This document shows, in pieces, positions 1-64,000 of a DNA stretch of 64,000 bases. The stretch's first letter is position 1. Every line of letters starts with the position of its first letter. Location: assembly GCF_037076555.1 (NCBI RefSeq), contig NZ_AP029023.1, positions 2,666,001 through 2,730,000 on the forward strand, read 5' to 3'. This DNA is from Methylophilus sp. DW102 (lineage in GTDB: Bacteria; Pseudomonadota; Gammaproteobacteria; Burkholderiales; Methylophilaceae). The translations under genes were made by a program, and so were the position numbers. The notes under the pieces are model-generated. The model made no database searches, had not been told where the DNA came from, and saw only the letters and a program-made list of their open reading frames with translations.

Positions 1-762
1 GCGATTCCATTTGCCATTTGGTTTTTTCTCGCCATTGAAGGCGTGGCCATGGCGGCAGAAGAAGCCAAAGATCCGAGAAGAACGATCCCCAAAGCCTATA
101 TTGCCGGGATTCTGACGCTGGTGTTTCTGGCCATAGGCGTGATGTTATATGCAGGTGGCGTAGGTGACTGGAGAACCCTGGCCAATGTCAACGATCCTAT
201 TCCACAGGCAATGAAAGTGGTGGTGGGTGAGAACAGTGGCTGGTTACATATGCTGGTTTGGATTGGCTTGCTAGGATTGATTGCCTCTTTTCACGGAATT
301 TTGCTTGGTTGCTCACGGCAGATTTTTGCCCTGGCACGCGCCGGATTTATGCCCAAATACTTTGAAGCCACGCATGCGCGCTTTAGAACCCCACATCGCG
401 CGTTGATCGCTGGGGCCGTGGTCGGCCTGGCAGCTATTTTGAGTGATGACTTACAGTTTAATGGCATGACGCTCACGGCAAACTTGATCACGATGGCGGT
501 ATTCGGGGCCATCGTCATGTATATCGTTTCGATGCTGAGCTTTTTTGCGCTAAGAAAAAACGAGCCTGCGCTGGATCGCCCGTTCCGTACCATGGGTTAT
601 CCGCTGTTTCCGGCCATTGCCTTGAGCCTTGCCGTGATCAGTTTGCTGACCATGGTCTACTACAATCAGGCATTGGCGCTGGTGTTTGCCGTGCTGATGG
701 CAGTGGGCTATATTTATTTCAGCCTGACAAAAGGGCAACGCGACACCGCGACTGACCATTAA
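1..762 (+). CDS. Ethanolamine permease (APC superfamily), 5' end outside the window
   Basis: This is the C-terminal part of an inner-membrane amino acid/amine permease. The frame is open from base 1, so the true start lies upstream. Early in the visible part is the APC signature EEAKDPRRTIPKA, followed by about six hydrophobic segments, consistent with the second half of a 12-helix transporter. Ethanolamine as substrate is inferred from the neighbours: eutB starts 66 bases downstream on the same strand, followed by eutC and a eutR-like gene. This is the permease-eutBC arrangement known from bacteria that use ethanolamine as nitrogen or carbon source without a microcompartment. Other APC substrates cannot be excluded from sequence alone. 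Confidence 0.8.
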   Translation, partial: AIPFAIWFFLAIEGVAMAAEEAKDPRRTIPKAYIAGILTLVFLAIGVMLYAGGVGDWRTLANVNDPIPQAMKVVVGENSGWLHMLVWIGLLGLIASFHGILLGCSRQIFALARAGFMPKYFEATHARFRTPHRALIAGAVVGLAAILSDDLQFNGMTLTANLITMAVFGAIVMYIVSMLSFFALRKNEPALDRPFRTMGYPLFPAIALSLAVISLLTMVYYNQALALVFAVLMAVGYIYFSLTKGQRDTATDH

Positions 763-828
763 ACGCGGACAATCCATGCAAGGTACGTAAAGGAGTCCCC
801 TGTTGATTCCTTGGAGAGTGAGAAAAAG

Positions 829-2226
829 ATGGCTTACAGTTACAGCGTCGGCGTACACCAGTATCAGTTTAAAGACTTGAAAGAAGTGATGGCAAAAGCC
901 TCACCGCCGCGCTCTGGCGACTTTCTCGCAGGCGTGGCTGCAGAGACTTATGTCGAACGGATGGCCGCCAGAATGTGCCTCGCCAGTGTGCCGCTCAAAC
1001 GCTTTTTAGAGGAGTTGTTGCTGCCTTATGAACAAGACGAAGTGACGCGCTTGATCATTGATACGCATGATGCGCAGGCATTTAGTGAAATCAGCCATCT
1101 CACCGTAGGCGACTTTCGAGATTGGCTATTGCTGGATACCACGGATACCGCCACGCTGACACGGGTTGCCAAAGGCATCACGCCGGAAATGGCGGCAGCG
1201 GTCAGCAAACTAATGCGCAACCAGGACTTGATCCTGGTCGCCAAAAAATGCCAAGTGACGACCGCATTCCGAAATACCATCGGTCTGCCGGGTCGGCTGT
1301 CTGTGCGCTTGCAGCCCAACCACCCGACCGACGATGCCCGCGGCATTGCCGCTTCTCTGCTAGACGGATTACTGTATGGCTCCGGGGATGCGGTGATCGG
1401 CATCAACCCGGCCACCGATAGCATTCCTGGCTTGATGAACTTATATTACCTGGTTGATGAAGTCATTAACCAATATGAGATTCCCACCCAGTCGTGCATC
1501 CTGACCCATGTTACCAACCAGATTCAACTCATTGAAAAAGGCGCGCCGATTGATTTGGTGTTTCAATCGATTGCCGGCACCGAGCAAGCCAATAAAACGT
1601 TTGGCATTAATCTTTCCATTCTAGATGAAGCTTATTCTGCAGCCTTGTCACTGCAACGCGGCACGGTAGGCCAAAACGTCATGTATTTTGAAACCGGCCA
1701 GGGCTCGGCACTGTCGGCCAACGCCAATTTTGGCATGGACCAGCAAACCTGCGAGGCACGTGCCTATGCCGTCGCCCGCCACTTTTCTCCCTTACTCACC
1801 AATACGGTGGTGGGCTTTATCGGGCCTGAATACCTGTACGATGGCAAACAGATCATCCGCGCCGGTCTGGAAGACCATTTCTGCGGTAAGTTGCTGGGCC
1901 TGCCGTTGGGGTGTGATGTCTGCTATACCAACCATGCCGAGGCAGATCAAGACGACATGGACACCTTGATGACCTTGCTGTCTGTGGCTGGTATTACCTT
2001 CATCATGGGCATTCCAGGGGCGGATGACATCATGCTTAATTATCAGACCACCTCCTTTCACGACGCCCTCTATTTGCGTAAAACACTCAACCTGAAGCCA
2101 GCACCGGAGTTTGAGCAGTGGCTACAACGCATGAACCTGATGGATCACACCGGCATGATCCGCCCGGTAGACAATAGCCATGCCTTGTTACAAAATAAAC
2201 CCAAGCAATTAATGAGTGCCCCTTAA
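829..2226 (+). CDS. eutB: Ethanolamine ammonia-lyase large subunit EutB
   Basis: Large, catalytic subunit of adenosylcobalamin-dependent ethanolamine ammonia-lyase, which splits ethanolamine into acetaldehyde and ammonia in the cytoplasm. About 465 residues, the usual EutB length. Family blocks are clear: RSGDFLAGVAAET near the N terminus, GDAVIGINPATD in the middle, then FETGQGSALSANANFG, GFIGPEYLYDGKQIIRAGLEDHF (listed here only as a family block), CYTNHAEADQDD and DDIMLNYQTTSFHD. I chose ATG 829 because GGAG lies about 12 bases upstream and the protein then starts MAYSYSVG; an upstream in-frame TTG at 811 is possible. It is translationally close to eutC. No EutA reactivase or shell-protein gene is visible in the window. 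Confidence 0.95.
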   Translation: MAYSYSVGVHQYQFKDLKEVMAKASPPRSGDFLAGVAAETYVERMAARMCLASVPLKRFLEELLLPYEQDEVTRLIIDTHDAQAFSEISHLTVGDFRDWLLLDTTDTATLTRVAKGITPEMAAAVSKLMRNQDLILVAKKCQVTTAFRNTIGLPGRLSVRLQPNHPTDDARGIAASLLDGLLYGSGDAVIGINPATDSIPGLMNLYYLVDEVINQYEIPTQSCILTHVTNQIQLIEKGAPIDLVFQSIAGTEQANKTFGINLSILDEAYSAALSLQRGTVGQNVMYFETGQGSALSANANFGMDQQTCEARAYAVARHFSPLLTNTVVGFIGPEYLYDGKQIIRAGLEDHFCGKLLGLPLGCDVCYTNHAEADQDDMDTLMTLLSVAGITFIMGIPGADDIMLNYQTTSFHDALYLRKTLNLKPAPEFEQWLQRMNLMDHTGMIRPVDNSHALLQNKPKQLMSAP

Positions 2227-2227
2227 T

Positions 2228-3028
2228 ATGCATCAGCCTCCTGCAGCCCCTAGCACAGGCATCGTCAGCGAAGATCCCTGGTCACAGCTTAAAAGCTTTA
2301 CGCAAGCGCGGATTGCACTCGGCAGGGTAGGTAGCAGCCTGCCTACGCAAGAAGTCCTGGATTTCAGCTTGAGCCATGCATTGGCCAGGGATGCGGTTCA
2401 TCTTGGCCTGGATACCCAGGCGTTGATGGCGCAAATTCAAGCGACATTGTCAGTCGATGTCCATCAGGTTCAGAGCAAGGCACCAGACCGGGCTTCTTAT
2501 TTATTAAGGCCCGATTGGGGCCGTCAACTGAGTGAAGACAGCGGGCTACTCCTCAAAGCAGCCAAACCAAAACAAGCGATTGATTTATTACTGGTGGTGG
2601 CGGATGGCTTGTCTTCACTGGCAATCAAAAATCACGCGCTGCCGTTATTGCAAGAAATTCATGCGCAAGCCCCTGCGGAATGGCATCTGGGGCCGGTGGT
2701 GATTGCCTCCCAGGCCAGGGTTGCACTGGCCGATGAAGTGGGCGAAATGCTTGGCGCAAACATGGTAGCCATGCTGATTGGTGAGCGGCCTGGACTCAGC
2801 TCGCCGGATAGTCTGGGGATTTATTTGACGCATCAGCCACGGCGTGGCCGGAGTGATGCGGACAGGAACTGTATTTCCAATGTCAGGCCAGATGGCCTGG
2901 GTTATGCTGCCGCCGCAAAAAAATTGTTATGGCTGGCAAAAGAAGCCAACCGTTTAAAATTGTCCGGCGTTGCACTCAAAGATGAAAGCGATGTCGTTAT
3001 GGTTCAAGACGCGCCTTCCGGCCAATGA
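2228..3028 (+). CDS. eutC: Ethanolamine ammonia-lyase small subunit EutC
   Basis: Small subunit of ethanolamine ammonia-lyase, needed with EutB to bind adenosylcobalamin. About 266 residues with the family blocks TQARIALGRVGSSLPT, RPDWGRQLSE and SDADRNCISNVRPDGL. The ATG at 2228 follows the eutB stop by one base, so translational coupling is likely; a GTG at 2216 overlapping eutB is an alternative start. The N-terminal linker is short compared with the 295-residue enterobacterial protein. It lies in the permease-eutB-eutC operon and converges on the eutR-like gene with a gap of about 15 bases. Confidence 0.95.
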   Translation: MHQPPAAPSTGIVSEDPWSQLKSFTQARIALGRVGSSLPTQEVLDFSLSHALARDAVHLGLDTQALMAQIQATLSVDVHQVQSKAPDRASYLLRPDWGRQLSEDSGLLLKAAKPKQAIDLLLVVADGLSSLAIKNHALPLLQEIHAQAPAEWHLGPVVIASQARVALADEVGEMLGANMVAMLIGERPGLSSPDSLGIYLTHQPRRGRSDADRNCISNVRPDGLGYAAAAKKLLWLAKEANRLKLSGVALKDESDVVMVQDAPSGQ

Positions 3029-3043
3029 CGCTAAACTGCCACC

Positions 3044-4030
3044 TCATCCATGAAAGCGCTTGAAGGTGGTAGAGGGCGCTTCACCAAACATCTTTTTATA
3101 CTCCTGCGAAAAATGTCCAAAATGCCAGAAGCCCCATGAAGTGGCTGCCTCCGTCACAGAATTGGCGTGCCTCAGCATTTGGCGGACACCATTAAGCCGC
3201 TCGGTGCGCAGGTAGACGATCGGACTTTTCTCCAGGGTTCTTTGAAAGTGATATTGCAAGGTACGGTGGCTCATGGCCAAAGACTCGCACAACTCGACGA
3301 CAGTGATAGGATCATCCTGGCGTTCACGCACGATTTTTCTGGTTTTGGTGACCACTTGCCAGGATTGATTCTGATAATAAACCGTCCTTGGCGCCGAATC
3401 GTCACAGAGCAATGTATCGGCTACCATTTGCAAAGCCATCATTTGTGTTTCTTGCACCAGCGTAGGGTATTGAATAAAGCCAGGCAGGGCCTTGAGCGTC
3501 GTGAAAACAGAACGCACAAATCGGACCAGGTTCTGATACTTTGTTTGGCTCAAATATAAAATCTTGGCACTCTTGCACTGCTGGTCCAGTCGCTCCTGAT
3601 CGTCATCTGACAAGTACTGCATCAGAAATTTTCTCGAAATCACAATCAGGCCGATGGTGAGTTTTGCGGGCGAGACAAACTCAAAACCGTTTCTGCCAGA
3701 AAAAATATGCACTGCCTGCTGCTCGCAGAGGCTGCCACAAAACATGCCCTTTTCAATGCTATTCATCGGCACCCCGATGGAGATTTTCTCTTCATCCAGA
3801 TAGCCTTGTTGATGGAGTTGCTGATTAGTAAACTCAAGGAATAATGACACCTCAGGCAAGTGTACATGGGTCAAAAAGCCATTAAAGTGCCCGGCCGAGA
3901 GCTGTGAGTAATCCTGATGCCAGCCTTGCAGGAACTGAGACTGCTCATCAAAATCCTGACTTTCCCTATGCAAATAGTTTGACTGTGGCAGCGTCAATAA
4001 TGCCGCAGTGCGCGCGCAGTGTTCTAACAT
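3044..4030 (-). CDS. AraC-family regulator, EutR-like
   Basis: Transcription regulator of 328 residues with a C-terminal AraC/XylS double helix-turn-helix (roughly 225-325; recognisable parts are DDPITVVELCESLAMSHRTL and FWHFGHFSQEYKKMFGEAPS). The N-terminal part resembles EutR, the ethanolamine/B12-responsive activator of eut genes. It lies convergently behind eutC, which supports a role in ethanolamine use. Its ATG at 4030 opens towards the divergent porin gene across a 385-base gap. The effector is inferred, not visible. Other AraC regulators of amine catabolism are an alternative. Confidence 0.75.
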   Translation of the reverse strand: MLEHCARTAALLTLPQSNYLHRESQDFDEQSQFLQGWHQDYSQLSAGHFNGFLTHVHLPEVSLFLEFTNQQLHQQGYLDEEKISIGVPMNSIEKGMFCGSLCEQQAVHIFSGRNGFEFVSPAKLTIGLIVISRKFLMQYLSDDDQERLDQQCKSAKILYLSQTKYQNLVRFVRSVFTTLKALPGFIQYPTLVQETQMMALQMVADTLLCDDSAPRTVYYQNQSWQVVTKTRKIVRERQDDPITVVELCESLAMSHRTLQYHFQRTLEKSPIVYLRTERLNGVRQMLRHANSVTEAATSWGFWHFGHFSQEYKKMFGEAPSTTFKRFHG

Positions 4031-4415
4031 TATGGTATCCCTGAGTCTGCTTTATTATTGTGTGAGCTAACTGTAGTGCTGTGTTAGCAAATAACATTCC
4101 AACTCTCCTGTTTTAGCACACCGCCCAGCATTCAGCTTGCCATGCAGGTTTACAAAGCATTTCCTGTGCGCTTTTATTTCGTAGCAGTGGTTACCCCCAT
4201 CACAAAGTTATCAATCCAGGTGCAATTAGGCATACTGCGCCTATTTTTAGTGCATTGCATGGGCGCAAAAAGCACTGTCTGCGCATGCGGTTGCTCACCT
4301 AATCCTCAAACCTCGCATCACCATTTTTATAGGCATCTTTGCCGATTTGGGATAGCCGCAGGGCACTGCAATCCGCAGAATGAGCTCACATTATTTATTA
4401 ACAGGGACCCTATTT
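4031..4415. other. Intergenic region between eutR-like gene and porin gene
   Basis: A 385-base gap that should hold divergent promoters. It contains several short TGC/GCA dyads around 4230-4295, including TGCGCC and GGGCGCA arms about 30 bases apart, which could be an operator. I see no convincing gene; a weak ORF here lacks codon character and a ribosome site. No riboswitch was recognised. Confidence 0.4.
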
Positions 4416-5306
4416 ATGCGTAAATCTATCCTTTTTGCTCTTGCACTCGTCTCTGCAAGTTTCGTCTCCACGCTTAGCCAAGCAGAAGAAAAATCTGCCT
4501 GGACATTGTCCAGAAATATTGCCTTTGTGTCGGACTACTATTCCCGGGGTATTTCTCAGTCATGGCACATGCCTGCCGTGCAGGCGGGGATTGATATTGC
4601 CCATGAGAGCGGCTTTTATGCAGGCGTTTGGGGCTCAAGTATTTCGCCACAAACCTATGTCGATAGTACAACTGAAATTGATATTTACACGGGCTACAAC
4701 GGCAGTTTTGCTGCAGTTGAAAAGCTCGCCTGGTCAGCGGGTGTAATTGGCTATGTCTATCCAGGCGGGAACTGGAACAAATGTCCCACTTGTACCTTAA
4801 GTGATGGCACTACCAAAGTCACAGCCAATCAGGGATTTGAAACAGTTGAGGCAAACGTGGGACTCAGCTATGACTGGATCAGTGCAAAAGCCTCGGTCAC
4901 ACTGACCGACTGGTTTGGTGCTAATAGAAATACCGGCTTTGAAAGTGGGAGCAAAGGTACGACCTATCTAGAGTTGAATGCAAATTATCCACTGCCATTT
5001 TATGATTTGATACTTGTTGGGCATATTGGCATCCTGGATGTGTCAACCAGGGTAACGCCAGGCGCATATGGTACCTATGACGCAGGCAAAGGAGTGCCGG
5101 ATAACAAAGACTATAAAATCGGCTTGAGCAAGAATATCGCAATTGCGAATACCAATGGCATTAACTTGGGTCTTTACTACGTTGGCGCGGATGATACCGG
5201 TTACTGGAGCAGCCGCGGATTTGGTGGCTCCAGCTTTAATGGCGGCACAAAATCCAAAGACCTGACTGATAATCGCTGGATGGTCACAGTAAGTTCTACC
5301 TTCTGA
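4416..5306 (+). CDS. TorF-family putative porin
   Basis: Outer-membrane beta-barrel protein of the TorF putative porin family, about 296 residues. It starts with a signal peptide (MRKSILFALALVSASF, cleavage near SQAEE) and continues with the family pattern of N-terminal SRNIAFVSDYYSRGISQS, alternating polar/hydrophobic strands, and a C-terminal strand ending in an aromatic residue (VTVSSTF). ATG 4416 was chosen over the upstream in-frame ATG at 4380 because the signal peptide begins there and AGGGA precedes it. The cargo is unknown; in related bacteria such porins are often nitrogen-regulated. It stands alone and is followed by a structured 3' region and a terminator. Confidence 0.8.
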   Translation: MRKSILFALALVSASFVSTLSQAEEKSAWTLSRNIAFVSDYYSRGISQSWHMPAVQAGIDIAHESGFYAGVWGSSISPQTYVDSTTEIDIYTGYNGSFAAVEKLAWSAGVIGYVYPGGNWNKCPTCTLSDGTTKVTANQGFETVEANVGLSYDWISAKASVTLTDWFGANRNTGFESGSKGTTYLELNANYPLPFYDLILVGHIGILDVSTRVTPGAYGTYDAGKGVPDNKDYKIGLSKNIAIANTNGINLGLYYVGADDTGYWSSRGFGGSSFNGGTKSKDLTDNRWMVTVSSTF

Positions 5307-5325
5307 TCAACGCCGCGTTTGATCC

Positions 5326-5392
5326 GTGGTCGCGCGTCAGTCTGATGCGACTGGCGCAGCCTGGAGCGCCACTCCAGGCCGTTAGCGACCAC
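5326..5392 (+). ncRNA. Three-way-junction RNA element in the porin 3' UTR (candidate)
   Basis: Three nested helices are readable directly. The outer stem GTGGTCGC (5326-5333) pairs with GCGACCAC (5385-5392). Inside it GCGTCAGT (5334-5341) pairs with ACTGGCGC (5350-5357) through one G-T wobble, and CCTGGAG (5360-5366) pairs with CTCCAGG (5372-5378). Together they make a compact three-way junction 18 bases before an intrinsic terminator. The plus strand is chosen from the terminator T-run. It may be a 3'-UTR-derived small RNA or an mRNA-stability element; no family was recognised. Confidence 0.45.
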
Positions 5393-5409
5393 ACACAGTC
5401 CTCTCTCAT

Positions 5410-5437
5410 ACTCCCGGTTGACCGGGAGTTTTTTTAT
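5410..5437 (+). terminator. Rho-independent terminator after porin gene
   Basis: ACTCCCGGT and ACCGGGAGT form a 9-bp stem with a two-base loop, followed directly by a run of seven to eight T on the plus strand. It ends the porin transcript and the structured 3' region. Confidence 0.9.
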
Positions 5438-5470
5438 GTAAGGTGCGTTAGATGCTGGCGCTGCTAAGCA

Positions 5471-8400
5471 TCAGCCTGTCATGACAGACCGTCCGGTTGC
5501 GACTAAACGTTCAAAATCCTGCGTACGCTGCGGGACTGAGAAATAATAGCCTTGGAACGTATTACATCCCAAACGGGTGAGAAGGTCGAGCTGCGCCTCG
5601 GTCTCCACCCCTTCGGCCAATACGTCGAGTTGCAGGCTGATCCCTAGTGAAATAATGGCATTGACGATACTTTGATGATCCTGGCCCTGCAACATGTCGC
5701 GTACAAACGACTGGTCGATCTTGAGCTGATCAAACGGGAAGCGCTTGAGATAAGACAGGGAAGAATAGCCCGTGCCAAAATCATCCAGCGAAAAACTGAC
5801 ACCCGCCGCTTTGAGCGCGGTCATTTTGGCGATGATATCTTCCACATTGTCGATCAACATGCTTTCCGTCAACTCAAGTTGCAGTCGGCCCGGGGCAATA
5901 TTGGCCTCCGTCAGCAACTGCTGCACCTCCGTGACAAATGCTGATTGCAGGTACTGCTTGGGGCTGACATTCACGGCCAGCACCATTTGACTGAGTTGCG
6001 GATGAAATGCCCACTGCTGCAATAAGGCACAGGCCTGCTGTAAGACCCAGCGTCCCAGGGCGACAATTTGTCCGCTAGACTCGGCGAGGGCAATAAACTC
6101 ACCGGGCATGATCAGGCCACGTTCAGGATGTTGCCAGCGCAACAGTGCTTCTGCACCGACCATCTGGTGCTGTCTGTTATATTGTGGCTGCAAATGCAAG
6201 ACAAACTCCTGTTTTTCTATGGCCTCATGCAACTCCGCCTCCAGCGCCACGCGCTGACGGAGCTCGATTTCCATCTGCGCATCAAAAAACCGGTAGCCAT
6301 TTCTGCCGGCCTCTTTGGCTTTATACATGGCCATATCGGCGCGTCTGAGCAGCTCATCGGTCTGACTCATGTCAGGATCAAACAAGACGACGCCAATGCT
6401 GGGGGTCGTGTAATGCTGGTAGTGATTGAGTTTGAACGGCTTTTTAAAGGCGCCTACGATTTTTTCACAAATTTTGCGCGCCTGCTTTTCCGCTTGGTCC
6501 GTCGCGGATGCCAAACTATCGAGCACGACCACAAACTCGTCGCCGCCCAGGCGGCTAACCGTATCCTGCCGCCGCACAGAGTGTTTAATGCGTTTGGCGA
6601 CCTCAATCAGCAAGGCATCACCTACCGCATGCCCATGGGTATCGTTGAGTGTTTTGAAGTTATCAATATCGATAAACATCAAGGCGCCGCCGGTTTTTTT
6701 AAGTTGGGATTTATGGATATGGGCCGCCAGCCTGTCTTGCAGCAACAGCCGGTTGGGGAGGCCGGTCATGGTGTCGTAGTAGGCCAATTGGCGAATTTGC
6801 GCATCGGTGCGCTTGCGTTCGCTGATGTCCCTGAGTACAGCCACCCAATGCGTCACACGGCCACGCTTGTCATGCAGCGGCAAGGCATCCATTTCCAATG
6901 AAATGCCGTTGCCTTGATGGTCGACAGTCACCACTTCCGTTTTAATCGGTAATTGCTGTTGCCAGGCTTCCTTAATGCGTTGCAAATCGTTGGCAGGCGT
7001 ACTGTTTTTAAACAGCTCAAACGGCGAAAGATGATTGTACTGGTCCACGGCCAAGCCGGTGATACGTGTAAACGCTTCATTTAAAAAGACAATTTTTTGC
7101 TGTAAAGGGGTGTGTACCGGCGCCTCAGTAATCATCACCATATCATTCAGCCGTGACACACCGCTTTGTAACAGCTTCAATTGTTCATCGGCCTGCTCGC
7201 GCTCAATCGCCAACCCCAGAATATGGGCATAACTCTCGACCATGTCCAGCTCGGCTGTCTCTGGCAGGTGGCGAGACTGACGATACATCGCCAGCATGCC
7301 AAGCACCCGTTGGCTGCGTGAGAAGATGGGCAAACTCCAGCAGGCACGCAAGCCATGTTTCAGCGCAAGGTCCGCATAGTCGGCCCATAGCGGATGCGTG
7401 CTGATGTCTTCGGCTATCACCCGGTTCTGGGTCAAACTGAGCATGCCATAGCCTGCAACAGGCAGCTGGCTCATCGCTTGTGCGTAGCTGGCTGGCAAGC
7501 GGTGCGAGGCAGCATGATGCAGATGCCGCCCATCCTGGTCCATCTGTAAAATCACACAATAGACCTCGGAAAAATGCGCCTCGATGAGCTGCACGGCCGC
7601 ATGCAAAATTTCAGGTAACGGGATATCTGCCAGTAGCATCGCCTGTATTTTGTCTTGTCCCTGCTTGATCGCTTCGAGTTGTTTTTGTGCCGTAATATCC
7701 TGTAACGAGCCTTGCACCTGAACAATCCGGCCGTGCTCATCGCGCAACGCCTGCCCCATTGCGCGCACCCAGAACCGGCGGCCATGCACGGTGACCTTTT
7801 CCAGCTCCAGATCATAGGGGGTTCCCTCCGACATGCATTTCTCAAGCGCGCTGGACATGATCGCCCGATAGGCTGGCACAAAAAGGCCCATGCCTTCCTC
7901 AAGGCTGGGAGAGTATCCAGGTGGCAATTCATGTAAGGCTGCCACTTCGTCAGACCAGCGCATGCGCTTTGTGGGCAGGTCTATGACCCAGCCACCGATT
8001 TTTGCCACATTGCCCGCCACTTTGAGCAAATACTCAGTCTGGCGCCGCTGATCTATTTCCTCTTGCAAGGCCCGCGTTCGCTCAGAGACCTGCCTGCGCA
8101 TTTGCAGGTTCCACAACACGGTGACAGCCACCACCAGCACGAGTGTAAACACCCCGCGTATTAGCCAGTTCACATAGGGGCGTTCTATAGAAACATCATG
8201 GTGGTAGATAAAGCCTTGTAGTTGCGCATTGGCAGGAACCAGCCCCAGCGCGGCATAGGTCTGGGCAATCGACTGCCAGCGCTCTTCATTCATATGTCCC
8301 CAGGGCACCACCTCAGACAACACATAAGGCGCCATTAAACGCGCCTCCTGCAACAGAGACTGTTGATTGATGTCGCGTTGCGCAACGCCAGGCATGCTGG

Positions 8401-9160
8401 CTATCGCATTGGCCATGGCCTCTTGATGATTGAACGCGTACTTCCAGCCTTTTTTGGTGGCGCGCAAAAAAGCCTCAACCCGTGCGGGATGTTGCAACAG
8501 CTCCTGTTCAGTCGTGAACAGTACATCGCCATAAAAATCTGCGCCATAGGCCTGGTTGCTAAGAATAGCGGGGGCATAGCCTCTTTGCTGTAATTGCATG
8601 GGCTCATCCATCGCATAGGCCATCATGGCGTCCACGCGCCCCTCAATCAAATCATCCAGATTTGAGCGATAAGGCAGAAGGGTCATTTGATGAATATCCA
8701 GATGTTGCTTGAATAGCATGGCCTGAAATTGCAAACGGCCATGTTCACCCGAAAGCATAATACGTTTGCCGATCAGGTCTTGAGGCCGCTTGATTCCGCT
8801 GTTTTGCAAACTCAGTAACACATACGGGGAGTGCTGAAAAATGGCGGCCAGTGCGATTAGCGGCTGGCCAGACAAGCGTGAAATCAGAATTTCGGAATCG
8901 CCGATGGCGTAATCTGCTTGATCAGACAAGACCTGCTTTAAGGGATCGATGGACTGGTTACCCTCGATAATCTCGACCGCCAATCCTTCATCACGGTAGT
9001 AACCCTGTTGCAAGGCAGCGTAATAACCGGCGAATTGAAACTGGTGATGCCATTTGAGTTGTAAGCGGATAGGCGCAGTCGGGGGTGCCGCATAGGCGAA
9101 TGCTGACCAAACCATGGCCAGCAGCGCGGTGCAGACTAAAACAATCCATCGGCGTGTCAT
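5471..9160 (-). CDS. Periplasmic-binding-domain sensor with PAS, GAF, GGDEF and EAL domains
   Basis: Very large (about 1229 residues) inner-membrane cyclic-di-GMP protein. Order: signal/anchor segment; NMT1/THI5-like substrate-binding domain (RLQLKWHHQFQFAGYYAA, to about residue 300); transmembrane helix near 330-350; PAS; GAF-like region; second PAS; GGDEF domain with intact LGGDEF; EAL domain with intact EALLR and the DDFGTGYSSL block. Both output motifs are complete, so synthesis, hydrolysis or both are possible. The N-terminal domain belongs to the family that binds thiamine pyrimidine precursors and related compounds, so a periplasmic small-molecule signal is inferred. I chose the start at 9160 (MTRRWIVLVC...) because it begins the signal sequence; an upstream ATG at 9220 exists. 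Confidence 0.85.
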   Translation of the reverse strand: MTRRWIVLVCTALLAMVWSAFAYAAPPTAPIRLQLKWHHQFQFAGYYAALQQGYYRDEGLAVEIIEGNQSIDPLKQVLSDQADYAIGDSEILISRLSGQPLIALAAIFQHSPYVLLSLQNSGIKRPQDLIGKRIMLSGEHGRLQFQAMLFKQHLDIHQMTLLPYRSNLDDLIEGRVDAMMAYAMDEPMQLQQRGYAPAILSNQAYGADFYGDVLFTTEQELLQHPARVEAFLRATKKGWKYAFNHQEAMANAIASMPGVAQRDINQQSLLQEARLMAPYVLSEVVPWGHMNEERWQSIAQTYAALGLVPANAQLQGFIYHHDVSIERPYVNWLIRGVFTLVLVVAVTVLWNLQMRRQVSERTRALQEEIDQRRQTEYLLKVAGNVAKIGGWVIDLPTKRMRWSDEVAALHELPPGYSPSLEEGMGLFVPAYRAIMSSALEKCMSEGTPYDLELEKVTVHGRRFWVRAMGQALRDEHGRIVQVQGSLQDITAQKQLEAIKQGQDKIQAMLLADIPLPEILHAAVQLIEAHFSEVYCVILQMDQDGRHLHHAASHRLPASYAQAMSQLPVAGYGMLSLTQNRVIAEDISTHPLWADYADLALKHGLRACWSLPIFSRSQRVLGMLAMYRQSRHLPETAELDMVESYAHILGLAIEREQADEQLKLLQSGVSRLNDMVMITEAPVHTPLQQKIVFLNEAFTRITGLAVDQYNHLSPFELFKNSTPANDLQRIKEAWQQQLPIKTEVVTVDHQGNGISLEMDALPLHDKRGRVTHWVAVLRDISERKRTDAQIRQLAYYDTMTGLPNRLLLQDRLAAHIHKSQLKKTGGALMFIDIDNFKTLNDTHGHAVGDALLIEVAKRIKHSVRRQDTVSRLGGDEFVVVLDSLASATDQAEKQARKICEKIVGAFKKPFKLNHYQHYTTPSIGVVLFDPDMSQTDELLRRADMAMYKAKEAGRNGYRFFDAQMEIELRQRVALEAELHEAIEKQEFVLHLQPQYNRQHQMVGAEALLRWQHPERGLIMPGEFIALAESSGQIVALGRWVLQQACALLQQWAFHPQLSQMVLAVNVSPKQYLQSAFVTEVQQLLTEANIAPGRLQLELTESMLIDNVEDIIAKMTALKAAGVSFSLDDFGTGYSSLSYLKRFPFDQLKIDQSFVRDMLQGQDHQSIVNAIISLGISLQLDVLAEGVETEAQLDLLTRLGCNTFQGYYFSVPQRTQDFERLVATGRSVMTG

Positions 9161-9437
9161 GCGGATCCAGACAACATGAAAGATATCCTGACTGGATGCG
9201 AGGTGTTCTGTCAGGCCCAACTGTATTTATACGGCAGTGATATGCAAACAGATTGCAGAAATAAACACAGAATCCATGAGGTATCCGGAGAATTGATCTC
9301 ATCAATGCTCTGGGTGTGAGTTAACAAGCCGGTTTAGACCGACATGCAGGCATTGCCTGTGATCTCAGTTGCTCGTGTAAAATAGCGGCAAATCAACGCC
9401 AGCACGGCTTGTTGCACTGAATTTAAGGGGAAGATGG

Positions 9438-10214
9438 TTGAAACTCGCTACTTGGAATGTTAACTCGCTGACCGTGCGTTTGCCGCATGTGCTGGACTGG
9501 CTCAGTGCGAATCAACCGGATGTACTGTGCTTGCAGGAAACCAAACAGGAAGATAGCAAGTTTCCGTATGCGGCGCTCAAAGAGGCTGGCTACAATGCCG
9601 TGCATAACGGCCAGAAAACCTATAATGGCGTGGCGATCCTAAGCCCGCATGCAATAGAGGCTGTTCACCTGGACTTGCCAGACTATGCTGACACGCAAAA
9701 ACGCATTATTGCGGCCACCATACAAGGCATTCGGGTGATTTGCGCCTATGTCGTCAATGGCCAGGCAGTAGACTCGGACAAATACCATTACAAGCTGGCA
9801 TGGCTTAATGGACTGCAAAGCTGGCTTCAAGCAGAACTGAGTCAACATGAAAAACTGATAGTTCTTGGCGATTACAATATTGCACCAGACGACCGTGACT
9901 GCCACGACCCGCAGGCCTGGCTGGGCCAGGTGCTGGTAAGCCCGGCGGAGCGGGCCGCCTTTCAGCAATTGCTGGCCTTAGGCTTGCATGATAGCTTCAG
10001 GTTGTTTAATGATCAGGCAGGCGAGTTTAGCTGGTGGGATTACCGCATGGCCGCCTTTCGCCGCAATATGGGCATGCGGATTGATCACATTCTCGTCAGC
10101 AACGCCCTCAAACCACACTGCGAAAGCTGTGTGATAGATAAAACACCACGCAAGCTCGAACGCCCCAGCGACCATACGCCCGTGGTGCTGACCCTGGCCA
10201 ACGCAATCCCTTAA
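9438..10214 (+). CDS. xthA: Exodeoxyribonuclease III
   Basis: DNA repair nuclease of the exonuclease III/AP endonuclease family, 258 residues. Motifs: WNVNS at the N terminus, CLQETK with the metal-binding Glu, GDYNIAPDDRD, and the C-terminal RIDHILVS and SDHTPV with the catalytic Asp-His. It starts at TTG 9438, supported by AAGGGG about ten bases upstream; no in-frame ATG precedes it. Its stop overlaps the stop of the convergent coiled-coil gene by four bases. Confidence 0.93.
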   Translation: MKLATWNVNSLTVRLPHVLDWLSANQPDVLCLQETKQEDSKFPYAALKEAGYNAVHNGQKTYNGVAILSPHAIEAVHLDLPDYADTQKRIIAATIQGIRVICAYVVNGQAVDSDKYHYKLAWLNGLQSWLQAELSQHEKLIVLGDYNIAPDDRDCHDPQAWLGQVLVSPAERAAFQQLLALGLHDSFRLFNDQAGEFSWWDYRMAAFRRNMGMRIDHILVSNALKPHCESCVIDKTPRKLERPSDHTPVVLTLANAIP

Positions 10215-11164
10215 ACCGTTGGCATCACAAACTTGATGCCCTGCAACACCTCCAGAATGCGTGACTTAAGCCGTTTGTTCATGTCGCCTTCCATCGCCTG
10301 CAGTTGCATCGCCACCAAGGCAGCGACTTTTTCTTGCATGCTGGCAGCATTGACCGACAAGTCGTCCTGCATGCCCTGCTTGAAGGCCTCCAGTTGTTGT
10401 GCAGACAGTTCGTTAAACACTTGCTGCAACGATTGTTTATAGTCTGCAGCCAGAGTCGCCGCAGCCAGCTCATGGCTGGCGGACAAGCGAGACTTGGCTT
10501 GTTCCTGTAATTGCTGCAAATGCGTCTCCAACGCTGCTTCCAGTTGGCTACGCAATGCCAATACTCTGCTTTCGAGTTCGGTTTGTTGTTGCGCCAACAA
10601 ACTGGCGAGCCGTTCATCCAGCCATTGCTGGCTATTGGCCTCCAACCGCTCAAGCAGTGTTTGTTCGGTAGCGGCAAATGTGGCCTGCTGCGACGCATTC
10701 AGCTGGACCAGCTTATCTTCGACCACCTGCAACTGTTGCTCGGACTGACTTTCCAGCGCCTCGGTAAACGCTTGTTCACGTTGTTGCATCTGCGCGAGCT
10801 GCCCCTCTGTCAGCGCGCTCAGGCGCGCCTCCAAACCGTCCACCTGTTGCTTGCTGACATTGCCCATCGCTTCACGAAAAGCTTGCTCAATCGACTGTAT
10901 GCTTTCGCCGATTTGGGTTTGTGCCTGTGACAACACGGTCTGTTGCAACGCGTTGGCATACTGGGTCAGCCCTTGCTGGTGCTGCGCGAGCGACTCACTG
11001 GACTGCTCGGCCAACTGCGTCGTGATGAGTTGCGTGATCTCAGGCAATAAAGCCTGTTTGAGCTGTGCCACCAGTTCGTTCATGTCTGGCATCACCACCT
11101 CGGCCACTGGCGCCGCAGATTTTTGAACAACTTTGGTTAACACCGGAATTTCTGAAGTTTCCAC
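10211..11164 (-). CDS. Glutamine-rich coiled-coil protein of unknown function
   Basis: A 317-residue protein I do not recognise. It is rich in Gln, Ala, Glu and Leu and is predicted by eye to be almost entirely alpha-helical coiled coil (about residues 25-290), with many QQ-containing heptad-like stretches such as SEQQLQVVEDKLVQLNAS. No signal peptide or membrane segment is visible. It follows holC and pepA on the same strand, 12 bases after holC, so it is probably the last gene of a pepA-holC operon. Possible roles are structural or scaffolding; none can be assigned from sequence. Confidence 0.7.
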   Translation of the reverse strand: METSEIPVLTKVVQKSAAPVAEVVMPDMNELVAQLKQALLPEITQLITTQLAEQSSESLAQHQQGLTQYANALQQTVLSQAQTQIGESIQSIEQAFREAMGNVSKQQVDGLEARLSALTEGQLAQMQQREQAFTEALESQSEQQLQVVEDKLVQLNASQQATFAATEQTLLERLEANSQQWLDERLASLLAQQQTELESRVLALRSQLEAALETHLQQLQEQAKSRLSASHELAAATLAADYKQSLQQVFNELSAQQLEAFKQGMQDDLSVNAASMQEKVAALVAMQLQAMEGDMNKRLKSRILEVLQGIKFVMPTV

Positions 11165-11176
11165 ACACCCTCCCCG

Positions 11177-11605
11177 TTATGCTTGTGACTGCATGGACTT
11201 GATATGCTGAATCTCATAGCCCCGATCACGGTAAAACGCCCAGCGCTGGCGACCAGCCGCTTTTTCAGTTTCGTCTTGCCCAATGATTTCGAACACATGC
11301 CGAAAACGGCTAAAAAACTTGGGCAATGCTGTTTGGCAGTTAAACAATAAATCATCCTGCCGGATCTGCTCAGGCGCCCAGGCAATCTGCACAGGCGTCA
11401 GCGCTGCATGGTCGGCATCGGCGAGCACATGCGGTAAAAAGCCTTCAACCGGCTGCTGCCAAAGCTGAGTACTCAACTGCTCAGCCTGCTGACGATCTGA
11501 CAAATAGACGGTGACACTGCGCTGCCTGGAAAACGCCTGCGATATTAAATGTTGCATCAATGCAGGCGTATCCGGCACATCCGTATAAAAACGAATTTTG
11601 GTCAT
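11177..11605 (-). CDS. holC: DNA polymerase III chi subunit HolC
   Basis: 142-residue chi subunit of the replicative polymerase clamp loader, which contacts single-strand binding protein. Features: N-terminal RFYTDVPDTPALMQHLISQAF, a middle block ending in QDDLLFNCQTALP, and the FSRFRHVFEIIG segment typical of the family, with RQRWAFYRDRGYEIQH at the C terminus. It lies five bases downstream of pepA on the same strand; the pepA-holC pair is the usual proteobacterial arrangement. Confidence 0.9.
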   Translation of the reverse strand: MTKIRFYTDVPDTPALMQHLISQAFSRQRSVTVYLSDRQQAEQLSTQLWQQPVEGFLPHVLADADHAALTPVQIAWAPEQIRQDDLLFNCQTALPKFFSRFRHVFEIIGQDETEKAAGRQRWAFYRDRGYEIQHIKSMQSQA

Positions 11606-11610
11606 GCCTT

Positions 11611-13092
11611 TTATTGTGCGGCTTGCGCCAACAGATAACTCATGAGCAAAGGCACTGGCCGGCCAGTGCCGCCTTTTTCCTTGCCAGATTTCCAGGCAGT
11701 CCCTGCGATATCCAGATGTGCCCAGTCATACTTTTTGGTATAGCGCGACAGGAAGCAGGCGGCAGTAATACTGCCGGCGGCGCGCCCGCCAATATTGGCC
11801 ATGTCTGCAAAATTACTGTCCAGTTGCGCTTGATAGTCATCCCACAGCGGCATTTGCCAGGCACGGTCACCGGCTTGCTCACCCGCCTCCAGCAACGCTT
11901 TGGCCAGCTGGTCATTATTGGCAAACAAGCCACTGACATGATGGCCGAGTGCAATCACGCAGGCACCGGTCAAGGTTGCAATATCAATCACCGCGGCAGG
12001 CTCAAAGCGCTCGGCATAGGTCAAGGCATCACACAGAATCAAACGGCCTTCGGCGTCGGTATTCAATACTTCTATTGTTTGGCCAGACATACTGGTCAAA
12101 ATATCGCCAGGTTTGGTCGCGCGGCCGCTTGGCATATTCTCACAGGTCGGGATCAAGCCAACCACGTTGAGTGGCAGCTTCAACTCACCCAAGGCCTTGA
12201 ACACGCCAAACACGGATGCCGCGCCGCACATGTCATACTTCATCTCATCCATCTCAGCCCCTGGCTTGAGTGAAATGCCGCCAGTATCAAACGTAATGCC
12301 TTTACCCACCAGCACCACCGGTTTTTGCGATTTTTTACCGTGCAAATGCTGCATGACAATAAAGCGCGGCGGCTCTTCGCTGCCACGGGTCACGCCTAAA
12401 AATGAGCCCATATTGAGTTTTTCAATCGCAGCCTGATCCAGCACTTCGACCTTGAAGCCATATTCCTTGGCTAACTTTTCAGCCTGCTTGCCCAAATAGC
12501 TGGGCGTACAGATATTTGGTGGCAAATTGCCCAGATCTTTGGCCAACGCCACGCCCTGGCCAACGCTCTGCCCTTGTTTCAGCCCCAGCTCAGCCTCGGC
12601 TTGTGCGGATTTTTCAAGCAACACGCTGACGGATTGCAGCGGATGCGGCTCCACCGATTTCTCTTTGACCGCATTCACTTTGTAAGTGGCATCGAGCGCC
12701 ACCTCGGCCAAAGCTGCCGTTTTTTGCTGCACACTGACTTTTTTCAACGCAAGCGCGGCAAAGTCAGTGGCGAGATGGTCTACGCCTGCTGGCAACGCTT
12801 TAATCGCGGCGCGGAAACTGGCACGCAATCCTTTGAGATTCAGCTCATCGGCTTTACCCAGGCCGACCAGCAGCACCCTGGGCGCCGCGACGCCTGCCAA
12901 CTGGCGCAACATCAGAGTGGTACCAGCCTTACCTTCCATATCGCCAGACTTGACGGCCGCCGAGATGGCTTTCTCAGTGGCGCCATCCAGCAGCTTGGCT
13001 AAATCGCTGAGTTTACGGCCTTCAAAAATGCCCACCAGCAAGCAATCTGTACGCAATTTTTCCGGGGAAGTGCTTTTTATGCTAAATTCCAT
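11611..13092 (-). CDS. pepA: Leucyl aminopeptidase PepA (M17)
   Basis: Cytosolic dinuclear-metal aminopeptidase, about 493 residues. The M17 signature NTDAEGRL is present, together with [15 protein letters not shown] and the [12 protein letters not shown] block that carry metal and catalytic residues. I placed the start at 13092 because AAGGAT precedes this ATG and the protein then begins MEFSIKS; an upstream ATG at 13113 is in frame. It is the first gene of pepA-holC-coiled-coil and is divergent from lptF, 88 bases apart. In some bacteria PepA also binds DNA; nothing here tests that. Confidence 0.95.
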
Positions 13093-13180
13093 CTTTATCC
13101 TTTTTGGTTCCATGCAACTAGCTTAAGTGATGGTTGTATTATCTAGTGTTTTATGCTGATTTCAAAGCGGTGCATTTAAA

Positions 13181-14290
13181 TTGAAAATTTTCAAACGTGC
13201 ATTGTCTGCAGAGCTCATGTCTTCTGCCTCTGCCATCTTCCTGATTATCCTCGGCATCGTTGTCGCTCAGCGCGCTGGCAATATCGTACGCCAGGTCTCC
13301 AGAGGCATTTTACCTAACGATGCCATTGGCACCATCCTGACCTTTAGCCTGGTGCAATTCATGCCCATGATGATGTCGCTCGCCGTTTTTCTGGCCGTGC
13401 TATTGACGCTGACACGCTGGCACCGCGACTCAGAAATGGTGATCTGGATGTCCGCAGGGCTGAGTTTAAGACAATGGGTCTTGCCTATCATGCGGTTTCT
13501 GGCGCCGATTGTGCTCATCATCAGTCTGTTCAGCCTGATAATTATGCCTTGGGCCAGTGGCAAGGCTGACAGCTACCGCGAGCAGCTCAAAAAACGGGAT
13601 GAACTGTCATCAATCAGCCCCGGGACCTTTAAGGAGTCGAGCGCGGGCGATCGCATTTACTTTATTGAGAGCTTTGACAAGCTTGGCTACGAAGTCAAAA
13701 ACGTGTTCGTCCAATCCAAACAAAACGGCAAAATTGGCATTATTACTGCGAATCGTGGCAGCCGCTACAAAGCCAGCAACGGTGATAATTTTTTACGGCT
13801 GGAACATGGCCGACGCTATGAAACCACGCCCAACAGTCTGGAGGTCATGACCACAGAGTTTGAGCGCTATGATATCCGGGTCGAAGCCAAAGAGACTGCG
13901 CCCGCCACCACCACCGCGCAGATTAAGTCCACGCAATCGCTGCTGAGCGATGCCAGCGCCGCAGACCATGCCGAGCTGCACTGGCGCATGGCGATTCCGA
14001 TCTCAACCATCGTCATGGTCCTGCTTGCCATCCCGCTCAGTTTTGTCGATCCACGCGCAGGCCGCTCGCTCAACATCATGTTTGCGATCCTGATCTTTAT
14101 CATCTACAACAACCTGCTCAGCATTTTTCAGGCCTGGATTACGCAAGGAAAAATCTCGGTACTGGTGGGATTGTGGCCCGTGCATCTGAGTTTTATCCTG
14201 CTCGGCTGGTATCTTTACCACCGACGCAAACATCTGAAACCGTTGATGCCGGGCTGGCTCAAACGCACTCCAAAAATCGCTAAGCCATGA
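13181..14290 (+). CDS. lptF: LPS export permease LptF
   Basis: Inner-membrane permease subunit of the LptB2FG transporter that extracts lipopolysaccharide for transport to the outer membrane. 369 residues with the family layout: three N-terminal membrane segments, a periplasmic beta-jellyroll region (about 125-270), and three C-terminal membrane helices starting near WRMAIPIST. It starts at TTG 13181 giving MKIFKRALSAEL, the usual N terminus; the ribosome site is weak. The stop overlaps the lptG start by four bases, so the two are translationally coupled. Confidence 0.92.
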   Translation: MKIFKRALSAELMSSASAIFLIILGIVVAQRAGNIVRQVSRGILPNDAIGTILTFSLVQFMPMMMSLAVFLAVLLTLTRWHRDSEMVIWMSAGLSLRQWVLPIMRFLAPIVLIISLFSLIIMPWASGKADSYREQLKKRDELSSISPGTFKESSAGDRIYFIESFDKLGYEVKNVFVQSKQNGKIGIITANRGSRYKASNGDNFLRLEHGRRYETTPNSLEVMTTEFERYDIRVEAKETAPATTTAQIKSTQSLLSDASAADHAELHWRMAIPISTIVMVLLAIPLSFVDPRAGRSLNIMFAILIFIIYNNLLSIFQAWITQGKISVLVGLWPVHLSFILLGWYLYHRRKHLKPLMPGWLKRTPKIAKP

Positions 14291-15381
14291 CCCTGACCCG
14301 TTTAAACCGTTATTTCTGGCAAGAGATCAGCTTCAGCATCATGCTGGTGCTGTTGGGCCTGCTTGCCATGTTTTCGTTCTTTGACCTGCTACAGGAGCTG
14401 GACAGCCTGGGACGAGGTCACTATGGCATCAACAGCATGCTCACCTATGTCGCCCTCAGTATCCCTGGCCATATATATGAGGTGGCACCAGTCGCCGTGT
14501 TGCTGGGCATCGTTTACACCTTGGGCGCGATGGCCGGGAACTCGGAGCTGATTGTCATGCGCACCAGCGGCATTTCATTGCAATCGATTGCCATGATTCT
14601 GCTTAAAATCGGCCTAGTGTTTGCATTTGTGACCTTTCTGATTGGCGAGATCATTGCACCCATCAGTGAAAAACTGGCGCAGCGCATCCGTATTCAAGCC
14701 ACTGATTCCGTCGTCGCGCAGGACTTTCAATCCGGCCTCTGGATTAAAGACGGCAGCAGTTTTGTCAATGTCAGCTCGGTCATGCCAGACACCAGCCTGG
14801 TCGATATCCGCATTTATGATTTCGACCCCCAGTTTAAGTTAAAGCACATCAGCCATGCAGAGAAAGGCTACTTTCAGGATGACCACTGGGTGCTGTCTAA
14901 CGTCACCCAGACCAATATCAATCACAGCAAACAGATTCAGGATAACTCGATCACCTCACAGTTTTTCAAGCAGACGCGCTGGGAGTCACTGATCCGGCCA
15001 GAACTGTTGAATGTGCTGCTGGTATTGCCAGAAAAAATGTCGGCCTGGAACCTGTATAGCTTCATTCAATACTTACATCAAAATGGACAACGCAGTACCC
15101 GCTATCAGGTCGCACTGTGGGCTAAGCTGGTCTATCCACTGGCCTGTTTGGTGATGGTGGTACTGGCCTTACCATTTGGCTTTTTGCAACAGCGTGCCGG
15201 TGGCATCAGCGCCAAAATCTTTGCCGGTATTTTTCTGGGCGTGGTCTACCAGATCATGAACCGCGTGTTCGTGCATTTGGGTGTGCTCAATGACTGGCCA
15301 CCGCTGGTGAGTGCCATCAGCCCGACGCTACTGTTTTTGCTGGTCGGCCTGGGCATGCTTTACTACGTAGAGCGGCGTTAA
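14287..15381 (+). CDS. lptG: LPS export permease LptG
   Basis: Partner permease of LptF in the LPS exporter. 364 residues: N-terminal segment LNRYFWQEISFSIMLVLLGL, the conserved region EVAPVAVLLGIVYTLGAMAGNSE (family block around residues 59-82), a periplasmic domain, and three C-terminal helices with ALPFGFLQQRAGG. It overlaps lptF by four bases. The gene ends 18 bases before the stop of a convergent RDD gene. Confidence 0.92.
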   Translation: MTLTRLNRYFWQEISFSIMLVLLGLLAMFSFFDLLQELDSLGRGHYGINSMLTYVALSIPGHIYEVAPVAVLLGIVYTLGAMAGNSELIVMRTSGISLQSIAMILLKIGLVFAFVTFLIGEIIAPISEKLAQRIRIQATDSVVAQDFQSGLWIKDGSSFVNVSSVMPDTSLVDIRIYDFDPQFKLKHISHAEKGYFQDDHWVLSNVTQTNINHSKQIQDNSITSQFFKQTRWESLIRPELLNVLLVLPEKMSAWNLYSFIQYLHQNGQRSTRYQVALWAKLVYPLACLVMVVLALPFGFLQQRAGGISAKIFAGIFLGVVYQIMNRVFVHLGVLNDWPPLVSAISPTLLFLLVGLGMLYYVERR

Positions 15382-15399
15382 AACGCGCCTGACTCGTGC

Positions 15400-15801
15400 T
15401 TATGTGATGCGGATTATCCGCGTGCCTAGCAGCCGGTCATGCAAAAACTGCTGCTCGCGATCCAGTACTGCCCACCACAATGTCAGCCCAGCCGGGAGCA
15501 ACAACAGTGTTGCCACCCCATAGCGCAGCAAAGCCACGCGCCAGTCCAGCAAACGGCCCTCGGCATCTACCACTTTCAGCTTCCAGGTCTGGCTGGCCAG
15601 CGTTTGGCCGGTCACCACCCAACAGCGCACAAAGTAAGCGCCTATCGACAGCCACAACAGCATCTGCAAACCTAAACGCCGCCAGCCATGACTGGCATCC
15701 CCCACCACCAGCACATAAGCGGCGGTCAGTGCCAAGGCCAAGGCCAGCATCAACAAGGCTTCATAAATCACGGCCAGATATCGTTTAATTAAATATTTCA
15801 T
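15400..15801 (-). CDS. RDD-family membrane protein
   Basis: Small inner-membrane protein (about 133 residues from the ATG at 15801) with three to four hydrophobic segments and RDD-domain features: GQTLASQTWKLKVVDAEGR and the C-terminal DREQQFLHDRLLGTRII. The function of most RDD proteins is unknown; some are ion or solute transporters. The longer frame starting at 15843 crosses a terminator hairpin, so the internal ATG (MKYLIKRYLAVIYEAL) is preferred. Confidence 0.75.
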   Translation of the reverse strand: MKYLIKRYLAVIYEALLMLALALALTAAYVLVVGDASHGWRRLGLQMLLWLSIGAYFVRCWVVTGQTLASQTWKLKVVDAEGRLLDWRVALLRYGVATLLLLPAGLTLWWAVLDREQQFLHDRLLGTRIIRIT

Positions 15802-15830
15802 TGCGCGTCTGCCCACTTTCGCCGGATAAC

Positions 15831-15851
15831 AAAAACCCCGCACATGCGGGG
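15831..15851 (-). terminator. Terminator after the Fae-like gene
   Basis: CCCCGC and GCGGGG enclose a four-base loop. On the minus strand the hairpin is followed by a run of T (AAAAA at 15831-15835 on the plus strand). It lies downstream of the Fae paralogue and just upstream of the RDD gene. Confidence 0.85.
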
Positions 15852-15885
15852 CCTATCTCACACAGGATAAACGGGGGATCCTGAC

Positions 15886-16428
15886 TTATTTCTGATCCCA
15901 GCTATCTTCCCACATGCAGTGCTTGATTTTGTGACGGTTAGCAATCAGCTCATCAATGCTAGGCTCGTCGTTCAACGCGCGTTTCAAGGCCAGCTTGATC
16001 GCTTCGTAGTTGTTTTTGTACAGATCGGCTTTGTCCAGATTGGCTTCTTTGGCACAGCCCGGATCAATCCACAGCAAGGCAATAATGCACAGATCATTGA
16101 CCAGCTCTTTAGGAACAATGCCTTCGATCACTGCATCGGTAATGCCATCAGCCACACCGGCTTGCACCACACCACCGAACAGTTCGATATTCAAGGAGTC
16201 TTTCAAGGTGACTTTTGGCACCATCATGGTCGCTGGGCGCACCATCTGGTTGATGTCACGCACGGCAAACATGGCTGTGTGGCCTTTGGTTTGCGCCATC
16301 ATGTTCGCGAAAGCCGTACCCACTGGGCCGTCCACGGCACCGATCACGATTTCTGGCATCGCGGCAGTCACGTCCTTGCCTTCGGAAAACACGGTAGCTT
16401 CACCCGCTTTAAATACGATTTTTGACAT
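15886..16428 (-). CDS. Divergent formaldehyde-activating enzyme paralogue (Fae-like)
   Basis: 180 residues, slightly longer than canonical Fae (about 170). Fae condenses formaldehyde with tetrahydromethanopterin in methylotrophs. The fold-defining pattern is present: EIVIGAVDGPVGTAFANMM matches the canonical DLIIG-PRGSPAETAF region, NNYEAIKLALKRALNDEPS matches KYNYEATKLSIQRAVNGEP. The position aligned with the proposed catalytic His17 of Methylorubrum Fae is Met24 here (AAMPEIVIG). It is therefore probably one of the Fae homologues (Fae2/Fae3 type) rather than the main enzyme. AAAGGAAT precedes the ATG at 16428, and a terminator follows. Standard Fae activity is doubtful. Confidence 0.85.
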   Translation of the reverse strand: MSKIVFKAGEATVFSEGKDVTAAMPEIVIGAVDGPVGTAFANMMAQTKGHTAMFAVRDINQMVRPATMMVPKVTLKDSLNIELFGGVVQAGVADGITDAVIEGIVPKELVNDLCIIALLWIDPGCAKEANLDKADLYKNNYEAIKLALKRALNDEPSIDELIANRHKIKHCMWEDSWDQK

Positions 16429-16475
16429 GAGAATTCCTTTGTATGTCTGGATGTTGGAGAAAATTCAAACCGTGA

Positions 16476-16916
16476 TTATATCAGTTCAAGCTGCATATCG
16501 ACATGCAGGATATTGGCATCCAGATACGGCTCGCTGCAAACAACAAACCCGGCTTGCTCATAAAAACCAATTGCATGCCTCTGCGCCGACAAGCGCACAT
16601 CGCTGAGCTCCCATTGCCGACAGATCTGTATTGCCTGCAACAGCATGGCCTCGCCAATTCCTCGCCGCCGCCATGCGGGCAATACCGCCATGCGGCCTAT
16701 ATAGCCCCCGGGCAGAACGCGGGCGCACGCCACGGCATCATGCGCGTAATGCGCTAACAGATGCACTGCAGTGTCATCCGCAGCATCCCACTCCAGCGCT
16801 TCGGGCACCTGTTGTTCATCTATGAAGACCTGTTGCCGTATCCGGCTACAGTCTGCCCATAAAGGATCTTGCTTACTCAGTGTACTGATTCGGAGCTCAA
16901 CGCGCTTTACAGACAT
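16476..16916 (-). CDS. GNAT-family N-acetyltransferase
   Basis: About 146 residues with the acetyl-CoA binding pattern IGRMAVLPAWRRRGIGEAML (R-R-G-I-G) and a C-terminal HAIGFYEQAGF segment typical of ElaA/GNAT proteins. The acceptor substrate is unknown. ATG 16916 has GGAGA upstream and gives MSVKRVELRIS; a longer frame to 16949 is less likely. It is transcribed ahead of the Fae-like gene with about 47 bases between them, so co-transcription is possible. Confidence 0.8.
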   Translation of the reverse strand: MSVKRVELRISTLSKQDPLWADCSRIRQQVFIDEQQVPEALEWDAADDTAVHLLAHYAHDAVACARVLPGGYIGRMAVLPAWRRRGIGEAMLLQAIQICRQWELSDVRLSAQRHAIGFYEQAGFVVCSEPYLDANILHVDMQLELI

Positions 16917-17000
16917 GACAGTCTCCAGAGCAAATATTGCAATTGTCACAGCCCGCAGGCATCATACATCCTTTATTAAAACAGGATTTGAGGAAAAGTT

Positions 17001-17381
17001 ATGTGTCGTTTTCAAACCGCAGCGGCCAGAATTTTACTGGGGCTGGTGTTTTTTGGGGTGGTGATTTTAAAGCTGATGGCCATTTTAAATACGCCTGATG
17101 GTTATCTGCAATACCAAATGATGTTAGGGCAATTTGGCCTGCCAGCCGTCTTTGCACCACTGCTGATTTTCATTCAGTTTGTGTTTGGCCTGTTGCTGAT
17201 CGTGGGGTACAAAACCCAACTCTCTGCGCGCGTTTTAGGCGTGTTGGCGGTATTTATGGCACTGGTGCTGGGCCAGGCTTCGCTGGACGCGTTTTTTGCC
17301 TACCTGGGCATCGCCGGTGGCATGTGGTTGTTGAGTATTTATCCGCAAACTGCTTGCAGTCTGGATAACCGCAAAAAATAA
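17001..17381 (+). CDS. DoxX-family membrane protein
   Basis: 126-residue inner-membrane protein with four hydrophobic segments and DoxX-like features (ARILLGLVFFGVVILKLM at the N terminus, then FGLPAVFAPLLIFIQFVFGLLL in the middle as the second hairpin). Function unknown; DoxX proteins are often linked to redox or thiosulfate metabolism. GAGGAAAAG precedes the ATG at 17001. A bidirectional terminator follows. Confidence 0.7.
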   Translation: MCRFQTAAARILLGLVFFGVVILKLMAILNTPDGYLQYQMMLGQFGLPAVFAPLLIFIQFVFGLLLIVGYKTQLSARVLGVLAVFMALVLGQASLDAFFAYLGIAGGMWLLSIYPQTACSLDNRKK

Positions 17382-17394
17382 ACGATTCAGTCGT

Positions 17395-17423
17395 AAAAAG
17401 CCGGGTTAGCCCGGCTTTTTTTA
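17395..17423. terminator. Bidirectional terminator between DoxX gene and ntrX
   Basis: AAAAAGCCGGG and CCCGGCTTTTTTT are complementary around a short TTAG-like loop, giving A-run and T-run tails on both strands. It can stop the rightward DoxX transcript and the leftward ntrYX transcript; its right arm tail touches the ntrX stop codon. Confidence 0.85.
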
Positions 17424-18683
17424 TCCCTTGATTTTGATCCCCAGCTGTTTGAGCTTGCGATAGAGGTGTGTCCGCTCCAGCCCCGAAATTTCTGACAACC
17501 GGCTCATATTATTTTTGACCAGCCGCATGTGGTACTGGAAGTAAAAACGCTCAAAGTCATCGCGCGCTTCACGCAAGGGCTGATCCAGATTAAGCGGCAT
17601 ATGCTGCTCGGACGACTCGCCGCGCTGTCCTTGAAAATTGGCCAGAACACGCTGCACATCGGTCTGGGTAATGCTTTCACCCAAACTCGTCATGAGCAGG
17701 TTCTGTACCACGGACTCCAGCTCGTCCAAATCACCTGGCCAGTCAGCATTGCGCAGCGCATTCAGCGCCGCCACATCAAACGCCTTGTAGTCAATCTTGC
17801 TGGCTTCAACCATCAGGGTCGCCATCGCATTGACCAGATCGGGAATATCCTCTTTGTGCTCATCCAGGCAAGGCACCTTCACCGCTGACCCGGCCAGCGT
17901 TTGCAGCAAGGCCTGCTCCAGCATGGCTTTTTCAATCAGTTGCGGCAAGCCATGCTCACTGGCGCAAATCACGCGTACCCCGTATTTTTCGGATTTATTG
18001 ATGAGCAGGTGCAGGCCTTTTTGTTCGGTCTTGCCCAGTCTGGTGACTTCATCGACAAACACCACGCCTTCACGGGCCTGCTCGAGAATTTCCATCGGTG
18101 CGGTGACCAGCTTCTCATACTCGGTCAAGGCCACCCACGGCGTATTCTGCGGACGCAAAAACTTGGCGCACAATGGCACGCTGCCACCTTTTTTACCAAT
18201 CAGGAACAAGGTGTTTTTATGGCGCGCCAGCTGCTCCAAGCGCTGCTTGAGCTCCTGAATGACGGCACTTTTGCCAAAGCTGGACAGGTTAATTTCGGTA
18301 TGCGCCAGATGCTCGGTATGTTTGATCGCTGCGCCTACGGTTTTGAGCAGCTTTTGCAAGGCAATCGGTTTTTCGAGGAAGTCGAACGCTCCGAGTCGAG
18401 TGGCCTCGACCGCGGTATCTATGGTGCCATGCCCTGACATCATGATCACCGGCATGGTCAGCAAGCCGGCATTGGCCCATTCTTTAAGCAGGCTGATGCC
18501 ATCGCAATCGGGCATCCAGATGTCAAGCAACACCAGATCCGGTCGCTGCTTGAGCCGCTCGTCCCTGGCAATTTGTGCATTTTCTGCCAGGCGCACGACG
18601 TGCCCCTCATCCCGCAAGATATCGCTTAATAACTCCCTGATGCCGATTTCATCATCGACGACCAAAATATTACGTGAAGCCAT
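17421..18683 (-). CDS. ntrX: NtrX-like response regulator with degenerate AAA+ domain
   Basis: 420-residue response regulator paired with NtrY. The receiver domain is intact, with the phosphoacceptor Asp54 in VLLDIWMPD and the KP pair (FLEKPIAL). The central region corresponds to a sigma-54 activator ATPase but is eroded: the Walker A position reads GKKGGSV in place of GxxGTGKE, and no GAFTGA loop is found, while a Walker-B-like VVFVDEV remains. The C terminus has a Fis-type helix-turn-helix (MSRLSEISGLERTHLYRKL). It should not activate sigma-54 promoters and may act as a direct DNA-binding regulator. It follows ntrY by nine bases. Confidence 0.88.
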   Translation of the reverse strand: MASRNILVVDDEIGIRELLSDILRDEGHVVRLAENAQIARDERLKQRPDLVLLDIWMPDCDGISLLKEWANAGLLTMPVIMMSGHGTIDTAVEATRLGAFDFLEKPIALQKLLKTVGAAIKHTEHLAHTEINLSSFGKSAVIQELKQRLEQLARHKNTLFLIGKKGGSVPLCAKFLRPQNTPWVALTEYEKLVTAPMEILEQAREGVVFVDEVTRLGKTEQKGLHLLINKSEKYGVRVICASEHGLPQLIEKAMLEQALLQTLAGSAVKVPCLDEHKEDIPDLVNAMATLMVEASKIDYKAFDVAALNALRNADWPGDLDELESVVQNLLMTSLGESITQTDVQRVLANFQGQRGESSEQHMPLNLDQPLREARDDFERFYFQYHMRLVKNNMSRLSEISGLERTHLYRKLKQLGIKIKG

Positions 18684-18692
18684 GGTACTTCC

Positions 18693-20855
18693 TTACACGA
18701 TGCGCTCAACGCGCCGACGTTGTTGTTGTTTATCGACCGGCAAGCTGATGGTGACGCTGGCGCCCCCTTGTGGCAGATTATCAATGCGTATCTGTCCACG
18801 CTGCTCTTCTATCATTTTTTTGACAATGGCTAATCCCAACCCGGTACCGTGTGACTTGGTTGTGACGTAAGGTTCAAACACCCTCGCCATCACCTCGGTT
18901 GGAAAACCACTGCCGTTATCCGTCACTGACAATTTTATACGCTCGCCATCATAATCGGTCAAGATCACAATTTGCGGTTGTTCAGTTTGCACCAATGCAT
19001 CCTGGGCATTTTGCAGCAGGTTATGCAGGATTTGGCGCATCATGGTGGCATCGGCATAAATCTCGGGCAGCTGCTCATGCAGGGACAGTACCAGCTTGAC
19101 CACAGAGGCGTTATAAAGGCGGCTCACATCGCGGATCAAGGCATTCAAATCCAGCCTTACCAGTTGGGCGGCAGGCGTTCTGGCATACTCACTAAATTCG
19201 TTGACCATATTCTTCATCGCCTGCACCTGGTTGACGATGGTATCGGTAGACTTAAACAGCATCTCCGCATCCTTTTCTTCCAGTTTGTCGCGCAGCTTCA
19301 GCTGCAAGCGCTCGGCAGACAGCTGTATCGGTGTCAGCGGATTCTTGATTTCGTGCGCCAGCCGTCTGGCTACCTCGGCCCAGGCGGCATCGCGCTGGGC
19401 TTGCGCCATGGCGGTCACATCATCAAACACCACTACCAGGCCGTGCCCCGCCCCTTCCGGCAACCGCGTCACCCGCAGCATCAGCATCTGCTTGCCATGC
19501 ACCCCTTCAATTTCGATCTGGCTGCTTAAATGCCGCTCATGGTGGTCAAATTGCAACGTATCTTCATAGTGCTGCATCACCAACGCTGTAAAAGGCGTGA
19601 GGTAATCATTTTCGGCCGCAATGTCGGTAAAGACTTTGTTTTTAAAGCCCACCAGCGAAATCCCCAAAATATTGGTGGCAGCCAGATTGTAAACACGCAG
19701 CTCCGCCTGTTCATTAATGGTCATCACGCCTGAGCTCAGGTGCGACAAAATAGCTTCCAGGTAGGCACGTGCAGACTCCACATGCTGACGGCTCTGTTCG
19801 GAGGCATTTTTCGCTTCCTGCAACTGTCGCGTCATGCTGTTGAACGACTTCACCAGCACACTAAGCTCATCCTTGCCAAATGAGGGCAGCTGCTGCGAAT
19901 AATCGCCACTGGCAATCAGCCGCGTCCCTTCTGCCAGCACCGTCAAGGGTTGCGCCATGCGCCGACTCAGTGCAAATGCGATGGTCAATGCGCCCAGCAT
20001 GGACAGCAGCAAAATCATGGTCAGCGTCAGCATGAAAATGTCTTTGAGTGACTGCCGGCTGTACGACAAGGTCTGGTACTCGCGGTAGACCTCCTGCACC
20101 GATTCGGCAGTATTCGAGAGCGCCTTGGGCACCGGTTGCATCAATTGCAGAATCCGCATCTCGCCCGTGATCCCCAAGGACTCCACCGGAATCAGCACAC
20201 GCATGTACAGGCCTTTGCCGGGGATAGGCTCGATTTTGCCGTAGATACGGCTACGTGCCTGGCGCAACTGCGGCACAGAAGGCAGCTCAGGTAAAAAGCT
20301 GCTGGGGTCAGAGCTGCTGACAGCCAGAATCGCACCTTGCGGGGTCAGTAATGCCGCGTCCTGAACGCCGGCTTTTTCACGCAGATCGTTCAGTTGTCCA
20401 TAATGTGAGCGGGCCGTTTGCAGTGATAGCGAGACCGCCATGCTTTGCGCCTTTTCCTTGACGTCCTCCAGCATGATATCCAGCGCCCGTTGCCCCAAAT
20501 TCAGCCCCCCATCGAGTGCGGATTCGACTTTGACGTTAAACCAAGACTCAATCGAGCGTGATAGAAAATTCACGGAAACCAGATAAACGATCATGCCTGG
20601 AATCAACGCCATCAGGGCAAAAGACACCAGCAATCTGAAATTCAGCTTGCTGCCTACCTGTTTGGCTTTGGTGGTCTGGTAAAGATGGCGTAACTGATAG
20701 GCAATCACCCCCAGCAACAACACGGCGAGGCCAGCATTGATATACAGCAGGATCAGGTAATAATCCCCACTGATGGCGGTGTTGGCACTGGCGAGAGACA
20801 GCAGGTACAGCAGGGCTGCCGCCAGTAGAATGGACAAAATCAGGACATACCGCAT
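18693..20855 (-). CDS. ntrY: NtrY-like sensor histidine kinase
   Basis: 720-residue membrane histidine kinase, partner of NtrX. Order: two N-terminal membrane segments, a third segment and an extracytoplasmic region (about 95-275), membrane helix near 275-300, HAMP ([18 protein letters not shown]), PAS domain, H-box [11 protein letters not shown], and a HATPase domain with N box ([12 protein letters not shown]), DNGSGFP and [11 protein letters not shown]. All kinase motifs are intact, in contrast to the damaged ATPase domain of its partner. It follows the DUF4390 gene by four bases. Confidence 0.92.
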
Positions 20856-20859
20856 AGGG

Positions 20860-21435
20860 CTAACGCTGGGTGTCCTTTACCCACCAGCTAAACGTCGGCG
20901 TGACCAGCTCCCAGTCACTTTCGCCCAGGGCATCCAGCTGCAAGGCTTTAGGCAGCTTGCTGGTATCCAGATGCATTTTCAGCGCCGCCTGATAGGGCTG
21001 ATTTTTTTCTAGTGTGGCATGCGGCGTCAAGCGCCAGTCGCGGATCAGGCCCAACTCACGCCTGGCTTCAGCCAGGCTGTCGAATCCTTTTTGCTGTTGC
21101 GGATAATTAAGCAGATATTGCTTGGTCAGCGCGTGATAGTTGAGCGTGACGGCGCGACGCTCGGTCACCACCTCATCATCAAACCAGTACTTCATGGGTT
21201 TGATGATCTGGCATTCATACAAAAACGTCAGGGCGATGCCCTTACTCAACGCTTCCTCAAGCGCGCGGCCAAAATGGATGTCCAGATCCGCATCCAGCGC
21301 CCAGGTATCTTCACGCAATACCAGCTCGGCACTTTTGACATGGGCATGATTGTTATTGGCAGCCAGTGCCAATGCTGTCATGGTCAGCAGAAAAAAAAGC
21401 GCCGAATAATATTTAATGTTTTTGTAAAAGCGCAT
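20860..21435 (-). CDS. DUF4390 protein
   Basis: About 191 residues with an N-terminal membrane/signal segment ([17 protein letters not shown]) and a DUF4390 pattern, including the region [22 protein letters not shown] split over the N-terminal third and [14 protein letters not shown] at the C terminus. Function unknown; it is conserved between rsmB and ntrY in betaproteobacteria and could modulate the NtrY sensor from the periplasm (inference). ATG 21435 overlaps rsmB by about 23 bases; longer starts reach further into rsmB and would put the signal sequence internally. Confidence 0.8.
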
Positions 21436-22702
21436 AAAACAATCCGTCATGCGCGGCAGTGGGCAGCAATTGCCCGCCAATTGACTGCTGGCAAGGGAGG
21501 CCCGAGGCATCAAACTGCACTGGCAACCTGACCGCATCTGCATGCATGGTTAAAAACTGTTGAATCTGCATTTCATTTTCTTGTTGAAAAATCGAACAGG
21601 TGACGTACAGCAATTTACCGCCTTTTGCCAGCATATGCCACAAATTCAATAATATTTGCTGTTGCATCTGGGCAAATACCGTCAAATCCTGTGGCCGACG
21701 CAACCATTTCATATCGACATGCCTGCGCACGATGCCTGAGGCGCTGCAGGGCACATCAGCCAGAATGCGGTCAAATAACTGACCATCAAACCAGTCGGCT
21801 TTTGCCGCATCGCCTGTCCTGACCTTGGCTTGCAAGCCCAGACGCTGCAGGTTGTCGTGGACGCGGCGCAGGCGCTCTGCCTCCACATCCAGGGCAAGCA
21901 AGTCAATATCACTGGCTTCAAGCAAGTGACAAGTTTTACCGCCCGGCGCGCTACAGGCATCCAGCACGCGCATGCCTGCTTGCACATCCAGCAAAGGAAC
22001 CGCCCACTGTGCGCCGGCATCCTGCACACTGAGCCAGCCTTGATCAAAATGCGGCAGCTTGTGCACCGGCAACGGCTGCTGCAACTGAATCGCCGTACCG
22101 CCCAACGCTTGCGCCGCAATCCCCGCATCATCCAGCGCCTGCATGTAGCTGGCGACATCCGTTTTGCGCTGATTAATGCGTAATGTCATGGGTGGGTGGC
22201 TGTTGCCTACGGTCAGAATCGACTGCCAATGCTGAGGATATTGTTGTTTGAGGGTATCAATCCACCATTGCGGATAGTTAAATTGCACCGTTTCCGACTG
22301 GCTCACTTGCGCCTGCAAGGTTGACCGTTGGCGCAAAAAATTACGCAATACCGCATTGACCAGCCCTTTTGCCCAGCGCAGCCCGGTTTTGCCCGCAGCT
22401 TCCACAGCCTGATTGACCACCGTAAAATCATCTTCTGCCCCATGCAACAGCTGCGACAGGGCAACCAGCAACAGCGCATGTACACGTGCATCCGTCACTG
22501 GCTTGGCCGTCAGCGCCTGCAAATAAGCCGCGGCTTCGGCATACAAGCGCAAGGTGAGGTAGCTGTAATCCTGTGCAGCCGCCTGCTGTTGCGGCGTCGC
22601 CGACTTGACCCTGCGCAATGCCTTGGGCATGGAAACAGTCAGGTTATGTCCGGCCAACACTTCGGCCACCGCAGATGCGGCTATGAGCTGGGCAACTTGC
22701 AA
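21413..22702 (-). CDS. rsmB: 16S rRNA m5C967 methyltransferase RsmB
   Basis: 429 residues: N-terminal NusB-like domain (about 1-140) and a SAM-dependent RNA cytosine-C5 methyltransferase domain. Motifs: SAM-binding DACSAPGGKT, ADVPCSASGIVRRH with one catalytic Cys, and TCSIFQQENE with the second Cys. It starts with TTG at 22702 (MQVAQLIAASA). It lies in the def-fmt-htpX-rsmB-DUF4390-ntrYX block; an intrinsic terminator sits between htpX and rsmB, so rsmB may have its own promoter. Confidence 0.93.
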   Translation of the reverse strand: MQVAQLIAASAVAEVLAGHNLTVSMPKALRRVKSATPQQQAAAQDYSYLTLRLYAEAAAYLQALTAKPVTDARVHALLLVALSQLLHGAEDDFTVVNQAVEAAGKTGLRWAKGLVNAVLRNFLRQRSTLQAQVSQSETVQFNYPQWWIDTLKQQYPQHWQSILTVGNSHPPMTLRINQRKTDVASYMQALDDAGIAAQALGGTAIQLQQPLPVHKLPHFDQGWLSVQDAGAQWAVPLLDVQAGMRVLDACSAPGGKTCHLLEASDIDLLALDVEAERLRRVHDNLQRLGLQAKVRTGDAAKADWFDGQLFDRILADVPCSASGIVRRHVDMKWLRRPQDLTVFAQMQQQILLNLWHMLAKGGKLLYVTCSIFQQENEMQIQQFLTMHADAVRLPVQFDASGLPCQQSIGGQLLPTAAHDGLFYALLQKH

Positions 22703-22774
22703 AAGAATACTCTGGTGAAAAAAAGACTATTCTACTTGATGCGCCCAAAATACACAGACAAAAACTCACGCAAT

Positions 22775-22806
22775 AAAAAAGGCTTTCTTGCGAAAGCCTT
22801 TTTTGT
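22775..22806. terminator. Terminator downstream of htpX
   Basis: AAAAAAGGCTTTC and GAAAGCCTTTTTT pair around a short TTGC loop, giving tails on both strands. For the leftward htpX transcript it lies 16 bases past the stop codon and separates htpX from rsmB. Confidence 0.85.
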
Positions 22807-22821
22807 CTGTTGAAATCGCGT

Positions 22822-23691
22822 TTAATACTGGTTAGCCAACGCCAGCAAACGGCGGATCCGCTCTTCGGTCTGCGGGTGGGTGCTGAACAACCCCGCCAGG
22901 TCTGCGCCTGATAAGGGGTTGATAATCATCATCTGCCCGGTTTCCGGGTGTTGCTCGGCAGTCATATTGGGAATCTGGTGCGCATAATTGTGGATTTTCT
23001 CCAGCGCGGCTGCCAAGGCTTTCGGGTCGCGGCTGATCTCAGCCCCCATGCGGTCTGCTTCATATTCGCGCGACCGTGAAATCGCCATCTGGATCAGCGA
23101 AGCGGCCAACGGTGCCAGAATCATAATCAAAATACCAATAATGGGATTGGGTCGGTCTTCGCCCTCCCGATGCCCGCCAAACATCAGACCAAATTGCGCA
23201 ATCGATGAAATGGCCCCGGCCACGGTGGCGGAAATAGTAGAGATCAAGGTATCGCGGTGTTTCACGTGCGCCAGCTCATGTGCCATCACACCGCGCAATT
23301 CGCGCTCACTCAAAATCTGCATGATGCCGGTAGTAGCTGCCACGGCAGCGTTCTCGGGGTTGCGGCCGGTAGCAAACGCATTCGGCTGGCTTTCATTGAT
23401 CACGAACACACGCGGCATGGGTAGTTGGGCCCGCTCGGCCAGCTCTTTGACCATGTTGTAATAGTTGCGGAACTGCCCATTACCAAAATTATTTTCAGCA
23501 TTGATCTCAACTGCGCCATACATTTTCAGCACCGCCTGGTCGCTAAACCAGTAGGCATAGAAGTTCATGCCGCCTGCCAGTAACAGCGCCAGCAACATGC
23601 CGCCCTGGCCACCCAGCGCGCCGCCCACCGCAACAAACAGGGCAGTAATCGCGGCCATCAACACAAAGGTTTTGGTCCAGTTACCTAACAT
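22822..23691 (-). CDS. htpX: Membrane protease HtpX
   Basis: Zinc metalloprotease (M48B) of the inner membrane involved in membrane-protein quality control, 289 residues. Two N-terminal membrane segments, the zinc motif HELAH in [12 protein letters not shown], two further hydrophobic segments, and the third ligand region [18 protein letters not shown] stands just upstream of the ATG at 23691. It follows fmt by about 85 bases. Confidence 0.93.
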
Positions 23692-23775
23692 AGTGACTCC
23701 TTCACAATTCGGTGAGTAATATCGACTTTAATATGCGGGGATGACAGGCATTTTTCAATGCCTGCACCAGATTGA

Positions 23776-24696
23776 CTAGAAAAAGCGGTCGCCCACTTGC
23801 ACATGCTGACCTTGCACAAACTGTTGTGCCGTTTGGCGCTTGCCACCCGGCATCTGCAACTCATGCAGTTCTAATGCGCCTTCGCCACAGGCCACCTGTA
23901 GCGGATGTGTCTGCAACACAGTGCCTGGCTCGCCTTGACCCGCCACGGCTTGAGCAAACCACAGTTTGCAGACTTGATCATTAAATTTGGCTGTAGCCAC
24001 CGGAAAGGGATTAAATGCACGAACCTGACGAGACAGTTGCTGGGCAGATTGCGTCCAGTCAATGGCAGACTCGGCTTTTTCCAGCTTGTGCGCATAGGTC
24101 ACCAGCGTCTCGTCCTGTACTTCAGAGGCCAGGCAACCGGTATCTTGCAAGGTCTGCATCGCCTCGACCATCAAGCGCGCGCCTTCGCGACTGATCGCAT
24201 CATGCAAGGTCTGCGTGGTATCTGCCGCAGTAATCGCCACCGACCATTTACTGATCATATTGCCGGCATCCAGCTTGGGCACCACCTCCATGATGGTGAC
24301 ACCCGTCTCGGTGTCCCCGGCCAGAATGGCCCGGTGGATGGGCGCAGCCCCGCGCCAGCGTGGCAGCAAGGAGCCATGGATGTTGTAACAGCCTCGCGTC
24401 GGGATGTTCAGCACCGCGGTCGGAATAATCAGGCCATAGGCCGCAACGATCAGCACCTCGGCGTTGACCGCTGCAATCTCGGACTGCACCTCGGCGGGCT
24501 TAAGGCTTTCTGGCTGAAAAACACGTAAGCCGTGTTGCAAGGCGAGCTGTTTGACCGGACTCGCTTTTAACTGCATGCCACGGCCCGCGGGGCGGTCTGG
24601 TTGCGTCAACACCATGACAATGTCATGGCCCGCGTCTATGAGTCCTTGCAAAGCCGGTACTGCAAACTCCGGGGTCCCGGCATAAATAATACGCAT
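23776..24696 (-). CDS. fmt: Methionyl-tRNA formyltransferase
   Basis: Formylates initiator Met-tRNA with 10-formyltetrahydrofolate; 306 residues. Visible motifs: N-terminal RIIYAGTPEFAVPAL, the formyl-transfer region with NIHGSLLPRWRGAAPIHRAI (Asn and His of the active site), then EVVPKLDAGNM. It lies 14 bases after def on the same strand, the common def-fmt operon. Confidence 0.95.
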   Translation of the reverse strand: MRIIYAGTPEFAVPALQGLIDAGHDIVMVLTQPDRPAGRGMQLKASPVKQLALQHGLRVFQPESLKPAEVQSEIAAVNAEVLIVAAYGLIIPTAVLNIPTRGCYNIHGSLLPRWRGAAPIHRAILAGDTETGVTIMEVVPKLDAGNMISKWSVAITAADTTQTLHDAISREGARLMVEAMQTLQDTGCLASEVQDETLVTYAHKLEKAESAIDWTQSAQQLSRQVRAFNPFPVATAKFNDQVCKLWFAQAVAGQGEPGTVLQTHPLQVACGEGALELHELQMPGGKRQTAQQFVQGQHVQVGDRFF

Positions 24697-24710
24697 GCAA
24701 CCTTCCTGAC

Positions 24711-25226
24711 TTAATAACTGTTGCGCTCGATTTCGCGCGCGTGCTTGACCATTCTGGTCCGGATACGGTTACGTTTGAGCGTGGAGAGATACTCCACAAA
24801 CACCTTGCCCAGCAAATGATCCATTTCATGCTGGATACAGACGCTCAGCAAACCATCCGCATCCAACCTGAAAGTGTTGCCATGCACATCTTTCGCTTCG
24901 ACGGTAATAAATTCAGCGCGCGTCACACTTTCATAGATGCCGGGCACTGACAGGCAACCCTCTTCATAATCCTGGCTACCTGACTGGGCAATGATTTTAG
25001 GATTGATCAGCACCAGCAAATCGTCTTTTTCCTTGCTCAAGTCAATCACGATCAACTGGATGTGCTGGTCGACCTGCGTAGCAGCCAAGCCTATGCCTGG
25101 CGCATCATACATGGTCTCAGCCATATCGCTGACCAGTTGCTGTAATGCCTCATCAAATACTTGCACCGGTTTGGCCACCGTATGCAGGCGTGGATCCGGA
25201 TATTGCAAAATTGGAAGTAGTGCCAT
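24711..25226 (-). CDS. def: Peptide deformylase
   Basis: Iron/zinc hydrolase that removes the N-formyl group from new proteins, 171 residues. All three motifs are intact: [17 protein letters not shown] and the metal-binding helix [15 protein letters not shown]. It is the first gene of the leftward def-fmt-htpX series and is divergent from the LysM gene, 166 bases apart. Confidence 0.95.
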
Positions 25227-25392
25227 GCTCTACAAATCTTTCCATTCAAATAGTTTGTGCAAAAACAGGGCAAAACGCCTGCTTTTTCACCTTGATCAGA
25301 ACTTTAAAGCCATGCTAGATTGGTTGATATTGCGCAGTGGCTGTGCGCAGGTACAGCCCATCCATTTGTGTCGCATAAAACAGAGACGCCAC

Positions 25393-26430
25393 ATGACGAA
25401 AATTGTTCAAATTATAACCTCGCTTGCGCTGGCTTGTAGCAGCTTATTGTTACAGGCAGAAGAAATTCCGTTGCGGCCGCAGCACCCCGACCGGCATGTC
25501 GTCGTCAAAGGCGATACCTTGTGGGATATTTCGGCCAAGTTTCTGAAAAATCCATGGCAATGGCCACAGATTTGGCAATTAAACCGGTCTAGCATTAAAA
25601 ATCCGCACTGGATTTATCCGGGGGATATCATCGTGCTCGACACCAGCAGCGGGCAACCCGTACTCAAACTGGTGCGCGAATCTGTCACCCTGGAGCCTGG
25701 CATGATCGTCACGCCAATCAAAGGCGATGCCATCCCCGCCATACAACCCAACATCATCCAGCCGTTTTTGACCAAGCCCATGCTGATTGCGCCAGAGGCG
25801 CTCAAGTCAGCACCCAGAATTGTGGCGGCGCAGGAAGAACGTGAGATTCTGAGCCCAGGCACACGCATTTATGTGCAGGGCCTGCCAGACGCTCCACGCA
25901 ACGCCTGGGCAATCTACCGCGAGGGGGAGGCGATCAAAAACCCTGAAAATGGTGAGCTGCTGGGCACAGAAGCGCATTATCTGGGGGAGGCCAAACTGCT
26001 GCGCTCAGGCCAGCCTGCCACCTTGACCGTAACCCAGGCCAAAGAGGAAATTGCGGTTAAAGACAAACTGATTGCGATGGAAGACTCCCTTAGCCCGCCT
26101 TATCTGCCACATGCGCCCGAAGGCCAGATTGAAGGCCAGATTGCACGCGTGAGCGAAGGCATCAACGAGACTGGCTATGGCCGTGTGGTGGTGCTCAATC
26201 GCGGCGAAGCGCAAGGCCTGGAGCGCGGTCACGTGCTTTCGGTGCTGCGCAAAGGCGCCAGCATGGTAGACCCCGAATCAGCAGACCCTAAACATCCGGT
26301 CATGATCCAGTTGCCGGATGAGCCTGTCGGCTTGGTGATGGTCTTCAAAACCTTTCCCAAACTGTCATACGCGCTCGTCATGCAGGCCTCGCAACCTATC
26401 CATGTGGAAGACGTGGTGCGTACCCCCTGA
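25393..26430 (+). CDS. LysM-domain envelope protein
   Basis: 345 residues: signal peptide (MTKIVQIITSLALACSSLLL) with cleavage near LQAEE, then one LysM peptidoglycan-binding domain (HVVVKGDTLWDISAKFL with NPHWIYPGD later in the domain, about residues 35-90). The remaining 250 residues are conserved among LysM proteins encoded next to dprA but have no assigned function. ATG 25393 was chosen because it starts the signal peptide; the frame is open further upstream across def on the other strand and this extension is not credible. It lies 11 bases before dprA. Confidence 0.85.
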   Translation: MTKIVQIITSLALACSSLLLQAEEIPLRPQHPDRHVVVKGDTLWDISAKFLKNPWQWPQIWQLNRSSIKNPHWIYPGDIIVLDTSSGQPVLKLVRESVTLEPGMIVTPIKGDAIPAIQPNIIQPFLTKPMLIAPEALKSAPRIVAAQEEREILSPGTRIYVQGLPDAPRNAWAIYREGEAIKNPENGELLGTEAHYLGEAKLLRSGQPATLTVTQAKEEIAVKDKLIAMEDSLSPPYLPHAPEGQIEGQIARVSEGINETGYGRVVVLNRGEAQGLERGHVLSVLRKGASMVDPESADPKHPVMIQLPDEPVGLVMVFKTFPKLSYALVMQASQPIHVEDVVRTP

Positions 26431-26441
26431 TCTCCGCACTG

Positions 26442-27554
26442 ATGGTCACAGATCCTGAAGAGAGCGCAGCCTGGATTGCCTTAAGCCTGGTCGAAGGGCT
26501 GGGCAGTGTCACCTATTGCCAGCTGTTGCTGCACTTTAAAACCCCGCAGGCGATTCTGGCCGCCTCCTACAGCAGCTTGTGCGAACTGGTCAGCAAAGAC
26601 GTCGCCGAAGGGATACAAAAAGCGCCAGAAGACCCGCATATTGCCAAGACACTAGACTGGCTCTCACAACCAGATAACCACCTGATCACACTGGCGGATG
26701 CCTACTATCCGCAACGCCTGCTCAGCATAGACCAGCCGCCGCCCGTGCTCTATGCCAAAGGCAACCTGCAAATGCTCAAGCGGCCTGGCCTGGCCATTGT
26801 CGGCAGCCGCCACGCCACACCGCCGGGCGAGTCTACCGCCGAGCAGTTTGCCGAAAGCTTGTGCCGGGCCGGATTTGCCGTGGTCAGCGGGCTAGCATTA
26901 GGCATAGACGGCGCCGCACACAGAGGCGCGCTCAAAGCAGATGGTGCCACGATTGCCGTGGTCGGCACCGGGCTGGATATTGTCTATCCGGCACGGCATA
27001 AAGCCCTGGCCCACCAGATTGTGCAGTATGGCTTGTTGCTCTCCGAGTACCCGCTAGGGACGCCATCTTTGACGCACAACTTTCCCAGACGCAACCGTAT
27101 TATCAGCGGCCTGTCTGAAGGCTGTCTGGTGGTAGAGGCCAATATTGATAGCGGCTCACTCATCACTGCTCGACTAGCGATCGAACAGGGCCGTGAAGTC
27201 TTCGCCATTCCGGGCTCTATTCACTCGCCGGTGTCCAAAGGGTGCCATGCGCTGATCAAACAAGGGGCAAAGCTTGTCGAGTCCACCGAGGACATTGTCA
27301 GCGAATTGAAGCATGTCCGCCTGCCCAACCCCGCACTTTCGATTAGCCCGAATGGGTCACTACCCGATTGGACTAATCTACCCGCCGAAGCCAGTCCTGT
27401 CCTGGCTTGCATGGGGTTTGACCCCATCTTTGCAGAGCTCATTGCGGCCCGCGCCGGGTTGACGCCCGAACAAGTTTCCACCATGCTAACACTACTTGAA
27501 TTAGAAGGTGTGGTCAGCCATCTCGCCAACGGCCAATTCCAGCGATTGGTTTAA
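26442..27554 (+). CDS. dprA: DNA-processing protein DprA
   Basis: 370-residue DprA/Smf protein, which loads RecA on incoming single-stranded DNA during natural transformation. The Rossmann core is clear: GLAIVGSRHATPPGE, VSGLALGIDGAAHRGAL, VVGTGLDIVYPARH, SEYPLGTPSLTHNFPRRNRI (20 residues), and a C-terminal winged-helix region (GLTPEQVSTMLTLLELEGVV). It is between the LysM gene and smg in the usual order. Confidence 0.95.
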   Translation: MVTDPEESAAWIALSLVEGLGSVTYCQLLLHFKTPQAILAASYSSLCELVSKDVAEGIQKAPEDPHIAKTLDWLSQPDNHLITLADAYYPQRLLSIDQPPPVLYAKGNLQMLKRPGLAIVGSRHATPPGESTAEQFAESLCRAGFAVVSGLALGIDGAAHRGALKADGATIAVVGTGLDIVYPARHKALAHQIVQYGLLLSEYPLGTPSLTHNFPRRNRIISGLSEGCLVVEANIDSGSLITARLAIEQGREVFAIPGSIHSPVSKGCHALIKQGAKLVESTEDIVSELKHVRLPNPALSISPNGSLPDWTNLPAEASPVLACMGFDPIFAELIAARAGLTPEQVSTMLTLLELEGVVSHLANGQFQRLV

Positions 27555-27632
27555 AGCTCGGTTCAGACCCACCCCAGTATCGCTGCTATTCACTACTAAT
27601 AGCGGAGCAGCGTGTTTGAGGAGAATTTAGAC

Positions 27633-28100
27633 ATGTTGGAAGTACTGATATTTATCTATCAAAATTATTGGGATAAGCATGATGCGCTTGAGCTGAAAGA
27701 AACAGACGAAACCATCATGGCCTATGAGCTCTCCCAGGCCGGGTTTAACCACCAGGATATTTTACACGCCGTGGGCTGGGTGAAAGACCTGCGTCGCTCG
27801 GTGCAACAGCCGCAATACCAGCACGACCCGTTTGCGATTCGCGTATTTTGCGAGATGGAACGCAACAAGATTAGTGACGACAGTCTGAACTTTCTGGGCT
27901 TGCTACAAAGAAGCGACATCATCACGGCTTATGAGCGCGACCTGATTATTGATCGTGCCATGGTCTTGCCGCAAGAAACCTTGAGCATGGAAGATATCCG
28001 CTGGATCACCATGATGGTGCTGTGGGACGAAACGCGCAAGCAGGATTACCTGTTTGTTGAAGATGCCTTGTTTAACCCGCAAGGTTTGTCATTGCAATAA
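27633..28100 (+). CDS. smg: Smg family protein (DUF494)
   Basis: About 155-residue acidic protein of the Smg/DUF494 family, conserved next to dprA and topA in proteobacteria; function unknown. Features: MLEVLIFIYQNYWD at the N terminus, a helical core, and LFVEDALFNPQG near the end. ATG 27633 is preferred over the upstream GTG 27612 because GAGGAG lies about ten bases before it. A strong terminator follows, so the operon ends here and does not continue to topA. Confidence 0.9.
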   Translation: MLEVLIFIYQNYWDKHDALELKETDETIMAYELSQAGFNHQDILHAVGWVKDLRRSVQQPQYQHDPFAIRVFCEMERNKISDDSLNFLGLLQRSDIITAYERDLIIDRAMVLPQETLSMEDIRWITMMVLWDETRKQDYLFVEDALFNPQGLSLQ

Positions 28101-28115
28101 CCCAACAGAGCGACA

Positions 28116-28152
28116 CAAAAAAAGCGCGGCTGATTCAGTCCGCGCTTTTTTG
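28116..28152. terminator. Bidirectional terminator between smg and metF
   Basis: AAAAAAAGCGCGG pairs with CCGCGCTTTTTTG across a ten-base loop. It can end the rightward LysM-dprA-smg transcript and the leftward ahcY-holin-metF transcript. Confidence 0.88.
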
Positions 28153-28171
28153 TTTGCCCGTATTGTTACGA

Positions 28172-28999
28172 CTACAGTTGCCGAATAATCTGGCCAATAA
28201 TGCCCGCCTGGTTCAGGGTGTAGAAGTGCATTTTATCTACGCCTGCCTCAATCAGTTTGGTACAGATATCAGTGACCACCTCTGCGCCAAAAGCGCGCAA
28301 TGAAGCCATATCATCGCCATAGGCTTCCAGCCGCATACGCAGCCAGCGTGGAATCTCGGCACCACAGACACTGGAGAAGCGCGCCAGTTGCGTGTAGTTA
28401 TAAATCGGCATGATGCCGGGAATAATCGGTGCAGTGACACCCAGCTTCTGCGCCGCTTCTACAAAACGGAAATAGGCATCCACATTGTAAAAATACTGTG
28501 TAATGGCCGAATCTGCGCCAGCATCGATTTTACGCTTGAAGTTTTCAAGGTCTTTTTGTGCCGAGCCGGCTTCCGGGTGAAACTCGGGGTAAGCCGCCAC
28601 CTCCAGGTGAAACCAGTCGCCGGTCTCGGCGCGGATAAAACTCACCAGCTCATTGGCATATTTAAAGTCCCCCGCACTCACTTCGCCTGAAGGAATATCG
28701 CCACGCAAGGTCACCAGTCTGTTGATGCCTTTCGCCTGATAGGCTTGCAGCAATTCGCGGATTTCTTCTTTGCTGGAAGAAATACAGGAGATATGTGGGG
28801 CTGCACCATGGCCTTCAGCCTGGATTTCGAGCACACTGTCCATGGTACGGTCGCGGGTTGAGCCCCCCGCACCAAACGTGACGGAGAAAAACTCGGGAGA
28901 AAATACGGCCAGCTCTTTGCGTACTTGACGCAGGTTCGCCATGCCTTCCGCCGTTTTAGGCGGAAAAAACTCAAAACTGTAAGCGATTTTTTGATTCAC
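28172..28999 (-). CDS. metF: Methylenetetrahydrofolate reductase MetF
   Basis: FAD-dependent reduction of 5,10-methylene-THF to 5-methyl-THF for methionine synthesis. 275 residues with YSFEFFPPKTAEG at the N terminus, SVTFGAGGSTRDRT, the ISCISSSKEE region, and ITQYFYNVDAYFRF. It is the last gene of the ahcY-holin-metF series on the minus strand, a known methyl-cycle grouping in betaproteobacteria, and so probably falls under the SAH riboswitch upstream of ahcY. Confidence 0.95.
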   Translation of the reverse strand: MNQKIAYSFEFFPPKTAEGMANLRQVRKELAVFSPEFFSVTFGAGGSTRDRTMDSVLEIQAEGHGAAPHISCISSSKEEIRELLQAYQAKGINRLVTLRGDIPSGEVSAGDFKYANELVSFIRAETGDWFHLEVAAYPEFHPEAGSAQKDLENFKRKIDAGADSAITQYFYNVDAYFRFVEAAQKLGVTAPIIPGIMPIYNYTQLARFSSVCGAEIPRWLRMRLEAYGDDMASLRAFGAEVVTDICTKLIEAGVDKMHFYTLNQAGIIGQIIRQL

Positions 29000-29057
29000 T
29001 GTTTTCTCTTTTATTTCTAAACGCTTGATTTCAGGCAGATGCGGGGATGGTCAGGTG

Positions 29058-29408
29058 TCAGTCTTTTTCGTTGAACACAATCGCACTCAGGATCCAGGCA
29101 ATCACGCTATACACCAGGGCGCCTATGACGCCAGTCATCACACTACTGACGACAAAGCCTTGCAACAGGTGGCCGACAAACCAGAATAGCAGGCCATTGA
29201 TGACTAACAGAAACAATCCCAACGTCAGCAAGGTAATCGGCAAGGTCAACAGCACCAGAATCGGCTTCACCAGCATATTGGCCAGACCAATCACGACAGC
29301 AGCCACCAGCGCAGCGCTGAAATTGGCCACTTGAATGCCTGGGACCAGATAAGCCACGGCCATCAGTGCCAATGCATTGAGTACCCAAACAACCAGTAGT
29401 TTAAACAT
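29058..29408 (-). CDS. YvlD/phage-holin-like membrane protein
   Basis: About 116 residues with four hydrophobic segments, of the phage holin 4 superfamily IV/YvlD type (LLVVWVLNALALMAVAYLVPG, then GLANMLVKPILVLLTLPITLL). Despite the name these chromosomal proteins are not phage lysis genes; function unknown. The ATG at 29408 is fixed by a near-perfect AAGGAGG ribosome site. It lies between ahcY and metF. Confidence 0.8.
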   Translation of the reverse strand: MFKLLVVWVLNALALMAVAYLVPGIQVANFSAALVAAVVIGLANMLVKPILVLLTLPITLLTLGLFLLVINGLLFWFVGHLLQGFVVSSVMTGVIGALVYSVIAWILSAIVFNEKD

Positions 29409-29451
29409 GCCGCCTCCTTGGATGAAAGATGAGGCAAAGTGTACACCAAAT

Positions 29452-29474
29452 CTGCGCCAGAACATCTGGCGCAG
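29452..29474 (-). promoter_or_regulatory. Perfect hairpin between ahcY and the holin-like gene
   Basis: CTGCGCCAG and CTGGCGCAG form a 9-bp perfect stem around a five-base loop in the 100-base gap. No T-run follows on either strand, so it is not an intrinsic terminator. It may be an mRNA processing or stability element within the ahcY-metF transcript. Confidence 0.4.
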
Positions 29475-29510
29475 GGCGGCATGGTTTAGCGCACGCTGAA
29501 AAGCGCGTGA

Positions 29511-30920
29511 TTAATAGCGATAATGCTCAGGTTTGAATGGGCCGGTTTTGCTTACGCCAATATAGGCTGCTTGTGCATCGGTCAAGGTGGTCAATTGCGC
29601 ATTGAGTTTCTTCAACTGCAAGATCGCCACTTTTTCATCCAGATGTTTAGGCAGGGTGTAAACGCCAACCGGATACTTGTCGGTCTGGGTAAACAACTCA
29701 ATCTGCGCAATGGTCTGGTTGGCAAAGCTGGAGCTCATCACATAGCTTGGATGACCTGTGCCGCAGCCCAAATTGACCAGACGGCCCTTGGCCAGCAAGA
29801 TGATGCGCTTACCGTCCGGGAAAATCACGTGATCGACTTGTGGCTTGATCTCTTCCCACTGGTATTTTTCGATGCTGGCAACATCGATTTCATTGTCGAA
29901 GTGACCAATGTTACACACAATCGCCTGATCCTTCATTTTGGCCATGTGCTCATGCGTAATCACATGGTAGTTACCCGTCGCTGTGACAAAAATGTCCGCA
30001 TGTTCAGCCGCATAATCCATGGTCACAACGCGGTAGCCTTCCATCGCGGCTTGCAGGGCACAAATCGGGTCAATCTCGGTCACCCAAACCTGGGCTGACA
30101 AAGCACGCAACGCTTGTGCAGACCCTTTACCCACGTCACCGTAACCGGCAACAACGGCAATCTTGCCTGCAATCATGACATCGGTCGCACGCTTGATGCC
30201 ATCCACCAGAGACTCACGGCAACCATACAAGTTATCAAACTTGGACTTGGTCACAGAGTCATTCACGTTAATCGCAGGGAAAGCCAACTTGCCTTCTTTA
30301 TGCATTTGATACAAACGGTGCACGCCCGTGGTGGTTTCTTCAGTCACACCTTTAATCGCGGCCAAACGTACGGAGTACCAGGTCGGGTCTGTTTTCAGCT
30401 TGGCCTTGATGGCGTTGAACAGACAGATTTCTTCTTCTGAAGTGGGGTTCGCCACCACAGACAAATCTTTTTCGGCACGGCTACCCAAATGCAGTAACAG
30501 GGTCGCATCGCCACCATCATCCAGAATCATGTTGGAGTAGCCACCATCCGTCCACTCAAAAATACGGTGGGTGTAATCCCAATACTCTTCCAGCGTTTCG
30601 CCTTTCACGGCAAACACGGCAGTGCCCGTCGCGGCAATCGCAGCGGCGGCATGGTCCTGGGTTGAGAAAATATTGCAAGAAGCCCAGCGCACTTCAGCAC
30701 CCAAATCCTTCAGGGTTTCAATCAGTACAGCGGTCTGGATAGTCATATGCAAGGAGCCAGTGATACGGGCGCCTTTGAGCGGTTGTTGAGCAGCATATTC
30801 TTCACGAATTGCCATCAGGCCAGGCATTTCAGTCTCGGCAATCGCAATTTCCTTGCGACCCCAGGCGGCCAGGCCCATGTCTGCGACTACATAATCTTTG
30901 ATATCAGCTACAGTATTCAT
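29511..30920 (-). CDS. ahcY: Adenosylhomocysteinase AhcY
   Basis: NAD-dependent hydrolysis of S-adenosylhomocysteine to adenosine and homocysteine, removing the inhibitory product of methylation reactions. 469 residues. Visible are [26 protein letters not shown], the NAD-binding [12 protein letters not shown] motif, and the C-terminal [15 protein letters not shown] precedes the ATG at 30920. A SAH riboswitch lies in the 5' leader, so expression should rise when SAH accumulates. Confidence 0.96.
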
Positions 30921-31009
30921 GTTTCAAATCCTTAAAAAAATGAAAACTGAGCAGGAAAAGTTCGATAAGAACCGGTGGCAACGTTGTTCACCTTTTTTCC
31001 GTGCTCGCA

Positions 31010-31094
31010 CAGTGAAAAGTGAACGCCGTTGAGATGCTTTACAGCAAATGCTCTGAGCCTGGGAGTCGAGTGACTCTCGCAGCGTTCCTCAGAA
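31010..31094 (-). ncRNA. SAH riboswitch upstream of ahcY
   Basis: On the minus strand the leader reads CTGAGGAACGCTGCGAG, then CCCAGGCTCAG, then a short hairpin and CTCAACGGCGTTCAC. These match the conserved core of the S-adenosylhomocysteine riboswitch (GAGG-GCGCUGC, AGGCUC, and AAcGGCgcUCAC). The known class switches downstream genes on when SAH is bound. It lies about 90 bases upstream of the ahcY start, the typical position. Confidence 0.88.
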
Positions 31095-31101
31095 GTTGCG
31101 A

Positions 31102-31129
31102 ATTATACGCGAACCCAAGGATTTTACAA
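31102..31129 (-). promoter_or_regulatory. Sigma-70 promoter for the SAH riboswitch-ahcY transcript
   Basis: On the minus strand a perfect TATAAT (31107-31102) lies seven to eight bases upstream of the riboswitch 5' end, and TTGTAA (31129-31124, four of six consensus bases) lies 16 bases further up. The position fits transcription starting at about 31095. Confidence 0.7.
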
Positions 31130-31322
31130 AAAACAAATCCTGAGCAATCAAAGAACAACCACTGAAAACCTGCTCAAATAGCTGCCTAGAAATACCCTCT
31201 TTACCGATTCATTAAATTGACCGAATTACATGCTGCTACTCTGTCAAATCAGTTTCACCCGCCTGTGCCATGATGACATCACGTTCTCAAATATCCTCAT
31301 TTAGTATAGAAAGGTGATTACT

Positions 31323-31472
31323 ATGACCATGTATCAAGTAATGGATGAAGAAAATCATTGCATCGCAACCTTTCATCATTTTCAGGAAGCCATGTATACC
31401 GCACAAGACTTCACCCTGTGGGATGATGAACATTACTATCATGTCGAAGAGCTGGATCTGGCCGTCGCCTAA
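31323..31472 (+). CDS. Small acidic protein, 49 residues, unknown
   Basis: A short frame starting MTMYQVMDEENHCIATF and ending VEELDLAVA, rich in His, Asp, Glu and Tyr. It has a plausible ribosome site (AAAGGTG about eight bases upstream) and is followed 24 bases after its stop by an intrinsic terminator, so it looks like a self-contained small gene. The pattern (Y-x-V-x-D-E-E, then a helix) resembles small DUF-like proteins that I cannot name. It is oriented away from ahcY, from which it is separated by about 400 bases holding the riboswitch and promoters. Confidence 0.6.
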   Translation: MTMYQVMDEENHCIATFHHFQEAMYTAQDFTLWDDEHYYHVEELDLAVA

Positions 31473-31495
31473 GCAAACCGTCCCGACATCAAAAG

Positions 31496-31523
31496 AAAAA
31501 AGCGCCAGTTAAGGCGCTTTTTT
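31496..31523. terminator. Terminator after the 49-residue gene
   Basis: AAAAAAGCGCC and GGCGCTTTTTT pair around a short AGTTAA-like loop, with T-runs on both strands. It can end the small gene from the left and the protease-TPR gene from the right. Confidence 0.85.
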
Positions 31524-31555
31524 ATTGGGGCTGACACAACACCGCCAGCCTCGCA

Positions 31556-32563
31556 TCAAGGCAAGGTTTTCATCGCCACTTTGAGCTCTTCAGCCTTTTC
31601 GGCATCCAACTGTGTCAGTGTATCCACATTGGCCAAGGCTTCGATATGTTTACCGTTGGACTCCGCAATCAGTCCCAGGTAATAAAAAGCCTGACTATGC
31701 TGATCGTTCATGCTGACGACACGGTGCAAGTGTTGCTCAGCCATGGTGAGATCCTTGGTTTCATATTCAGCTGCAGCCAGATAAAACCAGGCTTCTGTAT
31801 TATGAGGTTCCTGAGTCGTCCATTGCTGGGCAATCGCTTTCAGGCCATCCCAGTCCTTGTGCAGGTAAGGAAACACCACTTTCATGAAATAAGGCCATTC
31901 AGCTGCCGGCTTGCCCCAGAAAGGCAGCTCGCTTTTGACCACAATCGGGCCCGCTGGCTGCGCGATCAAAGCCTGAACCCAATCAATCGACATGTAATAG
32001 TAGTAGGCATCTTTACCAGGGCTCTTGAGTGTAATCAGGCCGACCAATGCGCCCGTCTCATCAAACAGACCGCCACCACTGGCGCCTTGCCTGAAGCTGC
32101 TGGTCGCACGCACAATCACGGAGTCATCCATGGCAAACAGCCCCTTCACCACCCCTTGGCTGCTTACAGGCGCGGCGACAAAACTCGGATAGCCGATATT
32201 AAACACTGCTTGCTCGTATTTGAGATCGCGGCTGGACTTCATAGTGACTGGGCTAATCGGCAGGTCATCCATTTGCAGCATGCAAACATCATGCTTCCAG
32301 TCCGGTTTGACACCCACGGCATGGTAAGCCGCCCCGCCACTGACCACGCTGATACTGGTGGCATTGGCGACCACATGGCAGTTGGTCACGACCTGATTTT
32401 CAGCCACCACGACGCCTGAACCCAGCCCGTATTGCCCATTTTTCAGGCCGACCTGCACACGTAGCACGCGGCTGTTCAACGCCTGCATGAGCTCGGCAGA
32501 AGGCTCTGCCATCAATGGGATTGCCAGGCAACCTAACAAACATCCGATCAACCATTTTGCCAT
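31556..32563 (-). CDS. Secreted trypsin-like serine protease with TPR repeats
   Basis: About 335 residues: signal peptide (MAKWLIGCLLGCLAIPLM, cleavage near AEP), a trypsin-like domain with the complete triad (His in TNCHVV, Asp in KHDVCML, Ser in GASGGGLF), and a C-terminal part with two TPR-like helices (about 245-330: EAWFYLAAAEYETKDL and AFYYLGLIAESNGKH). No PDZ domain is present, unlike DegP. A periplasmic protease or a protein-protein platform is likely; substrates are unknown. ATG 32563 begins the signal peptide. Confidence 0.8.
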   Translation of the reverse strand: MAKWLIGCLLGCLAIPLMAEPSAELMQALNSRVLRVQVGLKNGQYGLGSGVVVAENQVVTNCHVVANATSISVVSGGAAYHAVGVKPDWKHDVCMLQMDDLPISPVTMKSSRDLKYEQAVFNIGYPSFVAAPVSSQGVVKGLFAMDDSVIVRATSSFRQGASGGGLFDETGALVGLITLKSPGKDAYYYYMSIDWVQALIAQPAGPIVVKSELPFWGKPAAEWPYFMKVVFPYLHKDWDGLKAIAQQWTTQEPHNTEAWFYLAAAEYETKDLTMAEQHLHRVVSMNDQHSQAFYYLGLIAESNGKHIEALANVDTLTQLDAEKAEELKVAMKTLP

Positions 32564-32930
32564 GTCTTGCTCCAATCTGCGAAGGTAGGCAACAAGGAAT
32601 GCACTACCTGTAATACGTTTTGGAAAGCTTCTTAAACTGTTAATAGCAAAACGTATTCCAAGCTGGAGAATGCGGCCTCATTTACCGCCAGACCATGGGG
32701 AGACCATGAGAAAGAAAGGAGAGATTTTATATTTATATATAAAAATCAATTAGATACGGAAAAATAACTGTCGTATCACTGTAGTCGCTCAGTCGACTGC
32801 TTGAGCGAGCGGCCAGAAGTGCCGCAGCAGACCGCTCAGCACACGCACAAAATCAGTGCGCAAAATCAGTGCATGCACTACCGAGTCGCACGCCTTATCG
32901 GTTTCGCAAACATCAGCAACGGGTGAAAGG
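32564..32930. other. Gene-free stretch with an inverted repeat
   Basis: About 370 bases without a credible gene. It contains an 11-bp inverted repeat, AATACGTTTTG at 32612-32622 and CAAAACGTATT at 32647-32657, 24 bases apart, 50 bases upstream of the protease gene start, which could be an operator or a leader hairpin. An A+T-rich run (ATATTTATATATAAAAATC) lies near 32728-32746. No RNA family was recognised. Confidence 0.5.
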
Positions 32931-34505
32931 CTAAAACTGCAGTGAAAGCTGGGATGCTGCCGGGCTTTGTGCACTCACGGAAGCCGTACTCCGATTTGAT
33001 TTTTTGCGGAGACTGCCACGGTCTACCTTGGGAAAATGGCGCGATTTGCGCGAAGCATGCCGCTGCAAAATATCTGCGACAGCATGCGCTGGCATGGTCT
33101 GCCTGATTGCAAACCAATCCTGCTTGGCTGTCTGGATGGCCTCGCCAATATCAACCATGGGCGCAGGATAGTCGCGGCCAATCAGGCAGCCATACCGCCG
33201 CTGTAAACTCGGAGGCATGCGCCAGGGTTCAAAAATCCAGCTGTCTGGCACCTGTCGCAAAACAGGCAGCCACTGGCGGACAAACACCCCCTGAGGGTCC
33301 TGAGTCAAGGCTTGTTTAACCGGATGGTAAATGCGCAATGTATTGATGCCGGTCGTGCCAGACTGCATTTGCACTTGCGGCCAATGAATCCCCGGCTCGT
33401 AATCAACAAAAGCTCTGGCCAGATGCAACCCGCTTGGCCGCCAGGGCAGTTGCAACAAATAGCTGGCGGTACTCATGAGCATGGCGCGCATGCGAAAATT
33501 CAGCCACCCGCTTTGATTGAGCATCTGCATGCAGGCATCTACCAGTGGCCAGCCAGTCTGGGCAGCCTGCCAGGCTTGTAAACGTAAGGCGACCCCAGCA
33601 TCGGGTAACCGGGACTGTAGTGCCTCGAAGCCCCGGTAAAAACTCTGGTGTTCAATCCGTGGTTCGCTTTCAAGCTTTTGCATAAAATGGCAATGCCAGT
33701 GCAAGCGGCTTTCAAAACTGTGCAGCTGACGGCGCTGTTGCACGTTTTCAGTCTGCTGCGCACGGGCCCGGGTAGCCTGTACCACGGTACGCAGGCTCAC
33801 AGCGCCCCATGCCAGATAAGGTGACAGGCGGCTACAGGCTTGGACAGCACTGAGCGGGCTGGAAATCCCCCGCTGATAACCATGTACGCGGCGCGTCAAA
33901 AAATCCGCCATCACCGCCTCAGCCACTACTATACCGCCAACCTGACGTTCCGCTTGCGCGTGGCCAGCCACTGCTGGCAACCGCTCCAAGCCATGATCCG
34001 GTAACCGAACAGCAAGTCCGGATGCAGGCACCGCAATGACAGGGGCCTGCATGCGTAACGCCCACTGCGCTTGCCACTGTTGCCGGTCTGACAGGCGTCT
34101 CACCACCCCATTCTGAGGCCATTCCTGCCAGACGATTCCTTGCATCCTGCACCACGCTTGTACCTGCTGGTCGATGGTGTAGGTGTGTTGATTCCCGGTT
34201 TCTTCATGGCTATACAGTCCGGCGATCCCGAATTTTGCATGCAGCCTCTGTAACAGCGTCAAGGGGTCGTGATGATAGACATGCAAATGCAATCCCAGCT
34301 GTTGCAAGGCATGTGCAAGGTCCTGCAAACAGTCGCGCACGAACATGGCCTGACTGAGGCTGGCATCCTCTGCCGACCACACTTGTGGAGCCCAGATAAA
34401 GAGCGGCAAAACCGGCCCAGCCTCACAGGCGGCAGACAGCGCGGCATGATCCGCGACACGTAAATCGCGCTTAAACCAGACCACATGCACATCACGCAGA
34501 GGCAT
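32931..34505 (-). CDS. Cryptochrome/photolyase family protein
   Basis: About 524 residues with an N-terminal photolyase alpha/beta domain (VHVVWFKRDLRVADHAAL) and a C-terminal FAD-binding domain (HSFESRLHWHCHFMQKL; PLVDACMQMLNQSGWLNFRM with the conserved W-x-N-x-R region; DYEPGIHWPQVQMQSGTTG). It is probably a light-dependent DNA photolyase, but class and lesion cannot be decided, and a cryptochrome role is possible. The ATG at 34505 (MPLRDVHVV) overlaps the preceding esterase gene by 14 bases. The basic, Ser-rich tail of about 40 residues is extra. Confidence 0.82.
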   Translation of the reverse strand: MPLRDVHVVWFKRDLRVADHAALSAACEAGPVLPLFIWAPQVWSAEDASLSQAMFVRDCLQDLAHALQQLGLHLHVYHHDPLTLLQRLHAKFGIAGLYSHEETGNQHTYTIDQQVQAWCRMQGIVWQEWPQNGVVRRLSDRQQWQAQWALRMQAPVIAVPASGLAVRLPDHGLERLPAVAGHAQAERQVGGIVVAEAVMADFLTRRVHGYQRGISSPLSAVQACSRLSPYLAWGAVSLRTVVQATRARAQQTENVQQRRQLHSFESRLHWHCHFMQKLESEPRIEHQSFYRGFEALQSRLPDAGVALRLQAWQAAQTGWPLVDACMQMLNQSGWLNFRMRAMLMSTASYLLQLPWRPSGLHLARAFVDYEPGIHWPQVQMQSGTTGINTLRIYHPVKQALTQDPQGVFVRQWLPVLRQVPDSWIFEPWRMPPSLQRRYGCLIGRDYPAPMVDIGEAIQTAKQDWFAIRQTMPAHAVADILQRHASRKSRHFPKVDRGSLRKKSNRSTASVSAQSPAASQLSLQF

Positions 34506-35376
34506 GCTGGCCAATCCAGTCGCAAATATCTTGCAGCAATGGACTGTTGCCGCGCAGGGGTCTGGCCAGCTTGGCGACCATATCCACATGGTTGTAGTTG
34601 GCATAAGTCAGCAACTTGACCTCGCTGCCTTGCGCCTCAAGCGCACGCGCCAGATTGATCGAGTTTCTAGGCCAAACAGTTTGGTCTTTCAGGCCGGCCA
34701 GCAGTAGTAAAGGCGGATGTTGGCCGCTGACAAAATGGATAGGCTGTGATTGCCACTCCTGCTCAGCAGGTGCAAAAATCGCGCGCAAGGTATCCGAGGT
34801 GAGCGGCAAAAAGTCATAAGGTCCGGCCAGGCCTATGGTGCCTTTAATCGCGGCGGGTGATAATCCGACAGCCGCCAGATAGGCAGCATTCAAGGTCAGC
34901 ATAACGGCCAGATGTGCGCCAGCAGAATGCCCCATCAAGAAGACACGCGACGCATCGCCTTGATACTCGACCACGTGTTGCTTGACCCATTGCAATGCCA
35001 GAGCGGGGTCTTGCATCAATTGCGGAAACTTAAGTTCGGGATAGAGCCTGTAATCGGCAATCACAACCAGCATGCCTTGTGACGTCAACGCCTCCGCCAC
35101 AAACAGGTAATCTTGCTTGCTGCCAGACTCCCAGCTACCGCCATAAAAAAACAACACCACAGGGCGTGGTGTTGCAGCATGGTCACGTGGCTGATAAATA
35201 TCCAGGCGCTGCCTGCTGTGCGGCCCAAAAGCGATATCGCGATGGATGCGCATACCTTTATCGGGAATCACCGCGTTTAACAAAGTGACTGGCCGACAGG
35301 CCGAAAGCAGCAGACCGGCCAAGCCAGTCAACCAGCTACGCCGCGTCAATTGAGGATTTTGCAGATTCATAGGCAT
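34492..35376 (-). CDS. Lipoprotein-type alpha/beta-hydrolase (carboxylesterase)
   Basis: About 294 residues. The N terminus combines an RR pair with a lipobox (TRRSWLTGLAGLLLSAC), suggesting an exported lipoprotein, possibly through Tat. The hydrolase fold is clear: oxyanion region FFYGGSWESG, nucleophile motif GHSAGAHLA, acid in GLKDQTVW, and His in YNHVDMV. It resembles BD-FAE/esterase-lipase family enzymes; substrate unknown. The start was placed at 35376 because earlier codons overlap the upstream diguanylate cyclase gene. Confidence 0.8.
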   Translation of the reverse strand: MPMNLQNPQLTRRSWLTGLAGLLLSACRPVTLLNAVIPDKGMRIHRDIAFGPHSRQRLDIYQPRDHAATPRPVVLFFYGGSWESGSKQDYLFVAEALTSQGMLVVIADYRLYPELKFPQLMQDPALALQWVKQHVVEYQGDASRVFLMGHSAGAHLAVMLTLNAAYLAAVGLSPAAIKGTIGLAGPYDFLPLTSDTLRAIFAPAEQEWQSQPIHFVSGQHPPLLLLAGLKDQTVWPRNSINLARALEAQGSEVKLLTYANYNHVDMVAKLARPLRGNSPLLQDICDWIGQHASA

Positions 35377-35428
35377 TGATGACCATGCCCAAGATAGAAA
35401 ATTCCCGTCGCAATAATGATCGCTATCG

Positions 35429-36601
35429 TTAATGATTGGCAATATAGACGCGGTTACGGCCCTGCTGCTTGGCCGTGTACAAAGCAAAATCTGCCATTTT
35501 CATCAGCTGCGTCAAGCCATCCTGCGTCCCCAATTGCGCGGTAGATACCAAGCCAAAAGAGGCCGTGTAGTGAATTTGCTCTCCTTGCTCACTCATCACA
35601 CTGTGATCGATTTCCGAGCGCAAGCGCTCAATCACATGTGCCGCTTCATGCAGATCCGTCATCGGCATCAGAATGCCAAACTCTTCGCCCCCCAGACGCC
35701 CAACCATATCGCTGGTGCGCAAGGCACTCACGCAGCGCAGGCAAAAATTCTGCAAAACCAGGTCTCCAGCATGATGACCGTATTGATCATTAATCTTTTT
35801 AAAAAAATCGATGTCCACCATGGCAAATGAAAACGAGGAGCCGTAACGCTGATAGCGCCGGATTTCGGACTCCAACTCATGAATGAAGTGCCGCCGGTTG
35901 GCGATCCCGGTTAAAAAGTCAGTAAAGGCAAATTTGTCTGCTTCAAGATGCAAATGGTATATGCGGCCCCCAACAAAGAGGCCTACCAGCAAAAACAGGG
36001 TCACCAGCAGCGCTGCGTAAGTGATGCCTTGATGGGTGTGCCGCTCCATGCGCTTTTCACTCTCGGCCACATACTCATTGGCGCGCAAGTCCGCATGCGC
36101 GAGGATGGCTTCGTTGAGTTTTGCCACCTTGGCAAAGCGCGCATTCCAGGCCGTCTCAATCAGGGTGCTTGCTTCGGCATACTGTCCCTCAGCCAATTGC
36201 TTGATTACCGAGGCTGTCATTTCGTCCAGCGCTTGAATATTCTGCTTGAGCAGCGGTAATGGCGCGCGATCTCCCGAATAATTATGTTCTATGCTGGCGA
36301 TTTTTTGTTGGGCAGCAGCCTCATGCCCCTTAATCGCCGCCACGGTATTGATCAAATGCACGCTGTCTGCCTGAATCAGCGTGGCATAGAGCAAATCGCT
36401 TCGGATCTGATGCAGCTGAGACTCCAGCGCCTGCGCAGCGTTGGAAACCGTAAAAGACTGCTCATAGAAATTGCGAGTGGTCTGGTGCATCTCCCGCATA
36501 CTGGAAAAATAAATCCAGAGGAACAGCAGCACACCGATCAGAACGATCATAAAACCGGCGACAAGGATATACAAGACTGCTTTTCTACGCCTGATACTCA
36601 T
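35429..36601 (-). CDS. Membrane diguanylate cyclase (GGDEF)
   Basis: About 390 residues. An N-terminal membrane helix (AVLYILVAGFMIVLIGVLLF) is followed by a helical extracytoplasmic region of roughly 150 residues resembling the four-helix-bundle chemoreceptor sensor, a second membrane helix (GITYAALLVTLFLLVGLFVG), and a GGDEF domain with the active GGEEF motif (VGRLGGEEFGILMP). It should make cyclic di-GMP. No RxxD inhibitory motif was identified with confidence. The ATG at 36601 lies 34 bases after the EVE gene. Confidence 0.87.
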   Translation of the reverse strand: MSIRRRKAVLYILVAGFMIVLIGVLLFLWIYFSSMREMHQTTRNFYEQSFTVSNAAQALESQLHQIRSDLLYATLIQADSVHLINTVAAIKGHEAAAQQKIASIEHNYSGDRAPLPLLKQNIQALDEMTASVIKQLAEGQYAEASTLIETAWNARFAKVAKLNEAILAHADLRANEYVAESEKRMERHTHQGITYAALLVTLFLLVGLFVGGRIYHLHLEADKFAFTDFLTGIANRRHFIHELESEIRRYQRYGSSFSFAMVDIDFFKKINDQYGHHAGDLVLQNFCLRCVSALRTSDMVGRLGGEEFGILMPMTDLHEAAHVIERLRSEIDHSVMSEQGEQIHYTASFGLVSTAQLGTQDGLTQLMKMADFALYTAKQQGRNRVYIANH

Positions 36602-36635
36602 ATCATGTACGCCACCAAAGTCGCCAAAGAAAAGG

Positions 36636-37100
36636 TTAAGTGCTGAGCAGAGCCGTGATAAACGCCCACTCTTTGGGATCGACCGGGGTAATAGACAAGC
36701 GGTTCCCTTTTTGCAAGACACGCATGGTGGCCAGGGCAGGCGTTTCCCGCATCTCTTTCAAACTCAGCAATCGCGTTTTGCGCACGAGCTTGACATCTAC
36801 GTTCACCCAGCGTGGACTTTCCGGTGTAGACTTGGGATCAAAATACTTGTGCCCTTGCACAAACTGAAAACGGTCGGGATAGGCCAAGGTGCTGACCTCG
36901 CAAATGCCGACGATGCCAGGCTCAGCACAATTGGAGTGATAAAACAACACGCCATCGCCCACCTTCATCTGGTCACGCATGAAATTTCGCGCCTGATAAT
37001 TGCGTATCCCATACCAGTCTACAGTTTGATTGGGGAATCCCGCCAAATCATCAATGGAGACATCCGAGGGTTCGGATTTCATTAACCAGTAACGCGCCAT
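36636..37100 (-). CDS. EVE-domain protein
   Basis: 154-residue EVE (PUA-like) protein. Typical N terminus RYWLMKSEPSDVSIDDL, then WYGIRNYQARNFMRD and GDGVLFYHSNC. EVE proteins are thought to bind modified nucleobases. In betaproteobacteria this gene commonly lies near zapA and 6S RNA, as here, with a DUF2237 gene in between on the other strand. Confidence 0.88.
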   Translation of the reverse strand: MARYWLMKSEPSDVSIDDLAGFPNQTVDWYGIRNYQARNFMRDQMKVGDGVLFYHSNCAEPGIVGICEVSTLAYPDRFQFVQGHKYFDPKSTPESPRWVNVDVKLVRKTRLLSLKEMRETPALATMRVLQKGNRLSITPVDPKEWAFITALLST

Positions 37101-37168
37101 GCCTGAAAACTTTCTTTACACATCCAAATGCCAGTATCATAAACCAAGTTAGAGCACAGTTGAAAATC

Positions 37169-37528
37169 ATGACAAAAAACGTTTTAGGCACTCTTCTGAT
37201 CCCTTGCAGTATGCAACCAGTCACAGGCTTTATGCGTGATGGTTGTTGCAGTCACCACCCGGAAGATTTAGGTAAACATACCGTCTGCGCAGAAATGACA
37301 GATGAGTTTCTGGCGTTTTCGCAAGCGCAAGGCAATGACTTGTCCACCCCCAGACCAGACTATGCATTTCCCGGGCTCAAGGCTGGTGATCGGTGGTGCC
37401 TGTGTGCGAGAAGATGGCTGGAAGCCAGTGAAGCCGGTTACGCGCCGCCAGTGATTCTGGAGTCTTGCCACGAAAACTGCCTGGAAATCATTAGCCTGGC
37501 GGACTTGAAATACCATGCCTTAAGATAA
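37169..37528 (+). CDS. DUF2237 protein
   Basis: About 119 residues, Cys-rich, with the DUF2237 pattern: VLGTLLIPCSMQPVTGFMRDG (shown only as a landmark, near the N terminus), CCSHHPEDLGKHTVCAEM, then a Trp-Cys motif DRWCLCARRW and CHENCLEII. Function unknown. It faces away from the EVE gene and towards the 6S RNA. ATG 37169 preferred; TTG 37160 is an in-frame alternative. Confidence 0.8.
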   Translation: MTKNVLGTLLIPCSMQPVTGFMRDGCCSHHPEDLGKHTVCAEMTDEFLAFSQAQGNDLSTPRPDYAFPGLKAGDRWCLCARRWLEASEAGYAPPVILESCHENCLEIISLADLKYHALR

Positions 37529-37550
37529 CAAGACAAAGGTGCGAGAGGGG

Positions 37551-37750
37551 ATGTGCTAAGGGGTTACCTGAGCCGCTAATCCTGAACCAAAAAAGTTCAG
37601 GTGGTAACAGCCTAAGGTACATTAGGTTCGCACGCCAAGGGCGTCTTAAAAGACCGCCCAACTTAGTGCGATCGCACCGCACCTGATGAGCCGAAACCTA
37701 TAACAAAGACTAGTTCAAGGAATTTTGGACTCAGGCAACGCCTTAGCACA
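37551..37750 (-). ncRNA. ssrS: 6S RNA
   Basis: On the minus strand the ends pair closely: GCTAAGGCGTTGCCTGAG at the 5' end with CTCAGGTAACCCCTTAGC at the 3' end, giving a closing stem about 18 bp long. In the 3' half a CCTGAAC/GTTCAGG hairpin sits in the position of the 3'-strand hairpin of the central bubble of E. coli 6S RNA, and an apical stem (GTGCGATCGCAC, GGGCGGTC/GACGCCC) caps it. Length near 200 and position immediately downstream of zapA on the same strand match ssrS. A weak -10 (TATCAT) lies at 37764-37759. Such RNA mimics an open promoter and binds sigma-70 RNA polymerase. Confidence 0.78.
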
Positions 37751-37811
37751 CCACTTTTATGATACGTCATTTAATACTAATGACGGTTAAAATTTTGTGA
37801 AATGAAGCGGA

Positions 37812-38114
37812 TTACAATAATTTGTGCTGGCCGGACAAAACATCATCGATCTGCTGCTGCATGGTAGAAATGCGCTTTTTCACATCGCCCACATCAACCC
37901 CGCCGCTACGCGTATTCAACAACTCATGGGTAATGTTCAGCGCGGCCATGATCGCAATGCGCTCCACACTCACCATCTTGCCCACATCACGAATTTCGCG
38001 CATTTTACCATCAAGGTAACCCACCGCCTGCAATAAAATGTCGCGCTCTTCGTCGGTACAGGTCACGCTAAACGCGCGGCCCATGATCTCGATATCAATC
38101 GGCTGCTTGGCCAT
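37812..38114 (-). CDS. zapA: Cell division protein ZapA
   Basis: 100-residue FtsZ-ring-associated protein. N-terminal IDIEIMGRAFSVTCTDEERD and a helical C terminus typical of ZapA. It follows the ZapB-like gene by two bases and precedes the 6S RNA on the same strand. Confidence 0.9.
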   Translation of the reverse strand: MAKQPIDIEIMGRAFSVTCTDEERDILLQAVGYLDGKMREIRDVGKMVSVERIAIMAALNITHELLNTRSGGVDVGDVKKRISTMQQQIDDVLSGQHKLL

Positions 38115-38116
38115 GA

Positions 38117-38317
38117 CTAACGACCTTCCTCAGGCAATGCCGACAACAACCGCTCCAGCTGTACACTGGCTTGCGTCATGTTCAGCTTTAGAGATTGTGA
38201 CTCCTGATGCAAACGCGTGACCTCCTGACGTAACTCCACGTTTTCGTCACGCAGCTGGCTGCACAAAGCAATCAGCTTCGTCACACGCTCTTCAAGACTT
38301 TTCAAATCGGCATCCAT
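38117..38317 (-). CDS. Small coiled-coil protein, ZapB-like (TIGR02449 type)
   Basis: About 66 residues, entirely coiled coil (DADLKSLEERVTKLIALCSQ, then LRDENVELRQEVTRLH). It is encoded directly upstream of zapA, where many betaproteobacteria have a ZapB-like gene, so a division role is likely. The ATG at 38317 is preferred to one at 38353 because it starts the heptads. Confidence 0.78.
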   Translation of the reverse strand: MDADLKSLEERVTKLIALCSQLRDENVELRQEVTRLHQESQSLKLNMTQASVQLERLLSALPEEGR

Positions 38318-38454
38318 CAGTCCATTATCTTTTAAAAAAACGAGTGTGGTCAATAGCTAAGCGCATTTTTTCAAAGTAAATTAAGAATTTGAAGCCCCTC
38401 GCAAGATACCATGCAACTGGTCAAAGTCACTGCTTTAGACTAGAATGCCGAACA

Positions 38455-38640
38455 GTTGTCAGGTGCCTGCGTCTGCGTTCTTGCAGACAAGGGTGAAACT
38501 GGGAAACAGGTGCGCGAACCTCGTTCGCAATGCCTGTGCTGCCCCCGCAACGGTAAGCAAGTGCGGGTCTATCCATATGCCACTGAGTAAAAACTTGGGA
38601 AGGCGATAGACCAAGACTTGCCAGCCCGGAGACCGGCCTT
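38455..38640 (+). ncRNA. Cobalamin riboswitch
   Basis: All hallmark blocks occur in order: CAGGTGCC at the 5' end, GGGTGAAACTGGGAAACAGG, the GCTGCCCCCGCAACGGTAA core, CCACTG, TTGGGAAGGC, and the B12 box AGCCCGGAGACCGGCC at 38623-38638, which fits the consensus completely. It lies about 150 bases upstream of a TonB-dependent receptor gene. The class normally represses uptake genes when adenosylcobalamin is plentiful. Confidence 0.96.
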
Positions 38641-38653
38641 ACAACCCAATTGC

Positions 38654-38776
38654 AATACCGCGGGGTGACGGTGTCTGATCATAATGAATGCATGGCTTGC
38701 CAACAAGCGATGCATTTATTCATTTTCTGTCGATTCCCCGGTATTGAAAGTAAACCCACATGCGGGGTCGCATGTG
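38654..38776 (+). promoter_or_regulatory. Expression platform of the cobalamin riboswitch
   Basis: Three stems lie between aptamer and start codon. AATACC-GC-GGGG (38654-38665) pairs with CCCCGGTATT (38736-38745), enclosing an interrupted hairpin AATGCAT-g-GCTTG with CAAGC-g-ATGCATT (38687-38716). Next comes a perfect CACATGCG/CGCATGTG hairpin (38757-38776) ending 16 bases before the ATG and close to the GGGATAAG ribosome site. No T-run follows, so control of translation initiation is more likely than termination. Confidence 0.6.
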
Positions 38777-38792
38777 ATACAGGGATAAGAAA

Positions 38793-40724
38793 ATGAAAAA
38801 AAAGCTTTTTTATAGCGTCATGGCTACGCTATTCGCATCACCCGTCTTTGCTGAAGATTTAGAACTAGACTCAGTGAGTGTTAAATCTTCGGGCTTTGAG
38901 CGCAAAGAATCACAAACCACTTATGCCAGCGAAATTCATACAGCAAAACAAATTGCAGCATCAGGAGCCAGTACTCTCTTCGACTATCTTGCACAACAGA
39001 GCTCATTGAACATTAGCTCCAACTTCGGTAGCAAAGCCACACCAAGCATAAACTTACGCGGCTATGGGAGTGAAAATGGCTATCAAAATGTAGTGATTAC
39101 CGTTGATGGTCAACGCTTAAATAATATCGACATGAGCCCACAACTATTGGTTGGCATTCCTCTTGCAAACATTGAAAGAATAGAGATCAGCAAAGGGAGT
39201 GGGTCAGTACTTTACGGTGATGGCGCAACAGCAGGCGCCATACAGATTTACACGAAAAGCCGAAACGGGGCCTCTGTCATGACCAGTGCTGGTAATTATG
39301 GGCAACGCAATCATGCTATTAGTGCTGGGTTTTCTAGTGAGCACATAGATTTATCGGCGAGTGCATCGCATGATAGTCACGACGGGTTTAGCGCCAAAGA
39401 TAGAACAGGCCACCGCGATGCATACGACTCAAATACTCAACAAGTAAAACTTAGGATCAAACCAACAGAGCAACTAGCTGTTTATGCACAAGGCTCCAGC
39501 ACTAAAAACGATCTGCGTTATCCCAATCCGATGTCCAAAGCACAATTTGAGGACAATCCATCCCAAAATGGTCGCCCGGCTACGTCATATACCCATCAGG
39601 AACTTAACTCAGACCAGTGGCAGATTGGCTTGGACTACCAGATCAATACAGATTCATCGATAGAGATTACTCACTTTCGTGAGGATAAAGCATCTATCTA
39701 TCCGAGCTATCGGCCTCATTATGACTATGAAGGCACTAAAGCGACTTACAAGTACACGAATGATCAATGGTCAGTGATTTCGGGCTTCCAAGATTTTAAT
39801 GGAGCAATTAAAACATCCTCAGATCTCACGAAAAAGAATAACCACGGATTGTTCATATCATCAGAATTCAAACCGCAATCCATTAAAGACCTTAGACTAT
39901 CTGCGGGATTACGCAAAGAACAGGTCTCTTACACTTATACCCCGAATGGAGGAGACTCCCTCAATCGCTCCATCCAATTGAGCGCATGGGACCTAGGTGC
40001 CAACTACCAATTGATGCCGTCCCTCTCATTATTTAGCAATTACAACTACGCTTTTGAAGCTCCAGACATTAATCGATTTTTCGGTTATGACGCGTCATTC
40101 AACGTTGTTTTCAATGGATTCATCAAACCACAAAAAGTGAGAACACTGAACATTGGTCTCAACCACACAACTACAAACAACCACCTCAAATTAAGCGCTT
40201 TCAGAGCCAATTTGGATAACGAGATTTATTATGACCCATCTGTACTTGGTATAAATACCAACTTAGACAAGAGCCATAAACTCGGCTTTGAGTTACAAGA
40301 TATTTATCACCTGAGTAATGAGCTTAATGTAGGCCTGATTTATACATACACCAAGGCCATTATTGACAGGGAGCTTCAAGAAAGCGGCACCCTCATCAAA
40401 GATAAGAATCTGCCAGGCGCCCCCAGACAGTCTCTCGTTGCAAATATTAATTGGAAAATATTTACAAACACCAACCTGAATCTCAATCATGTTTGGCGCT
40501 CACAAGCTTACGTTTATAACGATTTTTTAAACAATGCTACGCAAAGGCAAAGTCGTTATGAGTCAACCAATCTTTCGTTAAATGTTAAGGTGCAGCAATA
40601 CACCGTTTTTGCTGCAGTCAATAATTTATTTGAGCATCAAAACAATATTCAAACAGCAGTTGACTCTCTCTACCCAATAGATTTTGTTCGTACTTGGCGA
40701 GTAGGCCTAAAAGCCGACTTTTAA
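38793..40724 (+). CDS. TonB-dependent receptor, probably for cobalamin or a related corrinoid
   Basis: 643-residue outer-membrane receptor: signal peptide (MKKKLFYSVMATLFASPVFA), TonB-box-like LELDSVSVKSS, plug domain (about 45-155; DYLAQQSSLNISSNFG, NIERIEISKGSGSVLYGDGA), and a beta-barrel ending in Phe (VGLKADF). The riboswitch upstream and the btuB-like gene downstream indicate a corrinoid substrate, but the barrel is not a close BtuB copy and another substrate is possible. The gene is visibly richer in A+T than the neighbouring cobalamin genes, hinting at separate ancestry. Confidence 0.85.
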   Translation: MKKKLFYSVMATLFASPVFAEDLELDSVSVKSSGFERKESQTTYASEIHTAKQIAASGASTLFDYLAQQSSLNISSNFGSKATPSINLRGYGSENGYQNVVITVDGQRLNNIDMSPQLLVGIPLANIERIEISKGSGSVLYGDGATAGAIQIYTKSRNGASVMTSAGNYGQRNHAISAGFSSEHIDLSASASHDSHDGFSAKDRTGHRDAYDSNTQQVKLRIKPTEQLAVYAQGSSTKNDLRYPNPMSKAQFEDNPSQNGRPATSYTHQELNSDQWQIGLDYQINTDSSIEITHFREDKASIYPSYRPHYDYEGTKATYKYTNDQWSVISGFQDFNGAIKTSSDLTKKNNHGLFISSEFKPQSIKDLRLSAGLRKEQVSYTYTPNGGDSLNRSIQLSAWDLGANYQLMPSLSLFSNYNYAFEAPDINRFFGYDASFNVVFNGFIKPQKVRTLNIGLNHTTTNNHLKLSAFRANLDNEIYYDPSVLGINTNLDKSHKLGFELQDIYHLSNELNVGLIYTYTKAIIDRELQESGTLIKDKNLPGAPRQSLVANINWKIFTNTNLNLNHVWRSQAYVYNDFLNNATQRQSRYESTNLSLNVKVQQYTVFAAVNNLFEHQNNIQTAVDSLYPIDFVRTWRVGLKADF

Positions 40725-40793
40725 TTCCATTGTTGATTAGCGTCACTCACGCCCCCTCTTGAGTGCCCTCCAACACTTGCTAAGGAAAATCAA

Positions 40794-42665
40794 ATGAAAA
40801 AAAGAACATTATTAGGCACTATCACAACGATCTCTTTTAACATCTATGCCGCAGACAACACACTGACTTCCCTGGATGAAGTCGTAGTTACCTCCAGCAG
40901 AACGCCACAATCAACCAAAACAGTCACTGGCGATATTACCGTCATTGACAGCGAAGAAATCAACAGGCTACAAGGCGGCGCTTTGGCAGATTTATTGAGA
41001 CTGCAACCTGGTGTACAAACCTACACAAATGGTGGCATGGGGACAAGTAGCAACATTTCACTACGTGGTACCAATGACAATCAACTGATTGTATTGGTTG
41101 ATGGCGTGCGCATCAATTCCGGGACGACTGGTACGACCGCCTTTGAAAATATCCCCTTGGCACTCATCGAGCGGATTGAAATTCTACGTAGCCCCGCTTC
41201 TAGCCTTTATGGCTCTGATGCAATCGGCGGCGTTGTTCAGATTTTCACGAAGCGGGGCAAAGGCAACAAAACCCATCTTTACGGCAGTGCGGGTGCAGGT
41301 AGCTATGACTCATATACTGGGAATGCTGGCTTCGATACTGCCTATAAAGCGCTAAAACTCGGTGCACAAATCAGCAATTACGACACGCATGGGATTTCTG
41401 CAAAGAAACATCCCCCCTCTGTGATTGATAAAGATAGAGATGGATATTACAACTTTAGCAGTTCGACATACGCAGATTTGACATTCGCACCCGGTCACTC
41501 CTTGGGAATACACTACCTGGAAAGCAAAGGGCATAATGAATACGATAATGCTTATGCGGGCGGCAACTATCTGGAACGTCATCAACAAGGCTATGGTGTT
41601 GCACTCAAAAACGCGATGACTGAGCACTGGAACAGCAAATTAGAGTACAACATTGGTTTTGACCGATCATTTAGCGTCAGTAGCGCAACGCTCAATAGCA
41701 ATATTGAAACTGAACAACGCCAATTATCCTGGCAACACGACTATAGCCTCACTCATGGGACTTTTACCTTCGCTTATGACAGGCTGGAACAAGATGTATT
41801 AACTCAATCGAATGGCAGCAACTTGCTGAAGAGGAGTCGCAACAATAATGCCTTTGTTTTAGGCTACGTGGGTAGCTTTGAAGCACACAGCACTCAACTG
41901 TCACTGCGAAAAGATTACAACAGTCAGTTTGGCAATTACACAACAGGCGGCATCGGTTATGGCTATGCTTTATCCCAAGAATGGCGCTTAACTGCCCAGT
42001 ATGGCTCATCCTTTAGAGCACCAACCTTTAACCAACTATATTATCCAAGCTTTGGCAATGCCAACCTGCCCTCAGAAAAAGCAGACAATATTGAGGCCAG
42101 CGCTCGATACCAAGGTCAAACATTACAAGCCAAGCTGACAGTGTTTGATAACCATATCCGCAACTTTATTCAAACCCTCAACTCAGGTTGCCCAGCTGGA
42201 TTCAGCAACGGTTGTGCAATCAATGCCGGCAAGGTAGAAGTGCAAGGTATCACGTTGGAAGGCAGTCTACCTATTGCTGAGCAATGGCTAGTCACAGCCA
42301 ATGCGACAGTGCAGTCACCGCGTAGTGATGCCACTGATAATCTTTTGGCGAGGCGCGCTCAGCGTTATGGCAATTTTATCCTCCAGTACAAATCAGGACC
42401 ATGGAACTGGGACAGCGAAGTTTCAGCTTCATCAATGCGTTACGACGATGCCGCAAACCAATTCCGCTTAAGTGGCTATGCGCTCTTGAATACAACTTTG
42501 GGGTATCAAATAAACCCTCACTGGAAACTGCAAATTAGAGCAAATAATATCTTGGACAAAGACTATGCGCTTGCATCAACTAAAACCGTTTCAAGACCCA
42601 ACAACCCTTATTACAACACCATGGGCTCAAATGTTTTTATCAGCCTTAACTACGACCTGAAGTAA
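40794..42665 (+). CDS. btuB: TonB-dependent vitamin B12 receptor BtuB
   Basis: 623 residues. After a short signal peptide comes a TonB box region (LDEVVVTSSRTPQS), a plug with LIVLVDGVRINSGTTGTTAF and IERIEILRSPASSLYGSDAI (both typical of BtuB), then a 22-strand-type barrel ending SLNYDLK. It imports cobalamin across the outer membrane using TonB energy. It follows the first receptor by 69 bases with AAGGAAAA before the ATG and is presumably co-transcribed under the riboswitch. Confidence 0.9.
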   Translation: MKKRTLLGTITTISFNIYAADNTLTSLDEVVVTSSRTPQSTKTVTGDITVIDSEEINRLQGGALADLLRLQPGVQTYTNGGMGTSSNISLRGTNDNQLIVLVDGVRINSGTTGTTAFENIPLALIERIEILRSPASSLYGSDAIGGVVQIFTKRGKGNKTHLYGSAGAGSYDSYTGNAGFDTAYKALKLGAQISNYDTHGISAKKHPPSVIDKDRDGYYNFSSSTYADLTFAPGHSLGIHYLESKGHNEYDNAYAGGNYLERHQQGYGVALKNAMTEHWNSKLEYNIGFDRSFSVSSATLNSNIETEQRQLSWQHDYSLTHGTFTFAYDRLEQDVLTQSNGSNLLKRSRNNNAFVLGYVGSFEAHSTQLSLRKDYNSQFGNYTTGGIGYGYALSQEWRLTAQYGSSFRAPTFNQLYYPSFGNANLPSEKADNIEASARYQGQTLQAKLTVFDNHIRNFIQTLNSGCPAGFSNGCAINAGKVEVQGITLEGSLPIAEQWLVTANATVQSPRSDATDNLLARRAQRYGNFILQYKSGPWNWDSEVSASSMRYDDAANQFRLSGYALLNTTLGYQINPHWKLQIRANNILDKDYALASTKTVSRPNNPYYNTMGSNVFISLNYDLK

Positions 42666-42675
42666 CTCAGGAAAA

Positions 42676-42727
42676 GTGGATTTTGCCCAAGCCCGTGCGA
42701 ATTGGGCTAAAATCCACGTCTTATAAT
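42676..42727 (+). promoter_or_regulatory. Long hairpin and -10 element upstream of btuM
   Basis: GTGGATTTTGCCCAA (42676-42690) pairs with TTGGGC-T-AAAATCCAC (42702-42717): a 15-bp stem with one bulged T. There is no T-run, so it is a poor terminator. A perfect TATAAT at 42722-42727 lies just after it, 26 bases before the btuM ATG, suggesting a start site for the btuM-cob operon. A good -35 was not found; the hairpin may be an operator. Confidence 0.45.
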
Positions 42728-42752
42728 TAACCTTAATTTTGGAGTCGTTGGC

Positions 42753-43322
42753 ATGCCACGTAACCTTTCAACTCAGTCTCTGGCAATTGGCTTCCTCATT
42801 GCCTTGATGGTCATTATCACGCGTGGTCATCATTTTGCTTCGATTGATTTTTTACCGAGCGCTTCTTATGCAGCGTTTTTTATCGCGGGTTATTACCTGC
42901 GCTCAACGCTGGTGTTTGTGGCCTTGCTGGCATTGTGTGCTGCGCTGGATATGGCAGCCATCACCTGGGGCGGTGTGAGTAATTTCTGCGTGACCCCTGC
43001 TTATGGCTTTTTGTTGCCGGCTTATGGCAGCATGTGGCTGGCTGGCCGTTGGACTGCGTCGAACACCACCTGGCAATTTAGCAGTCTGTTCAAGTTGACA
43101 GGTGCGGTATTGGTGGGATCTGTGCTTGCTGAGCTGTTTTCCAGCGGTGGGTTTTACTTCTTTGGTGGCCGCTACGCCGAACCAACCCTGGTTGAGTTTG
43201 GCGCACGTCTGGTCAAATACTTCCCGAAACAAATTGAAGCGATTGCATTTTGGGTTGTGGTTGCAGTAATTGCACATGTGGCATTTGGCCTGGCCAAGCG
43301 CTCCGTGCGCGAAAACGCTTAA
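42753..43322 (+). CDS. btuM: Vitamin B12 inner-membrane transporter BtuM
   Basis: 189-residue membrane protein with about six hydrophobic segments, matching BtuM, a solitary S-component-like B12 transporter described in Thiobacillus denitrificans. The diagnostic block WGGVSNFCVTPAYGFLLPAYG is present with Cys79 in the position of the cobalt-binding, decyanating cysteine (Cys80) of that protein. Its place between btuB and cobO fits. No ECF module or btuCD is visible nearby, so it probably works alone. GGAG precedes the ATG. Confidence 0.87.
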   Translation: MPRNLSTQSLAIGFLIALMVIITRGHHFASIDFLPSASYAAFFIAGYYLRSTLVFVALLALCAALDMAAITWGGVSNFCVTPAYGFLLPAYGSMWLAGRWTASNTTWQFSSLFKLTGAVLVGSVLAELFSSGGFYFFGGRYAEPTLVEFGARLVKYFPKQIEAIAFWVVVAVIAHVAFGLAKRSVRENA

Positions 43323-43334
43323 GTATTCCGCACC

Positions 43335-43940
43335 ATGGAAACCAATGATCGCGACAGTCGCCACAAGGCGCGCATGATCCGCAAAAAAGCGGTCATTGAT
43401 GAAAAAATCGAGCAGGCCAATCAGGAGAAAGGCCTGTTACTCATCCTCACAGGCAACGGCAAAGGCAAAAGCTCTTCTGCCTTTGGCATGGTGGCCCGCT
43501 CGCTGGGCCACGGCATGCGTGTTGGTGTCGCCCAATTTATCAAAGGCCGTTCAGATACGGGCGAAGAAGCCTTTTTTCGCCAGCACCCGGCTGTGACCTG
43601 GCATGTGCTGGGTGAAGGCTTTACCTGGAACACACAAGACCGCCAACGCGACACCGAAACCGCCATGCGTGGCTGGCAGATTGTGGCCGGGATGCTGCAA
43701 GACCCGGCCATTCAACTGGTGGTGCTGGATGAGCTCACCTACACCTTCAAATATGGCTACCTCGATGAACAAATGGTGTTGGACGCCATCGCCAAACGCC
43801 CACCCATGCAGCACGTGGTGATCACTGGCCGCGGCGCTTCCGAGGCATTGAGAAACGCTGCCGATACGGTGTCTGAACTGATGGATGTCAAGCATGCCTG
43901 GCGTGCAGGCATCAAGGCCCAGGCCGGGATAGATCTGTAA
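43335..43940 (+). CDS. cobO: Corrinoid adenosyltransferase CobO/BtuR
   Basis: 201-residue ATP:co(I)rrinoid adenosyltransferase, which attaches the upper 5'-deoxyadenosyl ligand. The P-loop GNGKGKSSSAFGM, VAQFIKG, VLDELTYTFKYGYLD and the ITGRGAS block are intact. It starts 12 bases after btuM. Its TAA overlaps the cbiA ATG by one base, so it is part of a tightly coupled operon to cobU. Confidence 0.94.
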   Translation: METNDRDSRHKARMIRKKAVIDEKIEQANQEKGLLLILTGNGKGKSSSAFGMVARSLGHGMRVGVAQFIKGRSDTGEEAFFRQHPAVTWHVLGEGFTWNTQDRQRDTETAMRGWQIVAGMLQDPAIQLVVLDELTYTFKYGYLDEQMVLDAIAKRPPMQHVVITGRGASEALRNAADTVSELMDVKHAWRAGIKAQAGIDL

Positions 43941-45241
43941 TGCAAGCAGCCGCGGCAAGCTGCCGGGCCATGTTAATGGCGGCCCCGGCGTCTGGGCAAG
44001 GCAAAACCATGGCTACCGCGGCCTTGGCCCGGGCTTATAAAAACCGCGGCCTGCGCGTGCAGGCGTTCAAATGCGGGCCGGACTTTATCGACGGCATGAT
44101 TCTGCAAGTGGCGACTGGCAAGCCAGTGTATAACCTCGACCTTGGCATGTGTGGTGAAGCCGATGCACAACGGCTGCTGCACAAGGCCGCCCAAGACAAT
44201 GACGTGATTCTGCTCGAAGGGGTGATGGGGCTGTATGATGGCAAGCCTTCATGCGCCGATATTGCCGAGCGCTTTGGCATCCCTGTCGCACTGGTGCTCA
44301 ATGCCAAAGCCATGGCACAGACCTGTGCCGCGGTCGCCTATGGTTTGTATGGCTTTCGGCCCGCCCTACAGCGCGCCGGAGTGATTGCCAACCAGGTCGG
44401 CAGCGAAGGCCATGCCAACATGATTAAAGAAGCGCTCCCCTCGGACATCCCCTGGCTGGGTGCCATGAAGTATGACACGCAACTGAGTTTGCCAGAGCGC
44501 CACCTCGGTTTGCATCTTGCCCAGGAAATCACGGACATAGACCAGCGCATAGAAGCCGCTGCGCAACTTCTGGGGCAAGACATGCCATTGCCGCCGATCG
44601 TGCAGTTTGCCGCACCCGAACAGCAGGCGATAACACCATTATTGCAAGGCAAAACCATTGCCGTGGCCAAAGATGCCGCGTTCTGTTTTACCTATCAGGC
44701 CAATCTGGATCTGCTACAAACACTAGGTGCACAGATTGCATTTTTTTCACCCTTGCACGATACGCAATTACCGGCTGCGGATGCTTACTGGCTGCCGGGT
44801 GGCTACCCGGAATTGCATCTGGAGCGACTGCAACACAACCACAGCATGCGTGAAGGCTTACGCGCAGCCGCCGAATCAGGCAAACCCATATTGGCCGAAT
44901 GTGGCGGCATGCTCGCACTCGGTGAAACACTAAATGGACAACCGGCCTTCGGCCTGCTGCCCGGCAACGCAGCGCTTCAGCCCAAACTGCAAGGCCTGGG
45001 CACGCAGCATGCAACCTTTTCAGCGGCTGACAACGGCGCAATCGGCGATGACGCGGCGATGATAGGCGCACACACTTTTCACTATGCCCGCTTTGACACC
45101 GACTTGCCGGCCATTGCGCAAGGCAAAGGTAAATATGGCGCGGGCGAGCCAATCTATCGCCATCAATCCATCACTGCCAGCTTTCTGCACTTTTACTTCC
45201 CGTCCAATCCGGCTTTAGCGGCCCAGTTTTTTCTGTCATGA
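43940..45241 (+). CDS. cbiA: Cobyrinate a,c-diamide synthase CbiA/CobB
   Basis: 433 residues. N-terminal ATP-binding dethiobiotin-synthetase-like domain (APASGQGKTMATAALARAY, then FKCGPDFID) and a C-terminal class I glutaminase-like domain with catalytic Cys in LAECGGM and His in SFLHFYF. It amidates carboxylates a and c of the corrin ring. It is the earliest-acting enzyme of the pathway seen here; ring-building genes are absent from the window. Start and stop overlap neighbours by one and four bases. Confidence 0.94.
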   Translation: MQAAAASCRAMLMAAPASGQGKTMATAALARAYKNRGLRVQAFKCGPDFIDGMILQVATGKPVYNLDLGMCGEADAQRLLHKAAQDNDVILLEGVMGLYDGKPSCADIAERFGIPVALVLNAKAMAQTCAAVAYGLYGFRPALQRAGVIANQVGSEGHANMIKEALPSDIPWLGAMKYDTQLSLPERHLGLHLAQEITDIDQRIEAAAQLLGQDMPLPPIVQFAAPEQQAITPLLQGKTIAVAKDAAFCFTYQANLDLLQTLGAQIAFFSPLHDTQLPAADAYWLPGGYPELHLERLQHNHSMREGLRAAAESGKPILAECGGMLALGETLNGQPAFGLLPGNAALQPKLQGLGTQHATFSAADNGAIGDDAAMIGAHTFHYARFDTDLPAIAQGKGKYGAGEPIYRHQSITASFLHFYFPSNPALAAQFFLS

Positions 45242-45912
45242 GTTTCGCCTACCCTGATACCGACAAAGCGGCGATTTACAAAGTGATTGCCGAACGACGC
45301 GATATGCGGCATTTTTTACCCACGCCTATCGCCCCCGAGTTATTGCAGAAATTACTGCAAGCCGCCCATCACGCGCCCAGTGTCGGCCTGATGCAGCCAT
45401 GGCGGTTTATCCGCATCAGCGATGTCGCATTGCGAAAAGCCATCCACACGCTGGTCGATGAAGAACGTAAACTCACGGCCCAGGCCATCGGCGAAGTTGA
45501 AGACACGGCACGCATGGCCGAATTCATGCGGCTCAAGGTGGAAGGCATTTTGGACTGTGGCGAGGTGCTGGTCGCCACCTTGTGCGACCAGCGTGAAAAA
45601 CATATTTTTGGCCGTCGTACACTGCCGGAAATGGACCTGGCCTCGGTCAGCTGTGCGATTCAAAACTTGTGGCTGGCTGCACGTGCAGAAGGCATAGGCA
45701 TGGGCTGGGTCAGCCTGTTTGACCCGCACCAACTGGCGCAATTATTGAATCTGCCTGAGGGCGCCAAACCAGTCGCCATTTTATGCTTGGGCTATGTGAA
45801 TACGTTTTACAAATCGCCCATGCTGGTGGAAGAAGGCTGGACGACAGAAAAACCGCTCGCTGACATGCTGATGGAAAACGGCTGGCAACCTCATGAAAGT
45901 ACACACACATGA
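45238..45912 (+). CDS. bluB: 5,6-dimethylbenzimidazole synthase BluB
   Basis: 224-residue flavin-destroying enzyme that makes the lower ligand dimethylbenzimidazole from FMNH2 and oxygen. Nitroreductase-like fold with ERRDMRHFLPTPI, HHAPSVGLMQPWRFI, and GMGWVSLFDP near the end, all BluB-typical. ATGA overlap with cbiA and with the next gene. Its presence with cobT and cobU indicates true cobalamin rather than another cobamide. Confidence 0.94.
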   Translation: MSFAYPDTDKAAIYKVIAERRDMRHFLPTPIAPELLQKLLQAAHHAPSVGLMQPWRFIRISDVALRKAIHTLVDEERKLTAQAIGEVEDTARMAEFMRLKVEGILDCGEVLVATLCDQREKHIFGRRTLPEMDLASVSCAIQNLWLAARAEGIGMGWVSLFDPHQLAQLLNLPEGAKPVAILCLGYVNTFYKSPMLVEEGWTTEKPLADMLMENGWQPHESTHT

Positions 45913-46712
45913 AACGCTGGCCACAACGCATTGTCTGCCTGACTACCGAAACGGTGGAGGTACTCTACTTGCTGGGCGAGCAGGACCGTATTGTCGGTAT
46001 TTCAGGCTTTACCACTCGCCCGGCCATAGCCCGCAAAGAAAAACCCAAGATCAGTGCCTTTACCAGTGCCAATATTGAGAAAATCCTGGCGCTGCAGCCT
46101 GACCTAGTGCTGTGTTTCTCTAACTTGCAGGCCGATATCGCGGCCTCACTGATCAAAGCCGGTTGCCAGGTGCATGTGTTTAACCAGCGCAGCCTGGATG
46201 AAACACTGCAGATGATACTCACCGTCGGTAATCTGGTCGGGGCCAGCGAAAAAGCAGAAGATTTAGTAGCACGCTACCAGGCACAATTGGGGGCAGCCCG
46301 CCAGCAGGCAGCCAATTGGCCGCGCAAACCCAAGGTCTATTTTGAAGAGTGGGATGAACCCATGATGTGCAGCATCCGCTGGGCGGCTGAATTGATTGAA
46401 GCCGCCGGAGGCGAAGATTGCTTCCCAGAACTCAGCGCCTTTCATAGCGCACGTGACCGCACAGTCACGGCAGAACAAGTGCTGGCCAGACAACCGGATA
46501 TCATCATCGGCTCCTGGTGCGGTAAGAAATTCCAGCCGGAAAAAGTCAAAGCCCGCCCAGGCTGGCAAGCCATGCCTGCGATCCGCGACGGGCATGTGTA
46601 CGAAATCAAGTCGGTCGATATCTTGCAACCAGGCCCAGCACTATTTAGCGAAGGCCTGGTGCAATTGCAAACCATTATTCAACGCTGGCAACAACAAGGG
46701 GGTCACGCATGA
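45909..46712 (+). CDS. BtuF-like cobalamin-binding protein without a signal peptide
   Basis: 267 residues of the periplasmic-binding-protein class III type (RIVCLTTETVEVLYLLGEQDR, given as start landmark; LQPDLVLCFSNLQ; IIIGSWCGKKFQP; LQPGPALFSEGL). It resembles BtuF, the B12 carrier of the BtuCD transporter. The N terminus, MKRWPQRIVCLTTE, goes straight into the first strand of the domain, so no export signal is present, and no btuC or btuD is seen. ATGA overlaps at both ends argue against a mis-called start. A cytoplasmic corrinoid carrier or chaperone is a reasonable inference. Confidence 0.85.
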   Translation: MKRWPQRIVCLTTETVEVLYLLGEQDRIVGISGFTTRPAIARKEKPKISAFTSANIEKILALQPDLVLCFSNLQADIAASLIKAGCQVHVFNQRSLDETLQMILTVGNLVGASEKAEDLVARYQAQLGAARQQAANWPRKPKVYFEEWDEPMMCSIRWAAELIEAAGGEDCFPELSAFHSARDRTVTAEQVLARQPDIIIGSWCGKKFQPEKVKARPGWQAMPAIRDGHVYEIKSVDILQPGPALFSEGLVQLQTIIQRWQQQGGHA

Positions 46713-47233
46713 CTAGGCACCTGATTTTAGGCGGGGCACGCAGCGGCAAAAGCGCTTATGCCGAGCGGCTGGCCTCGGCACTTGAATGCCCGGTCACCTA
46801 TATCGCGACTGCCCAAGTCTACGATGACGAATTTGCCAAACGCGTGGAGCATCACAAAACCCGCCGCCCGCCTTACTGGGGCTTAGTAGAAGCGCCATTT
46901 AATCTGGGCCAGACCTTGCTGGAAAATGATGCACCCGACACCTGCCTGATTGTGGATTGCCTGACTTTATGGCTTGCGCAATGCATCTGCCCGGACTGCG
47001 ACAAACCTGAACGGCTGGACTGGCAGGCGGAAAAACAGGCCTTGCTGGCCGCGCTGCCACAGCTACAGGCGCACGTATTTCTGGTGAGTAACGAGGTCGG
47101 CATGGGCATCGTTCCGCTCGGTGAAATCAACCGCCAGTTTCAGGATGAGCAAGGCCGTTTAAACCAGCATGTAGCTGCGGTTGCCGACCACGTCAGTTTT
47201 ATCGCGGCAGGCTTGCCACTAAAGCTTAAATAA
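46709..47233 (+). CDS. cobU: Adenosylcobinamide kinase/guanylyltransferase CobU
   Basis: 174-residue bifunctional enzyme that phosphorylates adenosylcobinamide and adds GMP. P-loop GGARSGKSAYAERLA, the guanylylated-His region ERVEHHKTRRP-like (KRVEHHKTRRPPYWG), DCLTLWLA and SNEVGMGIVP are intact. It begins with an ATGA overlap on the btuF-like gene and is followed 14 bases later by the DUF4198 gene. Confidence 0.94.
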   Translation: MTRHLILGGARSGKSAYAERLASALECPVTYIATAQVYDDEFAKRVEHHKTRRPPYWGLVEAPFNLGQTLLENDAPDTCLIVDCLTLWLAQCICPDCDKPERLDWQAEKQALLAALPQLQAHVFLVSNEVGMGIVPLGEINRQFQDEQGRLNQHVAAVADHVSFIAAGLPLKLK

Positions 47234-47247
47234 CCAGAAAGTCCTTT

Positions 47248-48063
47248 ATGAAAAAGTTTTTCCTCGTTCTCATCGCGCTGGTCACTGCCCAAACGGCAGA
47301 GGCGCATGTGCCGTTTTTAAAACCCAACCAGTTCAATGTCACCCATCACCGTCTGACCATTGAATCTGCGTTTACCGAGTTTCCATTCCAGGCTGACTTT
47401 GCCATGGACTCGCCTAACTTCACCATCACCTCACCCATCGGCGAAATCTCAGCCATCAAACCTGTTGCTAAAACAAAGGCGGCGGTTTATCTGGAGCCGG
47501 AACTCAAAGAAGAAGGCACTTACCGTATCAGCACCGGCCAGCGTGTAGGGCCTGTTTATAAAGCAGTGGAGACGCCGGACAAAAAACTGTATTTTGCGGC
47601 CGACATGAAACGGGTTCGTGGCAAGCCGACCACCATGAACTATTACAGTTATGCCGACACTTATATTTTCAAAGGACAACAGAAATACAAACCTGTGCCT
47701 TTAAACAAAGGCCTGGAAATTATCCCCTTGGCCTCGCCCAATGGTGTGCAATTAGGGGGTGAACTCAGCTTGCAAGTCCTCGAACATGGCAAGCCGGTGC
47801 CTAATGCACGCATTATCGTGGTCACCGATAACGAGCACTTTAGTAAGCGCCGCATGGAAGACCTTTACGATGTTGAAAACGTCAGACCGTCCAACCTCCA
47901 TGCCAATCAGCAAGGTGAGTTTACCTTCAAACCACAAAAAGCCGGGTTGAATTTCCTGTTTGTGACGGTGCATCACCAGCTCAATGAAAACCTGTGGGAA
48001 AGCCTGAATGCTTCGCTGACGCTGGAAGTGAATTTACCGCCAGAGACGGAAAACAAGCCTTAA
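47248..48063 (+). CDS. Periplasmic DUF4198 protein, possibly metal-related
   Basis: 271 residues with a signal peptide (MKKFFLVLIALVTAQTAEA) whose predicted mature end starts HVPFL, then DUF4198 features (beta-rich; YSYADTYIFKG; GVQLGGELSLQVLEHGKPVPNA split over the second half). Proteins of this family often accompany nickel or cobalt uptake genes. Location in a cobalamin operon suggests handling of cobalt, but no metal site is proven. It starts 14 bases after cobU. Confidence 0.75.
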   Translation: MKKFFLVLIALVTAQTAEAHVPFLKPNQFNVTHHRLTIESAFTEFPFQADFAMDSPNFTITSPIGEISAIKPVAKTKAAVYLEPELKEEGTYRISTGQRVGPVYKAVETPDKKLYFAADMKRVRGKPTTMNYYSYADTYIFKGQQKYKPVPLNKGLEIIPLASPNGVQLGGELSLQVLEHGKPVPNARIIVVTDNEHFSKRRMEDLYDVENVRPSNLHANQQGEFTFKPQKAGLNFLFVTVHHQLNENLWESLNASLTLEVNLPPETENKP

Positions 48064-48096
48064 AATGACTGCTTTCAGGCATTGAAGGGAAACAGC

Positions 48097-48315
48097 ATGC
48101 AAACGACGACTTTTGAACTGAGAGGCGAATACATCGCACTCTGTGACTTGCTCAAACTCGAAGGGGTAGCCGACAGTGGCGGTCAGGGTAAGTCTATGGT
48201 GGCGGAAGGATTGATCAAGGTTGATGGCGAAATTGAACGCCGAAAAACCGCCAAAATCCGCGCCGGGCAAGTGGTGCAGGCGTTTGAACAGACTATCCAG
48301 GTCGTAGCTGCTTAA
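48097..48315 (+). CDS. S4-domain RNA-binding protein (YbcJ type)
   Basis: About 72 residues, essentially one S4 domain: [20 protein letters not shown] then [21 protein letters not shown]. Likely binds structured RNA, as YbcJ does. GAAGGGA precedes the ATG at 48097; an upstream TTG is less likely. Its stop overlaps that of the convergent cobQ gene by four bases. A link to cobalamin is not evident. Confidence 0.85.
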
Positions 48316-49790
48316 TCTGGCTTAAAGTCTTGCGGCAGATAAGCCGCCAGCGCAGACCAGTTGAAGTGCTGCTGCACACTGTCTGCCAATTTTTCCAGGC
48401 TCTGCTCGCGCAATTGCGTGTAATCGTAAGCCACTTGCTCAGACAAACCGGCCCATTCTAACCAGGCAGCGCAAGCTTGCGGATGGTCAAACAGGCCATG
48501 GATATAACTGCCTGCCACCTGGCCATCTTCGGATAACGCACCCTCTGCCTGGCCACTCAGCAGATGCACCGGGCGTGCTAATGCCCGTCCGGTACTGACG
48601 CCCATATGAATTTCATAGCCTTGCAATTGGGCATTGGCAAACGCCAACTGACCTGACACCTGCTTGAGCTGTTTGTGCGCCTCTAGGGTGGTTTCCATTT
48701 CCAGCCAGCCCAAGCCGGCACTACTGCCTATCTCGCCCTCCAGCCCTAGTGGATCATGCAATTGCTGGCCCAGCATCTGAAAGCCACCGCAAATGCCCAG
48801 CACTTTGCCACCGTAACGCAAATGGCGCGCGATCCGGGGCTCCCAGCCATGTTCACGCAAGGCCGCCAGGTCACCGCGTACATTTTTGCTACCAGGCAGG
48901 ATGATAAGATCAGCCGCCGGCATCTCTTCACTCAACCGCACAAACCTGAGATCGACCTGCGGGTGCAAACGCAAGGCATCAAAATCAGTATGGTTGGCGA
49001 TATGCGGCAATATGGGCACGACGATGGTCAACTGTATGTCTGATTTGCGTGCGCTTGTGGTGGCAACCGCATCTTCGGCTTCCAGATGCAAGTCATGCAG
49101 ATACGGCAATACGCCAATCACGGGCTTGCCTGTGCGTTGCTCCAGCCAATCCAGCCCCGGTTGCAGCAAGGCAAGATCGCCGCGGAATTTGTTAATCACA
49201 AAGCCGACCACTCTGGCCTGTTCGCTTTCAGATAACAACGCCAGCGTACCAACCAGGTGGGCAAATACGCCACCCTTATCAATATCAGCCACCAGAATGA
49301 CGGGGCAATCCACTGCCTCGGCAAAGCCCATATTGGCAATATCGTTAGCGCGCAGATTGATTTCAGCCGGGCTGCCCGCCCCTTCTACCACGATGCAGCC
49401 ATATTGCTGCTGCAAGCGCTGGTAGGATTGCAGCACGGCTTGCATGGCGGTCTTTTTGTAGTCATGGTAAGTGCTCGCTTCCTGGTTACCTATCACTTTA
49501 CCGTGAATGATCACCTGGCAGCCGGTATCCGAGTTAGGCTTGAGCAAGACCGGATTCATATCGGTATGTGGCGGCAATCCGCAGGCCATGGCCTGCACCG
49601 CTTGCGCACGGCCAATCTCGCCGCCGTCTTCAGTCACCGCCGCATTGAGCGCCATGTTTTGCGGCTTGAATGGCGCCACCGCCACCCCGCTGCGGTACAA
49701 TACGCGGCACAATCCGGCCACCAGCGTACTTTTACCGGCATCCGACGTGGTGCCTTGAACCATTAATGTTTTCACTGCCTGTTTATCCAT
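48312..49790 (-). CDS. cobQ: Cobyric acid synthase CobQ/CbiP
   Basis: 492-residue glutamine-dependent amidase for carboxylates b, d, e and g. N-terminal [20 protein letters not shown] and [11 protein letters not shown], then [18 protein letters not shown]-terminal glutaminase domain with Cys in [11 protein letters not shown] and His in [11 protein letters not shown]. The ATG at 49790 lies inside the beginning of the divergent cobD frame (25-base head-to-head overlap), so the promoter must lie inside cobD. Confidence 0.95.
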
Positions 49791-50719
49791 CCCCTGATTA
49801 TCTCACACTCGCTGGGCTTGCCTGTGGCGCGGTGCTGCTGGATACCTGGCTGGGAGAGCCTCGGCGCTGGCACCCATTGGTCGGTTTTGGCTGGTTAGCG
49901 TCCTCCCTTGAAAAGTGGTTGAATCCTTTATCTAGGCAAACGTTACGCGGCCAATATATCAGTGGTATTGTTGGTGTGCTTCTGCTGGTGTTGCCACCCA
50001 TGCTTGCGATTGTGTTGCTCATGAAACTATCCGTCTGGCTGGCACTTGCACTGCATGTCTATCTCCTTTACTTTGCCATTGGCCACCGCAGCCTGCACCA
50101 GCATGGCATGGCCGTTTATCACGCCTTGCAAGCAAACCTGTTTCAGGATGCGCAGGTTGCCACCTCGTATATGGTCAGCCGCGATGTGGAGGCGATAGAG
50201 CCGGTCAGCGCAACCATAGAATCCGTGTTGGAAAATGGCAACGATAGTGTATTCGGCGCCCTGTTCTGGTTTTTTGTCGCGGGTGGCCCTGGGGCGCTGG
50301 CTTACCGCCTTGTGAATACGCTGGACGCCATGTGGGGCTATAAAACGCCACGTTATTTTTATTTTGGCTGGGCCGCCGCACGGCTGGATGATGTATTGAA
50401 TTACATTCCGGCCCGCCTCACAGCCATCACCTATGCACTGCTCGGACACACCCGCCTTGCCTGGCAATCCTGGCGATCACAGGCATCGTTATGGGATAGC
50501 CCGAACGCAGGCCCGGTCATGTCCGCTGGGGCAGGCGCACTCAATGTACAGCTCGGCGGGCGCGCCCGCTATCATGGCGAATGGCATGAGCGCCCGCGTC
50601 TGGGCACCCACACGCCCCCTACTGCAGAGGATATCCCACGCGCATTGCAACTGGTGCGCAATGGCATGCTGAGCTGGCTGATGGTGGCGCTATTGATTGG
50701 AGGGTTAGCCTATGCTTGA
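49766..50719 (+). CDS. cobD: Adenosylcobinamide-phosphate synthase CobD/CbiB
   Basis: 317-residue inner-membrane enzyme that attaches aminopropanol (phosphate) to adenosylcobyric acid. Motifs: [47 protein letters not shown], and [20 protein letters not shown] (20). It begins with ATG 49766 ([10 protein letters not shown]), the first start before the initial membrane helix. Because that ATG is inside cobQ, the two genes overlap head to head. Its stop overlaps the decarboxylase start by eight bases. Confidence 0.93.
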
Positions 50720-51692
50720 GCACGGCGGCAATTTGCAGCAAGCGGCACAGCAATACGGCAGACCACTGGCCGACTGGCTGGATCTCTCGACCGGCATCAA
50801 CCCGCAACATTACCCGATCCCCGCACTGCCCGCCGCCTTGTTTCATCGGCTGCCTGCTGCGGCGGACAGTTTGCACGCCATAGCAAAAGCCTATTACGGC
50901 GCACCGCATGTGCTCGCCTGTGCGGGCTCACAAGCGGCCCTGCAAGTGTTGCCGCGTTTGCGCGCGCCTTGCCACGTCGCCATGCCGCGCACCATGTATC
51001 AGGAACACGCACATGCCTGGCAACAAGCCGGCCACCAACTGCACTTTTTTGAACAGTCCCCAGACGACGTCCTGTTGCAACAATGCGAGGTGTTACTGGT
51101 CTGCAACCCCAACAACCCGACCGGCCAGAAGTACGCCGCTGAGACGCTGCTTGCCTGGCATGCCGCATTAGCGCGGCGGGGCGGCTGGCTGGTGGTGGAT
51201 GAAGCGTTTATGGACAGCACGCCACAACACAGCCTCGCCAGCCAGAGCGGTCAGGCAGGGTTATGGGTGTTGCGTTCACTAGGCAAGTTTTTTGGACTGG
51301 CTGGGCTCAGGGTCGGCTTTTTACTGGGGGAGCCTACGGCCCTGGCGCAAGTGGCCGCCCTGCTTGGCCCCTGGACCCTTGCCGGCCCAAGCCAATACCT
51401 GGCCGAGTTGGCCCTGGCGGATCGGTCATGGCAGCAACAGATGCGTGCACAGTTGCCTGTGCAATCGGCGAACTTAGCGCAACTGCTGACGCAATATGGA
51501 CTGCCCCCTTACGGCGGCACGGATTTATTTCAATATGTACAACATCCTGGCGCGCACCAGTTTCACCAGTCTTTGGCCCAACATGGTGTGTGGACGCGTT
51601 ATTTTGCCGCGCCACAAGCGCTGCGGTTTGGATTGCCCTCTGAGGCCGACTGGCCGCGGTTGGCGCAGGCGCTAGGATCACTTGCCGTTTAA
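50712..51692 (+). CDS. Threonine-phosphate decarboxylase (CobC/CobD type)
   Basis: 326-residue PLP enzyme of the class II aminotransferase fold that makes (R)-1-amino-2-propanol phosphate for the nucleotide loop. Motifs: WLDLSTGINP, VCNPNNPTG, VVDEAFMD, and the PLP-lysine region RSLGKFFGLAGLRVGF. It overlaps cobD by eight bases, which fits since it supplies the CobD substrate. It converges on paiB with a 15-base overlap of stops. Confidence 0.92.
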   Translation: MLEHGGNLQQAAQQYGRPLADWLDLSTGINPQHYPIPALPAALFHRLPAAADSLHAIAKAYYGAPHVLACAGSQAALQVLPRLRAPCHVAMPRTMYQEHAHAWQQAGHQLHFFEQSPDDVLLQQCEVLLVCNPNNPTGQKYAAETLLAWHAALARRGGWLVVDEAFMDSTPQHSLASQSGQAGLWVLRSLGKFFGLAGLRVGFLLGEPTALAQVAALLGPWTLAGPSQYLAELALADRSWQQQMRAQLPVQSANLAQLLTQYGLPPYGGTDLFQYVQHPGAHQFHQSLAQHGVWTRYFAAPQALRFGLPSEADWPRLAQALGSLAV

Positions 51693-52328
51693 CCCATTCA
51701 CCGCCTGCACAATGGCAGCCAGGTCCCTGGCATGCGGTGCCTCACTTGCCTGCAAGCCCTGCCATACGCCTTGCTGATTCTCCAGCGGCTGATTCTGGCT
51801 CACCTTCCATTTGCCAGTCAGTTGCATGATTTCTATCGAGATGCCCACGGTCGCCTGCATCATCCGCTCAATATCGTCAGCCGGTGCATCTTCAAGCTGC
51901 CACGGATGTTCAAACTCGGCCTCATGCTGCGCAGTCAGCGCCCGCAAATGCTCGCGCAACCAATCCGCCTCTTCAATCAACCGTAATTGACCTTGCACGT
52001 GGACCACCACGTAATTCCAGGTGGGCACCCCTTTTCCGCGCTGCGCTTTGCTGTGGTACCAGGAGGGCGAAACATACGCATGCGGACCATGAAAAACCGC
52101 CATCACGGCTTGCGCTGACGCATTCTGTCGCCAGTGTTGCCAAAGCGGATTGGCACGCGCCAAATGCCCGCATAAGCGACCAGCCTGCAAAGACAGTGGC
52201 AGGTGATTCACCTCCAGCCCGGTCGGCAACGAGGTAATCAATGTCGCAAAAGGATAGCGATGGATCAATGACAGCAGGGCTTCGTCACTCGGTGCAGAAA
52301 AATGTTTAGGGAGATACATTTGATTCAT
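51678..52328 (-). CDS. PaiB-type FMN-binding protein
   Basis: 216 residues of the PaiB/FMN-binding negative regulator family (MYLPKHFSAPSDEALLSLI; VFHGPHAYVSPSWY; VPTWNYVVVHVQG; GISIEIMQLTGKWKVSQN). Such proteins have a flavin-reductase-like split barrel; some affect transcription. A gene for a MocR regulator is divergent just beyond the next small gene, a pairing that may be functional. The start could be three codons later at the second Met. Confidence 0.85.
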   Translation of the reverse strand: MNQMYLPKHFSAPSDEALLSLIHRYPFATLITSLPTGLEVNHLPLSLQAGRLCGHLARANPLWQHWRQNASAQAVMAVFHGPHAYVSPSWYHSKAQRGKGVPTWNYVVVHVQGQLRLIEEADWLREHLRALTAQHEAEFEHPWQLEDAPADDIERMMQATVGISIEIMQLTGKWKVSQNQPLENQQGVWQGLQASEAPHARDLAAIVQAVNGLNGK

Positions 52329-52590
52329 CCTGCGACTGAGCCTTAGCCTGTGACTGACTTGTGACCTGCGATTGATTGGTGACAGGCGATACCCACAACA
52401 CCTGCCCCCTGACCATCACAGCCGCCTGTCGCGTTTGGTTACCAGGGTCGTATCCCAAAGGACGAGTCAGGTTTTTCAGGCATACCGGCGGCTGGCTGGG
52501 GGATAGCGCTTGTTGGTAAAAGGGATGTGCAGGGATCACACATGCAGCCAGTAGTGTCAGCACCAGCACACTGCTCAGAACCAAAGACAT
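52306..52590 (-). CDS. Small putative lipoprotein
   Basis: 94 residues with a lipobox (VLVLTLLAACVIPA) and a Gln/Ser-rich low-complexity tail (SQVTSQSQAKAQSQ). Function unknown. It overlaps the start of paiB by 23 bases, suggesting coupling, and is read divergently from the MocR gene. Confidence 0.5.
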   Translation of the reverse strand: MSLVLSSVLVLTLLAACVIPAHPFYQQALSPSQPPVCLKNLTRPLGYDPGNQTRQAAVMVRGQVLWVSPVTNQSQVTSQSQAKAQSQDESNVSP

Positions 52591-52695
52591 GATGACGCTC
52601 CTTCATGAAAGATAGCGTGATCGTAATCGCCAAAACCAGTACACTACATATACAATTTATGCATCAATCTACAAAACTGTACAGGCCCATCTACC
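52591..52695. promoter_or_regulatory. Divergent promoter region between lipoprotein-paiB and the mocR gene
   Basis: 105 bases. Two similar direct elements, AAACCAGTACA near 52632-52642 and AAACTGTACA near 52673-52682, about 40 bases apart, resemble the direct-repeat operators used by MocR regulators. A TATACAATTTAT stretch (about 52650) could contain a -10. Autoregulation by the adjacent MocR protein is inferred. Confidence 0.45.
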
Positions 52696-54117
52696 ATGCC
52701 AGTCACACAGCCGCTAATCACCATTAACCCGCTTGAACCCGTACCACTAGTTGAGCAAATTGTCAGCGGGATCCAGCAACAGATCGCACAGCGGGTGCTA
52801 CGCACCGGTGCGCGCCTGCCGTCTATCCGTGATTTTGCCGCGCAACATGGGGTCAGTCGCTTTACCGTGGTCGATGCTTACGACCGCCTGGTCGCACTGG
52901 GCTACCTGCTGTCGCGGCGCGGTTCTGGCTTTTATGTGGCGCCCGTCACCCCTTTGCAAACGGCGGTAACAGATACGTCTTATCTGGAGCGGGCAGATGA
53001 TGTATTGTGGCTGTTGCATAACACGTTCAGGGATGTGCCAGAGGCGATCCGGCCGGGCTGCGGCTGGCTACCCAAGGATTGGCTGGATCAAAAAGTCATT
53101 CAAAAAAGTCTGAATGAATTATCCAGAAAGTCTGGCGGCTTTTTAACCAGTTATGGCGACGTCAGCGGCTATTTACCGCTCAGGCAGTTGCTCGCCCAAA
53201 AAATCCTGGGCGAGATCGGTATCCACGCTGAGGCCTCGCAACTGCTCATCACCAACGGCGCTTCGCATGGACTAGACCTGATCGCCAGACTCATGATCAA
53301 AGCGGGCGATGTGGTGCTGGTGGATGATCCCGGCTATTACACCTTATTTGGCCTGCTCAAATCCATGGGCGCCCAGATTGTTGGCGTGCCGCGCGGACTC
53401 CATGGTCCCGATATCGCACAGCTGGAGCAGCTGTTGCACATACACAAGCCCAAGCTGTTTTTCACCAACACCGTGCTGCATAACCCGACCGGCACCAGCA
53501 CCAGCCTGGCGGTGGCACACCAGTTGTTACAGATGGCAGAAAAGTATGGTTTTTATCTGGTGGAAGACGATATTTATGGTGACTTTCACCCACAGACGGC
53601 GGTCAGGCTCGCCGCCCTGGACCAGCTCAACCGCGTCATCTATGTCAGTAGTTACTCCAAAACCATTTCTGCCAGCCTGCGTGTGGGCTTTATCGCCTGC
53701 CAGGCAGAATTGGCGCGCAGACTGCTAGACCTCAAGCTCCTGACAGGGCTGACCAGCTCTGAAATCAACCAGCGCGTGATGTACCAGATCCTGGTGGAGG
53801 GCAGGTATCGCAAGCATATGGAGAAAGTACGCAACCGCCTGGCAGTCAAAAGAGGGCAAGTCATTCAGGCGCTGGAGCAATGCGGGCTGACGCTTTACAC
53901 CGAACCGGCCGGAGGCATGTTCGTCTGGGCCAGCCTGGGCAATGGCAGGCAGGCGGCGGAAATGGCGAGTCTGGGGGCAAGGCAAAATGTCATGCTGGCC
54001 CCTGGCAACTTGTTCAGACCATATCAAGAGCCTTCGTCATGGCTGCGATTTAATGTCGCACATTGTGAGCAGGACAAGATATTTATCTTACTCCAAACAG
54101 TGTTAGCGAGCCGCTAG
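52696..54117 (+). CDS. MocR/PdxR-type regulator (GntR helix-turn-helix fused to aminotransferase)
   Basis: 473 residues: N-terminal GntR winged helix (LVEQIVSGIQQQIAQRVLRT; ARLPSIRDFAAQHGVSRFTV) and a PLP aminotransferase-like domain (about 125-470) with HNPTGTS, VEDDIYGDFH, and the PLP-lysine motif SSYSKTISASLRVGF. Such proteins sense PLP, amino acids or amines. Target genes are probably the divergent lipoprotein-paiB pair. Its stop codon is three bases before the first CRISPR repeat and no terminator is seen, so its transcript can run into the array. Confidence 0.9.
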   Translation: MPVTQPLITINPLEPVPLVEQIVSGIQQQIAQRVLRTGARLPSIRDFAAQHGVSRFTVVDAYDRLVALGYLLSRRGSGFYVAPVTPLQTAVTDTSYLERADDVLWLLHNTFRDVPEAIRPGCGWLPKDWLDQKVIQKSLNELSRKSGGFLTSYGDVSGYLPLRQLLAQKILGEIGIHAEASQLLITNGASHGLDLIARLMIKAGDVVLVDDPGYYTLFGLLKSMGAQIVGVPRGLHGPDIAQLEQLLHIHKPKLFFTNTVLHNPTGTSTSLAVAHQLLQMAEKYGFYLVEDDIYGDFHPQTAVRLAALDQLNRVIYVSSYSKTISASLRVGFIACQAELARRLLDLKLLTGLTSSEINQRVMYQILVEGRYRKHMEKVRNRLAVKRGQVIQALEQCGLTLYTEPAGGMFVWASLGNGRQAAEMASLGARQNVMLAPGNLFRPYQEPSSWLRFNVAHCEQDKIFILLQTVLASR

Positions 54118-54120
54118 TGA

Positions 54121-55807
54121 CTGGCGAACTCACCTCATCGGAATGCCTGATAAGATTTAGTTACCGTTGCTTTACTTGACATAACTGTTCCGATACCCCA
54201 CCATCGGAATGCCTGATAAGATCGCTTTTGCATGTGACTGCCGCAGTTTTTTGGTTCCGATACCCCACCATCGGAATGCCTGATAAGATCTTTTCCGAAA
54301 GGCACTGTTACAGGCAATTGTTCCGATACCCCACCATCGGAATGCCTGATAAGATTGGCACATATGCCGGAACGGATATTTTTTCGTTCCGATACCCCAC
54401 CATCGGAATGCCTGATAAGATGTGGATCTCGATGACCCTGAGTCCGTTAAAGTTCCGATACCCCACCATCGGAATGCCTGATAAGATATGGTGCGCATCA
54501 TCATCCGGCAGCTGCACGTTCCGATACCCCACCATCGGAATGCCTGATAAGATCTGGAAAGTGACATATCAAGGAAAAATCTAGTTCCGATACCCCACCA
54601 TCGGAATGCCTGATAAGATGGTTTCAGCGCTCCACACGTCAGCCGCCGTGTTCCGATACCCCACCATCGGAATGCCTGATAAGATGAGGCTGGCCTCTCA
54701 TAGTAGTAAAAGTATGTTCCGATACCCCACCATCGGAATGCCTGATAAGATTCAACTTCAACAAGCTCGCGTTGAAAATACGTTCCGATACCCCACCATC
54801 GGAATGCCTGATAAGATAAATTGATATACTTGAGCGCCTGCAAATAGGTTCCGATACCCCACCATCGGAATGCCTGATAAGATGCAGTCAATCACCAGCA
54901 TCAAATACATTGAGTTCCGATACCCCACCATCGGAATGCCTGATAAGATTTAATGAAGCTTTAGGTGCATTACTGTTAAGTTCCGATACCCCACCATCGG
55001 AATGCCTGATAAGATTGCCATTGGCGTATCAGGCGCTGGTGCGATGTTCCGATACCCCACCATCGGAATGCCTGATAAGATGCCATCCAAGCAAGTGCCC
55101 GCCGAGTATTCGTTCCGATACCCCACCATCGGAATGCCTGATAAGATCAAAGACAGTGTTGCTGTATTTGAAACTAAGTTCCGATACCCCACCATCGGAA
55201 TGCCTGATAAGATTGCAATGCTGTTTACAAAACCATTGTCTAGGTTCCGATACCCCACCATCGGAATGCCTGATAAGATCTTGGGCAAAAAGAAGTGCCT
55301 GGGCCACAAGTTCCGATACCCCACCATCGGAATGCCTGATAAGATCATCTTTTGCTTTGCGCAGTAGCGACCATAGTTCCGATACCCCACCATCGGAATG
55401 CCTGATAAGATTAGACATGCCGCGCATTGTTGTGAATGTTGGTTCCGATACCCCACCATCGGAATGCCTGATAAGATCCTTCTCTCCAGTTTAATAGCGT
55501 AATCTGTGTTCCGATACCCCACCATCGGAATGCCTGATAAGATATAGCAGTAGCACAGCAAGCTAATAATGCTGTTCCGATACCCCACCATCGGAATGCC
55601 TGATAAGATTGCTTAAAACAGCATAATTTACGCGGTGAAGTTCCGATACCCCACCATCGGAATGCCTGATAAGATTGCCTGCTTGGGAATTGGGGTTAAT
55701 CATGCGTTCCGATACCCCACCATCGGAATGCCTGATAAGATAGGAACGGTCTCCACAGCACAAAACCCGCCGTTCCGATACCCCACCATCGGAATGCCTG
55801 ATAAGAT
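54121..55807 (+). CRISPR. Type II-C CRISPR array, 26 repeats and 25 spacers
   Basis: The 36-base repeat begins GTTCCGATACC and ends CCTGATAAGAT. There are 25 apparently identical copies, the first at 54187, the second at 54254, then every 66 bases to 55772. One degenerate copy (54121-54156) keeps the last 21 bases exactly while its first 15 are mostly changed. Spacers are 30 bases, except the second (54223-54253, 31). The repeat has an internal dyad TTCCGAT/ATCGGAA. Its last nine bases, TGATAAGAT, fit an extended -10 (TGn plus TAAGAT). The strand is set by the tracrRNA anti-repeat. There is no leader on the left: mocR ends at 54117. Confidence 0.99.
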
Positions 55808-55847
55808 AGATTGTTCGCAACCTATTGATTTAAAAGGGTAGTAGAAG

Positions 55848-56156
55848 TTAAAAAAGCTCAACTTGCTCAGGCATGTTGGGCTTTTTTCTTGTCGGCTTGG
55901 TCCCAAAAAACTCTTTGGTCATGCCATATTGTTTGTCCGTGACAATAAAAAATGCGACTTGTGCATCTTTTGGGATAAGCGGACGTAGCCTAACGATGGT
56001 CGCTTCTCCCACCGCAAGTGTTGGAAAGTGATGCACGTACAGTGAGTTTTGCAGTTGAACAAAATTTTCTTGTAACAAGCAGCGCCTAAACACACTGTAA
56101 TCATGCCGCCCTTCTTTTTCGGTCATTGGGCAATCATATACACAAATTACCCACAT
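55848..56156 (-). CDS. cas2: CRISPR integration protein Cas2
   Basis: About 102 residues of type II Cas2 (VICVYDCPMTEKEGRHDYSV, FRRCLLQENFVQLQNSLYV, HHFPTL). It scaffolds the Cas1-Cas2 integrase. The start was placed at 56156 (MWVICVYD), 14 bases after the cas1 stop with GGGTGG nearby; an ATG at 56180 would overlap cas1 but lacks a ribosome site. Its last codons double as a terminator hairpin. It lies 40 bases from the nearest repeat. Confidence 0.93.
   Translation of the reverse strand: MWVICVYDCPMTEKEGRHDYSVFRRCLLQENFVQLQNSLYVHHFPTLAVGEATIVRLRPLIPKDAQVAFFIVTDKQYGMTKEFFGTKPTRKKPNMPEQVELF
55850..55887. terminator. Bidirectional terminator embedded in the end of cas2
   Basis: AAAAAAGCTCAAC (55850-55862) pairs with GTTGGGCTTTTTT (55875-55887), with one G-T wobble and a 12-base loop, giving T-runs on both strands. 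On the minus strand its last part encodes the final cas2 residues and stop. It can end the rightward array transcript 43 bases after the last repeat and the leftward cas operon. Confidence 0.75.
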
Positions 56157-56170
56157 AACTCGCCACCCAT

Positions 56171-57088
56171 TTACGCCCATGTTTCGTCGTCAGTTTCCGT
56201 AACTAAATCTTCTGGCAAACTCAGTTGCTTTCCCCTCCCATCTAATACGCGTACAAAGCTGGCAATAGTCTCGTTAATTGCAGATGGCAATCGATAACCC
56301 GCACCATTGAACTTTACTTCTTGCATAACAAACCCCAAGATTTCTTTACGCGCTTGGCTATTAAATTCACCCGCATTGTTTAGGTAAACGTAACGCTCCA
56401 CCACAAAACGGTATGGCTCAATAAAGTCATCAGCCAAGTTAAAGGGGTTTTCCATACTGCAATGCCCTAAACCTAGTGAGGGGTTTAAGCCAGCCATTAC
56501 CAAGCTGCGCGCTATCATAGATCGCAAGACTGCATAACCAAAATTTAGGCGAGCATTTACAGCATCATCTGCACCCTGTTTCTCACGAGAGAAATTTTCG
56601 TCAAATAAATGCGCCCAGTAATGCTTTGCGCCTTGTCCCTCACATTTTGTTTTGTCGGCAGGTTGAACCTCTTGCGCCAGACGTTCTAATCTTAATGCGC
56701 CTTTGCGGTTCAAAAAACGTAAATTAATGGCTTGCGTACTAAGTCTTGCTTTTACCAACGCTTGCCAAAGCTTTGCTTTACTTTCGGTGCCATCTAACAC
56801 CATTTGTTGACGCAAGCGTCGGACTAAATCGCCATTGCCAACTTGTGGTAAAAACCATGCGCATGGATGGTGAGCTTCGTCAGTCACCATCACGCTTGCT
56901 CCTGCTTCCGCAAGACCACGTAATGCCTGCACAGAAATTTGAATAGTGTGATGATGTAAACACAGCACAGCAATGTCTTTTGGTAAGACATGGTGATCAT
57001 CAAACCCGTCACGCCTAATTCGCAACCTGCCTAAATCAACTGAAATTGAGGCAGGATTTTCAATTAGCAAAATACGGTGCTCAGACAA
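56171..57088 (-). CDS. cas1: CRISPR integrase Cas1
   Basis: 305 residues of the type II Cas1 group. Metal ligands are recognisable: Glu150 in CEGQGAKHYW, His209 in LGLGHCSMENP, and Asp220/Glu224 in NLADDFIEPYR, so the integrase should be active. It begins with TTG at 57088, two bases after the cas9 stop, with AAGGAT upstream. No csn2 or cas4 accompanies it, which defines subtype II-C. Confidence 0.97.
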   Translation of the reverse strand: MSEHRILLIENPASISVDLGRLRIRRDGFDDHHVLPKDIAVLCLHHHTIQISVQALRGLAEAGASVMVTDEAHHPCAWFLPQVGNGDLVRRLRQQMVLDGTESKAKLWQALVKARLSTQAINLRFLNRKGALRLERLAQEVQPADKTKCEGQGAKHYWAHLFDENFSREKQGADDAVNARLNFGYAVLRSMIARSLVMAGLNPSLGLGHCSMENPFNLADDFIEPYRFVVERYVYLNNAGEFNSQARKEILGFVMQEVKFNGAGYRLPSAINETIASFVRVLDGRGKQLSLPEDLVTETDDETWA

Positions 57089-57090
57089 AA

Positions 57091-60000
57091 CTAGTCTATC
57101 CTTTTTAAGCGAAGCACTTGAGTAAAAGAAACTTTTTTCTTACCAGAACCTGGCTCTTTGATTGCATCAAATGCACGTGGGTCAACTATGGGTATTAAGA
57201 ATAAATTTCCTTCAATTGTGAAATATCCTATACGGTATTTTTTACCAACTTTGCTATCTAACACCGTATCATTTTTATGTAGTCGCACCATATTTTCCGC
57301 TAGCGGCTGATGTTTACATTTCATAGCCTGATGCGTATTTACTAAAGTTTGCTTGCCTATGCGACCATCAAATATTTCCGTTTCAAGATAGGCATATCCT
57401 GCATTTGGCAGACGCTTAGAATGTTCACGCCCATCTTTACTTGTGTGGGCAATAATCGCGACATCATCTGCATAATTGCCTGTAAAGCATTTTACTTTTT
57501 TGATTTCTACTCGCTGCCCATATAAGGTTTGGTAAAAAGGCATAGCTAAAGCTTCTGGAGCAGTTTTTCCCGAGGCTACTCTCGCATCAAATGCTTTTAG
57601 AATAATCTCTTTAACTGTTGAGCTGACAATATTTTCAATTGCTTTGTGTGCTTGCTCTATAGTACCTTTTCTACGGTCAATTAAATCTGCAACCTTTATG
57701 CGCAATGTGAGCCTTGCTTTATCTTCGTTAGATTTAACCGCAGCGCCATAAGCTGTCTCTTGAAAAATTGCACCATCTGGATAACGATCTGGTTTAATCG
57801 AAATTGGACATTCACGCACAGCAGCCAATGCAATTTCCCGTATGTTTTTTATAGGTGGTTCAGCTACCTCCAACTTTGGTTTATAACCTCTCATCTCACG
57901 CTCAGAATCCAACTTGTATTGCCGCGCCATTTGTTGAAACAAACCACGCGAAGTGAGGCCGATTGTCATAGCGTCAATCAAATGATGTCTATGGTCTATA
58001 CGCTTGTTAAGCTTGCGGTCCGTATGGCGCGCTTTATCTATATGTCCATGTGCATCTAAAACCTTATGCCCCTCCCACACATCTCGATATTTCTCAAAAT
58101 CTTCAACGCTGACCACTTGCATTTCTTCATCTAAAACCGGTAAGCCTTCCTCAGTTCGTGCTTGTGGAATAACTGTTTCCAGCTTCCATTTGCGTCGTAA
58201 CATTGCAGTGAGTTCTCCGCGAGAAACGGAAACCGGGGTTTTGCAGATGCCTTGCAACCATTGCGCGGCCTCTTTGGCAATCCAAGATGTTTGTTGAAAT
58301 TGACGATCAGCAAACTCTGCAATCGACTCATCCGTGAGCACTTCAGACTCAAAGTCTTCCAACAGCAATAATTTGGACTTGCGATATTGTTTGTTATCTG
58401 AAAAGTACTTTGCCCGCACCTTGATGACTTGCCAACGCTCCGCATCATGCCCCCATGCTTGAGCAGGTGTTTTATTGCCTTTCTCCTGATTACAACTGCG
58501 GTGAGCCAATACAATTTCGCTTCGTTTTAAACCAACCTGTGTAAGCGATTTTGGCAAAATATGTTCGTATTCTGTTTCAGCACCACTCAGCGCGTCGCCC
58601 AAGCTGATTGGTTTTGTGCAATAAGGGCAATGGCCTTTGCCTTGCTCTACCCATAGCAAATAGCGGCGAATACGTGATGGCGTAACCGTAACGCCATGCT
58701 CACGGATTTCTGCTTCTGCATCTAGACGAGCTTTACGATTTTTATTGTTTTCACTTTCACGCTCATTACGTTTGCTGATTCCCACGCTCATTTCCCGGGA
58801 CATTTCCACAACGATTTGCTCTGGCTGAGTCCCCAAATCTACCATCATACGATTAAGCACATAGCGCATTTGCCTTAACGAACCATCAACGACAGCATTA
58901 CCTGTACTAGGCGCAAAATCCAAACTATCTTTTAGTGCTATTGGTTTGTTAAAGCTTTCAGGGTAACAGACACGTATCGCAGCATCTTCATCAGGTCGCA
59001 TTTCGCCTTGCCATTCATTAGGCCACCATGGTGAATCCAACCACGCTGTAAGTTTATTTAGCGCTTTAATTGAGTATGAGGCGCGGCCACTTTCAAAGCC
59101 CATTTTGCTAAGCCGGTCAAATTTGTCATGGCTTTTTAACAAATTGATAAACTCCACAAGCTTCTCCGGCAATTTGCGCATAGTGCCATCAGCTTTTGCA
59201 AAGCGTGTGTACCACAGCGGATCATCAAGTTGCTCAGGTGAACCTAAATCCGCTAAAAAGTTAATGACTTGTATTTGAGTGCGCGCATCTAATGCCAACC
59301 ATGCATCACCTAATTCTAACTTGCGAAATATATGGTTGGTTTTGTTACCAGGGATTTCATCGCGACTCAATCTATCTAAATTCAGACCTTTAGTGTCAGG
59401 CCTTGGGCAACCAGCAACATCCAGTGCTTTATAAATGGCATCAAACTTCACCACTTCTTTTTCATCGCACAATTGGCGAATAACTACCTTTTGTGCTGCG
59501 GATAGTTTTTCTGCTCGTTTACCCACACCCCAGCGTAAATCAGCCAGTGTTTTTTCAATTCGAAAATGCTGAAAAGCGAGTTGAGCGCGAGGTGCTCTTG
59601 CAAGTGTAGGTTCTAAGCTACATTGCCCAACCATACCGCCTACCGCTTTTAATGGGCGCTGGTGAAAAATGGCATTATAAAAAATATCCTTAAGCGGCTT
59701 GCCTTCATGCTTGGAATTAAGGACTGGATAAAAGGCAGATTGTGTTTGCCAAATTTGTTCAAACTCAGCCACCAACTGGCTTCTCAGCGCATACAAATTT
59801 TTGCCTTCAGTGGTTTTATCTTCAGGCTCTTTTATTTTGAGTTTGGTTGGTTTGCCATCTAGCCATCGCTGATATAAAAACTCACCAAGCGTCACCTCAT
59901 CAAAACCTTTGCTTTGCGCCAGAGCTTGCATTTCAGTCTTAAGGTCATGGTTGCCGCCTTCAACCTCCCCAAGCTTTGCACCTTCCTTTTTTGGGCGAAA

Positions 60001-60390
60001 CTCACCTCCGTAACCACGCCGTTTGCCTATACGAATAAATACACGGATTAAGTTGGATAAATCTATTTTCTCTCTGGCCGCCTTAGCACGAATTTCTAAT
60101 AAAGTACGTCCGCTATCAATGGACGGCCCTAACTGGATGTAAAGCAAGGATGCCAATGCAGCAATCGCTTTGGTTCTTCCTAAACGTCTATCGATTTGGC
60201 GACGTTGCATGCGTGCAGCACGACGCCCCGCTTTTTTAGACTTAAGTCCTGACTGACTTTTTTCTAAAGGCTCATCGAAAATACGAACATGCTTCCAAAC
60301 TAGTTCGAGCGGATTATTGTTTTCATCGAGTGAAAACGCCGCCACACCAAGTGAAGCGGTCCCTACGTCCAAACCAACTCTGTATCGCAT
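57091..60390 (-). CDS. cas9: Type II-C Cas9 nuclease
   Basis: 1099 residues, in the compact II-C size range. Numbering from the ATG at 60390: RuvC-I Asp8 (RVGLDVGTASLG), Arg-rich bridge helix about 49-73 (KKAGRRAARMQRRQIDRRLG), REC lobe about 80-495, RuvC-II Glu529 (IVVEMSREM), HNH about 580-655 with CPYC (Cys588, Cys591), catalytic His610 in EYEHILPKS, and Asn634; RuvC-III His803 and Asp806 (HRHHLIDAM); C-terminal PAM-interacting region. All nuclease residues are present. Position 609 is Glu where most Cas9 have Asp. The ATG at 60390 is preceded by AAAGGGGG; a TTG seven codons upstream is possible. Confidence 0.97.
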   Translation of the reverse strand: MRYRVGLDVGTASLGVAAFSLDENNNPLELVWKHVRIFDEPLEKSQSGLKSKKAGRRAARMQRRQIDRRLGRTKAIAALASLLYIQLGPSIDSGRTLLEIRAKAAREKIDLSNLIRVFIRIGKRRGYGGEFRPKKEGAKLGEVEGGNHDLKTEMQALAQSKGFDEVTLGEFLYQRWLDGKPTKLKIKEPEDKTTEGKNLYALRSQLVAEFEQIWQTQSAFYPVLNSKHEGKPLKDIFYNAIFHQRPLKAVGGMVGQCSLEPTLARAPRAQLAFQHFRIEKTLADLRWGVGKRAEKLSAAQKVVIRQLCDEKEVVKFDAIYKALDVAGCPRPDTKGLNLDRLSRDEIPGNKTNHIFRKLELGDAWLALDARTQIQVINFLADLGSPEQLDDPLWYTRFAKADGTMRKLPEKLVEFINLLKSHDKFDRLSKMGFESGRASYSIKALNKLTAWLDSPWWPNEWQGEMRPDEDAAIRVCYPESFNKPIALKDSLDFAPSTGNAVVDGSLRQMRYVLNRMMVDLGTQPEQIVVEMSREMSVGISKRNERESENNKNRKARLDAEAEIREHGVTVTPSRIRRYLLWVEQGKGHCPYCTKPISLGDALSGAETEYEHILPKSLTQVGLKRSEIVLAHRSCNQEKGNKTPAQAWGHDAERWQVIKVRAKYFSDNKQYRKSKLLLLEDFESEVLTDESIAEFADRQFQQTSWIAKEAAQWLQGICKTPVSVSRGELTAMLRRKWKLETVIPQARTEEGLPVLDEEMQVVSVEDFEKYRDVWEGHKVLDAHGHIDKARHTDRKLNKRIDHRHHLIDAMTIGLTSRGLFQQMARQYKLDSEREMRGYKPKLEVAEPPIKNIREIALAAVRECPISIKPDRYPDGAIFQETAYGAAVKSNEDKARLTLRIKVADLIDRRKGTIEQAHKAIENIVSSTVKEIILKAFDARVASGKTAPEALAMPFYQTLYGQRVEIKKVKCFTGNYADDVAIIAHTSKDGREHSKRLPNAGYAYLETEIFDGRIGKQTLVNTHQAMKCKHQPLAENMVRLHKNDTVLDSKVGKKYRIGYFTIEGNLFLIPIVDPRAFDAIKEPGSGKKKVSFTQVLRLKRID

Positions 60391-60418
60391 GACACCCCCT
60401 TTTATTTGCAACTTGTTG

Positions 60419-60436
60419 TATTATGCAAATATATCA
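60419..60436. promoter_or_regulatory. Divergent -10 elements for cas9 and tracrRNA
   Basis: On the minus strand TGATATATT (60436-60428) is an extended -10 (TGn plus TATATT, five of six consensus bases) about 38 bases upstream of the cas9 ATG. It occupies the place of the repeat-end element within the anti-repeat. On the plus strand TATTAT (60419-60424) lies seven bases before the presumed tracrRNA start. No convincing -35 is seen on either strand. Confidence 0.55.
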
Positions 60437-60522
60437 GGTATTCCGATGGTGGGGACTATCGGTAACAAGGGTTTAAAAACCCACCGATATAAGGGGCGAA
60501 CTTAGGTTCGCCCTTTTCTTTT
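60431..60522 (+). ncRNA. tracrRNA
   Basis: The anti-repeat (60431-60468) is the reverse complement of the repeat over almost its whole length: TATCAGG, one T that gives a G-U pair, ATTCCGATGGTGGGG, a two-base AC bulge, TATCGG, a bulged T, and AAC. It is followed by a small hairpin (GGGTTT/AACCC), a linker, and a terminator GGGCGAAC/GTTCGCCC (60494-60513) with TTTTCTTTT. About 92 bases, plus strand, divergent from cas9 with a start about 40 bases from its ATG. It should pair with crRNA for RNase III processing and Cas9 loading. Confidence 0.93.
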
Positions 60523-60527
60523 CGTGA

Positions 60528-61109
60528 TTACCGATTCACAAACTCAACCTTGGGAATCACTCCTGACAAATCCAGCCGTGTAAGGCTGGCGTAATCGATA
60601 TGCAACCGGAACAAGCCTTTGAGTTGCATATTCAGCACATGCGCAATCAGCGCGCGTATCATGCCGCCGTGGGTGACTACCAGCACATGTTCACCGGCAT
60701 GGCGGGCTTGTATCTCTTGCAAAAAGTCCACACCGCGCGCCTGTAACTGGGCAAAGGTTTCGCCTTGTGGCGGCGAAAGTTCGGCATAGTTTTTGGCCCA
60801 GACATCAAATCGCTCACGCGGAATATCGTTCCAAGCCTGCATCTCCCATTCGCCAAAGTGCAGTTCCTTGAGGCGCACATCGGCCTGAATGTCTCCGGCA
60901 TGCCCCAGGCCGTGGGCCAGACCCAGTGCGAGTTTGTGGCAGCGCTGCAAAGGGCTGGTATAGAGGGCGTGGAAAGCATCGGCTTGCAGCTTTTGCTGCA
61001 CGCTGGCCAACTCGTGATGAAAGTTGGCCGAGACATCGACATCGCTTTGTCCGTAACAGATGCCTTCAGCGATTTGTAAACTGGTGTGTCTCACCAACGT
61101 CAATTTCAT
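60528..61109 (-). CDS. cobC: Alpha-ribazole-5'-phosphate phosphatase CobC
   Basis: 193-residue histidine phosphatase that removes the 5'-phosphate of alpha-ribazole (or of adenosylcobalamin phosphate). Phosphoacceptor motif LTLVRHTSL, then YTSPLQRC, the acid region LKELHFGEWE, and second His in VVTHGGMIRAL. ATGA overlap with cobS. No terminator is seen between it and cas9, 138 bases downstream on the same strand. Confidence 0.92.
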   Translation of the reverse strand: MKLTLVRHTSLQIAEGICYGQSDVDVSANFHHELASVQQKLQADAFHALYTSPLQRCHKLALGLAHGLGHAGDIQADVRLKELHFGEWEMQAWNDIPRERFDVWAKNYAELSPPQGETFAQLQARGVDFLQEIQARHAGEHVLVVTHGGMIRALIAHVLNMQLKGLFRLHIDYASLTRLDLSGVIPKVEFVNR

Positions 61110-61897
61110 GCCAAGCGCTCCCAGGCCAGCAGGCCCAAATAAAAAGCGACTTCAGTCAGTTGCTGTGTCGCACCCAGCGTATCGCCGGTATACCCTTGAA
61201 TCTGTCGTAACATCGTTTGCCGCCACATCTGCCAGACCACGAGCACAGGCAAGCTGGTGATCAGTAAAAAATGTCCGGCAGCCATCAATGACTGATTGAT
61301 GCCCAGCATCAGGGCAAAGCCCAGCCAGCACAGCAGGCCGAAGACGCTGGCGTATACAATATCCTGCCGGGTCAGCGTAGTGGCTAGCGGTTTGGCCTTG
61401 CCCGCAGTGCGCACATAGTTGGCCGTCGCCATCACATACACCGCCGCCAGTCGGCTCAGGGCATGGCTGGCAATCAGTGCAAACGGCAAGATGGCGGGCG
61501 CAAGGGCAGACAAAGCCTCAAACTTGAACAGCAAGATGCCCACCAGCGCAATGGCGCCGTAGCTGCCAAGGCGAGAGTCATGCATGATCTCCAGCTTGCG
61601 CTCGCCCGTCATGCCTCCGCCCAAGCCGTCCGCACTGTCCGCCAGGCCATCTTCATGAAAGGCGCCTGTGGCAAGGATGGTGGCAGCCATGCTGCACAAC
61701 ACGGCCAATGCCGGGTTGAACAGCCCGTGCGCCAGCCACCAGACCATGGCGGCCAGTAAGCCCACCAACAGGCCGACTAGCGGAAAATAGCGGGCCGCCT
61801 GATTCAGATCACTTTCTTTAAAATCAGGCAGTGCGGGCACCGGGATACGGGTAAAGAAGCCCACGGCCAGCAAAAAGGAACGCCATTGCGATTTCAC
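61106..61897 (-). CDS. cobS: Cobalamin synthase CobS
   Basis: 263-residue membrane enzyme joining adenosylcobinamide-GDP and alpha-ribazole. Hydrophobic throughout (about seven segments), with FFTRIPVP at the N terminus and the signature GAFHEDGLADSADGLGGGMT with its acidic metal-binding residues. It overlaps both cobT and cobC by ATGA, so the three genes form one coupled unit. Confidence 0.95.
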   Translation of the reverse strand: MKSQWRSFLLAVGFFTRIPVPALPDFKESDLNQAARYFPLVGLLVGLLAAMVWWLAHGLFNPALAVLCSMAATILATGAFHEDGLADSADGLGGGMTGERKLEIMHDSRLGSYGAIALVGILLFKFEALSALAPAILPFALIASHALSRLAAVYVMATANYVRTAGKAKPLATTLTRQDIVYASVFGLLCWLGFALMLGINQSLMAAGHFLLITSLPVLVVWQMWRQTMLRQIQGYTGDTLGATQQLTEVAFYLGLLAWERLA

Positions 61898-62940
61898 TGC
61901 ACTTGCTCGCTGACGCCAGCACTCTCAAAGCTGGCCATTTCGGTGAGAAAGGCAACCGCTGACTGCAACAGGGGATAAGCCAGTACGGCACCGGTGCCTT
62001 CACCCAGACGCAAAGACAAATGCAGCAAGGGCTGCGCCTTGAGATGTGCCAGCATGATGCCATGGCCACTTTCGTCGGAACAATGCGCAAATACGCAATA
62101 GTCGACCACCTGCGGATAAAGCTTGGCGGCCACCAGCAAGGCCGAGGTGGCAATAAAACCATCAATGAGCAAGATGACACGGGCTTCGGCAGCGGCAAGC
62201 AATGCCCCAACCATCATGGCGACTTCAAAGCCACCAAAAACGGCCAATGCATGCAGAGGATCGCTGGCAGGCACATGATGCGCTTGCAAGGCAGAAGTGA
62301 GCACCGCCAGTTTGTGCTGCAACCCCTTGTCGCTGACACCTGTGCCACGCCCCACACATTGATGCATGGGTAAGCCACACAGCACACTCATGAGGCAACT
62401 GGCGCTGGAGGTATTGCCGATGCCCATCTCGCCCAGCGCCAACACATTACAGCCCTGGGTAATGGCATCCCTGGCAATTTGCGAGCCGCGGTAAATCGCC
62501 TGTGCGCATTGCTCGGCCGTCATCGCCGGCTGATGCAGAAAACTGGCGGTGCCCATGCCCACCTTGGCATCAATCAACTTGGGGTGCGGGGCGAATACGG
62601 CATTGACGCCGCTATCCACCACATGCAGCTCAAACCCATGCTGGCGCGCAAACACATTAATGGCGGCACCGCCATTTAAAAAGTTGAATACCATTTGCGC
62701 CGTCACCGCTTGCGGATAAGGGCTGACGCCTTCGGCGACGATGCCATGATCACCTGCAAACACCAGCATGGTGGGCTGTTGCAACACCGGATGTATGGTT
62801 TGCTGGATCAGCCCCAGTTGCATGGCCAGGGCTTCCAGCCGCCCAAGGGCGCCTAAGGGTTTGGTTTTTTGGTTGATCTGCTGGGCCAGCGCGGCTTGCA
62901 AGGTCTGGTCTTCGATGGGAGTGATTTGAAATGTTTGCAT
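61894..62940 (-). CDS. cobT: Nicotinate-nucleotide-dimethylbenzimidazole phosphoribosyltransferase CobT
   Basis: 348 residues. Activates dimethylbenzimidazole (made by BluB) to alpha-ribazole phosphate. Family blocks: NQKTKPLGALGRLEALA, VFAGDHGIVAEGVSPYPQ, NFLNGGAAINVFA, GEMGIGNTSSAS, and the C-terminal LRLGEGTGAVLA with the catalytic Glu. First gene of cobT-cobS-cobC. No cobalamin riboswitch is seen in the 126 bases upstream. Confidence 0.95.
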   Translation of the reverse strand: MQTFQITPIEDQTLQAALAQQINQKTKPLGALGRLEALAMQLGLIQQTIHPVLQQPTMLVFAGDHGIVAEGVSPYPQAVTAQMVFNFLNGGAAINVFARQHGFELHVVDSGVNAVFAPHPKLIDAKVGMGTASFLHQPAMTAEQCAQAIYRGSQIARDAITQGCNVLALGEMGIGNTSSASCLMSVLCGLPMHQCVGRGTGVSDKGLQHKLAVLTSALQAHHVPASDPLHALAVFGGFEVAMMVGALLAAAEARVILLIDGFIATSALLVAAKLYPQVVDYCVFAHCSDESGHGIMLAHLKAQPLLHLSLRLGEGTGAVLAYPLLQSAVAFLTEMASFESAGVSEQVQ

Positions 62941-63016
62941 ATTGTTATTTTACCGGGCAAAAAGGTCAGTCTGGCAGAATTGTTAAACGCTTTGGCGTCT
63001 ACACCGCTGCCTGAAT

Positions 63017-63040
63017 AAAAAAGCCCCGCAACTGCGGGGC
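63017..63040 (-). terminator. Terminator after the DegP-type gene
   Basis: GCCCCGCA and TGCGGGGC pair around a two-base loop. On the minus strand a T-run follows (AAAAAA at 63017-63022 on the plus strand). It separates the protease gene from cobT, so cobT needs its own promoter in the remaining 75 bases. Confidence 0.87.
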
Positions 63041-63066
63041 AAATGGCTAAGGAAGCAACACGTGAA

Positions 63067-64000
63067 TCAACCTATTTTAACGGGAACATAGAGTTTGCTG
63101 TCCCCACGCATGACCAATAGGGCCACATTCTTGCTGTTTTGCGTTAACTTGTCCTGCAACTGGCTGACGCTTTTCACCTGATCGCCATTGACGGCCAGAA
63201 TGACGTCACCTGGCTGGATGCCGGCATTGGCGGCAGGACCTTTGCCCACCTCTTCCACCAGCAAGCCCTGCTTAAGTTGCGTCTGTGCCAGCTCTTGCGA
63301 AGTGAGCGGGCGCACACTTACGCCTAATCTGGCTTGCTTGCTATCCATGCTGGCAGCAGGGTCTGCCTGCGCGGTTTGCATTTCATCAATACGCACAGTC
63401 AGTTTCTTCAGCTGTTTGTTGCGCAAGACTTCAACGCTGACCGTACTGCCCGGCTTGATACTGCCCACCATGGGCGGCAAATCGCTGGAGCGGTCTATTC
63501 TCTGACCATTAAACTTCAAGATCACATCACCAGGTTCTAGGCCGGCTTTATCCGCAGGGCCATTTTTCTCGACATTGCTGACCAGGGCGCCATTGGGGGC
63601 CTGCAAGCCAAATGAAGAAGCTAAATCCTGGTTAATGGCTTGCACACCAATGCCCAGACGGCCACGGCTGACTTTGCCTTTTTCGAGCAACTGCTGCTCA
63701 ATGCCCATGGCCACATCAATCGGGATCGCAAATGACAGGCCCTGATAGCCACCGCTACGGCTGTAAATTTGCGAGTTAATGCCAATGACCTCACCATTCA
63801 GGTTGAAGAGCGGCCCGCCAGAGTTACCGGGGTTAATGGCCACGTCAGTCTGCAGAAAAGGCACATAGCCTTCGTCTGGCAAGGCGCGGGATTTGGCCGA
63901 GATAATGCCTGCTGTCACCGTGTTGTCAAAGCCGAAGGGCGAGCCTATTGCCACGACCCAGTCCCCCACATTGCTGCTTTTGGTACTGCCAATACGGACA
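63067..64000 (-). CDS. DegP/HtrA-type periplasmic serine protease, N terminus outside the window
   Basis: About 311 visible residues, open to the right edge. The end of the trypsin-like domain holds the catalytic Ser in [11 protein letters not shown]. It is followed by two PDZ domains (about [16 protein letters not shown] onward, and the second around [15 protein letters not shown] with [14 protein letters not shown]). The final sequence KLYVPVKIG is typical of Do/DegQ proteases. His and Asp of the triad lie beyond the window. Function: periplasmic protein quality control, MucD-like in many betaproteobacteria. A terminator follows. Confidence 0.92.

Follow-up and report, generated by a model that had tools for sequence, protein, structure and literature searches.

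A tracrRNA anti-repeat as a candidate cas9 promoter in a minimal type II-C CRISPR-Cas locus of Methylophilus

Introduction

Can a single short sequence encode the part of a tracrRNA that pairs with the CRISPR repeat and, read on its other strand, start the transcription of cas9? This question is raised by the CRISPR-Cas locus of Methylophilus sp. DW102, which we analyzed within a stretch of 64,000 nucleotides (the window; positions 2,666,001-2,730,000 of a single-contig genome of 3.0 Mb). A first-pass annotation of this DNA had proposed that the anti-repeat doubles as the cas9 promoter. The main fact that deflates this proposal, absent from that annotation, is that repeats of the II-C type are promoters themselves. 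In Campylobacter jejuni, repeat-embedded promoters are established by experiment, each repeat ending in an extended -10-like sequence and crRNAs starting at spacer position 5 (PMC3656092), and a promoter in every repeat is stated for II-C systems generally (PMC12080349). Because an anti-repeat is the complement of a promoter-bearing II-C repeat, its other strand inherits most of the motif. What in the anti-repeat, then, goes beyond this inheritance, and does it point to cas9?

Results

The locus is a minimal type II-C CRISPR-Cas system. Its cas gene content is cas9, cas1 and cas2 only (four proteins around the locus were scanned), all on the minus strand: cas9 (57091-60390) encodes a protein of 1099 aa with RuvC and HNH (domains Cas9_a, RuvC_III and HNH_4), and behind it lie cas1 (56171-57085, with a provisional start codon) and cas2 (55848-56180). 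The cas9 ATG is at 60390-60388, and the likely ribosome-binding site, GGGGG, is at 60395-60399 on the same strand. The array (54121-55807, plus strand) is oriented against the cas operon, and near cas9 there is a predicted tracrRNA gene that contains an anti-repeat; both features, read here from the sequence, are those of II-C systems (array direction: PMC3936727). An upstream ORF of the histidine-phosphatase family, called cobC in the first-pass annotation, is co-directional with cas9 and ends 138 nt before it.

At its 3' end each repeat of the array carries TGATAAGAT, and other II-C systems likewise have an extended -10 there. There are 25 intact 36-nt repeats, GTTCCGATACCCCACCATCGGAATGCCTGATAAGAT, at 54187-55807 on the plus strand, and one more, degenerate and oldest, at 54121-54156. 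This oldest repeat is 27/36 identical overall; the degeneration affects the 5' part, whereas the final 21 nt, with TGATAAGAT among them, are unchanged. This agrees with the decay that the first repeat undergoes in II-C arrays (PMC12080349), and the promoter of this repeat could still act on the first spacer. Elsewhere in the window, a cobalamin riboswitch (38444-38655, plus strand) and an S-adenosylhomocysteine riboswitch (31014-31096, minus strand) score above the Rfam gathering thresholds.

The predicted tracrRNA occupies 60431-60521 on the plus strand, with both start and end placed by prediction, and folds at -38.8 kcal/mol (z -5.7). The last base of its -10, TATTAT (60419-60424), is 7 nt upstream of the predicted start, which falls on a T/A step at -1/+1, and an intrinsic terminator (60491-60516) follows the anti-repeat and the stem-loops. 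The anti-repeat itself (approximately 60428-60468, plus strand) pairs with the repeat except for a 2-nt bulge and a 1-nt offset, both near the 5' end of the repeat, and the last bases. Read on the minus strand it is, as had been claimed, a degenerate repeat pointing at cas9. This strand ends in TGATATATT, an extended -10-like element of TGA plus TATATT (60428-60436), with TG at 60436-60435 and the hexamer at 60433-60428. The element does lie shortly before the cas9 ATG, with 37 nt between hexamer and ATG rather than the roughly 38 first given. From -10 geometry and the analogy with C. jejuni, cas9 transcription is predicted to start in a zone 5-7 nt after the hexamer, at 60421-60423 on the minus strand.

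How strong is this element when the window is taken by itself? The hexamer of the anti-repeat matches TATAAT at 5/6 positions and that of the repeat, TAAGAT, at 4/6, so the claim that the anti-repeat stands nearer to consensus than its own repeat is borne out for this system; that it has changed in this direction is not clear, since the repeats of the two nearest relatives, whose anti-repeat hexamer is also TATATT, already end in TAAAAT (5/6), and the G of the repeat in the window may be the newer change. The sequence TGNTATATT occurs 3 times in the window against 1.29 expected by shuffling (at least 3 in 20 of 100 shuffles), and TGNTANNNT occurs 82 times against 93.6 expected, with no enrichment. 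Thus TGNTATATT alone is not rare: only its placement matters, and the motif by itself proves nothing. With TGNTA fixed by pairing, a random filling at least as good as TATATT has a probability of 0.059 at the composition of the UTR in this locus. The score of the anti-repeat site gains nothing from a -35, and a sigma-70 scan with both hexamers over 60300-60620 found no promoter (0.3 expected). A second hexamer, CATAAT, lies 8 nt downstream of that of the anti-repeat and scores 5.5 against 8.4. The case for an anti-repeat promoter from the window by itself is suggestive and no more.

We therefore turned to related loci. At E 1e-30, Cas9 matches came from 7 of the 187 family genomes and from 9 of the 399 at order level; at E 1e-60, they came from 4 of 369 genomes in the class and 3 of 398 in the phylum, each of these counts including the DW102 genome. 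There was no match at E 1e-30 in the same-species genome or in 19 same-genus genomes among those listed, a pattern suggesting that the locus was gained recently or is frequently lost. Searches in the families of seven relatives gave 1/100, 1/22, 2/74, 1/3, 1/74, 1/20 and 3/175, with two new relatives from the G824 family and none from the families of G440, G534, G1064, G769, G551 and G643; scanning genome contigs yielded 12 loci, of which 2 are close. Plasmids held no relative of the DW102 Cas9 at E 1e-60, and viral contigs held neither a Cas9 relative nor the anti-repeat pattern. The DNA of the tracr region matched 3 plasmids, in the terminator part only. Plasmid matches to the Cas9 of a relative numbered 4, and those to the Cas9 type of L043 numbered 50, all below 60% identity; four of the latter (L052-L055) were examined, of which L052 and L055 were readable (in L055 the cas9 annotation is split in two), and our array search found none in L053 or L054.

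The comparison set consists of 14 loci, that of DW102 included, in which the anti-repeat is divergent from and directly upstream of cas9. The aligned Cas9s are 41-86% identical to the query. L038 is outside this count and was added as a 15th anti-repeat and as the 12th anti-repeat/repeat pair. The set does not include L042 (contig beginning inside cas9), L018 (cas9 end only), the other II-C clade (L043-L045, L052-L055), or L003-L012 (distant or partial, with L003, L004 and L005 alone inspected; the routine found no array in L003 or L004). L039 (broken cas9) and L040 (contig end) were kept and were dropped in some shuffle settings; duplicate contigs were counted once. In L039 (G643 contig C8), cas9 matches in three pieces with one in-frame TGA, and the tracrRNA gene looks preserved although only one repeat was found nearby. 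Scores come from an E. coli sigma-70 weight matrix, and the loci are related, which makes the P values below optimistic; they are to be taken as guides.

The inheritance of the motif is evident in these loci. The repeat consensus ends in TGNTAnnnT, with TG and the last T present, in 12/12 systems for which both sequences are available, and pairing between anti-repeat and repeat holds in 11-12 of 12 at TGNTA. A general trend by which the anti-repeat improves on the repeat was considered and rejected: by score, among these 12 systems, of which DW102 is one, the anti-repeat hexamer is better than that of its own repeat in 3 and worse in 9 (in two by 0.2 only); counting matches to TATAAT instead, 3 anti-repeats do better, 4 equal their repeat and 5 do worse.

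The nine-base ends of the anti-repeats are TGATATATT in DW102, L047 and L001, TGATACACT in L034, TGATACGAT in L032 and L050, TAATACGCT in L033, TGATACGAA in L035, TGATACGGT in L037, TGATACATT in L036, TGCTACATT in L041, TGATACAGG in L039, TGATACAAG in L040 and TAATACGAT in L051. TG is kept in 12/14, the last T (-7) in 11/14 and both in 9/14, DW102 among them (10/15 with L038), and the element is eroded in 5/14. The bases of a -10 that matter most are the T at -7 and the A at -11. Pairing with the repeat falls to 5/12, 5/12 and 1/12 at hexamer bases 3, 4 and 5 and returns to 10/12 at base 6; since it collapses at bases 3-5, pairing does not account well for the last T. This T, found in 11/14 loci against 3.7 expected (TGNTA fixed, the rest shuffled), persists in 7 of 8 well-separated loci against 2.1-2.2 expected (P 0.0007-0.0017). 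On the Cas9 tree it changes 3 times, while each remaining column from 4 to 18 changes 4-7 times. In the window it is at 60428, outside the predicted tracrRNA.

According to the first-pass annotation, related loci should conserve TGn and the hexamer more strongly than pairing alone demands. This holds for the last T, with the fewest changes of columns 4-18, and fails for TG and for hexamer bases 3-5. The annotation had also named loss of the element beside an active cas9 as evidence against its proposal, and losses beside an open cas9 do occur. L035, with an open cas9 whose product is 57-58% identical, lacks the last T (TGATACGAA); L033 and L051, with open full-length cas9, have lost TG by a change that keeps a G.U pair, indicating that the conservation of TG is not separate from pairing. 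Reading the sister II-C clade by eye (L043, L044, L045, L052, L055), we find that the anti-repeat ends without the -10 of the repeat and the cas9 start is farther off. In L005, a more distant system, both anti-repeat and repeat end in TGATATGCT. The anti-repeat of L038 is divergent, lies approximately 360 nt from cas9 and still ends in TGATACGTT: the last T is kept there without abutting cas9, so either its link to cas9 is weaker or the leader is long at that locus. Between the anti-repeat and cas9 of L038 (G769 contig C10) is a 55-codon membrane-like ORF, starting MKISYESCGNK, with its end about 16 nt upstream of the cas9 ATG.

The last T is matched by an excess in rank. In a scan that began 30 nt ahead of the hexamer and stopped 22 nt short of the ATG, no -10 of the cas9 strand scored above the anti-repeat site in 10/14 loci, against 3.6 expected with TGNTA fixed (P 0.001; 0.0003 at both settings of a second shuffle test), and it was likewise the best in 5 of 8 well-separated loci against 1.9 or 1.7 expected (P 0.02 or 0.006). 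It is surpassed near cas9 in L033, L035, L037 and L039; in the first two of these a hexamer a few nucleotides downstream gives the impression that the promoter has slipped. Over the full 400 nt upstream it is the top -10 in 7/14, with a higher-scoring site in the other seven: L001 (by 0.1), L034, L032, L033, L035, L037 and L039.

Such competing sites bear on the alternative that survives best: that the anti-repeat is promoter-like merely as the complement of a promoter repeat, and that cas9 starts elsewhere, from a -10 lying 5-8 nt downstream or from upstream of the tracrRNA gene. The paired TGNTA by itself gives a high -10 score, and hexamers outscoring that of the anti-repeat are found 5 nt downstream in L033 (TATTAT) and 7 nt downstream in L035 (TATATT); the CATAAT of the DW102 locus, 8 nt downstream, is a further candidate, and higher-scoring sites 120-145 nt upstream of the hexamer exist in L032, L035 and L039. 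An inherited motif does not predict that the last T should persist where bases 3-5 are unpaired, nor that first ranks should exceed those of shuffles in which TGNTA is fixed, and we consider this alternative rather unlikely. The distance from hexamer to ATG, 32-39 nt in 11/14 loci, was set aside as proof of a promoter: the tracrRNA promoter needs that space.

The tracrRNA promoter provides a second standard of comparison. The best-placed -10 on its strand has A at base 2 and T at the last base in 14/14 loci, and a pyrimidine/purine step follows it at 7-9 nt in 14/14; it ranks first on its strand in 13/14 and second in the DW102 locus (3.5 first ranks expected; 0 of 2000 shuffles reach 13). The tracrRNA -10 is thus better conserved than the -10 of the anti-repeat on the cas9 strand. 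Hexamer bases 3 and 4 of the latter show the tracrRNA start pattern in 14/14 each, and since they are the complement of that start, their pattern is explained by it and not by a cas9 -10.

Could the last T likewise belong to the tracrRNA promoter, or be (as A on the tracrRNA strand) the first base of the transcript? It lies 3 nt upstream of the predicted tracrRNA +1, close enough to raise this possibility, which is a special case of the inherited-motif alternative and overlaps with it in its odds. We judge it quite unlikely: the pyrimidine/purine step at -1/+1 falls on bases 4 and 3 in 14/14 loci, at 7-9 nt from the tracrRNA -10, and a start at base 6 would be just 4-6 nt from that -10. Weakest, and improbable, is the view that most cas9 transcription comes from the upstream gene by read-through across the tracrRNA gene, with no part for the anti-repeat: that ORF is co-directional in the window and on the cas9 strand the tracrRNA terminator lacks a clear run of T, but upstream ORFs vary among loci, the sole listed upstream ORF of at least 100 aa in L047 is divergent, so that read-through from it cannot supply cas9 and a promoter should lie between, and a read-through RNA would carry a near-perfect complement of the anti-repeat, presumably exposed to RNase III.

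The sequence of the anti-repeat element, its placement and its conservation pattern are direct results of this analysis. Judged from them, it is moderately likely (probability about 0.55) that the anti-repeat drives cas9 transcription. The original proposal that it doubles as the cas9 promoter is thus weakened by the inheritance of most of the motif through complementarity and sustained by the last T, which is kept without being needed for pairing.

Discussion

We have described above an element in which one strand begins a guide RNA and the other may begin cas9. From its sequence we infer both start sites, the use of the anti-repeat -10 by RNA polymerase, and the effect that such use would have on the ratio of Cas9 to tracrRNA. 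In the mechanism that we propose, tracrRNA and cas9 would be transcribed divergently from one short shared promoter. The anti-repeat is an inverted, degenerate copy of the repeat, and its cas9 strand would retain the repeat promoter, now aimed at cas9. RNA polymerase probably uses TGA-TATATT, starting cas9 mRNA within the predicted zone, and on the other strand TATTAT would start tracrRNA near 60431. By a 7-nt rule applied to both -10s, the predicted starts are 60421 (minus strand) and 60431 (plus strand), 10 bp apart.

This geometry has precedent: common spacings between the starts of bacterial bidirectional promoters are 18, 10 and 23 bp (PMC12825309). We propose that the polymerase footprints overlap and that, as a consequence, a single direction would be open at any moment. 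In five E. coli bidirectional promoters, basal activity was too low for interference, which appeared once one direction was strong (PMC12825309), and in C. jejuni NCTC11168 tracrRNA is the most abundant small RNA (PMC3656092). We would expect tracrRNA to be the strong direction here and cas9 the weak one; strong firing of tracrRNA would then hold cas9 down by occupying the shared DNA. A possible coupling of dose, as first suggested for this locus, would fit the predicted 10-bp geometry; the model predicts opposition of tracrRNA and cas9, not parallel dosing. The fuller proposition, that the anti-repeat is under selection in two roles, that its two starts may be mutually exclusive, and that tracrRNA firing may set the guide-to-Cas9 ratio without a regulator, is offered tentatively, and we give it less credence than the promoter itself.

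On this fuller view, cas9 would take the place that a "spacer" has behind a repeat promoter, the repeat here standing by itself. If the preferred reading of the anti-repeat as cas9 promoter is true, three constraints act on one sequence, namely repeat pairing, the tracrRNA start and the cas9 start. Such an arrangement would help to explain why the tracrRNA gene and cas9 are placed head to head, and would offer, with no regulator needed, a simple means of keeping tracrRNA more abundant than Cas9. The origin of tracrRNA genes is touched as well: they could have arisen from a promoter-bearing repeat located beside cas9.

Among the literature matches listed (titles and abstract openings, subscription papers being outside the scope), there was no description of an anti-repeat as a cas9 promoter, nor is one given in the available parts of PMC10281378, PMC9067536, PMC3936727, PMC6199352 and PMC13431127. 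In the accessible literature we found no mapped cas9 start for any II-C system; for meningococcal cas9, -10 and -35 boxes are marked in a figure of PMC13431127, according to its legend.

It is instructive to compare the proposed element with known systems. The closest are the repeat promoters of the II-C arrays of C. jejuni and Neisseria meningitidis, in which the repeat likewise has an extended -10 at its 3' end and a transcript starts a few nucleotides downstream (PMC3656092). In contrast to these, the repeat-like sequence in DW102 is an inverted anti-repeat within the tracrRNA gene, and cas9 lies downstream of it instead of a spacer. The scaRNA of Francisella novicida and N. meningitidis (PMC13431127, PMC6199352) also involves a repeat-like segment outside the array. 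That segment is contained in the scaRNA transcript, whereas here the predicted cas9 start is downstream of the anti-repeat, which would thus not be transcribed in the cas9 direction. The type II-A tracr-L (PMC11417352) likewise links tracrRNA and cas expression within one locus: there Cas9 binds the cas promoter using tracrRNA, while the link proposed here is shared promoter DNA. Finally, the DW102 element resembles bacterial bidirectional promoters (PMC12825309) in its adjacent -10s, its predicted starts 10 bp apart and, as proposed, its overlapping footprints. It differs from them in that it is predicted from sequence and that one of its -10s is at the same time the 5' end of a guide-RNA gene, constrained by pairing with the repeat.
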